From Bacteroidota bacterium (GTDB lineage Bacteria > Bacteroidota > Bacteroidia > UKL13-3), in the NCBI GenBank assembly GCA_027482225.1, contig JAIXWD010000004.1, positions 1 to 64,000 of the forward strand: 64,000 bases of DNA. Reading direction: 5' to 3'. Shown piece after piece: positions 1 through 64,000 of this stretch; the first letter of the stretch is position 1; each line of letters starts with the position of its first letter. Below the pieces are notes generated by a model. The model ran no database searches, had not been told where the DNA came from, and saw only the letters and a program-made list of their open reading frames with translations. The translations under genes were made by a program, and so were the position numbers.

Positions 1-87
1 CATGTGCGTTTATGACTGCAAAAGATACAGCGTAAAACCCGACCCTTGGGGGAACACCCAATTGGATTAATTTTATAGCTCTTTTAT

Positions 88-121
88 TTAAAAAAAAACA
101 CCATGCATATTGATGGTGTTT
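88..121 (-). terminator. Rho-independent terminator of tRNA-Arg
   Basis: A perfect 9-bp stem (96-104 with 113-121) and an 8-base loop are followed, read on the minus strand, by a run of nine T (the A-run at 90-98). It lies directly downstream of the minus-strand tRNA. The bases to its left (1-87) contain no gene I can support: short frames on both strands are open to the window edge, so the end of a neighbouring gene is possible but unrecognised. Confidence 0.85.
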
Positions 122-126
122 GGGGG

Positions 127-200
127 TAGCCCAACCAGGACTCGAACCTGGGACCTACGGTTTAGAAAACCGGTGCTCTATCCAACTGAGCTATTGAGCC
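127..200 (-). tRNA. tRNA-Arg (anticodon TCT)
   Basis: Read on the minus strand this folds as a 74-nt cloverleaf: 7-bp acceptor stem (closing pair G-U), D arm GCTC/GAGC, anticodon stem with loop TTTCTAA, and T arm CCAGG-TTCGAGT-CCTGG with the invariant TTCGA. The anticodon TCT (164-166 on the plus strand) reads AGA/AGG-type arginine codons. The outermost anticodon-stem pair looks like a C-T mismatch. No CCA is encoded. A matching promoter lies upstream and a terminator downstream, so it is a single-gene transcript divergent from dnaG. Confidence 0.93.
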
Positions 201-225
201 ATTTTATCTTATTTTGAACTGAATA

Positions 226-257
226 CAAACTTACATTAATTTAGGTTTTAATGCAAA
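226..257 (-). promoter_or_regulatory. Bacteroidota-type promoter of tRNA-Arg
   Basis: On the minus strand there is TTTG (254-257), a 20-base spacer and TAAGTTTG (226-233). The second element fits the Bacteroidota minus-7 consensus TAnnTTTG exactly. The implied transcription start is a few bases before the mature tRNA 5' end at 200. Confidence 0.7.
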
Positions 258-290
258 TATTTTTCTTAAATTTACACCTTATTTTAATAG

Positions 291-2228
291 ATGATTCCAA
301 GAACTAAAATTGATGAAATTGTTGATGCTGCCCGTGTAGAGGAGGTTGTTGGCGAGTATGTAAATTTGAAAAAGAGAGGTGCGAATTTAACGGGTTTATG
401 TCCATTTCACCAGGAAAAATCACCATCTTTTAGTGTATCACCTAGTAAAGGGATTTACAAGTGCTTTGGTTGTGGGAAGGCCGGAAATGCTGTAAATTTT
501 ATAATGGAAGTTGAGCAGTTAAATTATATTGATGCTCTTAAGCATTTAGCAGAAAGATACAGGATTGATTGGCCACAGCAAGAAGTTTCTCCAGAGCAAT
601 TATTGAAAGATAAGCTAAGAACCAGCGAGAGGGAGAGTTTACAGATTATAAACAATTTTGCTGAAAGATATTTTGCCGATTTACTTATAAATGATGAAGA
701 GGGAAAGACAGTTGGTTTAAGTTACTTTGAAGAAAGAGGATTTAGATCTGAGACAATTGAAAAGTTTAAACTTGGTTATGCAAAGGAAAGTTGGGATCAT
801 TTGACTAATGCGGCAAATTTTGGAGGTTATAATCTAGAACTATTTAAATTAGGAGGATTGATTAAAGAAAATGATCAAGGGAAGGTTTATGATGCATATA
901 GGAATAGGGTTATTTTTCCAATTCATTCTGTAAGTGGAAAACCCATAGCTTTTGCAGGGAGGTATTTAATACAAGATTCCAAAAGTCCTAAATATGTTAA
1001 TTCCCCTGAAACACCACTATACCGCAAGAGTAATGAGTTATATGGCCTATTTTTTGCAAAACAAGCAATTACGAAAAATTCTTTAGTATATTTAGTTGAA
1101 GGATATACTGATGTTATTAGTTTAAATCAGGCGGGTATTGAAAATGTTGTAGCTTCATCTGGAACTTCATTAACTGAGGGTCAGATTAAATTAATTAAGC
1201 GATTTACAGATAATATTTGCGTACTTTATGATGGCGATGCAGCTGGTATTAAAGCTTCCTTGAGAGGTACAGATATGTTACTAGAGGCTGGACTTAATGT
1301 TAAGATAGTTTTGTTTCCTGACGGGGAAGATCCAGATAGTTATTGTAGAAAAATTGGACCTTTGGCATTTGGTGCTTTTTTAGATGAACAAAGTCAAGAT
1401 TTTATTTTATTTAAGGCATCTTTACTTATAGGTGATGCAGGTAATGATCCAATAAAGCGAGCTGAATTAATAAAGGATATTGTTAGTAGCATTAGTAAAA
1501 TACCAGATGTCTTTAAGCGAAGCACTTTTTTAAGAGAGACTGCTGTTTTGCTTAAAATAGATGAACAATTACTTATTAGTGAGGCAAATAGATTAGTTAG
1601 GGGTAATGCACTAAAGCAACCTAGGTTAGTAGAATCGCAGTATTTGCAAACTTCAACAGAGCAAGAATTGTTAATAGATTCTGTTAAAGATTTACAATTA
1701 CAGGATGTTCAAGAGAAAGATTTAATAAGGGTTATGCTTAATTATGGTGATAAGCCATACAGTGATGAATTTATATCTGTAGCTCATTTTATAATAAATG
1801 AAATAACAATGGAGGAATTAGAAATAGAGCATCCTATTGTTGTTCAAATTCTATCCATAATTCAGCATCAAATAACAGAGGGTAGTATAAAATTCCAGAA
1901 CCTTATTAGGCATGAGGATCCTATTATCACTGAGTTTGTAGCTGATATCATGTCGAAAGATATTGAGGTTAGTCCTAATTGGCATAAGAAGTATGATGTA
2001 TTTATTGACCCTGTAGGATATAACTTTAAGGAAGATGTAGATTCATCATTGTTAAGGTTAAAGATAAAGCATGTGGAAAAGTTAATGAAACAAAATCAGC
2101 TAGAATTAGAGAATTTTGAAAAAATTGGAGATATGGAGCAGGTTGACATACACGTGCAGATACATATGCATTTAACACAAAAAAGACATGATCTGACAAG
2201 AAAAATTGAGACTACAATTACCCGTTAA
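291..2228 (+). CDS. dnaG: DNA primase DnaG
   Basis: Synthesises the RNA primers for lagging-strand replication in the cytoplasm, normally in contact with the replicative helicase DnaB. The 645-residue length is usual for bacterial primases. The N-terminal CHC2 zinc-binding domain shows Cys37, His40, Cys58 and Cys61. The catalytic core follows, with the TOPRIM motifs VEGYTD (about residue 269) and DGDAAG (about residue 314), whose acidic residues bind metal. The last 200 residues are the poorly conserved helicase-interacting region. The ATG at 291 gives the standard N-terminus (IPRTKIDEI). The gene is divergent from the tRNA and is followed after 39 bases by the PKD protein gene; I see no functional link to that gene. 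Confidence 0.97.
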   Translation: MIPRTKIDEIVDAARVEEVVGEYVNLKKRGANLTGLCPFHQEKSPSFSVSPSKGIYKCFGCGKAGNAVNFIMEVEQLNYIDALKHLAERYRIDWPQQEVSPEQLLKDKLRTSERESLQIINNFAERYFADLLINDEEGKTVGLSYFEERGFRSETIEKFKLGYAKESWDHLTNAANFGGYNLELFKLGGLIKENDQGKVYDAYRNRVIFPIHSVSGKPIAFAGRYLIQDSKSPKYVNSPETPLYRKSNELYGLFFAKQAITKNSLVYLVEGYTDVISLNQAGIENVVASSGTSLTEGQIKLIKRFTDNICVLYDGDAAGIKASLRGTDMLLEAGLNVKIVLFPDGEDPDSYCRKIGPLAFGAFLDEQSQDFILFKASLLIGDAGNDPIKRAELIKDIVSSISKIPDVFKRSTFLRETAVLLKIDEQLLISEANRLVRGNALKQPRLVESQYLQTSTEQELLIDSVKDLQLQDVQEKDLIRVMLNYGDKPYSDEFISVAHFIINEITMEELEIEHPIVVQILSIIQHQITEGSIKFQNLIRHEDPIITEFVADIMSKDIEVSPNWHKKYDVFIDPVGYNFKEDVDSSLLRLKIKHVEKLMKQNQLELENFEKIGDMEQVDIHVQIHMHLTQKRHDLTRKIETTITR

Positions 2229-2267
2229 TCTATTTTAACCTTGTTTACGACAAATTTAATTTCTAGC

Positions 2268-5200
2268 ATGAATAATAAGAAGTTGAGGTTAATTATATGT
2301 TTTTTATTTTTTCTTAAGGGAAGTTTAATTGCCCAACCTATTGCTGATTTTAAGGCATTGGTGAGATCTGGGTGTAGTCCTTTAAGTGTTCAATTCACGG
2401 ATTTATCTTCGGGGAATCCGACTTCATTTTCTTGGAGTTTTGGTAACGGTAATATCTCTACATTTCAAAATCCCTCTGCAATTTACATTATACCAGGAAC
2501 ATATACAGTTTCCTTAACAGTTTCCAATGCATCTGGCAGTGATGTAGAAACCAAAACTGCTTATATCACTGTATTCTCATCACCAATTGTTGATTTTTCG
2601 ACAACAGTTACTGGAGGATGTGTTCCCCTTTCAACACCTTTTTCGAATAATACAGTTATAGGTTCTGCACCCATTACAACTTGGTTATGGGACTTTGGTG
2701 ATGGTAGTATTGGATCTACACAATCTCCAACACGCGTGTATACAACTGGAGGTGCTAAAACGGTTTCTTTAACAGCTACTGATTCTAATGGTTGTTTTTC
2801 AACGGTAACAAAAAATGCATATATTAATCCAACTCAAAGTCATACGGTAGATTTTTCAGTAAGTAATCCAGTTGTTTGTAAAGGCACTAGTAATCAAACC
2901 TTTGTTCCTGCCGTAATTCCACCTAGTACTAATTATACTTATGAATGGACAACAACCAATGGACTGACGTCAACAGCAATTTCACCTTCATTTAATTTTA
3001 CTAATCCAGGTGTTTATGGAGTATCCTTAAAAGTAAGCGCACCATCTGGTTGTGCAGCATTTGCTAATAAAGGTTCGGCAGTATACATTGTTAATACACA
3101 AGCTAATTTTGATTTACCAAGCCCCCCATTTTGTAGCGGTCAAGAATTTTTGTTTAAAAACAAATCAACCCCTGATACATCTGCAGCAACATTTAAATGG
3201 ACTATTAATAATGTAAATCTTACAATTGATAAAGATCGGATAAGTAACTTAAATGCAGGAAATCAATCAATAAAGTTAGTTACAGAAATTCGTGGTTGTA
3301 AAGACTCTATAATCAAAACAATAAATGTAAATACTAAACCGACCTCAAGTTTTAACAAGCAACCCAATTCAATTTGCTTTGTTCCAGTTGATGTGGTTTT
3401 TAATTCAACTTCAATTGGTAGTGGATTATCTTATAAGTGGAATTTTGGAAATGGAGACTCTTCCATATCATCGATAGATACCACCAGATATATTATGCTT
3501 ACAAATCATAATATAAAATTATTGGTAACCGATGCAAATGGTTGTTCTGATAGTTCGGAGCAGCTCCTTAATGTGTCTAGCCCGCAGGCGCTTGTAAATG
3601 GGTTGAATAATAAAGAAGGTTGTAAGCCTTATCAAACAGTTTTTAGTATTAGTAATCCTAGTATTTTTAACTCACTTCAATGGGAGTATAATGGAATAAC
3701 GATTAGTACGGCAAGTTCATTTAATTATACCTTTAATAATGTTGGAAGACATATAGTTAAATTAACTGCAATAACCGCAGCAGGTTGTAGGTCTGAAGTT
3801 TTCGATACAATTTGGGTAGGTGATACTGTTGCATTCGATTTCGTGGCGGATAAATTTAATGGATGTTATTCACAGATTAATCCAGTTACATTTACAATAA
3901 CAGAAAACAGCGGATTCCCTAACTTGATTTATTCATGGTATTGGAAAAATGGATCAGCAGATGTTAGAAATCCAGTAGTTAATTTCACTGATACTGGTGT
4001 TTATAATATTAGAGCCAAGATTGTTTATAATGGTTGTTCGAGTGAGTTAGAGAAAATTAATTACATAAGTATTTTACCTGCACTTGCAAGGGTAGTAAAT
4101 CCTATTGTTGGTTGTAGTCGTGACACAATTTCTTTTGATGCGACTACTTCTTCAGGAGCAAATCGGTTTTTATGGTTTTTTGGTGATGGTGATACTTCGA
4201 ATAAAGTAGTTTCAAAACATTTTTACAATACAACAGGAAATTATCAGGTTAGGTTAATAGCCTTTGACACTTTAACTAGTTGTAGAGACACAGCAGAGCT
4301 AGCCTTGCTTATTCCTGACTTACCTGGTTTAAGCTATACTGTAAGTGATACAATTGGATGCAGTCCGCTTAGTATAACGTTGAATAATACAACAATGTTA
4401 GGCACATTTGCAGCAGCGATAACAAATACAGATTGGGCATTTACTAGTGGCGAAATAACAACCGGATTTGGCGTAACGGATACGCTTTATACTTATGGGT
4501 TGAAAGGCCTAACAATGACCATAACAGATGCTCGTGGTTGTGTATTTTCTTTGTTCAAAGATTCAGTTGTTCAAGTTTCAGGGGCAAATACTAGGGTTGT
4601 ATTTGATAAATATACAGGTTGTACACCACTTGTAATAACATCTTATGATAGCTCAATATCAGATTACCCTGTTATTAGAAGGAAATGGTTGTGGACTTCA
4701 TCAGACTCTACAATTACTGATACAATTCATAATGCCTCATTTGTATTTACTAAGCCTCAAAGTGTTCAGGCTGATGGTTATCAAGTATCATTAATTATTA
4801 CAGATAGTTTAGGATGTGAGTTTTCAGGCACTCAAAAAATAGTTCCATCAAGTCCAATTGCTGAGATTATTGTAACAAAGAATGTTACATGTGGCTCAAC
4901 ACAATTGATAAATGCAGCTAATACAGATGGGAGTAAAGTTTTTTCGCCAGCAAATTATAGTTGGAAACAAGGTAGTTCAACACATAATGGTTCTATTTAT
5001 AATACTACATTTAATTTGGCTGATTCATCCTATTTGTTTGAATTAACTGTTGTGGATTCTAATGGATGTACAGCAAATGCTGACACTTTGATTAAAATTA
5101 GTAACAAGAAATCAGTACTTGCATTTTATGCTAATCCAAGAATTAGAGCTTGTTACTTTCCAATTGTACCCATTCAATTGTTTGATACATCTGTAGTTGG

Positions 5201-7283
5201 CTCTAGTGGAATTAAATCTCGTTATTGGACATTTGCATCAAATACAAGTAACCAATTAAGTCCGGTTTTTACCATTAATAAACCAGGTAAATATGATGTT
5301 AGTTTGACAGTAACAGATAGTGCAGGATGTATAGATTCACTTAAAATTAAAGATTATTTAGATTTAGGCGGACCTATGGGAAGTTATAGCTATAGCCCTA
5401 ATAAAGGGTGTTTGCCCCATACAGTGAGGTTTCAGGTGTCATCTCCTAATGCGCGTTACCATATTTGGGATTTGGGTAACGGATTAGTTGATACTATGAA
5501 AGTGTTAGACAAACAATATACATACAATGATGCAGGTATTTACTATCCAATACTAACTTTATATGACAGTAGTGGCTTGTGTGGTTATTCTTTTGATGCC
5601 GTTGATTCTATTGTTGTATTCGATAAGCCAGAACCTGATTTTATTACTGATACCACCAAAATTTGTTTTAATACTGAACTTACATTTGAAAATATTACGC
5701 CTAACAAGCAAGCAATAGTAAATTGGAAATGGATTTTTAATAACGAAGAGGTTTCAGGTGAAGGACCGATTATTAAGAAATTTACCCAGGCAGGCAAATA
5801 CGATATTTCTTTGATTGCAATTGATTCGAATGGTTGTAGCGATACCATTACAAAATCAGACACACTAACTGTTTATAATGATGTTGTAGCTCCAAATATT
5901 CCTACAATTCATAGGGCAACTGTTATAGATAACAGTTCAAATTTATTTGTATTTAATCCCAGTAAGGAAGAAGATTTTTACAGTTATCGAATTTTTTACA
6001 ATTACTTGAGTGCTTCGCCTCAATCTTATATTGATGTTTTATCGGTAGCAGATACATTATACTTAGAAACAGGAATTAATACGCTTTTAAATCCTTATTC
6101 ATATGCTATTTCGTCCATGGATATTTGTAAGAATAGGAGTGCAGTGTCTCCAACACATACTACTGTTGAGTTAAAGGCTTGGCCAATTGATAATGCAATT
6201 AAATTATCGTGGACACCATACAAAGGTTTTGGATCTATTAAGCGTTATGAAATTTGGCGAAACAACCCAGACTCTGGAAGTGCATTTTATCAGATAAAAG
6301 ATGTCTCAGCTGGCACACTACAATACATTGATACATCAATTTCTTGTTTCACAAATTACTACTATCGAATAAAAACGGTAGCGATGGATGCCGATACTTC
6401 AAAATATAGTTGGAGTGATACCAGTGGAGCTACACCTGTATATGTAAGTAGTTTACCTGGTACTAAAATTGTAAGAGTTACAGTTTTAAATGATAAGCAA
6501 GTATTGTTACAATGGGCTAAAATATCTTATGAAGTAAGTTTTAAATATTTGATTTTTAGAATGCGTGATGATGAGACAAGTGCTACTTTTTACAAGGAAG
6601 TATCTGATTCATTTATGATTGATGAAAATGTTTTAGTAGATGAACATAGCTATTCATATTTTGTTTATTTGAAAGATGCATGCGGAGGAATTAGCTTGAT
6701 TAGTAATGAGGCAAAGACTATTTTATTGACAGTAGATTTAGCTAGAAATGACAGAGGATTATATGATCCAATTATTTATTACACCAAGTATCGTGAATGG
6801 GTTAATGGTGTAAATAATTATGATGTATTGTTTTACTATGATTCATTAGGATTATACAGTAAAGTATCAAGCAATTCTGCTTTAGATACAACTTTCATTC
6901 ATCAATATTTAACTCTGCCTCAAAGAAATTATTGTTACTCGGTTATTGCTAATGAGTTTAACGGTAATAAAGCAACTAGTCAATCTAACATTACTTGTGT
7001 AGGAACAGAACCAAGGGTGTATGTTCCAAATGTGTTTACCATAAACGGTGATGGTATAAATGATCGTTTGGTTGTAGGTGGTTTATTTATCGAGAACTAC
7101 AAAATAAATATTTTTGATAGATGGGGAAATAAAGTCTTTGAGAGCAACAATAGAGACTTATCATGGGATGGAAATCTTGATGGCAAGCCAATGCCTTCGG
7201 GTGTATATGTTTATTTAATTGAAGTTACAGGTAGAAGTAAGCAAAGGGTAGAAGTAACGGGCACTGTTACTTTAATTAGATAG
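2268..7283 (+). CDS. Giant secreted PKD-repeat protein with type B T9SS sorting domain
   Basis: A 1671-residue surface or secreted protein, probably adhesive; its ligand cannot be told from sequence. A signal peptide of about 23 residues (basic start, hydrophobic core, ending near LIAQ) leads into many tandem PKD/Ig-like domains (roughly residues 25-1200) with typical WDFGDG/WSFGNG motifs. Several repeats open with a GCxPL-type motif and close with a D-x-NGC motif, suggesting one disulfide per domain. Fibronectin-III-like domains follow (about 1210-1570). The final 85 residues are a CHU_C-type gliding-motility/T9SS type B sorting domain (VPNVFTINGDGINDRLVV, FDRWGNKVF, WDGNLDGKPMPSGVYVY). The frame is open from a TTG at 2241, but the ATG at 2268 gives a proper signal peptide. 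It converges on the next gene with an 8-base gap. Confidence 0.9.
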   Translation: MNNKKLRLIICFLFFLKGSLIAQPIADFKALVRSGCSPLSVQFTDLSSGNPTSFSWSFGNGNISTFQNPSAIYIIPGTYTVSLTVSNASGSDVETKTAYITVFSSPIVDFSTTVTGGCVPLSTPFSNNTVIGSAPITTWLWDFGDGSIGSTQSPTRVYTTGGAKTVSLTATDSNGCFSTVTKNAYINPTQSHTVDFSVSNPVVCKGTSNQTFVPAVIPPSTNYTYEWTTTNGLTSTAISPSFNFTNPGVYGVSLKVSAPSGCAAFANKGSAVYIVNTQANFDLPSPPFCSGQEFLFKNKSTPDTSAATFKWTINNVNLTIDKDRISNLNAGNQSIKLVTEIRGCKDSIIKTINVNTKPTSSFNKQPNSICFVPVDVVFNSTSIGSGLSYKWNFGNGDSSISSIDTTRYIMLTNHNIKLLVTDANGCSDSSEQLLNVSSPQALVNGLNNKEGCKPYQTVFSISNPSIFNSLQWEYNGITISTASSFNYTFNNVGRHIVKLTAITAAGCRSEVFDTIWVGDTVAFDFVADKFNGCYSQINPVTFTITENSGFPNLIYSWYWKNGSADVRNPVVNFTDTGVYNIRAKIVYNGCSSELEKINYISILPALARVVNPIVGCSRDTISFDATTSSGANRFLWFFGDGDTSNKVVSKHFYNTTGNYQVRLIAFDTLTSCRDTAELALLIPDLPGLSYTVSDTIGCSPLSITLNNTTMLGTFAAAITNTDWAFTSGEITTGFGVTDTLYTYGLKGLTMTITDARGCVFSLFKDSVVQVSGANTRVVFDKYTGCTPLVITSYDSSISDYPVIRRKWLWTSSDSTITDTIHNASFVFTKPQSVQADGYQVSLIITDSLGCEFSGTQKIVPSSPIAEIIVTKNVTCGSTQLINAANTDGSKVFSPANYSWKQGSSTHNGSIYNTTFNLADSSYLFELTVVDSNGCTANADTLIKISNKKSVLAFYANPRIRACYFPIVPIQLFDTSVVGSSGIKSRYWTFASNTSNQLSPVFTINKPGKYDVSLTVTDSAGCIDSLKIKDYLDLGGPMGSYSYSPNKGCLPHTVRFQVSSPNARYHIWDLGNGLVDTMKVLDKQYTYNDAGIYYPILTLYDSSGLCGYSFDAVDSIVVFDKPEPDFITDTTKICFNTELTFENITPNKQAIVNWKWIFNNEEVSGEGPIIKKFTQAGKYDISLIAIDSNGCSDTITKSDTLTVYNDVVAPNIPTIHRATVIDNSSNLFVFNPSKEEDFYSYRIFYNYLSASPQSYIDVLSVADTLYLETGINTLLNPYSYAISSMDICKNRSAVSPTHTTVELKAWPIDNAIKLSWTPYKGFGSIKRYEIWRNNPDSGSAFYQIKDVSAGTLQYIDTSISCFTNYYYRIKTVAMDADTSKYSWSDTSGATPVYVSSLPGTKIVRVTVLNDKQVLLQWAKISYEVSFKYLIFRMRDDETSATFYKEVSDSFMIDENVLVDEHSYSYFVYLKDACGGISLISNEAKTILLTVDLARNDRGLYDPIIYYTKYREWVNGVNNYDVLFYYDSLGLYSKVSSNSALDTTFIHQYLTLPQRNYCYSVIANEFNGNKATSQSNITCVGTEPRVYVPNVFTINGDGINDRLVVGGLFIENYKINIFDRWGNKVFESNNRDLSWDGNLDGKPMPSGVYVYLIEVTGRSKQRVEVTGTVTLIR

Positions 7284-7291
7284 TGTTTTGA

Positions 7292-8311
7292 TTATTTAAT
7301 ACCCAACCACTCTTTAGCTGTTTTATACAATATTAGAGATTTTTCTTCCGCACTTAAATCTTTCATTAATTCAATAAATTTACCATGTTCTAAATCGCCC
7401 AGCGGGAAAGGGAAATCGCTGCCCAAAGCAATACGCTCTGCACCAAATTTTTTTAAGTTGTAACGCAAAGCTTCTTCATCGTGTACTAAACTATCAATGT
7501 AAAACTTTTTTACATACTCGTATGGATCGGCTACTTGGTTTATGTTGCATAAATCAGGTCGGGCATGATACCCATGAGAAACCCTGCCAATGGTGTGCGG
7601 AAAACATCCACCACCATGCGCAAACATAACACGAAGTTTCGGAAATTTATCAAACACACCGCCAAAAATCATGCTGCAAATAGCACGCGAAGTTTCTGCC
7701 GGCATACCTACTAACCAAGGCAACCAGTACTTTTTCATTTTATCTTGACCCATCATATCCCAAGGGTGTACAAATATGCACATGCCTAGTTTTTCAGCAG
7801 CTTCATAAAATGGGAAAAATCGCTCATCATCTAAGTTGTAATCTAAAATATTTGTTGCAATTTCAACGCCAGGTAAGTTTAATTCGTATTTACACCGTGT
7901 GAGTTCCTCTACAGCCAAAACAGTGTCCTGCATGGCTAAAGTACCTAAGCCCACAAAACGAGTAGTATAGTCGCGTTGAATTTGTGCCAAATGGTTATTT
8001 ATGTATTGGCTCCATTCGTGCGTATGTTCGGGCTTAGCCCAATAATAAAACAATACAGGAATGGTAGATAAGGCCATCAATTGCACATCATGTTTATCCA
8101 TGTGTTGAATAATGGCTTTAGGATCCCAACACAAATCATCAATGGCCCTAAAAAAAGTACCGTTGGCTTTCATCATGTTTGCCCGGCCCGGTTGGTAATG
8201 ATCTAAGTAAATAAACTCATCGCCATAACCATAGCGTTCCTTTAGGTTAGGAATAAACTCGGGCATAATGTGCGCATGAACATCTATTTTATACGGTGCT
8301 GTTCTAGTCAT
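7292..8311 (-). CDS. Amidohydrolase 2 family protein, 2-amino-3-carboxymuconate-6-semialdehyde decarboxylase (ACMSD)-like
   Basis: ACMSD decarboxylates the unstable product of 3-hydroxyanthranilate cleavage, diverting tryptophan/kynurenine carbon away from quinolinate. The 339-residue protein resembles the animal and pseudomonad enzymes over its full length as I recall them: a DVHAHIMP start, a CWDP segment, ALSTIPV, YWAKPE, VHPWDM, KYWLPWLVGMPAET, AHGGG and GSDFPFPLG. Metal ligands are expected at His12, His14, His182 and Asp299, with catalytic His232; all are present. No other kynurenine-pathway gene is in the window. It is 69 bases downstream of the UDP-glucuronate decarboxylase gene, but a terminator hairpin lies between them. 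Some relatives act on other carboxylated aromatics, so the substrate is inferred. Confidence 0.87.
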   Translation of the reverse strand: MTRTAPYKIDVHAHIMPEFIPNLKERYGYGDEFIYLDHYQPGRANMMKANGTFFRAIDDLCWDPKAIIQHMDKHDVQLMALSTIPVLFYYWAKPEHTHEWSQYINNHLAQIQRDYTTRFVGLGTLAMQDTVLAVEELTRCKYELNLPGVEIATNILDYNLDDERFFPFYEAAEKLGMCIFVHPWDMMGQDKMKKYWLPWLVGMPAETSRAICSMIFGGVFDKFPKLRVMFAHGGGCFPHTIGRVSHGYHARPDLCNINQVADPYEYVKKFYIDSLVHDEEALRYNLKKFGAERIALGSDFPFPLGDLEHGKFIELMKDLSAEEKSLILYKTAKEWLGIK

Positions 8312-8334
8312 GATGTTGTAATGAAATTAAATTT

Positions 8335-8368
8335 GAAAAAACAAGCCCATGGCTTAAAATAAGGGCTT
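8335..8368 (-). terminator. Rho-independent terminator after UDP-glucuronate decarboxylase gene
   Basis: The inverted repeat AAGCCC (8343-8348) / GGGCTT (8363-8368) is followed on the minus strand by GTTTTTT. It lies 13 bases beyond the stop codon of the preceding gene and separates it from the ACMSD-like gene. Confidence 0.6.
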
Positions 8369-8380
8369 ATTATGATGACA

Positions 8381-9361
8381 TCAAAACGAACGATGATTCG
8401 CAGTTTTGTGTAACTCTTCAGGTGTTAAACTTTTAAAATATTCGTAGGTAATTTTTAAACCTTCTGCACGACTTACTTTTGGTTCCCAACCTAAAATTTC
8501 TTTGGCTTTAGTAATATCTGGTCTACGTTGTTTAGGGTCGTCAGTCGGCAATGGTTTTGAAACTAATTTTTGTGATGTTCCAGTTAGTTTAATAATCTCC
8601 TCGCCAAATTCTTTGATTGTAATTTCATCGGGGTTACCAATGTTTACTGGGTAAGGATAATCGCTTAACAACAAGCGGTAAATGCCTTCTACCAAATCAT
8701 CAACATAACAAAACGAACGTGTTTGAGAGCCATCACCAAACATGGTTAAGTCTTCGCCACGTAAAGCTTGACCAATAAACGCAGGCAATACACGTCCATC
8801 GTTTAATCGCATACGAGGGCCGTAGGTATTAAAAATACGTACAATACGTGTTTCTAATCCATGATAAGTATGATAGGCCATGGTCATTGCTTCTTGAAAA
8901 CGTTTTGCTTCATCATACACCCCGCGCGGACCAACAGGGTTAACATTGCCCCAATACTCTTCAGGTTGCGGATGTACGGTTGGGTCGCCATATACTTCAC
9001 TTGTTGATGCAATTAATACACGTGCTTTTTTAACACGTGCAAGTCCAAGACAATTATGAATACCCAATGAACCCACTTTTAAAGTTTGAATCGGGATTTT
9101 TAAATAATCGATAGGGCTTGCTGGTGAAGCAAAATGTAGGATATAATCTATCTTGCCCGGTACGTGAATAAACTTGCTTACATCATGGTGGTAAAACTCA
9201 AACTCTGCTAGTTTAAACAAGTGTTCGATGTTTTTTAAATCACCTGTAATCAGGTTATCCATACCTACTACATCGTAGCCTTCTTTTATAAATTTATCGC
9301 ATAAGTGTGAGCCTAAAAACCCGGCTGCACCTGTAATTAAAACGCGTTTTTTTGTAGTCAT
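8381..9361 (-). CDS. UDP-glucuronate decarboxylase (UDP-xylose synthase)-like SDR
   Basis: Extended short-chain dehydrogenase that most likely converts UDP-glucuronate to UDP-xylose using bound NAD+, supplying pentose for surface glycans. The 326 residues start with the Rossmann motif [11 protein letters not shown] (residues 10-20). They carry the YGDP...[13 protein letters not shown] stretch typical of UXS enzymes and the catalytic pair Tyr149/Lys153 (YDEAK). The sugar-binding C-terminal part includes ARGED- and [12 protein letters not shown]-like segments. The UDP-glucose 6-dehydrogenase gene, whose product is this enzyme's substrate, lies 216 bases upstream on the same strand, which supports the assignment. 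A related 4-epimerase is the main alternative. Confidence 0.9.
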
Positions 9362-9577
9362 GTTTAGTTATTAGTTAACTAGTTATTTATTTACCAGTTT
9401 AAAGTTCGTGGTTAATGGTTTGTGGTTTGGAGTTTATATTTTATAGTTTAAAATTTTGCAATCTCTAATTTCAAACTTCCAACCTCTATCAAACATCCAC
9501 CTCTTATCCTCCTTCAAAGGAGGACGCTTGATTTTATTATAGTTGATGATTGCTTCTCCATTTCTAGCATCCAACCT
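9362..9577. repeat. Intergenic imperfect inverted repeat with CCTCCTT/AAGGAGG hairpin
   Basis: This 216-base non-coding stretch between two sugar-nucleotide genes is strand-asymmetric. The left part (about 9405-9440) is rich in G and T with repeated GGTTTG-like units. The right part (about 9470-9515) is rich in C and A/T and approximates its reverse complement (for example GTTTGTGGTTTGGAGTTT against AAACTTCCAACC). Within it, CCTCCTT-CA-AAGGAGG is a 7-bp perfect hairpin that carries both a Shine-Dalgarno and an anti-Shine-Dalgarno sequence. No reading frame is supported. It may be a dispersed palindromic element. Confidence 0.45.
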
Positions 9578-10900
9578 CTACTTCTTATTAATTCCTATGC
9601 AGTAATACTCAAACCCTAATTCTTTCATTTCATCTTGGTCGTAAATGTTACGTCCGTCAAAAATGGTTTTTTGTTTAAGCAACTTACCAATTACATTAAA
9701 GTTTGGTGAGCGGAATTCCGGCCATTCTGTAGCGATTAGTAATGCATCTGCATCAATTAAGGTGTCATAAGGGTCTTTACAATAGTTGATACTCTCACCC
9801 AAGGTTTTTTGTGCTTCATGCATAGCAACGGGGTCGTATGCTTTTACATTGGCACCTGCATGCAATAGTTTTTCTATGATAACCAATGATGGAGCTTCAC
9901 GCATATCATCAGTTTTTGGTTTAAACGATAAGCCCCACAATGCAAATGTTTTACCTTTTAACTGCCCACCAAAGCGCTTGGCAATTTTATTAAACAACAC
10001 CAATTTTTGGTCATCATTTACGTCTTCTACAGCTTGTAAAATGCGCAAATCATGGCCGTATTCTTTTGCGGTTTTAACCAATGCTTTTACATCTTTAGGG
10101 AAACAAGATCCACCGTAACCAATACCAGGATAAATAAATTTATTGCCAATACGCGGATCGCTTCCAATACCTTTACGTACCCAGTTTACATCAGCCCCAA
10201 CCAACTCGCATAAATTAGCAATATCATTCATAAAACTAATTTTTGTGGCCAGCATAGCATTGGCTGCATACTTGGTCATTTCTGCACTAGCAATGTCCAT
10301 AAAAACAATTGGGTGTCCGTTTAATAAAAACGGTTTATACAGCTTACGCATGATGTCTTCCGCCTTTTTACTTTCAATGCCCACAACAATTCTATCAGGC
10401 TTCAAGAAATCATCAACAGCAGCACCTTCTTTTAAAAATTCGGGGTTACTTGCCACATCAAAGGTAATATTAACACCACGTTTATCCAATGCAGCTTGAA
10501 CTTCTGCTTTTACTTTTTGCGATGTGCCAACTGGAACGGTACTTTTGGTAACAACCACACCGTAATCGTTCATGTTTTCGCCAATTTCATGGGCAACACC
10601 TAACACGTATTTTAAATCTGCACTACCATCTTCGCCTGGAGGAGTTCCCACAGCAATAAACGCCACATCAGCATTTTTGATACTCTCAGTAAGGCTAGTA
10701 CTAAATTGTAATCTTCCGGCTTCGGTATTACGGGTAACTAACTCCTCCAAACCCGGTTCATATATTGGTAAAATCCCTTTTTTTAAATTCTCAATTTTAT
10801 TGGTATCAATATCAACACAAATTACATTGATGCCTACTTCGGCAAAACAAGTTCCGGTTACTAAACCTACATATCCTGTTCCTACAACTACTATTTTCAT
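9578..10900 (-). CDS. ugd: UDP-glucose 6-dehydrogenase
   Basis: Oxidises UDP-glucose to UDP-glucuronate with two NAD+, a precursor step for acidic and pentose-containing surface polysaccharides. The 440-residue length is normal. The N-terminal NAD domain begins [21 protein letters not shown]-like (IYEPGLEEL), TKSTVPVGT and EFLKEG motifs follow. The catalytic Cys266 sits in [10 protein letters not shown], and Lys210 is the expected second catalytic residue. The C-terminal domain shows [18 protein letters not shown]. The gene lies 23 bases downstream of the aminotransferase gene and probably shares its promoter. The pathway continues with the UXS-like enzyme downstream. Confidence 0.96.
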
Positions 10901-10923
10901 TTTATTTATTTTGAAGCTGATTG

Positions 10924-12051
10924 TTATTTACAAAATTCATTAATATGACCAATAATATATTCGATTTGGTCGGTTGTAACTTCAGGACTAATGGGTAATG
11001 AAATTACTTTACTGCATAAACGCTCGGTAACAGGAAATTTTCCTAATGGATATTTATCCGATTGATATGCTTTTTGTGCATGCAGTGGAATAGGGTAATA
11101 CACCATGGTAGGAATTTGCTTATCGGCTAAAAATTTGCGCAATTCATCACGGTTTATACCTTTACATTTTAAAGTATATTGATGAAACACGTGGGTTGAG
11201 TTTTTTATCCGAGTTGGTATTTCAAAATTTGGATGATTGGCAAATGCCTCATCGTACTTTTGGGCTACTTGGTTACGGGCAATTTCGCAATCTGTTAATG
11301 ATTGTAATTTAACATTAAGTATAGCAGCTTGTATGGTATCTAACCTTGAGTTTACACCAATATCATCGTGTTGGTATTGTATACTTTGTCCATGGTTGGC
11401 AATCATTTTTATACGTTTTGCTAATTGCTCGTTTCGGGTAAACAATGCACCACCATCACCCAAGCAACCTAAGTTTTTTGAAGGGAAAAAAGAGGTGCAG
11501 CCAACATCACCAATGGTTCCTGCAGATAAAACAGTTCCATTATCAAAAGTATATTTTGCGCCAATAGCTTGAGCACAATCCTCAATTACAAATAAATTAT
11601 GCTTTTTGGCAATTTGCATAATGGCATCCATGTTGGCACTCTGGCCAAACAAATGCACGGGTACAATTGCTTTTGTATTTTGGGTGATGGCACTTTCTAT
11701 TTGAGTCACATCAATTAAAAAGTCGTCTTCGTTTACATCAACCAATATAGGGGTTAATCCTAAAAGTTTTATTACTTCGGCCGTGGCAACGTATGTAAAA
11801 GCAGGCAATATAACCTCATCTCCTGGTTTCAAATTTAAAGCCATCATGGCAATTTGAAGTGCATCTGTTCCATTGGCACAAGGTACTACGTAGGAAACAT
11901 CAAGGTATAGAGATAAGTTATGGCTAAATGCTGCTACCTCTGGCCCATTAATGTATTTAGCTGATTGAATTACACGCGCAATTGCCTCATCCAATTGTTG
12001 TTGGATTTTTTGGTGTTGCTGCTGTAAATCAACCATTTGGATGGGTCTCAT
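10924..12051 (-). CDS. DegT/DnrJ/EryC1/StrS family PLP-dependent sugar aminotransferase
   Basis: Transfers an amino group to a nucleotide-linked keto-sugar. The family makes amino sugars for LPS, capsule or protein glycans; the specific sugar is unknown here. The 375 residues carry [34 protein letters not shown] (Asp158 contacts the PLP ring nitrogen) and the Schiff-base Lys192 in [16 protein letters not shown]. First gene of a probable aminotransferase-ugd transcript. A consensus promoter lies directly upstream (12079-12108). It is divergent from the plus-strand outer-membrane/Kdo transferase pair. Confidence 0.93.
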
Positions 12052-12078
12052 GTTGAATTCAATAATGTGCTAAGGCAA

Positions 12079-12108
12079 CAAATATAATTAATGATGCAGG
12101 CAAACAAA
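12079..12108 (-). promoter_or_regulatory. Bacteroidota-type promoter for aminotransferase-ugd
   Basis: On the minus strand TTTG (12105-12108) is followed after 18 bases by TATATTTG (12079-12086), a perfect TAnnTTTG element, 28 bases before the start codon. Confidence 0.6.
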
Positions 12109-12117
12109 GATTTCTGT

Positions 12118-12125
12118 TATTTTTG
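12118..12125 (+). promoter_or_regulatory. Candidate minus-7 element for the outer-membrane protein/waaA pair
   Basis: TATTTTTG fits TAnnTTTG and lies 20 bases before the ATG at 12145. No clear TTG is seen at the expected upstream distance, so only the minus-7 half is supported. It is back to back with the minus-strand promoter. Confidence 0.4.
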
Positions 12126-12144
12126 AAGCAAGATTTATTTTAAT

Positions 12145-12909
12145 ATGCGCAGTTCAATATTGGCTTTTTTTATGATAATTGGTATTTTCAATGTCAATGC
12201 TCAAAAGAAAATTTGGGTAGGTAAAAGCAGTAAAATATTTAACTTTCAGTTTCACTATACACATATTACCCCTGGTGGTGATTTTGCGAGTAGGTTTAAT
12301 GAATTTAACTCTTTGGGTGCTGGTTTTTTATTTAAAAATACCCATAACATGCTAATTGGTGCCGAAGGCGGATATCATTTTAGCAATAACCTTAAACCAT
12401 CAAATTTGCTTAATAATTTAACCAACAGTGTTGGAGCTATTAATACGAATTCAGGTACTCCTGCTTTGGTTAGTTTAGGAATGCGCGGATTTAGTGCGTT
12501 GGGTAAACTTGGGTATTTAATTCCAGTTAGTAATAAAAATAGAAATACAGGAATAAAAATTATGCTTGGCGGTGGTTTGGTCATGCATAAAATTAATATA
12601 AATATTACCCAAAATAATGTACCTAGCTTAACTCAAGATAGGGTAGCCGGATATGATAGATACAGCAGTGGTTGGGCATTTAACCAGTTTATTGGTTACC
12701 AGCACCACAGTATAAATAGGTATACCAATTTTTATATTGGGGCAGAATTGATGCAGGCTTATACTTACAACAGACGTAAATTTAATTATGATGAAATGCA
12801 ATACGATTTAAAAATGCACAATGATTTTTATTATGGTGTTCGTTTTGCATGGATGATTCCTGTATACATGCGCACAAAAGCAGGAAGTGACGAGTTTATT
12901 TTTGAGTAA
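12145..12909 (+). CDS. Predicted outer-membrane beta-barrel-like protein of unknown function
   Basis: A 254-residue exported protein. The signal peptide (MRSSILAFFMIIGIFNVNAQ) ends in the AQ that is common in this phylum. The rest is rich in Gly, Asn and aromatic residues with alternating hydrophobic strands (for example LIGAEGGYHF, KLGYLIPV, NFYIGAELM), as in small porin-like barrels. Its stop codon shares a base with the start of waaA, so the two are translationally coupled. That hints at a role in lipid A/Kdo or outer-membrane assembly, but no function is known to me. Confidence 0.75.
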   Translation: MRSSILAFFMIIGIFNVNAQKKIWVGKSSKIFNFQFHYTHITPGGDFASRFNEFNSLGAGFLFKNTHNMLIGAEGGYHFSNNLKPSNLLNNLTNSVGAINTNSGTPALVSLGMRGFSALGKLGYLIPVSNKNRNTGIKIMLGGGLVMHKININITQNNVPSLTQDRVAGYDRYSSGWAFNQFIGYQHHSINRYTNFYIGAELMQAYTYNRRKFNYDEMQYDLKMHNDFYYGVRFAWMIPVYMRTKAGSDEFIFE

Positions 12910-14138
12910 TGATTTATGATTTAGCAATATTCTTATACGGACAAGCCATTAGTGCTGCCTCATTGTTTCAAAAAAAAGCAAAGTTGCTTAAACTTGGACG
13001 TAAAAATACATTCAACCAACTTAGTGATTTTAATCGCGATCCATTAAAAAAATTAGCATGGTTTCATTGCGCTTCGTTAGGTGAGTTTGAACAAGCAAGG
13101 CCCTTAATTGAAAAACTCAAATCACAACAAAACATACAAATTGCTCTCAGTTTTTTTTCTCCTTCGGGTTATGAAATTCGTAAAAATTATGAGTTGGCTG
13201 ATATTGTATTTTACTTACCATCCGATACACCTAAAAATGCAGCAATTGTATTAAATGCGATAAGCCCCGATGTGGTGTTTTTTGTGAAGTACGAAATATG
13301 GCTGCGTTATATTAAAGCGATTAAAGAACAAAGTATTCCTCTTTATCTCATATCAGCAACTTTTCGTTCTAATCAAATTTATTTTAGGTGGTATGGTGAT
13401 GCATTTAAATGTGCTTTAAAAAGTTTTGATATTATATTTACACAAGATCAAACATCAACCCAAATTTTGCAAAGCAATGGCATTACTAATGTAATTATGA
13501 GTAATGATACCCGTTACGACAGGGTATATGAGACATGTCAAAATCCTAAGCGGTTGCAAATTGTTGAAGCATTTAAGCAGCAACAACTGTTATTGGTTTT
13601 AGGTAGTAGTTATGTGCAAGAAGAAAATTTAGTAGCACGATTTATAGAAGCTAATAAAAACATTAAAATTATTATTGCACCTCACGAAATTTCGGATGAA
13701 CGGATAGGTGAAGTGGAGGGGATATTCAAAAACTTATCATCCATAAGATATTCGATAGCTGATGAAAATTCGGTGCGCGATAAACAAATTCTTATCATTG
13801 ATAACATTGGATTACTAGCATCCATTTATCAGTATGGTGATTTGGCTATAGTTGGCGGTGGTTTTGGTAAAAAAGGTATACACAACACGCTTGAAGCAGC
13901 AACTTTTGGTATGCCTATTTTTATTGGCCCGAATAATCATGATAAGTTTCCTGAGGTTAATATTTTGCTCAGGGCAGGCGTTTTATTTTACTTTTCATCT
14001 CAAGAAGAGCTAGATAGTAAAATGTTATCATTTATAAACAATGCCAATTTACTTCATGATGTGAAACGAAATAGCAGCATGGTAATGTCTTCGCATCGAG
14101 GGGCAACAAATTTAATCCTTAGTAAAGTAAAAATTTAG
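12909..14138 (+). CDS. waaA: 3-deoxy-D-manno-octulosonic acid (Kdo) transferase
   Basis: Adds Kdo from CMP-Kdo to lipid IVA at the inner membrane, the first inner-core step of LPS. The 409 residues fit the family. A short hydrophobic N-terminal anchor (IYDLAIFLYGQAISAASLF) precedes the conserved FHCASLGEFEQARPLIE motif, with the catalytic Glu near residue 59. Then come YEIWLRY, LISATFR and a CMP-binding C-terminal domain with VGGGFGKKGIHNTLEAATFGMPIFIGPN. It follows the predicted outer-membrane gene with a one-base overlap. It converges on ybaB with an 18-base gap and no obvious terminator. Confidence 0.94.
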   Translation: MIYDLAIFLYGQAISAASLFQKKAKLLKLGRKNTFNQLSDFNRDPLKKLAWFHCASLGEFEQARPLIEKLKSQQNIQIALSFFSPSGYEIRKNYELADIVFYLPSDTPKNAAIVLNAISPDVVFFVKYEIWLRYIKAIKEQSIPLYLISATFRSNQIYFRWYGDAFKCALKSFDIIFTQDQTSTQILQSNGITNVIMSNDTRYDRVYETCQNPKRLQIVEAFKQQQLLLVLGSSYVQEENLVARFIEANKNIKIIIAPHEISDERIGEVEGIFKNLSSIRYSIADENSVRDKQILIIDNIGLLASIYQYGDLAIVGGGFGKKGIHNTLEAATFGMPIFIGPNNHDKFPEVNILLRAGVLFYFSSQEELDSKMLSFINNANLLHDVKRNSSMVMSSHRGATNLILSKVKI

Positions 14139-14156
14139 TTTTACGTATACCCATAA

Positions 14157-14459
14157 CTACTTGCCAAATAAACTTCCTAAACCTGGAAGTCCACCCATTA
14201 AATTTTTCATTTCACTTGCCGAAACCATATCAGCTTTGTTGATGGCATCTTCAATGGCAATGCATAAATAATCTTGCAGCTCTTCTTTGCGTTCGGGCAA
14301 CACTAAAGCCGTTTCAATATTTACGTCTTTTACTTTTTTATTGCCATCCATGGTTATGGTTACATCGCCCGATGCCGCTTGTCCTTGAACGGTAACACCT
14401 GCTAAACGTTGTTTAATTTCTTCTGCTTTTTTTTGAGCTTCTGTTAATTTTCCGAACAT
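14157..14459 (-). CDS. YbaB/EbfC family nucleoid-associated protein
   Basis: A 100-residue cytoplasmic DNA-binding protein that dimerises and coats the nucleoid. The sequence has the family pattern: an N-terminal helix (KLTEAQKKAEEIKQRLAGV), a small sheet with GQAASGDVTITMDGNKKVKDVNIE, and a C-terminal helical region ending in a Gly-rich GGLPGLGSLFGK. In other bacteria it accompanies dnaX-recR; here it stands alone between waaA and gcvP. Confidence 0.9.
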   Translation of the reverse strand: MFGKLTEAQKKAEEIKQRLAGVTVQGQAASGDVTITMDGNKKVKDVNIETALVLPERKEELQDYLCIAIEDAINKADMVSASEMKNLMGGLPGLGSLFGK

Positions 14460-14609
14460 AATTGATTTGTGTTTGTTACTATATGCAAGTTACTCTTTTG
14501 GTACAAAGCTAAATAAGTGCTTACGGGTAAATTTTGCATCCTATTTTTAAAGTTTTGATAGATAGTTTATTGGGTTGTTTTTTAAATGACAAACAAACTT
14601 AAATCATCC

Positions 14610-14639
14610 TTTGAATAGTGTTTAAATTGGTTAAATTCG
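14610..14639 (+). promoter_or_regulatory. Candidate promoter of gcvP
   Basis: TTTG (14610-14613), an 18-base spacer and TAAATTCG (14632-14639) match the phylum consensus with one mismatch, 36 bases before the ATG. The 216-base gap upstream holds nothing else recognisable, and no glycine riboswitch fold was seen. Confidence 0.35.
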
Positions 14640-14675
14640 CCCAACTTTTCAAGAAAAAAATAAAAAAAACCTGAT

Positions 14676-17531
14676 ATGCAAATCTCAAGCAACTATCGTG
14701 ACGAATTTGTTAAACGTCACATCTCACCGATGGAAAATGATACTGAGGCTATGCTTAAAACAATTGGTGTAGAAAGTATCAATCAATTAATAGATGAAAC
14801 TATTCCTTCACACATACGCCTGAAAGAGCGAATGAATTTACCTGAAGCAATGAGCGAAATGGAATTATTAGCTATGCTTAAGGAAATTTCAGAAAAGAAT
14901 ATCATTAATAAAAATTTTATTGGCACGGGTTACTATGGCACGCATACACCAAATGTAGTGCTTAGAAATATATTTGAAAATCCAGGGTGGTACACAGCTT
15001 ATACGCCTTATCAAGCAGAAATTGCTCAAGGCCGTTTAGAGGCATTGCTAAATTACCAAACCATGATTGTTGATTTAACTGGAATGGAAATTGCTAATGC
15101 AAGTTTGTTGGATGAAGGTACAGCTGCTGCTGAAGCGATGCATATGCTGCATGCAGAAAGTAAAAATGACAAAGCAACTAAGTTTTTTGTATCGGAGTTG
15201 TGCTTTCCTCAAACCATTGATGTTTTAAAAACACGTACCGAACCAATTGGTGTTGAGTTGATAATTGGTAACCATGAAACCATCAATTTAGATGAAACTT
15301 ATTTTGGGGCGTTAATTCAATATCCAGCAGGAAATGGTGAGGTATTTGATTATAGCGCTTTTATGGCTAAAGCTATGGCCATGGGTGTAAAAGTAGCAGT
15401 TGCCGCAGATTTATTAAGTTTAACATTATTAACTCCTCCAGGAGAGTGGGGAGCTGATGTGGTATTAGGATCTGCTCAACGCTTTGGTGTGCCAATGGGG
15501 TACGGTGGACCACACGCTGGGTACTTTGCTACCAAAGACGCTTATAAGCGTCAAATGCCTGGTCGATTAATTGGAGTTTCTATTGATGCTCAAGGTAATA
15601 AGGCCTTGCGTATGGCTTTGCAAACCCGCGAGCAACATATTAAACGCGAAAAAGCAACATCAAATATTTGTACTGCACAAGTATTGCTTTCAATTATGGC
15701 TAGTATGTATGGTGTTTACCACGGCCCTAAAGGATTAAAAGGAATTGCATCACGAGTACACGGTTTAACTGCCCAGCTAGGTAATGTTTTAAACGAAGTT
15801 GGTTTCAAACAAAAAAACAAACACTTTTTTGATACTTTATTGGTTGAAGTACCAAGTGCAGATAAGGCTATTACTGATTGCGAAACTAAATCAATCAATA
15901 TACGCAAAGTAGATGATAAACATATTGGTATATCATTAGACGAAACGCATACAATAGCTGATGTTAATGCTTTGATATCTGCATTAACAGGTAAAGAATC
16001 AGACATAAAGGCACATGATACAACTGATGTGCATGCGCCTTCAAATTTTATACGTGTAAGCGATTTTATGACACATGAGGTGTTTAATTCATACCATAGT
16101 GAGCATGAAATGTTACGATATATTAAATTATTAGAATCAAAAGATTTATCGCTTTGCCATAGCATGATTGCCTTAGGGTCATGTACCATGAAACTTAACG
16201 CTACAACCGAAATGATTCCAGTTACTATGCCCGGATTTGGAGCTATGCATCCATTTGTACCCCGCAATCAAGCAACTGGTTACAGCCAAATATTTAACGA
16301 GTTATCTGATTACTTAAAAGAAGTTACGGGTTTTGTGGGTATGAGTTTGCAACCAAATTCAGGTGCATCAGGCGAGTATGCAGGTTTAATGGTAATACGC
16401 GAGTACTTAAAATCAATTGGACAAGGCCATCGTAATATTGCCTTAATTCCTTCATCGGCACATGGTACCAATCCAGCTAGTGCAACTATGGCAGGTATGA
16501 AAGTTGTTGTTACTAAAACTCTAGATAATGGTTATGTTGATATTGATGATTTGCGTGAAAAAGCAGAATTATACAAAGATAATTTAGCGTGTTTAATGGT
16601 TACTTATCCAAGTACTTATGGTGTTTTTGAAGAACGTATAACTGAGATTTGTGACTTGATTCATCAAAACGGTGGACAGGTTTATATGGACGGGGCTAAC
16701 ATGAATGCACAAGTTGGATTAACAAGCCCAGCAAATATTGGTGCCGATGTTTGCCATTTAAATTTACACAAAACATTCTGTATTCCTCACGGTGGTGGTG
16801 GGCCAGGTATGGGCCCAATTGGTGTGGCTGCTCATTTGGTTCCTTTTTTACCAGGACATGCCGTAGTTGATATGCAAGTTGGACATCAAGCTATGACAGC
16901 TGTAAGTGCTGCACCTTGGGGTAGTGCATCTATCTTGTTAATCTCTTATGCATATATCCGTTTAATGGGTACACAAGGATTAGAAGAAGCAACCAAATAT
17001 GCTATATTAAATGCTAACTATATCAAAGCACGTTTAGAGAAGCATTATGAAATTCTATACACGGGTAGTAATGGCCGTTGCGCTCATGAAATGATTTTAG
17101 ATACGCGTGTATTTAAAGGAGCAAGTGGAATTGAGGCAGAAGATATTGCAAAACGTTTAATTGATTACGGTTTCCATGCACCTACCATGAGTTTTCCTGT
17201 TGCAGGTACTATTATGGTTGAGCCAACAGAAAGTGAACCTAAATCGGAGTTAGATCGTTTTTGTGATGCGATGATTGCCATTAAGCAAGAAGTAGAAGCT
17301 ATTATTACAGGTGAAGCTGACAAGACAGATAATCCTTTAAAAAATGCACCACACACAGCTCATGTTGTAACTGCTGATGAATGGAATCATAAATATAGTC
17401 GTCAAATTGCTGCTTATCCATTACCATATGTAAAAGCTGCTAAGTTTTGGCCAACAGTTGGGCGTGTAAACAACACCCACGGAGATAGAAACTTAATTTG
17501 TGCTTGTATCCCAACAGAGGCATACGCATAA
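14676..17531 (+). CDS. gcvP: Glycine dehydrogenase (decarboxylating), P protein of the glycine cleavage system
   Basis: PLP enzyme that decarboxylates glycine and passes the aminomethyl group to the lipoylated H protein. At 951 residues it is the full-length single-chain form, in which the N- and C-terminal halves correspond to GcvPA and GcvPB. Seen: the start [19 protein letters not shown], the motif [28 protein letters not shown], the glycine-rich [13 protein letters not shown] and the Schiff-base Lys699 in LNLHKTF. The other system genes (gcvT, gcvH) are not adjacent. It is monocistronic, with its own candidate promoter and a strong terminator. Confidence 0.97.
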
Positions 17532-17556
17532 TTATACAGGTTTAGTTATTAAAAGT

Positions 17557-17593
17557 AAAAGTGGAATCCAATGAAGGATTCCACTTTTTTTTT
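17557..17593 (+). terminator. Strong rho-independent terminator of gcvP
   Basis: A 13-bp perfect stem (17557-17569 with 17576-17588) and a 6-base loop, followed by a T-run to 17593. It begins 26 bases after the gcvP stop. Confidence 0.92.
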
Positions 17594-17830
17594 GGTTTAA
17601 ATTGATCTTTTGCTAAAATATATTTCCTTTAAAAATTATCATGAAGTATTATTATTCATCATTTTTTTTTCAGTTAATGATTTAATTTTAAATCGGAATT
17701 TATATCACAGGGTTGAATCACGATTTTTGGTATTTGCTTTAATTCATTCTTACTTTTTAGGATATAAATAATTGATAAATTTAAAGAGTAAGTTTATGAA
17801 TGAAAATAATAAACACCAATGATCAGACAA
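17594..17830. other. AT-rich intergenic spacer, no feature seen
   Basis: The rest of the roughly 300-base gap between gcvP and the convergent S1/P1 nuclease-like gene. It is AT-rich, with no supported reading frame and no hairpin of note. It probably holds only 3' untranslated sequence. Confidence 0.4.
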
Positions 17831-18808
17831 CTAGTTTTCTGGCCTACCAATCATCTTATTTTCTTCAAGTAGTTTTTGCTGTTCTGTAATCAAGGCTTTA
17901 CGTTCTTCGTCTGTTAAATTTTTAGGGGTTTGTCGAATGTTGTTTAAATCAGGCTGACCACCATCAACCCATGCGGTGTACCAAATACTTCCTACTGTTA
18001 AAACTGATGCTCGTATTCTTCTTTCTACTTGGTTATCTAACATATTGTGGTATGCTTCGCTGTATTCTTTTGAATATACTTTTATCATGGCTTGGCCACG
18101 TAGCTCGTTACTGTATTTTCTATCACTGCCGAAAGTAGTATTCAGTTTTCTCTCAAAATCAAGCACACTGTCTTTTGCTTTATAACTTCCTTCGCTTGCA
18201 GCCCAAGCGGCCATTTGCAAGTTATCAATGTACTTTGCCCGTCCAACAAAAAAATCATACTTATCACTAAATAACTCGGGCAAGCGACTTTCCCAAAATC
18301 CATGTATGCCATGCTGGTTGGTTTTTTGTCCGTTGTAATTTTCTGTGGAGTGCAGAGGCACGTGTGCATCACCTATATAATGACCTATATCAGCTGATAT
18401 TTTTAATATCCTATCAACGTCTTTGGCTTTAAACGCCTCGGTTAATTTATATTTCATCAAGTTAATATGCCATGGTACAATGCCGTATGCTTTTAAGGTA
18501 TCTTCAGAGTACTTGGCAACCGCATCTTTCCAATATTTAGGAACTGTGTCTATAGGGACATTTGCTTCGTAATAGTCTAAATCAATATAGTGTCTGCAAG
18601 CTTCTTCTGGGTCGCTGTATCTACGCATATCAGCATCTACAGCATGTTCGGTGATGTATTCGATATTGGTTTTATAAAATAACAATAACGATTCGGGTAA
18701 TGTAAATACTGCTAATCGATTGATCATTTTATGTGCGAAAAATCCCCAACTAAAAACGGGAATTACCACACAGCAAGCCACTAAAACCAAGATTGATTTT
18801 CTGATCAC
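17831..18808 (-). CDS. Secreted S1/P1 nuclease-like zinc-dependent hydrolase (zinc-dependent phospholipase C superfamily)
   Basis: Exported trinuclear-zinc phosphoester hydrolase of 325 residues; it could cleave nucleic acids or phospholipids. The signal peptide ends at about Ser20, so the mature chain would begin with Trp21 and have His26. This reproduces the N-terminal Trp and the His at position 6 that bind zinc in P1/S1 nucleases. Further ligand-type motifs are HYIDLD (about residue 71), DIGHYIGDAHVPLHSTENYNG (about 145-165) and HGIHGFWE (about 175-182). The C-terminal half has a long helix with a charged tail. Last gene of a three-gene minus-strand set with the cupin and VWA genes (20- and 14-base gaps), which share no obvious pathway. 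Confidence 0.82.
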   Translation of the reverse strand: MIRKSILVLVACCVVIPVFSWGFFAHKMINRLAVFTLPESLLLFYKTNIEYITEHAVDADMRRYSDPEEACRHYIDLDYYEANVPIDTVPKYWKDAVAKYSEDTLKAYGIVPWHINLMKYKLTEAFKAKDVDRILKISADIGHYIGDAHVPLHSTENYNGQKTNQHGIHGFWESRLPELFSDKYDFFVGRAKYIDNLQMAAWAASEGSYKAKDSVLDFERKLNTTFGSDRKYSNELRGQAMIKVYSKEYSEAYHNMLDNQVERRIRASVLTVGSIWYTAWVDGGQPDLNNIRQTPKNLTDEERKALITEQQKLLEENKMIGRPEN

Positions 18809-18827
18809 AGGTTAGTTGTTTAATTTA

Positions 18828-19190
18828 TTATTCGTTCTCGCGGTTAACTGTATTAATACTAAATGCGGGAACACAGCAGCTCCAATATTCGCAAGGCTCA
18901 CTGAATGGATTTGAATAACGTACGCGTGTGCCTTTTTGTATTAAAATGGTTTGTCCAGATTCAAGTATTACTTCATCACCATCAATTTCAAACATTTTTT
19001 TCCCTTTTATTACAATCGTTACTTCATCAAACATTGGAGTTTGGAAAGGTTCACTCCAATTGGCAGGAGCAATCATGTGGGCAATACTGAAATTTTTTTC
19101 TCCACTGCTTGCTAATCCGTAATGTTCTTCAATTAATTTCCCATCAGTGGTTGGTACTATAAATGGATTATTTTGTTTAATGTATGGCAT
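18828..19190 (-). CDS. Small cupin-domain protein
   Basis: A 120-residue single-domain cupin, probably cytoplasmic. The beta-barrel core is seen from about residue 45 to 108: FDEVTIVIKGKKMFEIDGDEVILESGQTILIQKGTRVRYSNP has the usual glycine and proline spacing. The classical metal-binding His pair of cupin motif 1 is not evident (Asp-Glu-Val replaces HxH), so metal binding is doubtful. Cupins range from isomerases to sensors, and the role is unknown. It lies between the VWA gene and the nuclease-like gene in a compact operon. Confidence 0.75.
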   Translation of the reverse strand: MPYIKQNNPFIVPTTDGKLIEEHYGLASSGEKNFSIAHMIAPANWSEPFQTPMFDEVTIVIKGKKMFEIDGDEVILESGQTILIQKGTRVRYSNPFSEPCEYWSCCVPAFSINTVNRENE

Positions 19191-19204
19191 ATTTTTATGT
19201 CTAT

Positions 19205-20299
19205 CTATTTTACTTTTTTTCGCCTGTTTCTTTCATAATCTTCAAAAACAAAATCACCCAAACCATTTAAACTGCTATAAAAAGCTTTGCCATTATTGGT
19301 TTGAGTAAATTCTTGCACAAACTGCTGCAGGTAAGGGTCACTAGCAATCATAAATGTTGTTATGCTTATACCTAACCTACGACATTGTGCGGCTTGATTT
19401 AATGTTTTGTTTATGATTTTCCTGTCTAACCCAAAACTGTTTTTATAATAACCTGCACCTTCTTTTAAGCAAGTAGGTTTACCATCTGTAATCATGAAAA
19501 TTTGTTTATTTGGGTTTTTCCTTCTTCTTAGGAAATCCATTGCTAACTCAAGTCCAGCATATGTATTGGTATGATAAGGACCTACTTGTAAATATGGCAA
19601 GTCTTTAACTTCAATTGGCCATGCATCATTACCAAAAACGATGATATCTAAGGTATCTTTGGGATAACGGGTTTTAATCAATTCAGCTAAAGCCATAGCT
19701 ACTTTTTTAGCTGGTGTAATTCTGTCCTCACCATACAAAATCATGCTGTGGCTAATATCAATCATTAGTACTGTGCTGGCCTGGCTTTTATGGTCCTTTT
19801 CTCTAACTTCTAAGTCGTTTTCGGTAAGTTGAAAAGAATCAATTCCATGATTAATTTGTGCATTTTGGATACTCGTGGTAACATCAATTTGATCGGGTAA
19901 ATCACCAAAAGTAAATTTTCTAGTATCGGCAGTTGCTTCATCACCCAATCCGTTTTTAGTTGATTGATGATTGCCTTTTGGAGTTTTTTTTAGCTTACCA
20001 AAAATTTCATTTAAGGCATTTTTTCTGATGCTTTGATTGGTTTTTGATGTCGGTACAAAAATTCCGTCCTGCGAATCGTCTTTAATGTAACCTTTGTTTT
20101 TTAGGTCTTCTATAAAATTACCCATGCCATATGCATTATCGGTAATTTTATATTTTTTATCCAAATCATTCATCCAGTCTAGTGTTTCGGCAACATCACC
20201 ATTGGTGTATTGCATCAGTTGTAAAAACAACTTTAGCAATTCGTCAAATTTACTACCTTGTGGTTCTGGAGTGTACTTATGAAAAATGTGACCTAGCAT
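19205..20299 (-). CDS. VWA-domain protein (von Willebrand factor A / CoxE-like)
   Basis: A 364-residue cytoplasmic protein. A helical N-terminal region (1-110) and a charged linker precede a VWA domain (about 170-350). The domain has a complete MIDAS metal site: DISHS at Asp181/Ser183/Ser185, the Thr in HTNTYAG, and the Asp in MITDGKPT. VWA proteins of this kind usually work with MoxR-type AAA+ ATPases in complex maturation, but no such ATPase gene is adjacent. First gene of the VWA-cupin-nuclease-like set; divergent from the endonuclease-family gene. Confidence 0.85.
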   Translation of the reverse strand: MLGHIFHKYTPEPQGSKFDELLKLFLQLMQYTNGDVAETLDWMNDLDKKYKITDNAYGMGNFIEDLKNKGYIKDDSQDGIFVPTSKTNQSIRKNALNEIFGKLKKTPKGNHQSTKNGLGDEATADTRKFTFGDLPDQIDVTTSIQNAQINHGIDSFQLTENDLEVREKDHKSQASTVLMIDISHSMILYGEDRITPAKKVAMALAELIKTRYPKDTLDIIVFGNDAWPIEVKDLPYLQVGPYHTNTYAGLELAMDFLRRRKNPNKQIFMITDGKPTCLKEGAGYYKNSFGLDRKIINKTLNQAAQCRRLGISITTFMIASDPYLQQFVQEFTQTNNGKAFYSSLNGLGDFVFEDYERNRRKKVK

Positions 20300-20428
20300 A
20301 ATGTAAATTTAAACAAACAGTTTTATAAATAACAATAAATAGTCCCAATTGATTTGGTGTGCTAAATGTTTACAAATAATACACACTAAAATAATGCTTG
20401 GTGTTATGTTTGCCATCTCTTTATAGTT

Positions 20429-21439
20429 ATGTTCAAATTATTATTTATTCTATCAGCCATGTTAATTGGCCTAAGTAGCTTTGCCCAAAAAAAGTTGTGC
20501 ATTGCATTCTACAATCAAGAAAATTTGTTTGATACCATTGATGATCCAAACAAAAATGACAACGAGTTTTTACCATCGGCTAAAAAGGTTTGGAATACAG
20601 AGAAATACATCAATAAAATTGATCACATGGCCAAAGTAATTTCGAGCATGAATGAACAACAAGCACCCGATATTATTGGAATGTGTGAGGTAGAGAATGA
20701 CGTTGTTTTGAAAGATATTGCAGCAGATAAACAACTGAAAAAGGCCAATTACCAAACGGTACACATAGAAGGGCCTGATGAACGTAGTATAGATAATGGC
20801 CTATTGTTCAAAGCTTCATTATTTAAACTTATCCAATCAAAAGCTATATCGGTGAACTTACCAAATACCAAAACACGCGATATTTTATTGGTACGTTTAG
20901 AGGCCAAAAACAAAACTCAATTAGTGGTGCTAGTTAATCACTTTCCATCACGTATTGGTGGTGAAGAAGCCAGCGAACCTAAACGCATTGTGGCAGCCCA
21001 AGTTTTAAGAGGTATTTGTGATAGTTTATATAATATCAACCCACAAGAAAATATTGTTATTATGGGTGATTTTAATGATGAGCCTACAAACCGCAGTATG
21101 GATAGTGTATTGCGCGCAAAGGCAAACGAATACGATCTAAATAATGGTAATTTATTTAATGCAATGTATGAGTTAAAGCAAAACAATGAAGGCTCTCATT
21201 ATTATAAAGGTCATTTTAGTATGTTAGACCAAATTGTTTTAAGCAGCAGCATGACCAATTGTACTGGAGCAATTTGTTATGATAAGAGTTCGGCAAACAT
21301 TTATAAACAACCCTGGATGGTAGAGGCTGAGGGCAAATATAAAGGTGCCCCTTTACGCACATTTATTGGCGAAAAATACACAAATGGATATAGCGATCAT
21401 TTGCCAGTTTACATTATGGTTACATTGAAAAAGAAATAA
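20429..21439 (+). CDS. Secreted endonuclease/exonuclease/phosphatase family protein
   Basis: A 336-residue exported phosphoesterase of the DNase I/EEP fold. The signal peptide (MFKLLFILSAMLIGLSSFAQ) precedes the family motifs: FYNQENLFDT, GMCEVEND (catalytic Glu), VNHFPSR, IVIMGDFNDEP (Asp and Asn of the active site) and a terminal SDHLPVYI (His general base). The substrate may be extracellular nucleic acid or a phosphorylated lipid/sugar. A TATGTTTG element (20405-20412) fits the minus-7 consensus just upstream. A terminator follows. Together with the nearby P1-like protein it suggests phosphate or nucleotide scavenging, which is inference only. Confidence 0.88.
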   Translation: MFKLLFILSAMLIGLSSFAQKKLCIAFYNQENLFDTIDDPNKNDNEFLPSAKKVWNTEKYINKIDHMAKVISSMNEQQAPDIIGMCEVENDVVLKDIAADKQLKKANYQTVHIEGPDERSIDNGLLFKASLFKLIQSKAISVNLPNTKTRDILLVRLEAKNKTQLVVLVNHFPSRIGGEEASEPKRIVAAQVLRGICDSLYNINPQENIVIMGDFNDEPTNRSMDSVLRAKANEYDLNNGNLFNAMYELKQNNEGSHYYKGHFSMLDQIVLSSSMTNCTGAICYDKSSANIYKQPWMVEAEGKYKGAPLRTFIGEKYTNGYSDHLPVYIMVTLKKK

Positions 21440-21462
21440 AAAGTGTATAAACTTTTAATAAG

Positions 21463-21499
21463 TGGGGAAGGAGCAGATATTCTTTCCCCATTTTTTTTT
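21463..21499 (+). terminator. Rho-independent terminator after the EEP-family gene
   Basis: TGGGGAA (21463-21469) pairs with TTCCCCA (21484-21490), followed by nine T. It lies 24 bases downstream of the stop codon. Confidence 0.85.
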
Positions 21500-21732
21500 A
21501 ATGGTTTATATGATTAAATTTTCAAGTTGTTACATTTGGAATTTAAGAGGTGATCAGCAAATGAACCTAATGTTATACTTTATGGTTTTAGCGCAATGCC
21601 ACTTAAATTTCTAAATTCCAAAGACATAAGTTTGAGAACAAAGTGGTATTAAACAACTATTTTTTAGCATAGTATTATTAAAAATCCCTCAAGGTTATAA
21701 TTGGGCAATGCCAATAACCTTTGTAATATGTA
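21500..21732. repeat. Non-coding stretch with two inverted repeats
   Basis: This is the bulk of the 342-base gap between the EEP gene and the ferredoxin gene. It holds an 11-bp perfect inverted repeat, TTTGGAATTTA (21535-21545) and TAAATTCCAAA (21612-21622), 66 bases apart. A second hairpin is built from AAGGTTA (21691-21697) and TAACCTT (21715-21721) with an inner TTGG/CCAA pairing. No open frame is supported. A small RNA or a miniature mobile element is possible. Confidence 0.4.
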
Positions 21733-21764
21733 ATAAAAAAGCCCCGCAAATTGCGAGGCTTTCA
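21733..21764 (-). terminator. Rho-independent terminator of the ferredoxin gene
   Basis: Read on the minus strand, AAAGCC(T)CGCAA / TTGCG(G)GGCTTTTTT forms a GC-rich stem with a T-tail, 18 bases beyond the ferredoxin stop codon. Confidence 0.85.
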
Positions 21765-21781
21765 AAATGTTATAACACCTT

Positions 21782-22126
21782 TTAAATGTGCATTCTGGTT
21801 TTCTTGAACATTAATTGGTCTTGAGACTCTACGTGGTCAGGGTCAGGTACACAGCAATCAACAGGGCATACAGCAGCACATTGTGGTTCTTCATGAAATC
21901 CAACACACTCTGTACATTTACCTGTTACAATAAAGTATGTATCGTCCGATTTTGGAGCAAAGCGCTTAGTTGTATCAATCGTTTCACCATCAACTTCAAT
22001 TGTTCCGGTTAACGTATTTCCATCTGACCAAGCCCATTCAGCACCACTTTCGTAAATTGCATTATTCGGACATTCAGGTTCGCATGCACCGCAGTTGATG
22101 CATTCATCAGTAATCATTATTGCCAT
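21782..22126 (-). CDS. 2[4Fe-4S] ferredoxin with central insertion
   Basis: A 114-residue cytoplasmic electron carrier. The first cluster motif is [12 protein letters not shown] (Cys9, 12, 15, 19). The second is CTEC, eight residues, then CAAVCP (Cys71, 74, 83, 87), the long-spaced pattern of Allochromatium-type ferredoxins. About 45 residues separate the two motifs, an insertion absent from classical 2[4Fe-4S] ferredoxins. Two further Cys (91, 92) follow. The gene is divergent from the LuxC-like acyl-CoA reductase, with only 85 bases between start codons. A shared regulatory region and redox partnership are plausible but not shown. Confidence 0.93.
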
Positions 22127-22211
22127 AAGTCTTTTTATTTTCTATTGTGATAACAAATGCAAAATAAGTTTTGTTGCTTTGCATTAAAAAATATAATTAT
22201 TCTAAATAACG

Positions 22212-23225
22212 ATGAATTTTCAACACACCATACAAATACTGTCCCAATTGGGTGCCTTTTTTAGAATAGAAGCTGACACTGATAATCCTATTTTTATTCG
22301 CTCATGCCAACAAAACCCTTGGTTCACAAACGAATATTTAAAGAAAGCACTTGGTGCTTGGGGCAGCGAACTTACTATCGAAAAACTAAATAATTGGGTA
22401 ATTAATTATCAAAATATCCCACAACCTCAACCCAAAAAAGTGGTAATAATTATGGCAGGTAACATCCCTTTGGTTGGTTTGCATGATTTATTATCAGTGT
22501 TGTTATGCGGCCATAAGGCAATTGTTAAACTGTCTGGTGATGATAATGTGTTAATGAAATGGGCTATAGAAAACTTAGTTCGTTTGGCTCCTGAGTTAAG
22601 CACACAAATAGAAATTACTGAAGAACGCCTACCCAAAGATTTTGATGCTGTAATAGCAACAGGGAGCAATAATACCAACCGTTATTTCGAATATTATTTT
22701 AAAAATAAATCTTCTTTATTACGCAAGTCGAGAACCAGTGTTGCGGTATTAACAGGAAAAGAAACACAAGAGGATTTACATAAATTGGGCGAAGATATTT
22801 TTACCTATTTTGGATTGGGATGTCGTAACGTGTCAAAAATTTATTTGCCCGAAGGTTATGATATTGCTACATTTTATGAGGGTATTGTAGACTTTTATGA
22901 GCATATTAACCATAATAAATATGCCAATAATTACACTTACCACAAGGCTATTTTCTTAATGAATTTAACCCAGCATTTTGATAATAATTTCCTATTGTTG
23001 AAGGAAGATAAAGCAATTGCTTCTCCACTTGGAGTGTTGTTTTATGAGTATTATTCCGATATTAACGAATTGGCGCAAACACTAGCATTACAAAAAGAAA
23101 ACATACAATGTGTAGTGAGTAAAGTAGCCATTAATGGTAGTTTATCTTTAGGTAAAGCTCAACAACCTGAACTAACAGATTATGCTGATGGCGTAGACAC
23201 TGTTAAGTTTTTAATGGAGATATAG
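22212..23225 (+). CDS. LuxC-like acyl-CoA reductase
   Basis: NAD(P)H-dependent reductase of the aldehyde dehydrogenase superfamily that would turn an acyl-CoA or acyl-enzyme into an aldehyde. At 337 residues it is shorter than the luminescence LuxC. Conserved pieces are VVIIMAGNIPLVGLHDLLSV (cofactor-binding start), CGHKAIVKLSGDD, the ATGSNNTNRYFEYYF motif and the catalytic Cys in YFGLGCRNVSK. No luxD, luxE or luciferase is nearby, so bioluminescence is not implied. The divergent ferredoxin gene is the only neighbour of interest. It converges on the cyclase-dioxygenase gene with a 38-base gap. Confidence 0.88.
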   Translation: MNFQHTIQILSQLGAFFRIEADTDNPIFIRSCQQNPWFTNEYLKKALGAWGSELTIEKLNNWVINYQNIPQPQPKKVVIIMAGNIPLVGLHDLLSVLLCGHKAIVKLSGDDNVLMKWAIENLVRLAPELSTQIEITEERLPKDFDAVIATGSNNTNRYFEYYFKNKSSLLRKSRTSVAVLTGKETQEDLHKLGEDIFTYFGLGCRNVSKIYLPEGYDIATFYEGIVDFYEHINHNKYANNYTYHKAIFLMNLTQHFDNNFLLLKEDKAIASPLGVLFYEYYSDINELAQTLALQKENIQCVVSKVAINGSLSLGKAQQPELTDYADGVDTVKFLMEI

Positions 23226-23263
23226 CTTTTAATTATTTGTAATACCTTTTATTACATTAAACT

Positions 23264-25309
23264 TTATTCTTGTTTGTAAAATAGATGCATAAAAACAAAA
23301 TGAGGTAAACTGATGCAAGCTAGAAAGACGAAAAATGATGGAAGAATAGTTTTTATTTGATTGGGTTCGTTAATATTTAACAAGATGCAGGTGATTAAAA
23401 TCACAAATGCCCCAATTGTGTGTGGCAGAGCCTTTTTATAAAGGCAAATTGAATGTATTTTTAATTGACGCTTTAAATGCGACCATGCATTAAAACTATG
23501 TTGGCAAATAAAATAAATGGAGAATGCAATTAACAGATTAGTAAATGCTCCACCTATAAGTAATGTTATTAAGGCATAAATACTTGATTTATTGGTGCTA
23601 ATTGCTGTAAATAATAAATATAAAATGGACAAAATAGCTATTGGAACAGCATATTTAACCAAAAATTCCTCATACAATTTAATAAATTCCAATCCCTTAA
23701 TATTTATAATAATAGCGATTGATTCGTGTACATGCGTGAGAATAATAAACATTAGAATAGAAGCCCCTAACATCCATGCATTGATATAAGATGATAAGGT
23801 TGTTACTGTTGAATTTATTTCCTCCAATTCTGATTCACCAAAATGAAAGGATGAATACATAATAAAAAATAGAAGTGCTAGGGAAGGGAAGAATTGCCAA
23901 AAAAAGTAGTAAACAATTATGGTTATTAAATACTTTACTACAAAAAATGAAAGCGACTTCTTGCCATTGGAAATGGTTAAATGATCTAATGCTCCATGCG
24001 GAATTCCAACCCAAAGCAATCCCAATGTGATACATAAATAGCTGTAATATAGGGCTATTGTTGGGTTGTATTGTTTTATGATGAAGTATAGCAGTAATGT
24101 TACAGCGGTAATCAAATACCTCATGAAATTGTGTTTTACCGCATACACCAGCAAAGATTTAAGGAATGGAGTCAATGGCAGTGATTTGAATATATTAACC
24201 TCTTGCATCAGTGATGTTTGTTCATCTAGGAACAAAAAGATGGTTTTTACATTTTGGGCTAAAAATAGTTTGGTGAATATTCTTTTTCCCTCTTTAGGCC
24301 AATAAAGTAATATAATAAGCAGTAATGTGTCGTAAAATCTGAATCGCTTTTTTGCCTTAAGGGATAGCATGTTTATGTCCTTACCTTTGGTATTGGTGAT
24401 TTCATTTTTTACCATCTCGGCAAAGTGAAACATATTTTTAAATCCATATCCTGTACTAGGTTTAATTAAATTAGCGTTGGTTCCAGTTTTTAGAATGCCC
24501 CTATATATGGCGGGTTGATGCAAGTGAGTAGTCATTGGAATACATCCTATTTCTTCATCAATAATTTCGAATTTCCCAACCTTGTTTTGAAGTGCTTCGT
24601 TTAATACTGCTTTTGCATAGTCAATATCTATTTTTTCTGCACCAAAACGGGTTAGTTCAATTAAAGCTTCGGTGCTTGAGTATGGTAGTGTATAAATAAA
24701 TTGTGTGAAGTTGTTTTGGTCTACATCAAAGTTCATCATCTCAAATGTATTTTCCTGAAATAAATCATGTTCACATTTTATTTTAACTCCATAAAAAGAT
24801 TGATGTAAGTGAATAGCGTTAGATTGATGAGTTTCGTTTTGGGGTGGTGCACTGTCAAAAAGATGATATGTAAATAAATTGCCATTCGAAGTTTTTATCG
24901 TATAAATGTCATTGTTTATAGATAACTCATTTGTGGAATAATTGAAAATGGGAATATTTGCTATTAATAACTTCTCGCGTAAATAATTGTACAAATCAAT
25001 ACTTCTTATTAAATAATACGGTTGATCAGAAATGTTTTGTTTTTGACCACCGTTTATAACAACATTATTATAATAACGGTTGATGATTGGTTTAAGATCA
25101 ATTACTATTGGGTCGTTTGGATGTGCCCAAAAACAATAAGTTTTATCATTTATGATTTTAAGTGATGGTTCGATTATGGCAATTCTTTTATTATGTAAAA
25201 GATTGTCCTTTAAGAGTGACAAGATAATAAGGCTATTACTAGCTCCAAGTCCTGAGAAAATGTAATCATAAACAATTTCTTCGTTATTAAATTGACTTGA
25301 TATTGTCAT
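23264..25309 (-). CDS. Fusion protein: lycopene beta-cyclase (CrtY type) + Brp/Blh beta-carotene 15,15'-dioxygenase
   Basis: One uninterrupted 681-codon frame joins two enzymes of retinal synthesis. Residues 10-390 match a CrtY-type flavoprotein cyclase: dinucleotide fold YDYIFSGLGASNS (14-26), CFWAHPND (59-66), HQSFYGVKI (169-177), MNFDVDQ (192-198), ALIELT with the probable catalytic Glu218, IPMTTHL (257-263) and KPSTGYGF (283-290). Residues 397-681 are a multi-pass membrane Blh domain with its conserved His motifs: GIPHGALDHL (435-444), SSFHFGESE (486-494), CQHSFNAWSHL (602-612) and LPHFVFMH (668-675). The expected reactions are lycopene to beta-carotene, then cleavage to two retinals, at the inner membrane. 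The rhodopsin gene is just upstream on the same strand, 88 bases away, with a terminator hairpin between. The crtE, crtB and crtI genes are not in the window. Confidence 0.93.
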   Translation of the reverse strand: MTISSQFNNEEIVYDYIFSGLGASNSLIILSLLKDNLLHNKRIAIIEPSLKIINDKTYCFWAHPNDPIVIDLKPIINRYYNNVVINGGQKQNISDQPYYLIRSIDLYNYLREKLLIANIPIFNYSTNELSINNDIYTIKTSNGNLFTYHLFDSAPPQNETHQSNAIHLHQSFYGVKIKCEHDLFQENTFEMMNFDVDQNNFTQFIYTLPYSSTEALIELTRFGAEKIDIDYAKAVLNEALQNKVGKFEIIDEEIGCIPMTTHLHQPAIYRGILKTGTNANLIKPSTGYGFKNMFHFAEMVKNEITNTKGKDINMLSLKAKKRFRFYDTLLLIILLYWPKEGKRIFTKLFLAQNVKTIFLFLDEQTSLMQEVNIFKSLPLTPFLKSLLVYAVKHNFMRYLITAVTLLLYFIIKQYNPTIALYYSYLCITLGLLWVGIPHGALDHLTISNGKKSLSFFVVKYLITIIVYYFFWQFFPSLALLFFIMYSSFHFGESELEEINSTVTTLSSYINAWMLGASILMFIILTHVHESIAIIINIKGLEFIKLYEEFLVKYAVPIAILSILYLLFTAISTNKSSIYALITLLIGGAFTNLLIAFSIYFICQHSFNAWSHLKRQLKIHSICLYKKALPHTIGAFVILITCILLNINEPNQIKTILPSFFVFLACISLPHFVFMHLFYKQE

Positions 25310-25337
25310 ATAGCTTTAAATGATTGCTAATCTTGGT

Positions 25338-25381
25338 AAAAAAAAAGAGGACGTTCAGTAAACTGAAGAGTCCTCTTTTTA
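25338..25381 (-). terminator. Strong (bidirectional) terminator between rhodopsin and cyclase-dioxygenase genes
   Basis: GAGGAC (25347-25352) pairs with GTCCTC (25370-25375), and an inner TTCAG/CTGAA stem extends the hairpin. On the minus strand it is followed by nine T (A-run 25338-25346); on the plus strand by five T. It begins 17 bases after the rhodopsin stop codon, so the downstream gene needs read-through or its own promoter. Confidence 0.88.
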
Positions 25382-25397
25382 AATGATAATGTAAAAT

Positions 25398-26114
25398 TTA
25401 GTCTTCGCTTCTGCTCAAAGCATAAATAACTAAACCAAAACCAATTTTGTTTATAGCATCTGCTATATTGTATACAATATCCATTGCATGCAATGCAGCT
25501 GCTTTGTCTTGTACTAATTTCATTCCAAATAAACCACCTTCTGTACCTAAAATGTAACCAAGTGGATAAATAGCCCAACCAACTAAAACAAACCAACCTA
25601 AAATACGGGTTGCTTTAGCAACTTGAGGACCTGCAGTTTGAGATAAACTTGCCACTTCTCCAAACCATACTAAGTATGCTATGTAGAAATAAGCTGCTCC
25701 TGAAATAACTCCCCAAAGAACACTTTGAGTAGGATCTAATACTTCTCCGATGTAACCAGTAACTAGCATTACTAAAGAAGCAAAAATTAATTTCCAAAGT
25801 AAACCGATTTTAGCACCTGCTTTTTTGGTAATTAAATAAAATTCCACACACATCAACGGCACTGTTAAAATCCAATCTACATATCTAAAGAATGTAGGTG
25901 AATCACCTGTTTCTAAGTTGTAACCTCTCATGTAGTAGTAATGCACTGCTGCAATGAAAGTGATTAATCCAGAAACTAATACTGAAGTTCTCCATTTTTG
26001 AGACGTGTTACTTAACTCAAAAAAGAAAAATACTGAGGCAGCCATCATGGCCATTGTTCCGATAAAAAACGTAAAAGCTACGTAATTATCACTAGCAATT
26101 TTTAAATGTTCCAT
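25398..26114 (-). CDS. Proton-pumping microbial rhodopsin (proteorhodopsin type, green-tuned)
   Basis: A 238-residue seven-helix membrane protein that binds retinal and should export protons in light. Helix C holds the DTE proton-pump motif: Asp80, Thr84 and Glu91, equal to 97, 101 and 108 of green proteorhodopsin (constant offset 17). His58 matches the counterion-coupled His75, Arg77 matches Arg94, and Lys223 in DAINKIGFGL is the retinal Schiff-base lysine. The residue equal to position 105 is Met88, typical of green-absorbing Bacteroidota pumps; Gln would indicate blue. NDQ sodium-pump and NTQ chloride-pump motifs are absent. The retinal-producing fusion enzyme lies directly downstream. A 495-base non-coding region lies upstream and must contain its promoter. 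Confidence 0.97.
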   Translation of the reverse strand: MEHLKIASDNYVAFTFFIGTMAMMAASVFFFFELSNTSQKWRTSVLVSGLITFIAAVHYYYMRGYNLETGDSPTFFRYVDWILTVPLMCVEFYLITKKAGAKIGLLWKLIFASLVMLVTGYIGEVLDPTQSVLWGVISGAAYFYIAYLVWFGEVASLSQTAGPQVAKATRILGWFVLVGWAIYPLGYILGTEGGLFGMKLVQDKAAALHAMDIVYNIADAINKIGFGLVIYALSRSED

Positions 26115-26541
26115 TTTAAAATAATTAGTTGTAACCTACTCGTATGGCTTTTCGGATTACGCCCCGTTTTTTATAGTGATTTCTGGACTCCACAATGCTA
26201 ATTTAACAAAATGTTTTATATATGGTTTTCAATTGGTTAAAATTAAGATTTTAAATTTCTTTGGAAACTATAACTTTTTATATTAAAGATTTTAACCTTA
26301 CAACCATATTTTACTTGCTTTTTATATTTTTTTAATAGTGTAAAAATTACAATATCTAATGAATTAAAATTGATATAAAATGTAATAAAAATACAATTAA
26401 ATATTTAACATATTCTTGGAATTTTTATTGATCAAATTTATTCACTTAAATTAAATGGTTTAAATAGATATCTACTTGGTTGTTTTTAACTTAAAATTAT
26501 TAGGTGCTATGTATTTAAGGGCTTTTTAATTTTATTTAGCT
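26115..26541. other. Long AT-rich region upstream of the rhodopsin gene
   Basis: About 430 bases with no supported reading frame. The first 90 bases next to the start codon are relatively GC-rich and may be the leader and promoter region. I found only a seven-of-eight minus-7 candidate (26193-26200 on the minus strand, CAATGCTA as written), without a properly spaced TTG. The remainder is very AT-rich. Confidence 0.4.
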
Positions 26542-26588
26542 CTAAAAACAAAAAATCCATTACTTATCTTTTTGATAAATAATGGATT
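26542..26588 (-). terminator. Rho-independent terminator of the CxxCH secreted protein gene
   Basis: AATCCATTA(C)TTATC (26554-26568) pairs with GATAA(A)TAATGGATT (26574-26588) with one mismatch. It is followed on the minus strand by a T-rich tail. It lies 21 bases beyond the stop codon. Confidence 0.85.
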
Positions 26589-26609
26589 GAGTTTTTTGTG
26601 TTGAGTAAT

Positions 26610-27422
26610 TTAAAACTTAACGAATTTTTTAGTGTAGGAATGACCGTTTTCGGTTGTTAACAAAATGGTGTAAATACCTTTTGATAAGGCATGAATATTT
26701 AATTGATTGCCTATCAACTCTGTATTTTTAATAACTTGAAATCCATTAACATTAAATACTGCAACCTCGCTATAATTACTTTGGTGAGCAGTTGATATAT
26801 TAATGATATCAATAGCAGGATTTGGGTAAATAGTCATGAAATCAGCTTTTAAGTTAGTTGATAAACCTACAAAACCTTGTTTATACAAGCGTAACTTGGT
26901 TAAATATGTTTTATCTCCATCTTTATGTCCTTCATGGTTTGAATTAAACGCACCATAAAACACCACTTCATTCACCTCTGTTGGGGCAACCCAATCAAAA
27001 GTCCAACTTAACGAGTCTATTCCTTCAACACCAGCAGTGCGATAGGTTACATATTTATTATTACCTACCAATTTGGTTTTTGTGGTATCTGTAATTAACA
27101 ATGTGCCTAATAAATCACCATTAATGGCTTGTGGCGAAACTGAAAATCCAAAACGCGTGGCACCAATTTCTGTATTGGTAGCTTTAATGGTGTAACGTTG
27201 TCCGGGCACAAATCCAGCCTTAGGAACAGTAGAAGTAATCCAGCCTTCTACATCGGTAGCAGTTCCACCATGGCAAACTGTGCAGTTTTTCAAGCTATCT
27301 CCTGGAGAGCCAGTATAACCGGGTTCCGTACCATCTCGTTTGCCAAATTTAATTCCTGTAAACGAGCCTAAAACCACAAAAACTAATGCGCCTGCAAAGA
27401 TATAAGGTATTGTTTTTTTCAT
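26610..27422 (-). CDS. Secreted protein with CxxCH motif, choice-of-anchor-V/Reeler-like domain and type A T9SS sorting domain
   Basis: A 270-residue exported protein. An N-terminal hydrophobic signal (residues 1-22) precedes GYTGSPGDSLKNCTVCHGG, where Cys47, Cys50 and His51 form a c-type heme attachment motif. A beta-sandwich region (about 60-185) with VPGQRYTIKATN and TRFGFSVSPQA resembles the Reeler/choice-of-anchor-V family known with this CxxCH head. The last 75 residues are a Por-secretion tail (IYPNPAIDIINIS, LSKGIYTILLTTENG, KKFVKF). It would be moved to the cell surface by the type IX system. Heme attachment is predicted only by motif. A TATATTTG element (27443-27450, minus strand) lies 20 bases upstream of the start codon. 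Confidence 0.83.
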   Translation of the reverse strand: MKKTIPYIFAGALVFVVLGSFTGIKFGKRDGTEPGYTGSPGDSLKNCTVCHGGTATDVEGWITSTVPKAGFVPGQRYTIKATNTEIGATRFGFSVSPQAINGDLLGTLLITDTTKTKLVGNNKYVTYRTAGVEGIDSLSWTFDWVAPTEVNEVVFYGAFNSNHEGHKDGDKTYLTKLRLYKQGFVGLSTNLKADFMTIYPNPAIDIINISTAHQSNYSEVAVFNVNGFQVIKNTELIGNQLNIHALSKGIYTILLTTENGHSYTKKFVKF

Positions 27423-27677
27423 ATTGAGTATTTATCTTATTTCAAATATAATTTTTTTATTTCTAGATTATTAGATGGTTTATTGATTATTTAATCCTTT
27501 CTGAGTATTAATCTTATTATTGGTGATGAAACCGCGATTAAATTTCATTATCTGAAGGGATTGATATTCCAAATCAATATTCCTAAAATACATGGTACAT
27601 TACTAAATTAAAATTTGTTCAAATTAATTCAAGCATCAACCGTTTAAGCTTGGTTAAATTATTCTTCTAAAAAGCTA

Positions 27678-28178
27678 TTATTCGAATTCAATTAGTATTG
27701 ATCCTTTTTCAACTGCTATTTTTTCTGAGACATTTATTTTTTTAACTACGCCATCGCCAGCTGCTTTTATTATATTTTCCATTTTCATAGCTTCTAATAC
27801 CAATAGCGGATCTCCTTTTTTAATTTCATCGCCAACTGCTACATTAATGCGTAAAACGAGTCCTGGCATTGGAGCTTTAATATTATTAACCTTGTTTGCA
27901 GCAAGTTTATCCATCCCCAACTGTTTCAATAAAGCGTCAAATTGGTTTTGTAAAGTAACATGGTATTTAATTCCGTTTACCACAATACTCATATTTTTGC
28001 TAGCTTCTACTACATTGCCTAACTCGATAGTTAAAGATTGGTTATTGATAATGGCGTGGTATTTATTTTCACTTATCATGGTCCAATCTGGGGTAACAGC
28101 TTCACCGTTAAGTGTAATATGATTAGATTTTATGTCAATTTCAAACTGTTGGTTGTCGTTTACTTTGGCAGTTATCAT
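27678..28178 (-). CDS. Biotin carboxyl carrier protein (acyl-CoA or pyruvate carboxylase type)
   Basis: A 166-residue cytoplasmic protein. The C-terminal 70 residues form a biotinyl domain with the acceptor Lys132 in LEAMKMEN, preceded by KAPMPGLVLRINVAVGDEIKKGDPL. The N-terminal part resembles the linker/BT region that precedes the carrier domain in propionyl-CoA and methylcrotonyl-CoA carboxylase alpha chains. No carboxylase or carboxyltransferase gene is adjacent, so its partner must be encoded elsewhere. It is divergent from the M1 peptidase gene (41-base gap). The 255 bases downstream of it hold no recognisable feature beyond the neighbouring gene's minus-7 element. Confidence 0.9.
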   Translation of the reverse strand: MITAKVNDNQQFEIDIKSNHITLNGEAVTPDWTMISENKYHAIINNQSLTIELGNVVEASKNMSIVVNGIKYHVTLQNQFDALLKQLGMDKLAANKVNNIKAPMPGLVLRINVAVGDEIKKGDPLLVLEAMKMENIIKAAGDGVVKKINVSEKIAVEKGSILIEFE

Positions 28179-28219
28179 TTTATTTTATTGTTTAAATTTT
28201 TATTGTTTAATTGTAACCC

Positions 28220-30817
28220 ATGATTAGCATCAATAAAACACAATTATTGGCTTTGGCATTTATGGTAACAATTACCGCATGCAAAGTAAATAAAAACACT
28301 TCAGCATCAAACACACCAACGCAAAAAAGTGTTATGAATACGGTAACTATTAAGCCTGTAGTTAAAGGATCCTATCGCGAAACGGCAGAACGGTATGTTG
28401 ATTTGGAGCACATGAAGCTTGCCGTTAAGTTTAATTATGAAAAACAACATGTAATCGGCAAAGCTATTTTATCTGTTCGTCCTTATTTTTATGATATAAA
28501 AACTGTTGAACTAGATGCGCGTGGCTTTGAAATAAAACAGGTGGCGTTGCTAAATGGTATCGATACACTTACACTAAAATATAATTATAATGGTGATAAG
28601 CTATTGGTGATTTTAGATAAAACCTATAACCGCAAACAAAGCTTTAAGCTATACATTGATTATGTTGCCATGCCCAATGAAATAAAAGGGTTGAAAGGTG
28701 TGGCTATTAAAGATGATAAAGGGCTCTATTTCATAAATCCATTAGGATCAGAAAAAGATAAACCTAGGCAAATTTGGACTCAAGGTGAAACACAGTCAAA
28801 TTCTTGTTGGTTTCCAACTATTGATGCACCCAATGAAAAAATAACACAAGAGTTAGCCATTACTGTTGATGATAAAGATATAACATTAAGCAATGGGGAG
28901 TTGATGCTGAGTAAAAATAACCCAGATGGTACAAGAACTGATTTTTGGAAACAAAACAAACCTCACGCTCCATATTTAGTTATGCTTGCTGTTGGAGAGT
29001 TTGCTCAGGTTAAAGATTATTGGCGCGATAGTATTGCCGTTGATTATTATGTAGAACCTGCGTATAAAAAATATGCTAAAATGGTGTTTGGCAATACACC
29101 AGAAATGATGGAAGTTTTTAGTAAGAAATTAGGCGTTGATTATCCATGGAACAAATACAGCCAAATTGTAGTTCGTGATTTTGTGAGTGGGGCCATGGAG
29201 AATACATCTGCCGTTATTCATTATGATGCGCTTCAACATAATTACCGCGAGCATTTGGATAATCCTCACGAAGATATTATTGCACATGAGTTATTTCACC
29301 ATTGGTTTGGCGATTTAGTTACTTGCGAGAGTTGGAGTAATATACCTTTAAACGAAAGTTTTGCTACCTATGGCGAATACATTTGGCAAGAAAACAAATA
29401 TGGTTTGATGGAGGCTGATTGTGAGTTTAACAATAATTTAAGAGCATACCTTAATCAAAAAAACAAGCATAAAGTTGAACCTATACGTTACCATTATGGT
29501 AGCCGAGATGATATGTTTGATGTGGTGAGTTACCAAAAGGGAAGTTTGATTTTACACATGCTTAGAAAGCATATTGGTGATGATGCATATTTTGAATCAT
29601 TAAAATTATACCTTACAAAAAATGCCTATAAAACGGCAGAACTCGCTGATTTACGAATTGCTTTTGAGGAAGTAACCGGTAGAGATTTAAACTGGTTTTT
29701 TAATCAATGGTTTTTAAAACCTGGCCATCCTATACTTGATTACAAATATGATTACAATGATACCAAACAGTCTGTTAGATTAACCATTACTCAAAAGCAA
29801 GACAGCACTTTTGGTATTTTTAAATTGCCAATTAAAGTAGATTTATACACGAATAACGGCATTAAAAAAGAGAGCATAACCATAGTAGATAAACAACAAA
29901 TATTCGAGTTTACTACCGACTCTAGAATAAAGTTTGTAAATGTAGATGCTGATAAAGCTTTGCTAGCACTTGTTCAAGACAATAAACTTTCTAGTGAGTA
30001 TAAAGAGGCAATTATGGAAACACCACTGTTTATGGATAAACGCTATGCCGTTAATGCTTGGTTAGATATCATTGGTGATACCATTACATCAGTTGATGAA
30101 GAGATTATTAATTATTTATTAAGTCATGAATTCTGGGGAGTGCGAGATATGGGTTTGGGTGCAGTAGAAAAGTTACATCCTACAAATCGTAAATTGTTTG
30201 AAACAAAACTCGCGGAGTTGGCCCTTAATGACGAAAAATCAGCAATAAGAGCAGAGGCAGTTGCTTTGTTAGCTCAAAATAATCCAGCTAAACATTTATC
30301 GGTATATCAAAAGTCTATTAACGATTCGGCATACAGTGTTGTGGGTGCGGGATTACAAGCCATTGCAGATGTTGATTCTATTTTAGTTAAAGAATATATC
30401 CGCAATTTTAATGGAATTAATAATGCTAAATTACAGTTAACCATTGCCAGTATTTTAGCCGATTATTCAAATACGGATGAAGTAAGTTATTTTGAAAGTT
30501 GGTTAGGTAAATTAGGATTCCTTCGTTTCGCATTCATGAATCAGTATGTTCAGTATTTACAAATGGCAGATAAAATGGTTCAACAAAAAGCCATTCTAGG
30601 TCTAACTAATTTTTATAAATTAACTACCGATAAAGGTATGAAAAACCTCATGCCAACATGGATTAATTACATGCAAGCACCATGGAAAGACAGGCTAGCC
30701 AAGTTAGAAGAGCAGAGACAAAAAGCCAAAAAAAACGAAGTCAAAATAAAAATGATTGACGAGCAAATTTTAGAGGTAAAGATGATGATTGACGGATACC
30801 AAAACATCATCAAATAA
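28220..30817 (+). CDS. M1 family aminopeptidase, lipoprotein
   Basis: An 865-residue zinc metallopeptidase that removes N-terminal residues from peptides. The N-terminus has a lipobox-like ITAC (Cys21) after a hydrophobic stretch, so it is probably a periplasmic or outer-membrane lipoprotein. Seen: the substrate-binding GAMEN (about residue 324), the zinc site HELFHH (His356, Glu357, His360) and Glu379 in LNESFATY. The conserved SYQKGSLILHMLRKHIGD follows. The C-terminal 250 residues are helical with HEAT-like spacing. A second gene (HD domain) follows after 13 bases or overlaps, depending on its start. Confidence 0.93.
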   Translation: MISINKTQLLALAFMVTITACKVNKNTSASNTPTQKSVMNTVTIKPVVKGSYRETAERYVDLEHMKLAVKFNYEKQHVIGKAILSVRPYFYDIKTVELDARGFEIKQVALLNGIDTLTLKYNYNGDKLLVILDKTYNRKQSFKLYIDYVAMPNEIKGLKGVAIKDDKGLYFINPLGSEKDKPRQIWTQGETQSNSCWFPTIDAPNEKITQELAITVDDKDITLSNGELMLSKNNPDGTRTDFWKQNKPHAPYLVMLAVGEFAQVKDYWRDSIAVDYYVEPAYKKYAKMVFGNTPEMMEVFSKKLGVDYPWNKYSQIVVRDFVSGAMENTSAVIHYDALQHNYREHLDNPHEDIIAHELFHHWFGDLVTCESWSNIPLNESFATYGEYIWQENKYGLMEADCEFNNNLRAYLNQKNKHKVEPIRYHYGSRDDMFDVVSYQKGSLILHMLRKHIGDDAYFESLKLYLTKNAYKTAELADLRIAFEEVTGRDLNWFFNQWFLKPGHPILDYKYDYNDTKQSVRLTITQKQDSTFGIFKLPIKVDLYTNNGIKKESITIVDKQQIFEFTTDSRIKFVNVDADKALLALVQDNKLSSEYKEAIMETPLFMDKRYAVNAWLDIIGDTITSVDEEIINYLLSHEFWGVRDMGLGAVEKLHPTNRKLFETKLAELALNDEKSAIRAEAVALLAQNNPAKHLSVYQKSINDSAYSVVGAGLQAIADVDSILVKEYIRNFNGINNAKLQLTIASILADYSNTDEVSYFESWLGKLGFLRFAFMNQYVQYLQMADKMVQQKAILGLTNFYKLTTDKGMKNLMPTWINYMQAPWKDRLAKLEEQRQKAKKNEVKIKMIDEQILEVKMMIDGYQNIIK

Positions 30818-30830
30818 TGGATTAATTGTA

Positions 30831-31475
30831 GTGAGTTGGATAGAGAAAACGGAGTTTTTTGTAAAACACGAACTTCAAAATGCAGAAGGAGGTCATGATT
30901 GGTGGCATATTTATAGGGTTTGGCAAAATGCTAAAACCATTGCCCTAACCGAAAATGTTAATGTTTTAGTGGTAGAATTAGCCGCCTTATTGCATGATAT
31001 TGCTGATTCAAAGTTTTATAATGGTGACGAAAACATTGGCCCTAATAAAGCACATCAATTTTTAACAGAAATAGGCGTTCCTACTGATGTGATTGAGCAT
31101 GTGGTTAACATCATTAGGCATATGTCTTTTAAAAATACATTTGGCGAGGTAGACTTTTCATCACAAGAAATGCTTGTGTTACAAGATGCTGATAGATTAG
31201 ACGCAATTGGCGCAATTGGAATTGCCCGAACATTTAATTACGGAGGCTTTAAAAATAGATTGATTTATCATCCAGATATTAAACCTCAAAATTATGCTGA
31301 TATTACATCTTATAAAAATACCACAGCACCTACTATAAATCATTTTTACGAAAAGTTGTTGCTGTTAAAAGATACCATGAATACTAAAACTGGAAAGCAA
31401 TTGGCAGAAAACCGACATGATTTTATGGAGCAATTTTTAGCACAGTTTTATAAAGAGTGGGAGGGTATTAGTTAA
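30831..31475 (+). CDS. HD-domain phosphohydrolase
   Basis: A cytoplasmic metal-dependent phosphohydrolase of the HD superfamily, possibly acting on nucleotides. Motifs: GGHDWWHIYRVW (first His, about residue 22), LLHDIADSKF (the HD pair, about 55-56), HVVNIIRHMSF and LQDADRLDAIGAIG (last Asp). The frame is open from a TTG at 30789, but that start would overlap the peptidase by 29 bases. I prefer the GTG at 30831, 13 bases after the upstream stop; it gives 214 residues and keeps the whole domain. It converges on the next gene with an 8-base tail overlap. Confidence 0.85.
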   Translation: MSWIEKTEFFVKHELQNAEGGHDWWHIYRVWQNAKTIALTENVNVLVVELAALLHDIADSKFYNGDENIGPNKAHQFLTEIGVPTDVIEHVVNIIRHMSFKNTFGEVDFSSQEMLVLQDADRLDAIGAIGIARTFNYGGFKNRLIYHPDIKPQNYADITSYKNTTAPTINHFYEKLLLLKDTMNTKTGKQLAENRHDFMEQFLAQFYKEWEGIS

Positions 31476-32586
31476 CTTTTTTAAGAGCGTAATTATCTAA
31501 TTTAAGTAAATTTAAGAACCCTGTTTGGTAGCTGCTACTCTCTTTATATTTTATAAAGTTAAAGCTAGTGCCCAGTGCTGGTATGTTTTTATCAACTAAA
31601 TTATCCATAAACTTTTTACCATTTTGATTTAAGGCAAAAGTAAATAATAACATTTGGTCGTAACCTTTTATGGCTGCTTCGGTGGGTTCAGTGCTAAAAC
31701 GTTCCCGATATTTCACTACAAATTGTTTTACATCATCACGGGTGTAATCTGCATAAAATGGACTAAATACCGATAGGTTAAAACGTTGGTATAAATTGTA
31801 ATCTACATTTTTAAAATCAAACCATTGCATTAAACCATAGGTTGTTAATTTATATGTGGTTGATGTATCGCCCATATTGCGCAGGGCTCCATTAACTGCA
31901 CTTTCTTGCGTTGCAGCAACTACTATGTGATTTGCATATAAATTTGACGTATATAATTTTAAGTCAAGTGCTGGGTTGTATTCCAATACCTTTAATCGTA
32001 ATTTTTTATTTGAAGCTAAGTTTTTAAATGCTTGTCCTAAGCTCTTACCAACAATAGATTTGTCGAATACAACAATAATATTTGCAGCGGTATCAACACT
32101 TAAAATTTGTTTTAAGATAATACCTGCGTATATGGGTAAATCAGGGTTTGCTGAAATCCAAAAAGGATCATCCATTTTAATTTTACTAAACGTCATCAAG
32201 GGCGAAATATGGTATATTTCATTTATTTTGCAAAACTGAGACAAGACTTGATTTCCTCCTTGGCGAACTGGACCAAGAAAGAGTTCACTTTCTTTAAATG
32301 CAACATTTTGCATGATGCGCAGCAATGTTAAACTATCATTCTCCGTATCGAATACATTCAACCTTAACTTCACCCCAGCAAGTTCAAGTGAGTCAATTGC
32401 GATAAGCACACCCTGATAATATTCTCTGCAAATATTGCCCAATTCTGCATCCTTATAATTCGGGTTTGCAAGGATTTGTTTACTGCAGAATGGTAAAAGT
32501 AAACTTACATTATTTGCTTTTTTATTTTGTGCCGATAACTGAAATGCAGCAATCGTAAATATGAATGCAAAAATGAAGTGTTTCAT
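31468..32586 (-). CDS. Periplasmic ligand-binding-like protein (type 1 periplasmic-binding fold)
   Basis: A 372-residue exported protein. The signal peptide (about 1-19, ending SAQ) is followed by a receptor-type periplasmic binding fold: VSLLLPF, YYQGVLIAIDSLELAGVKLRLNVFDTENDS, LFLGPVRQGG, ISPLMTFS and a C-terminal GYDQMLLFTFAL. It resembles branched-chain amino-acid-binding proteins (and LysM-linked homologues in this phylum), but no transporter genes are near. Last gene of a five-gene minus-strand envelope set, 52 bases after the SPOR protein gene. The ligand is unknown. Confidence 0.78.
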   Translation of the reverse strand: MKHFIFAFIFTIAAFQLSAQNKKANNVSLLLPFCSKQILANPNYKDAELGNICREYYQGVLIAIDSLELAGVKLRLNVFDTENDSLTLLRIMQNVAFKESELFLGPVRQGGNQVLSQFCKINEIYHISPLMTFSKIKMDDPFWISANPDLPIYAGIILKQILSVDTAANIIVVFDKSIVGKSLGQAFKNLASNKKLRLKVLEYNPALDLKLYTSNLYANHIVVAATQESAVNGALRNMGDTSTTYKLTTYGLMQWFDFKNVDYNLYQRFNLSVFSPFYADYTRDDVKQFVVKYRERFSTEPTEAAIKGYDQMLLFTFALNQNGKKFMDNLVDKNIPALGTSFNFIKYKESSSYQTGFLNLLKLDNYALKKVN

Positions 32587-32638
32587 CTAAATAATTTATA
32601 AATGAGTAATAATAAGTGCAATGATAAAGTTAAATAAA

Positions 32639-33895
32639 CTATTCTTTTACTGTTAATACCCAAGCCTCCGGGTTTTCGTTAGATTTGATGCTATCCATTA
32701 AACGTAAAGCTTCCTCGCGCGATTCTAATTTACCATAACTAACACGGTTGCAATTAATCTTTTTATTTAAAAGCAATTGTGCGTCAAATCCTTTAGCTTT
32801 AAGCATGTTGTAAAACTTAAGGGCATTGGCTTCATTACAAAATACACCACCTATAATATGGAAAGATTGGGTGGTTATGTTATTTTCAGTAACTACAACT
32901 TCGTTTTTGATATCTGGAATAATAACAGGGTTTACCTCAAGTTCTGGCTGTGAAATTTGATTAGATTCTGAAACTATTAAATTACCGTCTTGGTTAAAGG
33001 TATAATTACCAAATTTAGGACCACTTTTACTGCTGTATGCAAATGTTTCTGCAATGTTTAATGTAGTATTTGCGTATAGTAAAGAACTGTCAATTAATAC
33101 AGTATTTGGTTTTTGCTCTATTGATTGTTCAGAAGTTTTTGTTAAAAGGGTAGCCTCAGGAATATCATTAACTTTTTGAGATTCAGTATTACCAATGGTT
33201 GATGGTTGATTATCACTCGCCATCAAAGAATCAAACCAAGAATGCACACCCGTTGTGCTAATTTTAGCACCTCCAATTAAGTCGGTATTGGTTAAGAAAA
33301 TGTATGCATTTAAACCTAACATTACAACTAAAACAGATGTTAATACTTTTAATGCAACATTTTTTGCTCGTTGTTTTTTACCAATGTTAGTTGTGTTTTT
33401 TCTGTCCGTAAATAATCGAGTTCGTTTTGTACCAATTGCTAAATCAATTACAGGAGTTACTTGCAAAGGCAATAAACCGAAAGAAGCGTACAAATAGGTA
33501 TTATATTTATTGGGTAAAAATACATAATTGGCTTCGGCATTTAAGCGGAAGACTCCAAAAGCATCTATTTCGATTTGTTTAACCAGTTCTAAATTATTTT
33601 TAAACTCAGTTATAATATCATCAATAGCTTTTAATGCATCGCTGTAACTTAATCCATTATTCTGTGCTATAGTTTGTACAAGAAGGCCATCGTTACTTTT
33701 TAAGTTTTGGTTAAACATAACCCTGCGTGCTGGTGGGGTTATGATGTGCGATACTTGGTCTATTCGAGCATTTTCGGGATTACACACAAAGCCGCCAAAG
33801 TTTGGCATAATCACACAATCGTGCTTATGTAACAACTCTTTAACGCTGTTCCAAATGGTTTGTGATGTAATTTGCGATGTCATATTCAACCGCAA
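32639..33895 (-). CDS. HU-CCDC81 and SPOR domain membrane protein
   Basis: A 418-residue protein with a cytoplasmic N-terminal pair of HU/CCDC81-like domains (about 1-145; VIMPNFGGFVCNPENARID, FNQNLKSNDGLLVQTIA, IDAFGVFRL). One membrane helix follows (about 185-205, VALKVLTSVLVVMLGLNAYIF). After a Ser/Thr/Asn-rich periplasmic linker, a C-terminal SPOR domain (about 340-418) shows IIGGVFCNEANALKFYNMLKAKG. SPOR domains bind denuded peptidoglycan at division sites, so the protein may tie the cell wall to a cytoplasmic filament or DNA-binding module. It is in line with outer-membrane genes upstream. Confidence 0.87.
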   Translation of the reverse strand: MRLNMTSQITSQTIWNSVKELLHKHDCVIMPNFGGFVCNPENARIDQVSHIITPPARRVMFNQNLKSNDGLLVQTIAQNNGLSYSDALKAIDDIITEFKNNLELVKQIEIDAFGVFRLNAEANYVFLPNKYNTYLYASFGLLPLQVTPVIDLAIGTKRTRLFTDRKNTTNIGKKQRAKNVALKVLTSVLVVMLGLNAYIFLTNTDLIGGAKISTTGVHSWFDSLMASDNQPSTIGNTESQKVNDIPEATLLTKTSEQSIEQKPNTVLIDSSLLYANTTLNIAETFAYSSKSGPKFGNYTFNQDGNLIVSESNQISQPELEVNPVIIPDIKNEVVVTENNITTQSFHIIGGVFCNEANALKFYNMLKAKGFDAQLLLNKKINCNRVSYGKLESREEALRLMDSIKSNENPEAWVLTVKE

Positions 33896-33957
33896 AATAT
33901 GAAGCCTGCCTCAGTTAAACAAACTAGAAGCTGATTTTTATATAAATGCCCCTAATA

Positions 33958-35574
33958 TCAGAATGTTACGCTTAAGCCGCCTAATATATTTAACCCATAA
34001 ACCTTGTGATCGTACCAACGCTGATATTGGTTGTTGGTTAAGTTGTTCATTAATAGAAATAAACTTACATTTTTGGTGTAGCGATAATCAATACTTAGGT
34101 TAAGGTCCGTAATGGCGTTCAAATTAAATTCTTTTTTTTCTGATAGTTCAATTGATTTACGTTTATTCATTGTATAAACATCTGAGCGAATAATAAACTT
34201 ATTACCAATATTATACAAAAGACTTGTACGTGTTGTAAAAGTTGGTCGGCTAAATGGTTGGTTAATTTGTAACGAATAAGCATAATAATTCATCACAAAA
34301 TTTAAATGAAACTTTTCTCCAAACTCGTGGTTTAGTTCTGCTTTTATGTTGCTTAAACCGGCATTTGTTGTATCAAAAATTGTAGTTTGTCCGCGAGATG
34401 CATTATCAAAGCCATAAAACATTAAATTACGTACAATGGCATGCGAAAACTGTAACATGAAACTGGTTTGACTACTAATTTCGCCTTTAAAGCCACCATA
34501 AATTTCAAATTTATTCTCCGTATTTAATAATGAAAAATTACTGATAAATGGATTTTCGTTTACCAATCCACGATAAGTTGTTCGGTTTAGATTACCCGTT
34601 ATACCTCCATAAGCCGTAATAGTTTTTGGTGTAATTTGATAAGCAGCTTCTGCCTTAGGGAAAAAGAAAAAATTAGTTCCTTGACTATCATTAAAGAAAG
34701 TAGAGTTAAATCCAATTTTGATAAATGCCTTTGGGAATGTTAATGTGTACTCTGGATTGATATCAACAAATACGCGGTTGTATTCGTATAATTTGGTTTT
34801 GGTATTGTTGGTGTTCACTCCGATGCCAATATCAAGCGGGTTACCATTAATACGTTTCGAAAAATTTCCGTTTAGTTTAAAATCGTTTTCAATGCTTTCA
34901 TTATTATCAATAAAGTTATAAAAATTAGCATCTAAATTAAACTTCAATTTGGCTGTATCTTTAATAATATTACTATAACCAGCATGTACATCTAAAGCAG
35001 CGTATTGTCTGCGTAAATCAGTCTTTTTAATATCAATGGTTTGTGGTTGGTAGCCGTAAAAATGTATCACATTTCTGTTAAAAGCTACATCGGTAGTTAC
35101 TGCACCTTTCCCCATAAAGCGTTTGCCCCAAAGTTTAAGTGCATTGTTGCTAAATGCTCTATTATCATCTGGGTTTGCGCTAAAGTGTTTTACATATACT
35201 CCTGCTTGCGAAGTTTTATTTCTTGCAGTAGTTAAGTATGCCTCTGTGATAGGTGAACTATAATTGCCATAACCTAACCTGAAGTAGTTGTTTTTGAGTT
35301 TGGGTAATAATGCAGTACCCATAGCAAGTGGCTTAATGGTATAAATCGTTGGATCAGCATTAAGCTTTACATTAGGTAAAGTATAATCTAACTTAGGTGC
35401 CTTTACTTCAGGAACTTCTGGATTGGGGTTACTTGGTATTTTTATTATATCGGTAAGTGTAGGCTTAAAGTCTTTTATCACATCAAACTCGTTGTTGCGC
35501 AACGTATCTTGGGCAAAGCTTGTGTTTACAAAAACTATTAACGCAATTGCTGTTATCGTTTTTTTCATACTCAT
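33958..35574 (-). CDS. Outer-membrane beta-barrel protein, TonB-receptor-like without plug
   Basis: A 538-residue exported protein. A signal peptide (1-21, ending FAQ) and a Pro-rich region (PSNPNPEVPEVKAPKLDYTLP) precede about 430 residues of amphipathic strands that end in aromatic residues, finishing LGGLSVTF with the terminal Phe expected of outer-membrane barrels. The last strands resemble TonB-dependent receptors (LNLSIDYRYTKNVSLFLLMNNLTNN), but no plug domain or TonB box is visible. The gene follows the TPR gene by 39 bases. It could be the barrel partner of that periplasmic protein. Confidence 0.78.
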   Translation of the reverse strand: MSMKKTITAIALIVFVNTSFAQDTLRNNEFDVIKDFKPTLTDIIKIPSNPNPEVPEVKAPKLDYTLPNVKLNADPTIYTIKPLAMGTALLPKLKNNYFRLGYGNYSSPITEAYLTTARNKTSQAGVYVKHFSANPDDNRAFSNNALKLWGKRFMGKGAVTTDVAFNRNVIHFYGYQPQTIDIKKTDLRRQYAALDVHAGYSNIIKDTAKLKFNLDANFYNFIDNNESIENDFKLNGNFSKRINGNPLDIGIGVNTNNTKTKLYEYNRVFVDINPEYTLTFPKAFIKIGFNSTFFNDSQGTNFFFFPKAEAAYQITPKTITAYGGITGNLNRTTYRGLVNENPFISNFSLLNTENKFEIYGGFKGEISSQTSFMLQFSHAIVRNLMFYGFDNASRGQTTIFDTTNAGLSNIKAELNHEFGEKFHLNFVMNYYAYSLQINQPFSRPTFTTRTSLLYNIGNKFIIRSDVYTMNKRKSIELSEKKEFNLNAITDLNLSIDYRYTKNVSLFLLMNNLTNNQYQRWYDHKVYGLNILGGLSVTF

Positions 35575-35613
35575 ACTATTTAAATAATGAATTGTTGTTG
35601 ATGAGTTAAGTGA

Positions 35614-38600
35614 TTATAATTTTTCTATTTCTTTTTCTGTAATTACTGGAGGCTTAGGTTTTCCTGCCTCTTCTTCTGCAATAATTTGTTTTAATCTATC
35701 AATTGCTGCAGTTTTATTAATACCATCATCTAGGTTTTCAATTAAACTCTGCAAGGTAGCTTTAGCTTGAAAATTGTCTTTTTGAGCGTGATAAATTTCA
35801 GCTAAAAGTAAAAATGCCTTCTCATACCATTTGTTGTAGCTGGCGTATTTTTCTGATATTTCAAATACTGTTTTTTTACTGCCGTTAAAGTCTTTTTTGA
35901 TGTATTGAATAAAGGCTACATGATATTTAGCTTCTGCTGCATAAACGTTTTTTGTTTCTTTTATTAAATAATTCCAGCCTACCAATGCGCTGTCGTATTG
36001 GTTATTGCCCATATAAAATCGTGCAATATTTAAATTAGCATCTAATAATCCATCTTTTGTACTTAAACCTGAGTTAGCATATTTAAATGAATACATAGCT
36101 GCAGTATCAATTGAGAATGCCATCATGGTTGTTTTCATCATACCAGTAATGGCAACTTGTAAATTCTCTCTACCACTTGCAATTCGTTCTAATGCGCTGT
36201 AATATTCAAATGCTTTACGCCATTGTTTTTTATTGTACAATAGCACGGCTGTTTGACGAGTTGCACGTTCTGTAAAGTCATTGCGATTTTGGTTGGCTAC
36301 ATATTCATAGCAAACCAATGCATCTTCCATATTCTTTAATTTAAAATCACACTCAGCTTTGTAATAGTTGGCTTTTAAAATAAAGAACCCACCACCAAAA
36401 CGATTGATGTATGAGCCAAATAATTTGCTTGCTTTTAAGCAGTCACCATTTTTATATTGATTAAAAGCGGCCTCGTAGCTAATGCTATCTTGATATGTAG
36501 GAGAAACTACTACACATGATGCCGATTTAATAAAATCAAGGTATTCATCAGTTTCCCCTTTATTAATGTAAATATTTTTCACCACAGCAAGTGCTTCTCT
36601 TGCCTCATCTGTATTACAATAATCTGTAGCTAAGATTTTAAACGTAGCTAATGCTTCATTGTCATCTCCATTGTTGTAATAGGCCAAACCTTTATACTGT
36701 ATCGCTTTTCTGATGTACATACTTCGCGGATAGTTTTTAATGATGTTATCAAATCCGTTTACTGCTGCTGTATAGTTTTCTGTTTGAAGATTTACGTTTG
36801 CAATTTCAAATAACGCATCATCAATATATGGAGATTTTTTATAGTTATTGATGATATTTTGTAGGGCGCTGATTTTATCTGTTGGCTTACTTAATAGCCC
36901 GTAAATCATAGCTTTTTGATACAATGCATAGTCGCTTCCATTCAATTTTTTTGCAACAATCATTTCGTAATGGTCTAAGGCGCGGTTATATTCTTTGGCT
37001 ACAAAGTAACAATCGGCTACACGCATGGCTGCATCAGTATATAATTCAGGGCTATTTTGCGCATGGCTGCTCTCTAAAAACTTTTTAAAGTTGGTAACAC
37101 CATCTGTGTAGTTTTCTAGCTTTATATTGCAATATCCTAAGTTATAAAATGCTAGCGGATAGAAACGAGTAAATTTTACTTCATTTTCATATTTCAAAAA
37201 CGTTTTGTAATGTGATTCAGACTCTTTAAACTTACCTTGTTTGTAGTGCATTTCTGCTTGCCAGAAATAAGACAATGCATATAGTTTTTTATCATCATCC
37301 ATCGTTTGCGATTTGATGAAATATTCGTCTGCTACTTGGTAATTGTTATTTAAATATTGCTCTTCAGCGAAATAATACAATACACGTTGGTAAGCCACTT
37401 TGTTGTCTTGGGTAGGTTTTTTAATACTTTCTATAACAGCAATGGCTTGTTTGTAGTTACGCGTACTCATTAATAAATCGCCTAAAACACCACGAGCCTC
37501 ATCAATATATTGGCTCTCGGGATAATCGTTTACAAATTTCACAAAATCTTTTAATGCATCTGCTTGGTTTAATTCGTAACTTATTTTAGCATAATTAAAT
37601 AATGCCAACTCGGTAATATGCTGATCAAATTTTAATTTATAAGCTCTGTCGAAAGCTAATCTAGCAGAAGGTTTTTTATCAGTTTTGATATAACATTCTG
37701 CTAGGTGAAAGTGTGCAAATTGTGAAGTGGTATCTTGTTTATCCGTTATGCGTGTAAACTGTTCAATGGCTTTATCGTATTTGCCAATATTAAAATATGC
37801 ATAGCCCAAACGATATATATCTTTGCTGTTTAATTGTATAGGTGGATTTGCATTATACGACTCTAAGTAAGGTACAGCTTTCGCATGTTCGTCTAAGTTA
37901 AAATAACTTTGACCTACAATACCTGCAACATCATCTGCAACATCTTTATTGTTTATACTATCTGCAAATGCTACAACTTGTTTATACTGTTTACGAGTAA
38001 ATAATATTTGAGCGATGTAAACTTGTGATAATGGGCCAAAAATTTTACTGCTTTTTATGCGGTTAAAATGGGTTAATGCTTCATCATAGTTGCCATCTTT
38101 GTATACCACATATCCATAATAATAATTTGCAGGGTCGTAGTATTTATTTTTTTCGTCTTTTATGTTTTTAAAGGATAATTTACTTTCGTTAAATTTATCG
38201 GTTTTAAAATAACAGTAACCTTTTATAAACCAGTATTCATCAGCTTCTTCGTTGGTTAAACTTAACGCATCAACTTGTTCTAAATACTGTACTGCACGTT
38301 TATTGTCTTTTGATCGGTAAAAGTACCTGCCTAACTGAAAGTAAGCTAATTTTGCTTTTGGATTCTCGGGAAAGTTTTGATAAACGTAACTAAGTTTTGC
38401 TATGGCATCAGCATTAAATAATTCCATGGCGCATACTCCAGCATAATAGTGCGCATTAATCACACTTTCTCTATCAGTACTTTGAGTTGTATATTGGTCA
38501 AATAATTGCTGAGCCGCTGCGTATTTCTCTTTGTAAAAAAGCTCGTAAGCTTCTTTGTAGATTTTGAAACGGAATTCGTTGTTTAACGTTTGTTGTGCTT

Positions 38601-38658
38601 TTGCAACATGCGAAAAGCCAATTAACATCGAAAGGTATAAAATTCTTTTTAAGTTCAT
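35614..38658 (-). CDS. Large exported tetratricopeptide-repeat protein
   Basis: A 1014-residue protein with a signal peptide (MNLKRILYLSMLIGFSHVAKAQ) followed by about 25 TPR-like helical hairpins over nearly its whole length. The repeats show the usual pattern, for example YFNIGKYDKAIEQFTRI, NLGYCNIKLENYTDGVTNFKKFLE and YKGLAYYNNGDDNEALATFKIL. The C-terminus is charged (EEEAGKPKPPVITEKEIEKL). It is likely a periplasmic scaffold. Comparable YbgF-like proteins coordinate wall and outer-membrane constriction, and the SPOR protein in the same operon fits that idea, but this is inference. Confidence 0.85.
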   Translation of the reverse strand: MNLKRILYLSMLIGFSHVAKAQQTLNNEFRFKIYKEAYELFYKEKYAAAQQLFDQYTTQSTDRESVINAHYYAGVCAMELFNADAIAKLSYVYQNFPENPKAKLAYFQLGRYFYRSKDNKRAVQYLEQVDALSLTNEEADEYWFIKGYCYFKTDKFNESKLSFKNIKDEKNKYYDPANYYYGYVVYKDGNYDEALTHFNRIKSSKIFGPLSQVYIAQILFTRKQYKQVVAFADSINNKDVADDVAGIVGQSYFNLDEHAKAVPYLESYNANPPIQLNSKDIYRLGYAYFNIGKYDKAIEQFTRITDKQDTTSQFAHFHLAECYIKTDKKPSARLAFDRAYKLKFDQHITELALFNYAKISYELNQADALKDFVKFVNDYPESQYIDEARGVLGDLLMSTRNYKQAIAVIESIKKPTQDNKVAYQRVLYYFAEEQYLNNNYQVADEYFIKSQTMDDDKKLYALSYFWQAEMHYKQGKFKESESHYKTFLKYENEVKFTRFYPLAFYNLGYCNIKLENYTDGVTNFKKFLESSHAQNSPELYTDAAMRVADCYFVAKEYNRALDHYEMIVAKKLNGSDYALYQKAMIYGLLSKPTDKISALQNIINNYKKSPYIDDALFEIANVNLQTENYTAAVNGFDNIIKNYPRSMYIRKAIQYKGLAYYNNGDDNEALATFKILATDYCNTDEAREALAVVKNIYINKGETDEYLDFIKSASCVVVSPTYQDSISYEAAFNQYKNGDCLKASKLFGSYINRFGGGFFILKANYYKAECDFKLKNMEDALVCYEYVANQNRNDFTERATRQTAVLLYNKKQWRKAFEYYSALERIASGRENLQVAITGMMKTTMMAFSIDTAAMYSFKYANSGLSTKDGLLDANLNIARFYMGNNQYDSALVGWNYLIKETKNVYAAEAKYHVAFIQYIKKDFNGSKKTVFEISEKYASYNKWYEKAFLLLAEIYHAQKDNFQAKATLQSLIENLDDGINKTAAIDRLKQIIAEEEAGKPKPPVITEKEIEKL

Positions 38659-38712
38659 AGCGTTTAATCATAAATAGGATTAACGCCATCGAATCTAAAA
38701 GCAATACCAATT

Positions 38713-40995
38713 TTAGAAGGAATAATTTATCCCCACAGTGGGAATAATAGGTAACTGATTAATGCGTGTAAAGCGAGCTCTATCGAAATAGAAAATGTTA
38801 TCACGGTTGTATACGTTGGTAGCGGCCACTGTTAAGGTCATGGTTTGATTTTTCTTGAGGGTCATTTTTTTAGACAGTGACACATCCATGCGGTGGAAAC
38901 TTGGTAAACGACCATTATTAATCTCTGTATAATAAACACCAATATTACCATTTTGCGTTAATGGATTACCTGGTGCTTCAGTGTTTAACTTTTCATAAAA
39001 TCCTTGTGTTTGTGTAAATGGAAATCCTGAGCCAAAATTCCAACGCGTATTTAGGTTCCAAGAACGTTTTTTATCAAAAGTATATGTAGCTACTAAATTA
39101 ACATTATGTCGTCTGTCAAAATGAGGAGAATAATTACGTGTGCCATCAAAACGTTCAACATAAGTTAAACTATATACAGCCCATAAATACATTTTTTTAA
39201 ACTCATATTTATATTTAAAATCCATACCGTAAGAATTACCAATTTCTATGGCAAAATCGTTACGTTGAAATTCCGGTTTACTTAGGTCATTTTCATCGTA
39301 AAGTTTATCTCTATTAATATTGGTTAACTGAGTAAAATCTTTATAAAAACCTTCTATATTAATTTCTTGGTGTTGACCTAAATCTAACTCAATACCTGCA
39401 CCATAATGCCAAGCTCTTTGCAATGCACTGGTTACGTTTTGTCCGTTAAATTTACGTGGTAAGTTTTCTGGCCCTGATAAGAAACCATAGAATAAATTCA
39501 CCACATCTTGATCGTTTACTGCGGCTATTAAATTTTGTGTGTAAAATCCTCCAGCTACTTTTAGTCTAATTTTCTCGGTAACATTATATTTTGCAGCCAA
39601 TCTTGGTTCAACAGTAAACTCAGCAAGTGAAGCATAGTTTTGAACGCGCAGCCCAGGTTCTAGTACTAATCTGCCCCAGTTTTTTTTGTAGCGAAAATAA
39701 CCACTTAATTCTGTTGTAAATTCTTCTTGTTTTAGTTGTCGGCCAAATAAATTAGTGTAATTATAATCCGTGCTAAAACCATTCATCTCAAGGCCATATT
39801 TAATATCATCTTTACCAATAAAGTAGCTAAAGTTAACATTAATATTAAAGCCATTTATGCTACTTTCACGAGGTTTTCCATCGGCCTCGGTTTGGTTCAT
39901 TTTGTATTGCGAATATCCAACTGCACCATTAATTACGGTAGAGCCCTCAGGTATAATGTAAAAATTAGCTCCACCTCCACTTGATTTCCAATTGTATTGT
40001 GTTTGAGGATAATCTACTTTATCTCTAAAGTCGAAACCAAACAAGTTAATTTTAGATCCACTTGAACTAATGAAACTGGCCTTTGCATACAAATCGCTGA
40101 AGCTAAAAGGCAATCCATCTATTCCTGCATAGCTATATAGTATTGGTGCAGTTATGTTTAGGTATGAGTTTTTGTATGAAACTATGTACGAGGCAGAAGC
40201 GCCACCTTCAGTAAATTTACTAATGGGTCCTTCAAATAATATTTTAGAACTTATAGGACTTGCAGAAACTTTACCTCCAAATCGTGTTTTGTTACCTTCT
40301 CGCGTATTTACATCAATAATGGCACCTATCCTTCCACCATATTGTGCACCAAATCCACCGGCATATACATCTGCGCTTCTAATTACATCAGCATCAAATA
40401 CACTAAACAAACCTATGGAGTGGAATGGATTATATATAATCATACCATCTAAAAGTACTTTATTGTGCACTGGGGTGCCGCCTCTAATATAAAGTTGTCC
40501 GCCTTGATCACCGCTAAAAACAACACCTGGAAGAACCTGAAGATATTGAGCCAGATCAGGCTCACCACCAAAGGCAGGTAATTGTTTTAACTCTTTTTGT
40601 GTAATGGTATTTACAGATATTTTTACATCAGTGCGTGCTTTTTGTCTATCACCAACTATAGTAGCTTCTTCCATTTGTACGGCAGTTGAAATGGCATAAA
40701 GGTTTTGAGTGGTAATTTTTCCTGAACTAATAGTGATTTTTGCAATAGCAGTATCGTAGCCAATTACGGCACATTTTAATGTGTAAGTACCTTCCTTTAA
40801 TTTACTTAATGCATAAAATCCATTAATGTCGGTTTGTTTACCAGTCATTAATTCTTGGATAAATACAGTGGTGAAAATTAGGGGTTCACCAGTTTTTTTA
40901 TCGTATACAAAACCTCTTACTTCACCTGTTTGTGCTAGTGTTTTAGTAATTGTTAATAGGCAAATTGCCGCCAGTGTGTAAATATGTTTTATCAC
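38713..40995 (-). CDS. TonB-dependent receptor with carboxypeptidase-like regulatory domain
   Basis: A 760-residue outer-membrane receptor. The signal peptide (about 1-21, ending LAQ) precedes a carboxypeptidase-regulatory-like beta-sandwich (24-105; GEVRGFVYDKKTGEPL, TDINGFYALSKLKEGTYTL). A plug domain (about 125-235; LQVLPGVVFSGDQGGQLYIRGG) and a 22-strand barrel ending in NYSF follow. No SusD partner gene is adjacent, so import of a glycan is not implied; the ligand is unknown. The start codon is GTG at 40995; no in-frame ATG lies nearby. First gene of the five-gene envelope set, divergent from the polysaccharide cluster. Confidence 0.92.
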   Translation of the reverse strand: MIKHIYTLAAICLLTITKTLAQTGEVRGFVYDKKTGEPLIFTTVFIQELMTGKQTDINGFYALSKLKEGTYTLKCAVIGYDTAIAKITISSGKITTQNLYAISTAVQMEEATIVGDRQKARTDVKISVNTITQKELKQLPAFGGEPDLAQYLQVLPGVVFSGDQGGQLYIRGGTPVHNKVLLDGMIIYNPFHSIGLFSVFDADVIRSADVYAGGFGAQYGGRIGAIIDVNTREGNKTRFGGKVSASPISSKILFEGPISKFTEGGASASYIVSYKNSYLNITAPILYSYAGIDGLPFSFSDLYAKASFISSSGSKINLFGFDFRDKVDYPQTQYNWKSSGGGANFYIIPEGSTVINGAVGYSQYKMNQTEADGKPRESSINGFNINVNFSYFIGKDDIKYGLEMNGFSTDYNYTNLFGRQLKQEEFTTELSGYFRYKKNWGRLVLEPGLRVQNYASLAEFTVEPRLAAKYNVTEKIRLKVAGGFYTQNLIAAVNDQDVVNLFYGFLSGPENLPRKFNGQNVTSALQRAWHYGAGIELDLGQHQEINIEGFYKDFTQLTNINRDKLYDENDLSKPEFQRNDFAIEIGNSYGMDFKYKYEFKKMYLWAVYSLTYVERFDGTRNYSPHFDRRHNVNLVATYTFDKKRSWNLNTRWNFGSGFPFTQTQGFYEKLNTEAPGNPLTQNGNIGVYYTEINNGRLPSFHRMDVSLSKKMTLKKNQTMTLTVAATNVYNRDNIFYFDRARFTRINQLPIIPTVGINYSF

Positions 40996-41100
40996 TTTTG
41001 ATGTATAAAAAGTTAAATTTTTACAAGAATACTATTTTTAATAAGACTCTCACTAATAAAAAAAGGTTCTGTTTAATATTGAATTGATATGCTAAAGCTC

Positions 41101-41130
41101 TTGTTTAGCGTTTATTAAATATTATTTTTG
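41101..41130 (+). promoter_or_regulatory. Bacteroidota-type promoter of the polysaccharide cluster
   Basis: TTG (41101-41103), a 19-base spacer and TATTTTTG (41123-41130) match both consensus elements and their spacing exactly, 20 bases before the wza start codon. The tight packing of the genes that follow suggests this promoter drives at least the genes up to 54659. Confidence 0.72.
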
Positions 41131-41150
41131 CAGGTATTGCATCATAGTAT

Positions 41151-43589
41151 ATGAATAAAACAACATTAAGTCTAGTCCTATTTTTTTGCTTATCAGTAAT
41201 TTGTTTTGAGGTTTCTGCTCAGCAAAAAAGTATTTCCATGCAAAACATATCGGAGGTAAGGGTTGATGAGTTGAGTGATGATCAAATTAGGCAATTTATA
41301 GCTGAGTTTAAAACATCAGGATACAGTATTAATCAGGTTGAGCAAATTGCCATTCAGCGTAAGATGCCTGCAGCCGAGGTGCAAAAACTTAAACAGCGCA
41401 TTGAAAAAATTGAGTCGAAGGCTGGTAGTACAAATGTTAATGTTGCTCAAAATCTTGATCGAAATTATAGTGAGGATGCTGAAAAAGCAACTGATAAAGG
41501 CGAAAATTTATTTCAGGTGCAAGAGAAAAAAGTATTTGGTGCAGAGTTATTTAGCAACAAAAACTTAACATTTGAACCCAACTTAAAAATTGCTACTCCA
41601 CTTAATTATCAATTAGGCCCTGATGATGAATTAATTGTTGATGTTTATGGTTTTAGTGAAGTTACTCACCGTTTAAAAGTTACTCCAGAAGGTTATATAC
41701 GCATTCCTTTAATTGGTCCTGTGCAAGTTTCGGGTTTATCAATTGAACAAGCTAGAAAAAAAATAATTGGGCAATTAACTTCGATATATTCTGGTATTGC
41801 AAGTGGCAACACTTCTGTTAGTATTACATTAGGCTCAATTAGAAGTATTAAAGTGAATATTTTAGGTGAGGTAAATATGCCGGGGTCTTATACTTTACCT
41901 TCTTTAGCAACTGTTTTTAATGGGCTTTATGCAAGTGGCGGTCCTAACAAAAACGGTTCTTTTAGGAATATTAAAGTAATAAGAGGGGGGAAAACGGTTG
42001 CTGTTGTTGATGTTTATGAGTTTTTAGTGAAAGGAGAAATTAAAGGAAACATCCGATTAATGGATCAGGATATTATAAAAGTAGGCGCATATGAAAATCG
42101 GGTAGAGTTAATCGGAGAGATAAAACGGCCTGCTTATTATGAAATAACCAAAAATGAAACATTAAAAGACGTGATTGGATTTGCAGGCGGGTTTACTGAT
42201 GTAGCATATAAGGACAGGATTAAGGTAACAAGAAATACCAATAAAGAACGCAGTGTTGCAGATGTTCCTAATGATATGTTTGGCATGTTTAATCCTAAAT
42301 CAGGAGATGTATACGAAATAGGGAAAATAATTGATAGATATGAGAACCGTGTTGAAATTAGAGGAGCCGTTTTTCGTCCAGGAATTTACGCAATTGAAGA
42401 AGGCCTAACTATCTCTAAATTAATTAAAAAGGCTGATGGATTAAAGGAGGATGCCTTCACGTCTAGAGCAATTATATACCGATTAAAGGCTGATAATAGT
42501 TCTGAGGTGATTAATTTTGATGTGAATGATGTATTAAACGGAAAAAATGATATCGTATTAAAACGAGAGGATTTAATTGAAATCAACTCTAAATTGGCAC
42601 TGAGGGAAGAATATGTTATTACAATTTTAGGTGAAGTACTAAGACCGGGCAAATACCCCTTTGCTGAAAAAGCAAGGGTAGAAGATTTGATTATTTCAGC
42701 AGGAGGCCTTAAAGAAAATGCATCTAGAAGAAAAATAGAAATTGCGCGAAGGTTTAAAACAGACGGAACCACTGTTGAGGCAAATGCTGCAACAATAATT
42801 ACCTACGAGGTAAGTGACGACCTGAAAACTAAACAAGAAGTTTTCTTAATGCCATATGATATCATTACAATTTATGCTATTCCAGGTTACACGCAGCAAA
42901 AAAATGTTTTGATTGAAGGAGAAGTTAATTATCCAGGACAATACACTATTTCAAGTAAAGCAGAAAGAATTTCTGATTTAATTAAACGTTCTGGAGGAAC
43001 AACAGCATTTGCATTTACTGATGGTGCCGTATTAATAAGAACAAGAAAGTTGACTGCAGCCGACAAAATAATTAGAGAGCAAAAGATTGAAGCATTGATA
43101 AAACAAACCAAGGATACAAGTAGGCTCCAAGAAATAATTGAAAATGAAGTGGGAAACCTCACATCAATTGTGGGTATAAACTTAACAAAAATTTTATCAA
43201 AGCCTGGATGTAAGGCAGACTTATTATTAGATGATGGTGATTTGATTAATGTACCCAACACCAAACAAACGGTAAAAGTGGGTGGCGAGGTATTATACCC
43301 TGTGCGTATACCATACCAAAAATTCACGAGTTTTAGAAGTTATATTCAGGGTTCTGGAGGCTTTACTCAAAGTGCACTAAAAAGCAGGAGCTATGTAGTT
43401 TATGCTAACGGTTCAGCTAAGTCAACAAAAAACTTTTTAGTGTTTAAACTCTATCCTAAAGTATTACCTGGGTCAGAAATTATTATACCTGCCAAAGAAG
43501 AGCGTAAAAAGTTAACAGCTGTTGAAATTGTGAGTATGACAGCAAGTTTGACTACATTAGCTGTAATTGTGATATCGTTGTTAAAGTAA
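41151..43589 (+). CDS. wza: Polysaccharide export outer-membrane protein with multiple SLBB domains (Wza family)
   Basis: Forms the outer-membrane/periplasmic channel through which the polysaccharide leaves the cell. The 812 residues are much longer than E. coli Wza (about 380) because of extra SLBB repeats. A signal peptide (1-23, ending SAQ) and a charged helical region precede the export domain (about 145-235; YQLGPDDELIVDVYGFSEV). About six SLBB units follow, each starting like VNILGEVNMPGSYTL, VELIGEIKRPAYYEI, VEIRGAVFRPGIYAI, VTILGEVLRPGKYPF, VLIEGEVNYPGQYTI and VKVGGEVLYPVRI. A C-terminal membrane helix ends the protein. First gene of the cluster, directly after the consensus promoter. 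Confidence 0.93.
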   Translation: MNKTTLSLVLFFCLSVICFEVSAQQKSISMQNISEVRVDELSDDQIRQFIAEFKTSGYSINQVEQIAIQRKMPAAEVQKLKQRIEKIESKAGSTNVNVAQNLDRNYSEDAEKATDKGENLFQVQEKKVFGAELFSNKNLTFEPNLKIATPLNYQLGPDDELIVDVYGFSEVTHRLKVTPEGYIRIPLIGPVQVSGLSIEQARKKIIGQLTSIYSGIASGNTSVSITLGSIRSIKVNILGEVNMPGSYTLPSLATVFNGLYASGGPNKNGSFRNIKVIRGGKTVAVVDVYEFLVKGEIKGNIRLMDQDIIKVGAYENRVELIGEIKRPAYYEITKNETLKDVIGFAGGFTDVAYKDRIKVTRNTNKERSVADVPNDMFGMFNPKSGDVYEIGKIIDRYENRVEIRGAVFRPGIYAIEEGLTISKLIKKADGLKEDAFTSRAIIYRLKADNSSEVINFDVNDVLNGKNDIVLKREDLIEINSKLALREEYVITILGEVLRPGKYPFAEKARVEDLIISAGGLKENASRRKIEIARRFKTDGTTVEANAATIITYEVSDDLKTKQEVFLMPYDIITIYAIPGYTQQKNVLIEGEVNYPGQYTISSKAERISDLIKRSGGTTAFAFTDGAVLIRTRKLTAADKIIREQKIEALIKQTKDTSRLQEIIENEVGNLTSIVGINLTKILSKPGCKADLLLDDGDLINVPNTKQTVKVGGEVLYPVRIPYQKFTSFRSYIQGSGGFTQSALKSRSYVVYANGSAKSTKNFLVFKLYPKVLPGSEIIIPAKEERKKLTAVEIVSMTASLTTLAVIVISLLK

Positions 43590-43599
43590 AAATGTAATT

Positions 43600-44676
43600 A
43601 TGAGTAATTCCCAAGATATTAAGCTAACAGAAATAGTTTTACAAGTTGAAAAGCTATTTAAAATTCTAATTACTAGATGGAAGTTACTTATCTTAGTTGG
43701 GTTTATTGGTGGTGTAATTGGTTTTGTATATGCTTCATTTCAAAGCCCTTCTTACATTTCTAGATTAAGTTTTATGCTAAATGATAAGGAAAGTGGTATT
43801 CCAAGTTCTTTATCTTCTTTAGCTGGATTAGCTGGCTTATCTGGAGGTGGTACAAGTACAAGTGATGATAGAATTGTATTTATGGCAAGCAGTCGTTTTA
43901 TAATTGCAAATACACTATTGGTAAAAGAAACCATCAATGGGAAAAACGATTTGCTCATCAATCATTATATAGATTTTAATAAAATGGTTGATGGATTTGA
44001 TTCGGATACTGCATTAAAAGATTTTGAAAGATTCACACATACTGAACAGAGCCAACTTACCTACGCTGAAAATAAAGTAATGGACATGGTTATTAAAAGT
44101 TTTATTGAAGGTAAAATGCTCTCTATTAGTGCTAAGAAAAAAACAGGATTGGTAACACAAAGCGCAGGAATTGTGCTGCTCGATTTTAAAAGTGAATCTG
44201 AAGAGTTTTCGAAATTATTTATCGAGAATTTATATAATAAGTTAAGCTTGTATTACATTAATAAATCAATAGAACGACAGCTATATAATTATACAATTAT
44301 ACAGCGGAGAGCAGATTCTATTCAAGATGAACTTTTACAAACCGAGAGTTCTGGTGCAGCGTTTGTTGATCAAAATCAGAATGTTGTTCGAATGAGTAGG
44401 AGAATGGAGGGTGATCGTTTACGTAAAAGGACTGAAATTCTTAACTTAATGTATGGAGAAGTACTAAAAAATTTAGAAATAGCAAAATTCACACTTGAAA
44501 ATCAAACCCCTTCATTAATTGTAGTAGATACCCCAACACTTCCATTAGAAAAGAAAAAAATGTCTAGACTTAAAACAGCTATTGGCATGGCTTTTTTATT
44601 GGGTTTTTTAGCTACCGTATATATTTTATTTAAAAGCTACACTATCGAAAAAAAGAAAATCAATCTTGCTGCTTAA
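43600..44676 (+). CDS. wzz: Chain-length determinant protein (Wzz family)
   Basis: An inner-membrane polysaccharide co-polymerase that sets chain length together with Wzy. The 358 residues have two membrane helices, near residues 30-48 and 320-342, flanking a periplasmic coiled region. The Wzz signature around the second helix is seen (PTLPLEKKKMSRLKTAIGMAFLLGF). A Gly/Ser-rich stretch (LAGLAGLSGGGTSTSDD) follows the first helix. No tyrosine kinase domain is attached and no kinase or phosphatase gene is in the cluster, which makes it the class 1 type. It lies 10 bases after wza. Confidence 0.9.
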   Translation: MSNSQDIKLTEIVLQVEKLFKILITRWKLLILVGFIGGVIGFVYASFQSPSYISRLSFMLNDKESGIPSSLSSLAGLAGLSGGGTSTSDDRIVFMASSRFIIANTLLVKETINGKNDLLINHYIDFNKMVDGFDSDTALKDFERFTHTEQSQLTYAENKVMDMVIKSFIEGKMLSISAKKKTGLVTQSAGIVLLDFKSESEEFSKLFIENLYNKLSLYYINKSIERQLYNYTIIQRRADSIQDELLQTESSGAAFVDQNQNVVRMSRRMEGDRLRKRTEILNLMYGEVLKNLEIAKFTLENQTPSLIVVDTPTLPLEKKKMSRLKTAIGMAFLLGFLATVYILFKSYTIEKKKINLAA

Positions 44677-44688
44677 TACTAACTATTC

Positions 44689-45975
44689 ATGGGTATTATT
44701 AAAAAGTTAAAATCGGCTGAGATTGTTCAAGTTTCTTTTTACAGTGGGATTTCAACGGTTATTAAAATTATCACATCCTTTGTTTCGGCAAAAGTTATAG
44801 CTATTTATTTAGGCCCAACAGGTTTAGGTATGTTGGGGCAGTTAACCAGTTTTATTGCTATCTTTCTTACTTTATCAACAGGAGCTATCACCACGGGGGT
44901 AATAAAATTTGTATCTGAGTATAAAAATGAGGAAGAATTACAACATCGACTGATTAAATCGGCATTACATATTACTTTATTATGTTCTTTAGTTTGTGCA
45001 TTAGTTATAGCATTTGGTAGTGTTTATTGGAGCAAAATCTTGTTTGGCAATTCATCATACGCATATGTGTTTGTAATACTAGGAATTACAGTAGTTTTTT
45101 ATGCAATTTTTTCATTAGCTATTTCAGTTCTAAATGGTATGCAGCAATACAAGTTATTTAATATTATAAATGTATTAGCAAGTATAGTTGGATTAATTTT
45201 TTCATTAACAATGGTTATGTTATATGGTATTAAAGGGGCCTTAATATCAGCTGTAACTTACCAATCAGTTGTATTTATCATGATGTTGTTTTTTATTCGA
45301 AATGCAGATTGGTTTCAATGGGATAAAATAAAGTCAGCTGTAATAAATCGAAATGATTATATAAAATTATCAAAGTTTTCGCTTATGGCTCTGGTATCTG
45401 CAGCTGCAGTTCCATTAGTACAAATTATTATTCGAAAGTATCTTGCATTAAAAGTTAGTCCTGAATCTGTAGGTTTTTATGAAGGTGTTAATCGGTTATC
45501 CTTAATTTATTTGAGTTTAATTACCACTACGTTTTCTGTTTACTATTTACCAAAACTATCTGCTTCAAAGAATAATTATGAGCTTAAAAGTTTAATTTTT
45601 AAAGGTTATACCTTCATTCTTCCTATAACCACATTAATTTTATTAGCTACATATTTTCTCCGTAATATTGTTATTACTGTAGTTTTTGCCGATTCGTTTA
45701 TGCCAATGGAAGCTTATTTCTTACCACAGTTAATTGGTGATTTTTTTAAAATTGCAAGTTGGCTTTTAGCCATGCAAATGATCGCAAAAGCGCAAACGAA
45801 ATTATTCATCGTTACAGAAATTCTTTTTGGCCTGCTCTTAATTGTTTTAACATATGTTTTAGTGAATAATTTTCAAGGTATTGGTTCTATTTATGCATAC
45901 GCAATAAATTATTTTATTTATTTTGTTGCTATGGTAGTAATTTTCAAAAAAATAGTTTTTAATGATAGAGTATGA
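44689..45975 (+). CDS. wzx: O-antigen/repeat-unit flippase, WzxE-like (first of two)
   Basis: Moves lipid-linked repeat units across the inner membrane. The 428 residues form about 12 membrane helices of the MATE/MVF superfamily. The N-terminus SGISTVIKIITSFVSAKVIAIYLGPTGLGMLGQLTSF is typical of O-antigen translocases related to WzxE. Positively charged residues between helices fit the family. It sits 12 bases after wzz and overlaps the next glycosyltransferase by 14 bases. A second, different flippase is encoded at 60711-62144. Confidence 0.9.
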   Translation: MGIIKKLKSAEIVQVSFYSGISTVIKIITSFVSAKVIAIYLGPTGLGMLGQLTSFIAIFLTLSTGAITTGVIKFVSEYKNEEELQHRLIKSALHITLLCSLVCALVIAFGSVYWSKILFGNSSYAYVFVILGITVVFYAIFSLAISVLNGMQQYKLFNIINVLASIVGLIFSLTMVMLYGIKGALISAVTYQSVVFIMMLFFIRNADWFQWDKIKSAVINRNDYIKLSKFSLMALVSAAAVPLVQIIIRKYLALKVSPESVGFYEGVNRLSLIYLSLITTTFSVYYLPKLSASKNNYELKSLIFKGYTFILPITTLILLATYFLRNIVITVVFADSFMPMEAYFLPQLIGDFFKIASWLLAMQMIAKAQTKLFIVTEILFGLLLIVLTYVLVNNFQGIGSIYAYAINYFIYFVAMVVIFKKIVFNDRV

Positions 45976-46828
45976 TAATCCTTTGGTTTCTGTAATTGTA
46001 CCTAGTTACAATCATGCTTTATACATTGAAAAGTGTATTAGGAGCATTATTAGCCAAACGTATAAAAACATACAATTAATTGTTATTGATGATGGTTCTA
46101 AAGATAACAGCGTTGAAATATTATCAAAATTATCTAAAGAGCATCATTTCATTTTCGTTTCTCAAGCAAATATTGGGTTATCTGCCACGCTAAATAAGGC
46201 CATTAAACAACATGCTACTGGCAAGTATATAAGTATTGTAGCATCAGATGATTGGTGGCTTGAAAATAAACTTGAAACTCAGGTGATATTTTTAGAAGAA
46301 AATCCCACCTATAAAATGTGCTACAGTAAAGCTAATGTGGTGGATGATGTTGGTGAAATTAAATATACATATGGAAGGAAGCCGAGTTCAATTGCTTTTT
46401 TTGATGAACTTTTGTTATCAACCGAAGGCTCCTTTATACCTGTTTTAACCGTTATGTATGAAAGACAATTACACCAAGAGCTTGGATATTATGACGAGGA
46501 TTCATACATAGAAGATTGGGACATGCATTTACGTATAGCTTATAAGCACAATATAGGATTTATTGATGAGGTATTAGCCTGTTACAGATACCATGGAAAC
46601 AATATGTCTTCTAATACCGTTAAAATGACCCATGCTTTAATTAGAATTGTGAAGAAATGGAGTCATATAAGCAACTTTGCTCAAACGATACGTATATGGG
46701 AACTAGTAGCCTTTAGGCAACTTGCCAAAAACAATAAAAAAGATGCTATGATATATTTTATCCCTGCTTTAAAGTCATTTTATAAAATTGGATTTTGGCG
46801 TGGATTATTTAATTTAATTTTCAAATGA
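45962..46828 (+). CDS. Glycosyltransferase family 2
   Basis: A 288-residue GT-A transferase that adds one sugar of the repeat unit at the cytoplasmic face. Seen: PLVSVIVPSYNHALYIEKCI at the N-terminus, VIDDGSKDNSVEIL (nucleotide binding), ASDDWW as the DxD-equivalent metal motif, and EDWDMHLRIAYKH near residue 180 with the likely catalytic Asp. No membrane segment is seen. It overlaps both neighbours (14 bases and ATGA). Donor and acceptor are unknown. Confidence 0.9.
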   Translation: MIEYDNPLVSVIVPSYNHALYIEKCIRSIISQTYKNIQLIVIDDGSKDNSVEILSKLSKEHHFIFVSQANIGLSATLNKAIKQHATGKYISIVASDDWWLENKLETQVIFLEENPTYKMCYSKANVVDDVGEIKYTYGRKPSSIAFFDELLLSTEGSFIPVLTVMYERQLHQELGYYDEDSYIEDWDMHLRIAYKHNIGFIDEVLACYRYHGNNMSSNTVKMTHALIRIVKKWSHISNFAQTIRIWELVAFRQLAKNNKKDAMIYFIPALKSFYKIGFWRGLFNLIFK

Positions 46829-48093
46829 AAATAGCAGGATTTGTATTTTTTCTATTCTTCTATTTATATGTACCAGAAATTATTTTTCTGCCTGTATCTA
46901 TTCGTCTTATTATTGGTGCTTTAGGTCTTTTACTATATGCAATTAGGCTTATACATAAATACAGTTCTGCTGATGCTGATTTCTCTGTTAATAAAGATTT
47001 TTTAACTTTTTGGATTGGAACAATTGCTATTTCTTTAGTTGCTTTAGTAGTAGTTGTTATTAACGGATCTGCTGATGGTAAAGTGATTTCGGAAATAGGT
47101 ATACGTTTTACCATGCTTTTTGGAGGAGCCTATTTTTTAACATGGTATCTCAAGCAAATAAATGTAAATATGAATTACCAAATTATTCTTAAGGCATTTA
47201 TTGCAGTTCTCGTCATTCAGTGTTTTATTGGTGTTGGAACTTTTGTTAATCCGGTAATTAAAGAGATATTTAATGCTATACAAAAGCCAAGTGATGTAGC
47301 TATTCAAAACAAAGTTGGGATAATGCGAATGAGTGGCTTCGGTATGACATTTTTTGGTGCTGGTTTAGATTGCGGGCTTGCGCTTATGATACTTGTTTTT
47401 TTGGTTAGAGAAAATAAGTACCAAACTGGTATCCTGGTTTTATTGGCATTTGTTTTTCTGTTTATTTTAGCGGTTGGCACATTTATGGCTCGAACAACGT
47501 TGATTGGTGCGTTGTTTGCTTTTGGGTACTTAATTTTGCCCCATTCAAATTCTAGTAAACACATCAAATTTGCTGCTATAACATCTGTGATTTTAATTGT
47601 TGTTGCGGGCTATTCTATTCCAGTTTTACTTAACTCAGAAAAATATGGAATGGTAATTCGTTTTGCATTTGAGGCATTTTTTAATTACTCAGAATATGGT
47701 TCGTTAGAAACTGAATCTTCAAACGATTTACAAACCATGTATCGATTTCCTGAACAACTAAAGACATATTTTATTGGAGATGGTTGGCTTAATCACCCTG
47801 AGATTGAAGGGTATTATTATAAGCAAACGGATGTAGGTTATTTAAGGTTGATTTATTTTGGTGGTGTATTTTATGCATTATTATGGTTCTTATTTCATTA
47901 TTTAATGTTAAACAGAATCGTAATGAATTTTAAAATTAAAGAAATAAAAATGTTGACATTAACTATTTTCTTCTTTTTAATAGTAGTGAACGTAAAAGGG
48001 CTTGCTGATTTTTATCCATTAGTTTTTTTATTGCTGGTTTTTTCGTCAGCTTATAAAAGCTTTCAAAAAGAACAAACAAATGCAGCGTATTAA
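46825..48093 (+). CDS. wzy: O-antigen polymerase-like membrane protein (Wzy)
   Basis: A 422-residue integral membrane protein with about 11 hydrophobic helices. A large periplasmic loop between about residues 265 and 330 (SEKYGMVIRFAFEAFFNYSEYG...IGDGWLNHPEIEG) has the position and character of the catalytic loop in O-antigen ligase/polymerase family proteins. It is the only polymerase candidate in the window and sits between the flippase and the glycosyltransferases, as in Wzx/Wzy clusters. Identity rests on topology and context because Wzy sequences are poorly conserved. The start overlaps the previous stop (ATGA). Confidence 0.78.
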   Translation: MKIAGFVFFLFFYLYVPEIIFLPVSIRLIIGALGLLLYAIRLIHKYSSADADFSVNKDFLTFWIGTIAISLVALVVVVINGSADGKVISEIGIRFTMLFGGAYFLTWYLKQINVNMNYQIILKAFIAVLVIQCFIGVGTFVNPVIKEIFNAIQKPSDVAIQNKVGIMRMSGFGMTFFGAGLDCGLALMILVFLVRENKYQTGILVLLAFVFLFILAVGTFMARTTLIGALFAFGYLILPHSNSSKHIKFAAITSVILIVVAGYSIPVLLNSEKYGMVIRFAFEAFFNYSEYGSLETESSNDLQTMYRFPEQLKTYFIGDGWLNHPEIEGYYYKQTDVGYLRLIYFGGVFYALLWFLFHYLMLNRIVMNFKIKEIKMLTLTIFFFLIVVNVKGLADFYPLVFLLLVFSSAYKSFQKEQTNAAY

Positions 48094-49204
48094 AATAGTT
48101 CATGTCATACAAAACTTAAGTATACAAGGTGGTATGCAACGAGTGGTGACTAATTTGTGTAATTTGTTAGCAGATAAGTATGATATAGAGATATGGGTTT
48201 GGACTGATGATAAAGAGATTTTTTTTGAAGTTAACTCACAAATTACCATTCGCTCAATAGGTCCAAATCCAGATGACTATAATGGTAAAGGCTTAAAAAA
48301 AGGATTGTATTTTTTTAGAATGCTTTTTAAAGGGTTTTTTAAGTATAAAAAATTAATAAAAGAGGCTTCCCCGAATCTTATTTTCATTCATAGAGGTGAG
48401 ATTGATGATGTATTCATGGGTTTTCAACGTTTGTTTGATAATACAAAAGAGGTTTTACACACACCATATAAGTTAAAACGTACAAGATCATTAGCTATAA
48501 TTACCAGAATTCAACGAGCGTTATTTTATCATTTATTTCAACCCAAAAAAAACTTTATAACAGTTACAGAAACAATTAAACAAGATATGCTTGAAGATGG
48601 TTGGCAAAACATAACAGCCATACACAATACTTTTAATATGCGTATCGAGCCAAAATCAAATCGTACATCCAATATTTTTTTAACTGTTGGCAGAAACGGT
48701 CCCGAAAAAGGTTTTCCTCTTTTAATCGAAGCATTTGCTAAATTTAATACCTATGATAAAGGTTGGAAACTTCGGATTATAGGTAGTGATGTTGAGACAA
48801 CAGATAACGACCTAAACCAATTAGTTCAAAAATTTGGTTTGCAAAATTATGTAGAGTTATTACCAGCAACAGCAAATATTGAAAAACATTATCAAGAGGC
48901 TGCCATCTATATTTTACCATCGTATTATGAAGCAATGAGTTTGGTGGTTTTAGAGGCAATGGAGGCTGGGCTACCAGTTATTTGCTCTGAAATTAGAGGG
49001 ATAAAAGAAATCACTAATCCAGATGTGGTACAGATTTTTAAAAATGGAGATGTTAATGCTTTAACAGATAAAATGATTTTTTTAACAAGCCAACCTGAGC
49101 TCAGAGACAGCATGGCCGAAAAAGCGATAATTCATGTAAGAAATTTCTATCCTGATAAAATTATTCTTCATTGGGAAAAATTAATTGCGGAGGTACTTAA
49201 ATGA
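48080..49204 (+). CDS. Glycosyltransferase family 4
   Basis: A 374-residue GT-B transferase. The N-terminal glycine-rich loop is IQNLSIQGGMQRVVTNL. The donor-binding half shows FLTVGRNGPEKGFPLLIEAFAKF, the sugar-nucleotide motif LPSYYEAMSLVVLEAMEAGLPVICSEIRGIKEI (E-x7-E type), and a final helix. A GalNAc, Glc or Man donor is possible; specificity is not readable. Overlaps wzy by 14 bases and the next gene by ATGA, so it is translationally coupled. Confidence 0.92.
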   Translation: MQRIKIVHVIQNLSIQGGMQRVVTNLCNLLADKYDIEIWVWTDDKEIFFEVNSQITIRSIGPNPDDYNGKGLKKGLYFFRMLFKGFFKYKKLIKEASPNLIFIHRGEIDDVFMGFQRLFDNTKEVLHTPYKLKRTRSLAIITRIQRALFYHLFQPKKNFITVTETIKQDMLEDGWQNITAIHNTFNMRIEPKSNRTSNIFLTVGRNGPEKGFPLLIEAFAKFNTYDKGWKLRIIGSDVETTDNDLNQLVQKFGLQNYVELLPATANIEKHYQEAAIYILPSYYEAMSLVVLEAMEAGLPVICSEIRGIKEITNPDVVQIFKNGDVNALTDKMIFLTSQPELRDSMAEKAIIHVRNFYPDKIILHWEKLIAEVLK

Positions 49205-50349
49205 TTGTAATTGCCGAACTTTCAATGACAGGAAATGCACACGTTGAGTTTAATGCCGCATTTTTACATGTTTGTCCTTTTAACGACAATAAACAAATTA
49301 CTTTCTTTAGTGAAAAAAAACATGCAAATGCTGTTCGGGGAAAATTAAATGAAAGTAATTTACATGTAAACTATGAACCGTTTAATGCGCCTTCAGTTAA
49401 AGGTAATTCTATAAGTAGGGCCATTGCTATTGTGTTAAAAGAAATTATTGGTGTTTTTGTTTTGTTAAAAGTTTTAAACTACAGTAAAAAAAACAAAGTA
49501 GCACATGTATTTATTACCTCAGCTTTGCCATTTACTCATTGGGTTCTTAAACAGTTGTTTTTAGCATGGTTTCCCAATATAAAGGTGTTTTTAGTTTTAC
49601 ATGGCGAGTTAGAACACATCACGCACAAACCCAATGTGTATTATAAATTGTTAGTAAAGGCACTTAACATTCATCGTCCTAATTTTAAATATATAACATT
49701 GGGTGAGGTATGTAAAAACAACATAATTACCTACTTTAAATTAAATCCTGATCATTTTATTTCCATACATCATCCATACATATATCCGCCAAGTAATAAA
49801 AAAATGGTGATGAACAATAGGGGAATTATACTGGCAACTGTGGGTGTTCATAATGCTGGGTTTAAAAATGCGCATTTAATTTTTGATATTGCCTCGTCTT
49901 TATCTTTGCAAAACATCACATTTAAAACTATTGGTAAATTTGAGCCCGATATGTTGCCCTATTTGAATGATAGTGTTGATTATTCAATCTCTTCAAATAG
50001 TATGATTCCTAATGATATTTTTGAGCAGGAATTAGCGCAGGTAAATTACATATTGATGTTTTATCCTAAAGATGCCTATCAATTTATGCCTAGCGGTGTG
50101 TTTTTTGATGCTATAAAGCTCGAAAAGCCTATAATTGCCATCAGAAATAGTTTTTTTGAACATTACTTTAAGCTTTTAGGAAATATTGGCTTTTTGGTTG
50201 ATGATCTTGTTGAGATGAAAGTATTAATTGGTAAGTTGGATAGAGGTGAAATTGATTGTTATGAAGAGCAGTTAAATCAACTACATCAAGCCAAAGATAC
50301 ATTATCAATAGCCAACATTAAAAAGCAATTATCTGAACAGTTAACTTAG
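49201..50349 (+). CDS. Putative GT-B glycosyltransferase, unassigned family
   Basis: A 382-residue cytoplasmic protein I cannot place in a named family. It has the outline of a GT-B enzyme: an N-terminal half with FFSEKKHA and KVFLVLHGELEHI (conserved HGE as in several surface-glycan transferases), and a C-terminal half beginning GIILATVGVHNAGFKNAHLIFDIA. Near the end MPSGVFFDAIKLEKPIIAIRN matches the donor-site position of family 4 relatives. It lies between two glycosyltransferase genes and is coupled to the first by ATGA. A modified sugar or pyruvyl-transferase role cannot be excluded. Confidence 0.65.
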   Translation: MIVIAELSMTGNAHVEFNAAFLHVCPFNDNKQITFFSEKKHANAVRGKLNESNLHVNYEPFNAPSVKGNSISRAIAIVLKEIIGVFVLLKVLNYSKKNKVAHVFITSALPFTHWVLKQLFLAWFPNIKVFLVLHGELEHITHKPNVYYKLLVKALNIHRPNFKYITLGEVCKNNIITYFKLNPDHFISIHHPYIYPPSNKKMVMNNRGIILATVGVHNAGFKNAHLIFDIASSLSLQNITFKTIGKFEPDMLPYLNDSVDYSISSNSMIPNDIFEQELAQVNYILMFYPKDAYQFMPSGVFFDAIKLEKPIIAIRNSFFEHYFKLLGNIGFLVDDLVEMKVLIGKLDRGEIDCYEEQLNQLHQAKDTLSIANIKKQLSEQLT

Positions 50350-50356
50350 GTTTTTC

Positions 50357-51160
50357 ATGCTCGAAAATAAAATAGTATCAGTTGTTATACCCATGTATAA
50401 CGCTCAAAATGATATTTTGAGGTGTTTAACATCTGTACACAATCAAACCTATAAAAAATTAGAGGTAATTGTTGTAAACGATGGATCAAAAGATAACTCA
50501 GAATTGCTGGTTAATGAATTCATGAATAAACATCCCGAATTAAAAATAACCCTGATTAATAAAACTAATGGTGGTGTTTCATCAGCAAGAAACACAGGTT
50601 TAAAATTAGCCAAGGGAATTTTTATAGCATTGTTAGATTCGGATGATGATTGGTATCCTAATAAAATTGAAACCCAACTAAATTTGTTTAATCAATACCC
50701 AACCATAGATTTTTTGGCTTGTAACCCCATTAAAGAAAGGATTGATAGATTTTTATTTAGAAAGTTTGGGGAGCTAAACTACATTAAGGTTAGCGATTTG
50801 ATTTATAAAAATTATTTCCAGCCATCAACGGTAATTTTCAAGAGAGAAGTAATGGAGCGTGTTGGTTTATTTGATGAAAGTCAGCGCTATGCCGAAGAAG
50901 GGAATTATTTTATGCGTATTGCCCATCAATACCAATGCGTTTTGGTAAACCATAAATTAATAGGTTATGGCCAAGGTAAAGCAGGATTTGGACACTCTGG
51001 ATTGTCGGGTAACATTGTTGAAATGGAAAAAGGCGAATTAAAAAATCTGTTTTTTGCCCATAAAAGTGGTTTTATCAATGTAATTCAGTTATTATTGGCG
51101 TTATTGTTTTCATTGTTTAAGTTCAGCATTAGAGTAATTAGGGTTAAAATTTTAAAATGA
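50357..51160 (+). CDS. Glycosyltransferase family 2
   Basis: A 267-residue GT-A transferase. Motifs: VSVVIPMYNAQNDILRCL, VVNDGSKDNSELLV, SSARNTGLKLAKG, LLDSDDDW (metal-binding DxD region) and FDESQRYAEEGNYFMRIA. A hydrophobic, basic C-terminal stretch (LLLALLFSLFKFSIRVIRVKI) may attach it to the membrane. It is distinct in sequence from the family 2 enzymes at 45962 and 53913, so it likely makes a different linkage. The next gene starts within its stop (ATGA). Confidence 0.9.
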   Translation: MLENKIVSVVIPMYNAQNDILRCLTSVHNQTYKKLEVIVVNDGSKDNSELLVNEFMNKHPELKITLINKTNGGVSSARNTGLKLAKGIFIALLDSDDDWYPNKIETQLNLFNQYPTIDFLACNPIKERIDRFLFRKFGELNYIKVSDLIYKNYFQPSTVIFKREVMERVGLFDESQRYAEEGNYFMRIAHQYQCVLVNHKLIGYGQGKAGFGHSGLSGNIVEMEKGELKNLFFAHKSGFINVIQLLLALLFSLFKFSIRVIRVKILK

Positions 51161-51756
51161 AAAGTTTCATCAGCAGATATGGAATAATGGGCTCTTTCAG
51201 GGTATTATATTATTTGCTATATACCAAATTGTTTTTTGCCGGAGCGCGATTGGTTCGCTTACCCATTGATGTTAGAAACAAGAAAAACATCAGTTTTGGT
51301 AAAGGACTAACCACGGGTGTAGGTTGTCGTTTAGAAGCTTATCCTATTGACACTTCAAAAATTTGCCTAACAATTGGTAACCAAGTAGAGATGAATGATT
51401 ATGTGCACATTACCGCAATGGAAAGTGTAATCATAGGAAATGATGTACTTTTGGCAAGTAAAATTTATATATCAGATTGCTCGCACGGAAGTTACTCAGG
51501 TAATGAATTAGACGATTCTCCGCTTATTGCTCCTAATTGCAGGAAAATGGTAACAAAACCAGTAATCATAGAAGATCATGTTTGGATAGGTGAATTTGTG
51601 AGCATACTACCTGGGTCTTATATTGGTAAAGGTTCGATAATTGGAACCATGTCGGTGGTAACAGGGCATATACCTGAATACAGTATTGCAGTAGGCTCAC
51701 CAGCAAAAGTGATAAAAAAGTTTAATTTCGAAACCCAAATGTGGGAACGTGTGTAA
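51157..51756 (+). CDS. Sugar O-acetyltransferase, left-handed beta-helix (hexapeptide) family
   Basis: A 199-residue WcaF/maltose-acetyltransferase-like acyltransferase that would acetylate a sugar of the polysaccharide using acetyl-CoA. Hexapeptide repeats are visible from about residue 70 to 185 (LTIGNQVEMNDYVHI, VIIGNDVLLASKIYI, VWIGEFVSILPGSYIGKG). The catalytic His is probably in DCSHGSY. The C-terminal GSPAKVIKKF is typical. The N-terminal 40 residues are basic and hydrophobic. Coupled to the upstream transferase by a 4-base overlap. Confidence 0.9.
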   Translation: MKSFISRYGIMGSFRVLYYLLYTKLFFAGARLVRLPIDVRNKKNISFGKGLTTGVGCRLEAYPIDTSKICLTIGNQVEMNDYVHITAMESVIIGNDVLLASKIYISDCSHGSYSGNELDDSPLIAPNCRKMVTKPVIIEDHVWIGEFVSILPGSYIGKGSIIGTMSVVTGHIPEYSIAVGSPAKVIKKFNFETQMWERV

Positions 51757-51769
51757 CTTATTAAAATCT

Positions 51770-52900
51770 ATGAGTAAAATATTAATTACAGGTGGTGCAG
51801 GATTTATAGGCTCTAATTTAAGTTTAGCACTTATAAATAGGGGACACGAAGTTGTGGTTTTAGATAATCTATCACCACAAATACATGGCGAAATACCTGA
51901 ACAATCCGTATTGTTAAACTCGATAATTGATAAAGTAAAATTTATAAGAGGATCCATTACTGATTTAGCATTGCTAAAACAGGCTTTATTAGGAGTTGAT
52001 GTGGTAGTTCATTTTGCTGCCGAAACAGGCACTGGCCAATCAATGTATGAAATTCAACGTTATGTAGATGTAAATATTGGTGGAACAGCCAAACTACTTG
52101 ATGTTTTAGTAAACCAGTCTCACCAAGTTAAAAAAGTAGTTATAGCTTCATCACGTTCTATCTATGGCGAGGGTAAATATAAATCTCAAAAATATGGAAT
52201 TGTATTTCCTAGTCATAGAAATGATAATGATTTACAGCAAGGTAAATTTGAGGTAAGTTATATGGATGATAATGACTTGGAATTACTTGCTACCAGCGAA
52301 GATTCCAAAATACATCCATCATCTGTTTATGGTATAACCAAACAAAATCAAGAGCAAATGATTATGACTGTTTGCCCAACTATTGGCATTGCTCCTGTTG
52401 CATATAGGTACCAAAATGTATATGGTCCCGGTCAATCATTAAGTAATCCTTATACCGGTATACTCTCAATATTTTCAACCCAAATAAGAAACAATAAATC
52501 TATAAATATTTTTGAAGATGGCCTTGAGAGTAGAGATTTTGTATTTATTGATGATGTAGTAAATGCTACTGTTTTAGGAATTGAACAAGATGAGGCTAAT
52601 GGGCAAATTTTTAATGTTGGAAGTGGTGTTGCTACAAGTGTATTAAAAGTAGCGCAAACTTTAATTGCCAAACTTGGTATTGATGTTGATTTGAATATAA
52701 CTGGTAATTACCGCTTAGGCGATATCAGACATAATTTTGCAGACTTAACACATATAAAAAATAAGTTAGGTTTTGAACCTAAACACAATTTTGATAGCGG
52801 AATTTCTGCATTTACCAATTGGGTAACACAACAAGAAATTAAATCAAGTAATTACGAGCGGTCTATTGATGAAATGAAGGCCCGTGGGCTATATAAATGA
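51770..52900 (+). CDS. NAD-dependent epimerase/dehydratase, dTDP-L-rhamnose 4-epimerase-like
   Basis: Extended SDR enzyme that interconverts a nucleotide sugar. Seen: ILITGGAGFIGSNLSLAL (NAD binding), the catalytic YGITK tetrad part (SSVYGITKQNQE), and YQNVYGPGQSLSNPYTGILSIF. A 45-residue insertion between SRSIYGEG and HPSSVYG resembles the one in WbiB-type dTDP-rhamnose 4-epimerases, but the CPxC cysteines known there are missing. The frame extends to a GTG at 51749 that overlaps the acetyltransferase; the ATG at 51770 directly precedes the Rossmann strand and is preferred (376 residues). The next gene starts in its stop (ATGA). Confidence 0.83.
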   Translation: MSKILITGGAGFIGSNLSLALINRGHEVVVLDNLSPQIHGEIPEQSVLLNSIIDKVKFIRGSITDLALLKQALLGVDVVVHFAAETGTGQSMYEIQRYVDVNIGGTAKLLDVLVNQSHQVKKVVIASSRSIYGEGKYKSQKYGIVFPSHRNDNDLQQGKFEVSYMDDNDLELLATSEDSKIHPSSVYGITKQNQEQMIMTVCPTIGIAPVAYRYQNVYGPGQSLSNPYTGILSIFSTQIRNNKSINIFEDGLESRDFVFIDDVVNATVLGIEQDEANGQIFNVGSGVATSVLKVAQTLIAKLGIDVDLNITGNYRLGDIRHNFADLTHIKNKLGFEPKHNFDSGISAFTNWVTQQEIKSSNYERSIDEMKARGLYK

Positions 52901-53916
52901 GTATCAGTAAGCCACTAGAAGGTAAAAAGGTTTTGTTTTTTGCACCCAAATTTTTTGGGTATGACCTTGCTATTGCCCAAAAAATGATTGAGTTGGGGGC
53001 TGATGTTTTACAATTTGATGAGCGCCCAAAAAATAATTTTTTGACTAAAGCGCTTATCAGAATTGATAGAAACATTATTAAACAAACCATTATTAAGTAT
53101 TACAAAGAAATACTTAACTCAACTCAAAACGAAAAATTTGACTATGTATTTGTAGTTAATTTAGAAGCCATGACACCCGAAATAGTTGAACTATTGAGGA
53201 AACAGCAACCGCAAGCAAAGTTTATTTTGTACATGTGGGATTCTATCAAAAATAAAAAATCAGCACAACTTGCATTTAAACTTTTTGATTGGTGTTATTC
53301 TTTTGATAAAAACGATTCGAAAACATTGCCAAATGTAGGCTTCAGGCCATTGTTTTTTATTGATGAGTTTGATTCTAGAAAATGGGGTCAAAGCATACCA
53401 AACACATACGACCTTTGTTTTATTGGTACAGTGCACAGCGATAGGTATAATTTTGTTAATAGCATAAAAAAACAAGCTGAAAGCTTCGGATTGAAAACGT
53501 ATTTCTACCTTTATTTTCACAATAAAATCTTATTTTTTTATAAAAAAATAAGAGACATTAAGTTTTATAATGCACATTTCAGTGCATTTCAGTTTAAGCC
53601 AATATTAGCAGGTGATTTAGCACAAAAAATTAAAGAATCAGGAGCGGTTTTAGATATACAACATCCTAATCAAACAGGTTTAACCATGCGTACATTAGAA
53701 ACGTTGGGCGCATCAAAAAAACTGGTAACCACCAATACGCATATAATAGACTATGATTTTTTCCATCCGCAAAATATTATTGTTATTGATAGAGAGAATC
53801 CTGTTATTAATTTTTCTTTTTTTAAAACAGATTTTGTTGAAGTTGAAGATTTGATAAGGGATAAATATGCCCTACGTGGATGGATATTAGATATTTTTAA
53901 AGTAAATCAACCTTGA
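52897..53916 (+). CDS. CgeB-like putative glycosyltransferase
   Basis: A 339-residue cytoplasmic protein resembling the CgeB/glycosyl-transferase 1_2 group, a GT-B fold. An N-terminal KKVLFFAPKFFGYDLAIAQKMIELGADV leads into a YVFVVNLEAMTPEIVELLRKQ region. The C-terminal half contains DLCFIGTVHSDRYNFVNSI, then DIQHPNQTGLTMRTLETLGASKKLVTTN, which occupies the donor-site position. The N-terminal part is not Wzx- or Wzy-like, and no membrane helix is present. It is coupled at both ends by 4-base overlaps (ATGA, TTGA). Confidence 0.72.
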   Translation: MSISKPLEGKKVLFFAPKFFGYDLAIAQKMIELGADVLQFDERPKNNFLTKALIRIDRNIIKQTIIKYYKEILNSTQNEKFDYVFVVNLEAMTPEIVELLRKQQPQAKFILYMWDSIKNKKSAQLAFKLFDWCYSFDKNDSKTLPNVGFRPLFFIDEFDSRKWGQSIPNTYDLCFIGTVHSDRYNFVNSIKKQAESFGLKTYFYLYFHNKILFFYKKIRDIKFYNAHFSAFQFKPILAGDLAQKIKESGAVLDIQHPNQTGLTMRTLETLGASKKLVTTNTHIIDYDFFHPQNIIVIDRENPVINFSFFKTDFVEVEDLIRDKYALRGWILDIFKVNQP

Positions 53917-54659
53917 ACATAACCATCATAACAGTAGTGTTAGATAATATGGCCTTTATTAAAGATGCCATAGAAAGTGTAGTGTGTCAAGAAAATACTA
54001 ATATTCAATACATTATTATTGATGGTGGATCTAACGATGGAAGTTTAGATATCATAAAATCGTTTGGCGATAAAATTTCAATAGTGGTAAGTGAGCCCGA
54101 TGAAGGTATTTATGATGCCATGAACAAAGGACTTGCATTAGCAACAGGTGATATAATTGGTTTTTTAAATGCAGACGATTTTTATGCCCATAACTATGTT
54201 ATACAGCATGTTGTAGAGCGTTTTAATTTAGATCAATGTGATGCTTTATATGCTGATTTGGATTATGTGAGTAGGACAGATAAAAATAAAATTGTTCGCA
54301 AATGGAGATCAGGTTTTTTTGATAAAAAGCGATTTGTAAATGGATGGATGCCACCTCATCCCACATTTTTTGTACGCAAAGAAGTTTATCAAAAACTAGG
54401 TGGTTTTAATAAACAACTACACATGGCTGCTGATTACGAATTGATGTTGCGCTTCTGTTTCTTTAATAATATAAAAGTAACATATTTGCCAGCTGTTATT
54501 ATAAAAATGCGCCTTGGTGGCCAAAGTAATAGGAGCTTTAAAAATAGGATTAAAGCCAATATACAAGACCGCAATGCTTGGATAATGAATGGTGTTAATC
54601 CCAAATGGTACACCCTTTTGCTTAAGCCACTTTCTAAAATAAAGCAATACTTTTTGTAA
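53913..54659 (+). CDS. Glycosyltransferase family 2 (WcaA-like)
   Basis: A 248-residue GT-A transferase. Motifs: ITIITVVLDNMAFIKDAIESV, IIIDGGSNDGSLDII, VSEPDEGIYDAMNKGLALATGDIIGFLNADD (typical of colanic-acid-type family 2 enzymes), HPTFFVRKEVY, and AADYELMLRF with the catalytic Asp. It starts at TTG 53913, whose TTGA overlaps the upstream stop. It ends 84 bases before the C25 protease gene. The gap between holds a candidate promoter (TTTG 54653-54656, 18 bases, TATGTTTA 54675-54682, one mismatch), so the protease may be transcribed separately. Confidence 0.9.
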   Translation: MNITIITVVLDNMAFIKDAIESVVCQENTNIQYIIIDGGSNDGSLDIIKSFGDKISIVVSEPDEGIYDAMNKGLALATGDIIGFLNADDFYAHNYVIQHVVERFNLDQCDALYADLDYVSRTDKNKIVRKWRSGFFDKKRFVNGWMPPHPTFFVRKEVYQKLGGFNKQLHMAADYELMLRFCFFNNIKVTYLPAVIIKMRLGGQSNRSFKNRIKANIQDRNAWIMNGVNPKWYTLLLKPLSKIKQYFL

Positions 54660-54743
54660 CCGATTTTTTACTGCTATGTTTAGCCTATAATGTGTAAATT
54701 AGCCGCATTATACTATTTGTAAGAAAAAAGTCGTTTAGCACAT

Positions 54744-57700
54744 ATGCCTTTTAAAATATTTCGTTTTTTACTCATTATACCTATTTTGTTTTTAGCTCAT
54801 GTCTCAATGGCTCAACAGTACGGTTTCGAGTGGATTAAAACATATCAGCCTTATTATAAATTTTTGGTAGGTAAAACAGCTACTTATCGAATTGGTTATG
54901 CTGCTTTGCAAAATGCGGGTGTTAATATTTCAGGAATCAACCCAAAACATATTCAACTCTTTTACCAGGGTAAGGAAGTGCCTATATACATTTCAGGTGA
55001 ATCGGATAATGTATTTAATAACAATGATTTTGTGGAGTTTGTTGGTTTTAAAAATACTGGTAAAATAGATGAAGATTTGTATGATAATCCTGCTTGGCAA
55101 CCCAATTCTTTTAATGGCTTGTTTACCGATACATCTGCATATTTCTTAACCATATTACCAGATACTACGATACAAGTACCACTACGTTTTGTTCAAGATA
55201 ATGATTATAATTTTTCTGGTTTGCAGCCCGAGTTGTATTTTAATGATACGGTTATATTAGCTCCTACTGAAGAGTATTTGGATGGGCCAGATTTGATGAA
55301 CGCAAGTGAAAAGTATGTTAGTTCTGAATACCAAGATGGAGAAGGTTGGGCGAGTGAGCGAATTGGTTGGTTTAATCCTCGTACCTTTTTATTGAATACT
55401 CCTGCTTTTTACCAAAGTGGTCCTGCACCCACAATTGAGATGAAAGTTATTGGAGGCTCTAATGCTCAATATACAGGACTATACAACCATCATGTGCAAA
55501 TAGGCTTGAGCACCGATAATGTTTCCTTTACAACCATTGTTGATCAAAAATACACTGGATATGATGATTTAGTTTTTAATCCAACTATTTCATCTGCCAA
55601 TATAGGTACAACTACTTACCTTAAAATGAGTGCTATTAATGATTTGTCAGTGCCTTCAGATTTTAATTGTTTGTCTTATGCTTTCCTTTCGTATCCTCGA
55701 GCCTATAATTTGGCAAATGGCAATCAAAAATTGTTTGAGGTTACCCATCAGCGAGGTGGTGCAAAATCATATTTGCAAATAACCAATGTTGGCATTAGCC
55801 CAGGAAATGCATATGTATATGATTTAACAGCGAACAAACGTATTAGAACCTTATTAACTAATGGAACATCAGAGTTTGTTGTAAATAATGATGGCCGCTC
55901 TCACCTAATCTGGTTATTTGATAGTAGCCAAATAGTTAATCTTAATAATATAAAATTGGTTCAATTCCCATCAATAAATCCATCATTAAATTACGGATAT
56001 ATTATTGTTAGTCATCCAGTTTTAGAACCTGCTGCAAATAATTACAAAGATTACAGGTCGCAAAAGTTTACTACACTTAAAGTATACAGCGAACAACTTT
56101 ACGATTATTATTTTTTTGGTAATCAACATCCACTTGCTATACGCAGATTAATGAAGCACTTGGTTAATGAACAAAATGTAACCCCAAATTATTTGTTAAT
56201 GGCTGGTAGGGGATATCAAAATGATAAGGCTCGATTTTATAGTATTTCATCGCAAAATCCTGTAACGTATTACAATAAAAATTTAGTTCCTGCAATAGGT
56301 GTTCCTGGTGCAGATGCTTTGTACAGTTTTAAAATTAAAGGAGATGGGTTTTATGCCGAAGTCCCTACAGGCAGAGTACCTGCATCAAACAACCTTGAAT
56401 TACAGAATTACTTAAATAAGGTTATTGCTTATGAAAATAATCCTGATAGTATACAGCCTTGGCGTAAAAATGTGTTGCACGTAAGTGGTGGTTCAAAAGA
56501 AAGCGAACAATCCTATTTTAGAGCAATACTTAATTACAACGAAGGTGTAATTAAAGGGGAAAACATTGGAGCAAAAGTTTCTGTTTACGGAAAATCTACT
56601 AATACTCCAACACAAGATGATTTAAAAGAACGAATTGTTGCGGAACAAAATGCGGGTGTTAATTTTATTTCTTTTTTAGGCCACGCATCACTCACCATAC
56701 TTGATGTTGATATGGGCAATGTAGATGATTTAAAAAACACCGATAAGTATCCATTTTACTATTTTAGCGGATGTAATGTTGGTAACGCAACAGAGGTTGA
56801 TGCGCAGACTGGTGGCGGAATAAATGCTAAAAATTATATATGCTCAGCAAATAAAGGTGCTATTGGTTGGTTAGCACATTCTAATTTTACGTTTGATGGT
56901 TTTTTGCCTCCTTTAATTAATAATTTTTATGCCCAATATTGCCAAGTAAACTATGGTTCTTCTGTTGGTAAAATTATGTACGAGGTAACAAAAATGTTGT
57001 CTAACAACAATGTAACTACCAAGTCGCATAATTTACAATGGGTACTTCAAGGAGATCCTGCGGTTGTTATATACAGCCCCTCAGCACCTGATTACACAAT
57101 AGGTAATAGTGATGTGTTTGTAAAAAATTCAAGCTTATCTATTCAAGATGAGTTTATTGATTTAGGATTTATGGTTAATAATTATGCTAAAACTTCCCTC
57201 GATTCATTTTCGGTAAGTGTAAGCAGGAGGTTGCCCAATAACCAGTTAATAACCTATCCGAGTATACGTTGTGGAAGGGTGTTTAATAGAGATACTTTTT
57301 ATTTAAGGGTTGAAACTTTGGGAGAATTAGCCCTTGGTAATAATGTTTTTGAAATTAAGGTAGATGCCAATAATGAGGTTCAAGAATTGTTTGAAAGCAA
57401 TAATACATCTTCAGTTACCATATTTATTCCTGGTAACGGATGTTCAATTCTATACCCTCAAGTGGATGGCGTTGTTGGTAGCGATACTGTTTGGCTTACC
57501 GTTCAGAACAATAACGTTGTAAATACTCAAAATGAGTTTATTATAGAAGTGGACTCAGAACCAGGTTTTACATCACCACAAAAAATAAATAGTGGGGTAG
57601 TAAGAGCAGGTTCTTTTTTGCAATGGCCATTTAAACACGGAGCTAATGATACAACTACTTATTACTGGAGGGTACGATTAAATTTAAACGAACAACAAGG

Positions 57701-59741
57701 TGGACGTTGGGTTAATGGTGTATTCACTTTTATACCTGCTCATGAAGATGCTTGGATGCAAAGAACGTTTGCCCGTGTAATCGATTTAACAAAATCTAAT
57801 CTTTTGCTAATTGATAGCTTAAATAAAAGAATAGACTTTAGTGATAACTCAGCTGTTATAGATGTGAGAGCCAATAGAATAGCACATGGTGCAAGGGGAT
57901 TGTTTTACGAAGGTGAGAATCAAAACCCTGGGTCGTTAAGTTGTGTAAGTAACGGATTTTTTGCCATTGCTATTGATAAACGAACGTTAAGAATGTTTAT
58001 CAATCCACGCTTTCCTATGAACTGTACCAATGTAATTAATAACAACAACAACCCCAACTTGCGTAAGTTGTTTTACTATGGTTTTCCTAATTCTGCACAA
58101 GGTCAAATTGATTTTCAGCGGTTTGTTGATTCATTAGATGCTGGTACTTATGTTGCAATTTGGAGTGTTTATGATAATGGTAATGCTACTTGGTCGCCAC
58201 AAATGCGAGGTGCTTTTAATAAGTTAGGCTCCTTAAAAGTAGCAAATGCTAATAACCCCAATGCAGCTTTTAGTATGGTAGGTATTGTGGGTGCAACAAT
58301 AGGTACTATTGCAGAGGATACTTTAAGTTTGTTAACAAACGATACTAATGCTGTTGCAAATACTGTATTGTATGGTAAATGGTTTACGGGTAATGGTACC
58401 AGCAGGATTATCGGCCCAGCTACGAACTGGAAAAATATTGGGTTTAAATTTAGTGGTACAGAAAACAATGGTAACGATTACAATAAAGTTAGTGTAATTG
58501 GGGTCAATATTAATGGTGTTGACACTTTAATTGTTGATGAAGCAGTTACTGAACAAGACCTTTCTTTTATTGATGCCTCAATTTATCCGTATTTAAAATT
58601 AAAGTTTAATTTATTTGACACCGCTTACCGCACGCCCGATCAAGTGTATTATTGGACAGTAAGATACACTCCCGCTCCTGAAGGTACGATATCTGTTGCT
58701 GATGGATATAACTTTTACGCGGCTAATTTAGACCAAGGTGATTCATTAAAAATAACTTTAGCATTTAAAAATGTTTCTAAAATAGCGTTTGATAGCATAC
58801 CAGTTTTTATGAGAATTCTAGATCAAAATAGGGTGCTTAAATATGCAATACATAAAAATTTAGGACAACTTTTGCCTGATGGTGTAGTAAGGTTTAGTGA
58901 TGCTGTTTCAACATACAACCTAAGTGGGCAACACGCATTGGAAGTATATTTTAATGATGGACCACAAAGCGAACTTACCAAAGTTAATAATTACTTATTT
59001 AAGAGTTTTATTGTTAAAGGTGACAATATTAATCCGCAAATGGATGTTACTTTTGATGGATATAGAATTATCAACGGTGACTTTGTATCTCCATCACCAA
59101 CCATCAGGATAACATCAAAAGACGATAGTAAATTTAAGTTGCAAACCGACACATCTTCATTTGTTATATACTTACGTAAACCCTCCGATTTAGATTTCGA
59201 GCGATTAAATATTTCATCGCCAGAGTTTAGGTTTTTAGCTGCTAGCAATCAAAACAACAAAGCAACATTAGAGTATAAACCAAGTTTAATTGAGGAGGGT
59301 ATATATACCTTAAAAGTGTTAAGTAAAGATGCGAGTGGAAACATTGCAGGTAGCGATTTTTATGAGGTTGATTTTAATATGCAAAGAAAATCATCAATTA
59401 CTAACTTTTTTCCTTATCCAAATCCTGCAACAACTAATGTAAAGTTTGTATTTACGTTAACTGGAGCATCTGTTCCCGATCAACTTTTAATTCGTATCAT
59501 GACCATTAGTGGGAAGATTGTTAAAGAGATTACCAAAGACGAGTTTGGTCCCATAAAAATTGGTCAGAATATTAGTGACTATAGCTGGGACGGCACTGAT
59601 AATTTTGGTGATAGACTGGCCAATGGCGTATATTTATATCAAGTTATAACACGTATAAATGGCTCATCGATTGAACAACGTCAAACTCTTGCTGATAACT
59701 TTTTTGTAGAAAGTGTAGGTAAAATATACCTCATGAAATAA
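54744..59741 (+). CDS. C25 (gingipain/PorU-like) cysteine peptidase with T9SS C-terminal domain
   Basis: A 1665-residue secreted protein. A signal peptide (1-23) precedes an N-terminal beta domain (YGFEWIKTYQPYYKF...) of the PorU type and a gingipain-like peptidase domain (about 420-780). The catalytic dyad appears as His647 (FLGHASLT) and Cys677 (YFSGCNVGN), 30 residues apart as in gingipains. After that come a CARDB-like domain (about 785-900), several beta-sandwich modules and a FlgD-like sorting tail (FFPYPNPATTNVKF, YSWDGTDNFGDRLANGVYLYQV). PorU is the sortase that attaches T9SS cargo to anionic LPS. This longer protein fits the group called PorU2, but cleaving other surface proteins is equally possible. 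It is embedded among polysaccharide genes. Confidence 0.87.
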   Translation: MPFKIFRFLLIIPILFLAHVSMAQQYGFEWIKTYQPYYKFLVGKTATYRIGYAALQNAGVNISGINPKHIQLFYQGKEVPIYISGESDNVFNNNDFVEFVGFKNTGKIDEDLYDNPAWQPNSFNGLFTDTSAYFLTILPDTTIQVPLRFVQDNDYNFSGLQPELYFNDTVILAPTEEYLDGPDLMNASEKYVSSEYQDGEGWASERIGWFNPRTFLLNTPAFYQSGPAPTIEMKVIGGSNAQYTGLYNHHVQIGLSTDNVSFTTIVDQKYTGYDDLVFNPTISSANIGTTTYLKMSAINDLSVPSDFNCLSYAFLSYPRAYNLANGNQKLFEVTHQRGGAKSYLQITNVGISPGNAYVYDLTANKRIRTLLTNGTSEFVVNNDGRSHLIWLFDSSQIVNLNNIKLVQFPSINPSLNYGYIIVSHPVLEPAANNYKDYRSQKFTTLKVYSEQLYDYYFFGNQHPLAIRRLMKHLVNEQNVTPNYLLMAGRGYQNDKARFYSISSQNPVTYYNKNLVPAIGVPGADALYSFKIKGDGFYAEVPTGRVPASNNLELQNYLNKVIAYENNPDSIQPWRKNVLHVSGGSKESEQSYFRAILNYNEGVIKGENIGAKVSVYGKSTNTPTQDDLKERIVAEQNAGVNFISFLGHASLTILDVDMGNVDDLKNTDKYPFYYFSGCNVGNATEVDAQTGGGINAKNYICSANKGAIGWLAHSNFTFDGFLPPLINNFYAQYCQVNYGSSVGKIMYEVTKMLSNNNVTTKSHNLQWVLQGDPAVVIYSPSAPDYTIGNSDVFVKNSSLSIQDEFIDLGFMVNNYAKTSLDSFSVSVSRRLPNNQLITYPSIRCGRVFNRDTFYLRVETLGELALGNNVFEIKVDANNEVQELFESNNTSSVTIFIPGNGCSILYPQVDGVVGSDTVWLTVQNNNVVNTQNEFIIEVDSEPGFTSPQKINSGVVRAGSFLQWPFKHGANDTTTYYWRVRLNLNEQQGGRWVNGVFTFIPAHEDAWMQRTFARVIDLTKSNLLLIDSLNKRIDFSDNSAVIDVRANRIAHGARGLFYEGENQNPGSLSCVSNGFFAIAIDKRTLRMFINPRFPMNCTNVINNNNNPNLRKLFYYGFPNSAQGQIDFQRFVDSLDAGTYVAIWSVYDNGNATWSPQMRGAFNKLGSLKVANANNPNAAFSMVGIVGATIGTIAEDTLSLLTNDTNAVANTVLYGKWFTGNGTSRIIGPATNWKNIGFKFSGTENNGNDYNKVSVIGVNINGVDTLIVDEAVTEQDLSFIDASIYPYLKLKFNLFDTAYRTPDQVYYWTVRYTPAPEGTISVADGYNFYAANLDQGDSLKITLAFKNVSKIAFDSIPVFMRILDQNRVLKYAIHKNLGQLLPDGVVRFSDAVSTYNLSGQHALEVYFNDGPQSELTKVNNYLFKSFIVKGDNINPQMDVTFDGYRIINGDFVSPSPTIRITSKDDSKFKLQTDTSSFVIYLRKPSDLDFERLNISSPEFRFLAASNQNNKATLEYKPSLIEEGIYTLKVLSKDASGNIAGSDFYEVDFNMQRKSSITNFFPYPNPATTNVKFVFTLTGASVPDQLLIRIMTISGKIVKEITKDEFGPIKIGQNISDYSWDGTDNFGDRLANGVYLYQVITRINGSSIEQRQTLADNFFVESVGKIYLMK

Positions 59742-60724
59742 CACTATTTATTAAAGCATTAAATTATATATCGCACGGTGCCGCCAAAACTGGTGGGTAT
59801 CGCCACGAGGTGGTGATTGGAAAATATTTGTCCTCATTACTTCATCTTAATTTCGTTGAATGCCGAACTGAAAAAGAGTATAAAGGTTTAAAAGGTTTTT
59901 TATTTCTTTGGTATTATGCAATTAAACATACAAATGGAAATATTAATTTAACCGTACAAAGAATGGTGTTACCTGTTTTGTTATTAGGTATTTTAAGACG
60001 CAGTAAAACCATTGTTATACTCCATCATTATGATAGAAAGGAACAAAATAGTTGGTTTTATCATTTTAATATGGAGTTACTTATATACTTATTAAAAATT
60101 GATACGAATAAGTTAAGGGTAGTGGTGGTAGCACAATATTGGAAAGACTGGTTGATAAAACGCGATGTAAAAGAGTTAAATATTGATGTGATACCTAATT
60201 TATTTGATAACAAGATATATGAAAATGTAAAAATAAAAACAGTTAAAAAAAAACAAATATACTTGGGCCAATTTGGAGCAAAGCAGCATCCAATTGTTTT
60301 TGAAATTGCTGAGGAGTTAACCAAGCTAGGTTACTATTGTTATTTTACTACACCGTACTCTACCGAGATACATACTCATCAATATTATGATGTTAAACAT
60401 TTAGCACTAGATGAATATTTAAAAGAATTAGCAGCAAGTTTATATACGGTTTGTTTAACATCATTTAATGAGGGTTGGAACAGAACAGCGCATGAAAGTA
60501 TGCTATTAGGTACACCAGTAATTGGAAATAATGCGGGTGGCTTAGGGCAATTGCTTAGGGAGGCTGAACAACCCATTGTATCAACAAAAGACGAAGTTGT
60601 TGCATTAATTAAGCAAAATCAAAATATTTACATTCCTAATGTATTTTTAAAGCAATATCATATCAATCAAATTTCGTATTATGCAAAGCCTTTAGTGGTG
60701 TATTGCAGCAATGGCTTCAGTTAA
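59738..60724 (+). CDS. Glycosyltransferase (GT-B, family 4-like) with probable ATA start
   Basis: Only from GTG 59810 does a standard start exist (304 residues). The frame is open further upstream without a stop, and the added codons read ITLFIKALNYISHGAAKTGG, exactly the first strand and glycine loop that GT-B enzymes carry at the N-terminus. No ATG, GTG or TTG occurs there. The ATA at 59738 overlaps the upstream stop as ATAA, mirroring the ATGA overlaps used elsewhere in this cluster; ATT 59750 is an alternative. The start at 59738 gives 328 residues. Other motifs: IYLGQFGAKQHPIVFEIAEEL, and SFNEGWNRTAHESMLLGTPVIGNNAGGL as the donor site. Either a rare start codon or a point mutation or sequencing error in ATG explains it. 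Confidence 0.78.
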   Translation: MTLFIKALNYISHGAAKTGGYRHEVVIGKYLSSLLHLNFVECRTEKEYKGLKGFLFLWYYAIKHTNGNINLTVQRMVLPVLLLGILRRSKTIVILHHYDRKEQNSWFYHFNMELLIYLLKIDTNKLRVVVVAQYWKDWLIKRDVKELNIDVIPNLFDNKIYENVKIKTVKKKQIYLGQFGAKQHPIVFEIAEELTKLGYYCYFTTPYSTEIHTHQYYDVKHLALDEYLKELAASLYTVCLTSFNEGWNRTAHESMLLGTPVIGNNAGGLGQLLREAEQPIVSTKDEVVALIKQNQNIYIPNVFLKQYHINQISYYAKPLVVYCSNGFS

Positions 60725-62144
60725 ACGTAATTTTTTATTTAACATACTATTAGTGGTAAGTAACATCGTTTTCCCGGTGTTAATTTTCCCTTATATTGCT
60801 CGTATGCTTGGTCCGCAAGGATTGGGTAATGCGCATTTTGCTTTGCAGTTTAGCAAGTATTTTGTAACAATTGCCTCGTTAGGAATTCCTATTTACGGCA
60901 TGCGAGAGGTTGCTAAAGTTAAAAATAAAAAAGACAAGCTAAATAAATTGGTAAGTGAGCTTTTGGCGCTTAATATCATTACAGCTATTATAAGTACCAT
61001 TATATATGCCATAGTTTTATATGCCAGCGGAACACTTCAACAAAATGCTGATTTATTTACAATTGCCGCGCTTCAAGTATTGTTGGGGTTTTTAGCTATA
61101 GATTGGTTGTTTACAGGCTTAGAAGACTTTAAAATAATTACCATTCGTTCGCTTGTAATAAGAGTAATCACTGTAGTTTTTCTTGTGTTATTTGTGAAAG
61201 AGGAAAGCGATGTTTTTCCTTATTTATTAATTTCTATTTTAAGCATTCTTAGCGGGCATATGTGGAATTTATTTTATGCATTTACTAAGGTAAATTTTAG
61301 TTTTTCCAATTTAAATTTACTTCATCACTTAAAACCTATATTTATTATTTTCCTAATGAATGTATGTATAGCCATGTATACTATTTTTGATACCGTTTGG
61401 GTTGGCTTTTTAAGTACGGCAGCAGCAGTTGGTATGTATATATCTGCAGTTAAGTTAAGTAAAATTGGAATTCCAATTGTATCGGCTTTGGGTACGGTAT
61501 TGTTACCAAGAAGTGCTCGAACTTTTGCAGCAAACATCCAAAATCCAGCCCATTTACAAACTTCTTTTAACTTTATTGTTGATTTGGCTATACCAATTGG
61601 AGTTGGTATTTTTTTATTGGCTCCTGAGTTACTCTTTGTGTTTTCGGGTGTGGCATTTGCTGATGCATTGCCAGCAATGCGTTTGTTAAGTTTTTTACCA
61701 TTGTTAATTGGGTTAAGTAATTTGTTTGGTATGCAAATTTTATCCGCATCTGGAAATGATAAGTTGGTTTTAAAAAGTGTTTTTGTTGGGATGTTAGTAA
61801 ACATTACTTTAAATACTTTATTGGTTCCCACATTCGCGCATAATGGAGCAGCATTTGCAATTGTTGTAACAGAGGTTATTGTTACATTAATTACCTATTA
61901 CTTTGCATTTAAAAAGTTTAGTATCAAATTTAATTTGTTAAGAATGAGGAATGATTTTATACTTTGCTTAAGTTTTATTCCTGTTGTTTGGATTTGTAAA
62001 ACCATGTTCGACATTCCATCATTTATTATTATTGCAAGCTTACTTTTATGTGCTTTGGTTTATGCAGTTGCTCAATATGTTGTTTTGAAAAATGAATTTA
62101 TATATCAGGCCATAACAACCATAAAAAATAAATTAAAAAAATGA
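60711..62144 (+). CDS. Oligosaccharide flippase (second Wzx-type)
   Basis: A 477-residue membrane protein with about 12-14 helices of the MVF/MATE superfamily. The start SVKRNFLFNILLVVSNIVFPVLIFPYIARMLGPQGLG and SLGIPIYGMREVAK match the RfbX/polysaccharide-biosynthesis (Polysacc_synt) family better than the WzxE-like protein at 44689. Having two flippases in one cluster suggests two lipid-linked substrates or two joined loci. Overlaps the upstream glycosyltransferase by 14 bases; the glf start lies in its stop (ATGA). Confidence 0.92.
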   Translation: MASVKRNFLFNILLVVSNIVFPVLIFPYIARMLGPQGLGNAHFALQFSKYFVTIASLGIPIYGMREVAKVKNKKDKLNKLVSELLALNIITAIISTIIYAIVLYASGTLQQNADLFTIAALQVLLGFLAIDWLFTGLEDFKIITIRSLVIRVITVVFLVLFVKEESDVFPYLLISILSILSGHMWNLFYAFTKVNFSFSNLNLLHHLKPIFIIFLMNVCIAMYTIFDTVWVGFLSTAAAVGMYISAVKLSKIGIPIVSALGTVLLPRSARTFAANIQNPAHLQTSFNFIVDLAIPIGVGIFLLAPELLFVFSGVAFADALPAMRLLSFLPLLIGLSNLFGMQILSASGNDKLVLKSVFVGMLVNITLNTLLVPTFAHNGAAFAIVVTEVIVTLITYYFAFKKFSIKFNLLRMRNDFILCLSFIPVVWICKTMFDIPSFIIIASLLLCALVYAVAQYVVLKNEFIYQAITTIKNKLKK

Positions 62145-63253
62145 CCTACGATTACCTGATAGTTGGAGCGGGACTATATGGTGCCACATGTGCACATCAA
62201 TTGCATAAAGCAGGTAAAAAGTGCCTAGTAATTGATAAACGCTTACATGTTGGAGGAAATACCTATTGTAAAGATGTGGGAGGTATTCAGGTTCATCAGT
62301 ATGGTGCACATATTTTTCATACCAATGATAAACGAATATGGGATTTTGTGAACAGCTTTGTTCCTTTTAAACCATTTATAAATTCTCCAAAAGCAAAGTA
62401 CTACAAAGAGGTATACAACATGCCTTTTAACATGAATACTTTTGAGCAACTTTGGGGTGTGAAAACTGCTGAAGAAGCTCAACAGAAAATTGCAGAAGAA
62501 ACAGCGCCTTACATAAAATCAAATCCCGCAAACCTCAAAGAGCAGGCATTAAGCATGGTGGGGCCAACTATTTTTGAAAAGCTTATAAAACATTATACAG
62601 AGAAACATTGGGGTATACCTTGTAATGAATTACCCGCATTTTTAATTAAACGTGTACCATTAAGATATACTTACGATAACAATTACTTTAACGATACATA
62701 TCAGGGAATTCCTATTGGGGGATATAATAAACTTACCGAAGGATTATTAAATGGTATTGAGGTGAAATTAGGGGTTGATTTTTTAGAAGACATTAAGCAA
62801 TGGTTAACGATAGCCAATAAGGTAATATACACTGGAAAAATTGATGCTTATTTTGATTATTGTTTGGGTGAGTTACAATACCGATCGTTAAGGTTTGATC
62901 ACAAGGAATTGCATGGTGTGAGAGACTTTCAGGGTAATGCAGTATTCAATTATACTTCGCCCGATGTACCATACACTAGGGTGTTGGAGCATAAACATTT
63001 TGCTTGGGCAAATTTGGACCATACGGTAGTTTCTTTTGAGTATCCAGAACAATATCATAGGGGTGGAGAGGCTTATTATCCCATTAATGATGAGAAAAAT
63101 AATGCCCTATATAATCATTATAAAAAGCTATCGCAAAATGAAAGTAACGTACTTTTTGGTGGTAGATTAGCAGAATACAAATATTACGATATGCACCAAG
63201 TTGTTGCAGCAGCATTGCATCAATCTGAAATAATGTTAAACGATGGACAATAA
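62141..63253 (+). CDS. glf: UDP-galactopyranose mutase
   Basis: FAD enzyme that ring-contracts UDP-galactopyranose to UDP-galactofuranose, so the polysaccharide probably contains galactofuranose. The 370 residues are the usual bacterial length. Seen: YDYLIVGAGLYGATCAHQL (FAD binding), KRLHVGGNTYC, GAHIFHTND, YTEKHWGIPCNELPAF, IKRVPLRYTYDNNYFND (with the Arg that binds the diphosphate), GIPIGGYNKL and FGGRLAEYKYYDMHQVV. Coupled to the flippase by ATGA and to the next glycosyltransferase by an 11-base overlap. Confidence 0.97.
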   Translation: MTYDYLIVGAGLYGATCAHQLHKAGKKCLVIDKRLHVGGNTYCKDVGGIQVHQYGAHIFHTNDKRIWDFVNSFVPFKPFINSPKAKYYKEVYNMPFNMNTFEQLWGVKTAEEAQQKIAEETAPYIKSNPANLKEQALSMVGPTIFEKLIKHYTEKHWGIPCNELPAFLIKRVPLRYTYDNNYFNDTYQGIPIGGYNKLTEGLLNGIEVKLGVDFLEDIKQWLTIANKVIYTGKIDAYFDYCLGELQYRSLRFDHKELHGVRDFQGNAVFNYTSPDVPYTRVLEHKHFAWANLDHTVVSFEYPEQYHRGGEAYYPINDEKNNALYNHYKKLSQNESNVLFGGRLAEYKYYDMHQVVAAALHQSEIMLNDGQ

Positions 63254-64000
63254 ACGTGTACTCATATATTGTCCTGTTTTTTTGCCCGAAACCACTGGCT
63301 ATACGCATGCTTTTGAGCAGTTAATTACCAATTTACTTCAAGGTGGTTTTATAGTTGATGTGCTTACACCACAAATTTTAGGTGTTGGTGAAGCAGAACC
63401 TTTTGTTGCAAAAAAATTAAATGTATTTAGATATAAGCCTACTTTAAAAGTTTGGGGTTTGGGTTTATTTTATGAGTTTTACAAACAAGCTCAATTTATT
63501 AATAAGCTTAACCAACAGCATACTTATCAACTTGTTTTTATTGAAACAGGCGATGTACCATTACTTCCATTTTTCCTTTCGGAGTTTATCCTTAAAAAAA
63601 CAGTTGTTCGTTTTCACTCCACCAGCGATACAGAGTATTTACTGTTCGGTAATCATAAAAAATATAAATTACGTAGGTGGTTTTGGTGTCTTTTATCGGG
63701 TAATAAAATCAAGCATGTTTGTGCTACCAATCAATATCATCTAGATTATGCGTTGAACAATGTACTACATCAACCCAAATTAAAAAGCAAATATATTGTT
63801 ACCAATACCATTGAGGTTAATGTAAATGATATAACTAAAAAAGTAGCGCGTTTAACCTTTGTGATGCTTGGGCGTATGGATGATGAAGGGTACAAACAAA
63901 AAGGCTTTGACGTGTTATTAAAAGCATTGCCATTGATTAAGGATGATATGGTGGCAGCTCATGCGGAAATTGTAATAATAGGAGAGGGCAGTAAGTATTC
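63243..64000 (+). CDS. Glycosyltransferase family 4, 3'-truncated by window end
   Basis: The frame starts at ATG 63243 and is still open at the last base (252 complete codons). The N-terminus MDNKRVLIYCPVFLPETTGYTHAFEQLI has the strand, glycine and helix pattern of family 4 transferases. VRFHSTSDTEYLLFG and, after residue 195, ARLTFVMLGRMDDEGYKQKGFDVLLKAL mark the start of the donor-binding domain. The catalytic E-x7-E region lies beyond the window. It overlaps glf by 11 bases. Its position next to glf makes a galactofuranosyltransferase role possible but unproven. Confidence 0.88.
   Translation, partial: MDNKRVLIYCPVFLPETTGYTHAFEQLITNLLQGGFIVDVLTPQILGVGEAEPFVAKKLNVFRYKPTLKVWGLGLFYEFYKQAQFINKLNQQHTYQLVFIETGDVPLLPFFLSEFILKKTVVRFHSTSDTEYLLFGNHKKYKLRRWFWCLLSGNKIKHVCATNQYHLDYALNNVLHQPKLKSKYIVTNTIEVNVNDITKKVARLTFVMLGRMDDEGYKQKGFDVLLKALPLIKDDMVAAHAEIVIIGEGSKY

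Follow-up and report, generated by a model that had tools for sequence, protein, structure and literature searches.

Capture of light by rhodopsin is common in sunlit water, and how cells apportion their lycopene between retinal and the remaining carotenoids has, to our knowledge, been little studied. In the proteorhodopsin cassettes of marine Flavobacteria and other bacteria, separate crtY and blh genes accompany the opsin gene, which gives the same pathway of opsin, cyclase and Blh as in the locus described here, sometimes also in the same gene order. A four-domain protein of Thecamonas trahens, CrtI-CrtB-CrtYcd-Blh, has been proposed to make retinal directly (PMC10016063). For a bacterial crtY-blh fusion, a search of the open-access literature (subscription journals lay outside it) returned no description, nor did we find biochemistry of any fused crtY-blh protein. 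Provisionally, the fusion can be regarded as undescribed so far, with the Thecamonas four-domain protein as the nearest case.

The window analysed here, a stretch of 64,000 nucleotides of a Bacteroidota genome (positions 1 to 64,000 of contig JAIXWD010000004.1), carries a crtY-blh fusion gene at 23264..25309 on the minus strand. Its one uninterrupted frame of 681 amino acids starts with an ATG at 25309 and closes with a stop codon at 23264. The cyclase half (24140..25309, minus strand; residues 1 to about 390), recognized by Pfam match, fold and conserved residues, contains the FAD motif at residues 20–25, Glu218 and STGYGF at 285–290. The Blh half (23264..24136, minus strand; residues about 393–681) is an all-helical membrane domain with H438, D442, H489, H604 and H670. 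Lycopene_cycl (PF05834) matches residues 40–385 with 109 bits against a cut-off of 23.4, covering positions 24–378 of the 380 in the model, while BCD (PF15461) matches residues 430–677 (108 bits, cut-off 28) and Brp/Blh TIGR03753 residues 426–674 (123.2 bits, cut-off 95.25). The initial annotation had proposed such a single cyclase and Blh frame from the sequence alone, and both this and the residues it named (the glycine-rich FAD motif, Glu218, STGYGF, His438 and His604) were found to be correct. A stop or frameshift near residues 380–400 was looked for in independent assemblies, and since many of them carry the frame intact, an assembly or frameshift artefact is ruled out and the fusion is real. 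Already in the first search for relatives, one frame passed through the junction in 14 other genomes.

The explanation that we favour, and hold with considerable confidence as a whole, is that of a bifunctional membrane enzyme leading from lycopene to retinal, which forms a two-gene light-pump cassette with the opsin, combined with a putative insulation of the pathway and a putative partial termination of transcription. What can be read directly from the DNA is the one frame, the intact active sites, the linkage to rhodopsin, the single origin, the second cyclase of nearly every fusion genome and a conserved hairpin. The N-terminal CrtY domain would convert lycopene to beta-carotene, and the C-terminal Blh domain would cleave beta-carotene to two retinals. 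The host's own cyclase would feed a competing pathway, in which CruF hydration, CrtD desaturation and CrtZ hydroxylation intercept gamma- or beta-carotene, and this would be why the cassette brings its own cyclase. The fused dioxygenase would then receive beta-carotene from the cyclase before the CruF, CrtD and CrtZ enzymes reach it. It is plausible that beta-carotene is channelled from one site to the other, and the proximity within one chain could also amount to co-localisation or dosage alone.

We now consider how widespread the fusion is. In a sample of 396 genomes spread over the class, it was found in 36, from 11 families, and it accounts for about half (36) of the 78 genomes that have a Blh match. 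The initial annotation had left open how common the fusion is; far from being rare, it is a common form across these 11 families. Surveys that tally separate crtY and blh genes may therefore misread genomes of this kind. Rhodopsin is present in 35 of the 36 fusion genomes and in 63 of the 360 others; among 58 nearer relatives the fusion occurs in 16 (one of them counted though split over two contigs), all 16 with rhodopsin, these co-occurrences being raw counts that ignore kinship. Relatives of the fusion are encoded in 300 stretches of the genome collection, mostly from metagenome-assembled Bacteroidota of fresh and sea water, going by the record titles. In 74 of the best 80 of these 300 loci, the fusion is a single near-full-length frame. 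Four of the other six are cut by contig ends, one (L057) has a frameshift and one (L063) has two open reading frames. No match to the fusion was found among 50,697 phage records that were searched for a possible phage origin.

The rhodopsin gene lies directly upstream of the fusion on the same strand in 50 of the best 80 loci. The fusion is found away from rhodopsin in marine Flavobacteriales (L062, L065 and L073), and by eye these three loci share a neighbourhood of MutS-like, TrmH-like and LysS-like genes. Three genomes (G011, G018 and G049) have a rhodopsin with neither the fusion nor a Blh match. Two genomes without rhodopsin carry what look like decayed cassettes: a truncated Blh remnant of 193 amino acids in G014 (L106:4539-5117), and one with an in-frame stop within the match in G028 (L021:1522-2340).

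In the trees of both domains, the fused proteins form one clade (support 100 and 98, with only the best-scoring non-fused Blh proteins sampled), from which it follows that the fusion arose once. The nearest cyclases to the fused clade are unfused ones encoded beside blh, followed by further cassette cyclases; the free cyclases of carotenoid clusters are not the nearest relatives. Comparison with G007, a genome of the same genus without rhodopsin, suggests that the cassette region may have been gained or lost as a block: its LuxC-like and biotin-carrier genes are about 9 bases apart, whereas in the window they are separated by 4.4 kb that hold the fusion, the rhodopsin and one more gene. The gene upstream of the rhodopsin, for a choice-of-anchor V protein with a T9SS sorting tail (26610..27422, minus strand), is missing together with the cassette at this empty site.

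These data bear on the strongest competing explanation, namely that the fusion is neutral or serves equal dosage of two adjacent genes, with neither hand-over of beta-carotene nor insulation, which we find possible rather than probable. It is favoured by genomes in which rhodopsin, crtY and blh follow one another in this order as unfused genes (G116, G390, G274, G183 and others), and by L063:359-2478, a locus inside the fused clade in which the crtY and blh frames overlap by 4 bases with both domains intact, most simply as a later split of the fusion. Rhodopsin-blh cassettes without any cyclase of their own, presumably functional, point in the same direction. On the other hand, a single origin has led to presence in 11 families, with a single clear split among the best roughly 80 loci, and the junction does not resemble a loose tether. 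Namely, in the AlphaFold2 model of the fusion (built with 53 fusions; pLDDT 91.3, pTM 0.86), the junction residues 379–414 are helical with a pLDDT of about 95, so that the halves appear to be joined without a long flexible linker. In fold, the cyclase half of the model is similar to FAD enzymes, geranylgeranyl reductases among them (Z 23.9; 353 residues superposed with an rmsd of 4.1). A sequence profile of the fusion had no match among solved structures, and a structure search with the whole model returned matches filled by the cyclase domain. The Blh half modelled alone reached a pLDDT of 94.8, and with this model Foldseek found no solved structure at E ≤ 0.001; the Blh family thus seems to be without one.

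Returning to the explanation that we favour, one of its elements is the second cyclase. A free cyclase is kept in 35 of the 36 fusion genomes (CrtYcd in 30 and a standalone CrtY in 5), the sole exception being G345, where neither was found. In the genome of the window it is a CrtYcd, a cyclase type unrelated to CrtY, which on another contig is clustered with crtB, crtI, a CrtD-type desaturase, a PF04240 gene (CruF-type) and a CrtZ-like hydroxylase. Organisms producing monocyclic xanthophylls, flexixanthin for one, are known to have much the same gene set and need crtW in addition (PMC10784355). The CruF-type gene occurs in 15 of the 16 near fusion genomes versus 16 of 42 without the fusion, and within the family in 13 of 14 versus 11 of 21 (kinship ignored in both comparisons). 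In E. coli, the Nonlabens CrtY alone converts lycopene to beta-carotene, while together with CruF it yields mainly 1'-hydroxy-gamma-carotene (PMC11855829). Interception by CruF is therefore real in a related system, and such a diversion provides a reason to keep cyclase and Blh together. We consider it the more likely case that the fusion keeps the beta-carotene bound for retinal away from the competing pathway.

Since nearly all fusion genomes have a free cyclase, the cyclase of the fusion is an extra one, dedicated to the rhodopsin. The dedicated use of the product for retinal, proposed in the initial annotation, is thus supported, given the rhodopsin and the second cyclase each in 35 of the 36 genomes. 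Its further prediction of little free beta-carotene does not extend to the whole cell, because the free cyclase is kept and, in the genome of the window, sits in a cluster for hydroxylated carotenoids. The same observations speak against a fusion cyclase that serves the entire carotenoid synthesis of the cell, with Blh drawing off some of the beta-carotene. The active-site residues of the cyclase are kept, which would suit this alternative, but hardly any genome lacking rhodopsin carries the fusion, and we consider it improbable.

The residues themselves were examined by aligning the fusion with its fused and non-fused relatives. Glu218 and the glycines G20 and G22 of the FAD GxG motif are invariant in 36 of 36 non-fused and 51 of 51 fused cyclases, and the same is true of His438, Asp442, His489, His604 and His670 in 30 of 30 non-fused and 51 of 51 fused Blh proteins. 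Taking columns at least 93% conserved in the non-fused relatives, the window protein keeps every one in the Blh half and all in the cyclase half except for the changes W58Y, W80Y and G280N. The cyclase also stays below the cut-offs of the NCBIfam CrtY subfamilies (73 bits versus 209.5 for TIGR01790 and 41 versus 215.2 for TIGR01789), so that these narrower models are not assigned to it. By its Pfam match, FAD motif and Glu218 it is a lycopene cyclase of the CrtY type, which would act as a dicyclase, though given these low scores perhaps as a monocyclase instead. That one domain is inactive, for example a cyclase remnant that anchors or regulates Blh, would agree with these scores and the three changes, but it is very unlikely, as nearly every conserved cyclase column, those of Glu218 and the FAD glycines included, is unchanged in all 51 diverged fusions, a pattern pointing to selection that still acts on both domains.

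The opsin beside the fusion, also noticed in the initial annotation, is borne out by a PF01036 match at 25398..26114 on the minus strand, directly upstream of the fusion and in the same orientation. The protein is a proteorhodopsin with the DTE proton-pump motif and a Met at the position of residue 105 in GPR; among solved proteorhodopsins it matches 9jov (E 6.9e-84). Thr, Met and Glu occupy the motif positions in all 91 rhodopsins read. At the antenna fenestration position, Gly135 of the window aligns with Phe152 of GPR and with a Gly of 9jov, and a Gly is found here in 92 of 92 rhodopsins. In other rhodopsins a Gly at this place is the mark of carotenoid-antenna binders (PMC12308411, PMC9151804), and the window protein shares the equivalent Gly with the antenna-binding proteorhodopsins and xanthorhodopsins (Gly153 of Kin4B8 and Gly156 of XR; PMC12308411). 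If it does bind an antenna, both the retinal and the antenna carotenoid would come from one lycopene pool. Among relatives the rhodopsin is about 90% identical and the fusion 35–40%. Recent transfer was rejected as the cause of the high rhodopsin identity: four-fold sites are just 38–52% alike between genera, which makes strong constraint the better reading.

Between the two genes, at 25338..25380 on the minus strand, there is a terminator-like hairpin with a U-tail, 28 nt ahead of the start codon of the fusion, with a folding energy of −17.7 kcal mol−1 (z −5.4). A simple terminator scan did not list it, probably because of a bulge in the stem. Neither this hairpin nor the antenna-type Gly was part of the initial annotation. 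A comparable hairpin is present at this spacer position in 29 of 30 distinct fusion loci, compared to 0.2 expected from shuffles; of 14 rhodopsin cassettes tested that are unfused, 13 have one as well. With 28 bases from the end of the T-run to the ATG, a separate promoter would hardly fit, and we infer partial read-through at the hairpin into the fusion. The terminator would thereby pass part of the opsin transcripts into the enzyme gene and give much opsin and little enzyme. The specific combination, in which the single-origin fusion insulates retinal synthesis from the xanthophyll pathway (CruF, CrtZ) and partial termination at the hairpin sets the opsin:enzyme ratio, is put forward tentatively, as a possibility and not as the probable case.

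Finally, we compare the locus with the known systems. The Thecamonas protein likewise holds a cyclase and Blh in one chain, but it is from a eukaryote, uses the unrelated CrtYc/d cyclase, also includes CrtI and CrtB, and represents a separate fusion. Together, the fusion and the upstream opsin gene would constitute a two-gene light-pump cassette, which may serve as a ready unit for rhodopsin light pumps in lycopene-producing hosts. The cassettes with separate crtY and blh differ from the locus in the window, where cyclase and Blh form a single polypeptide, the unit consists of two genes with the hairpin separating opsin from enzyme, and the host retains another cyclase.
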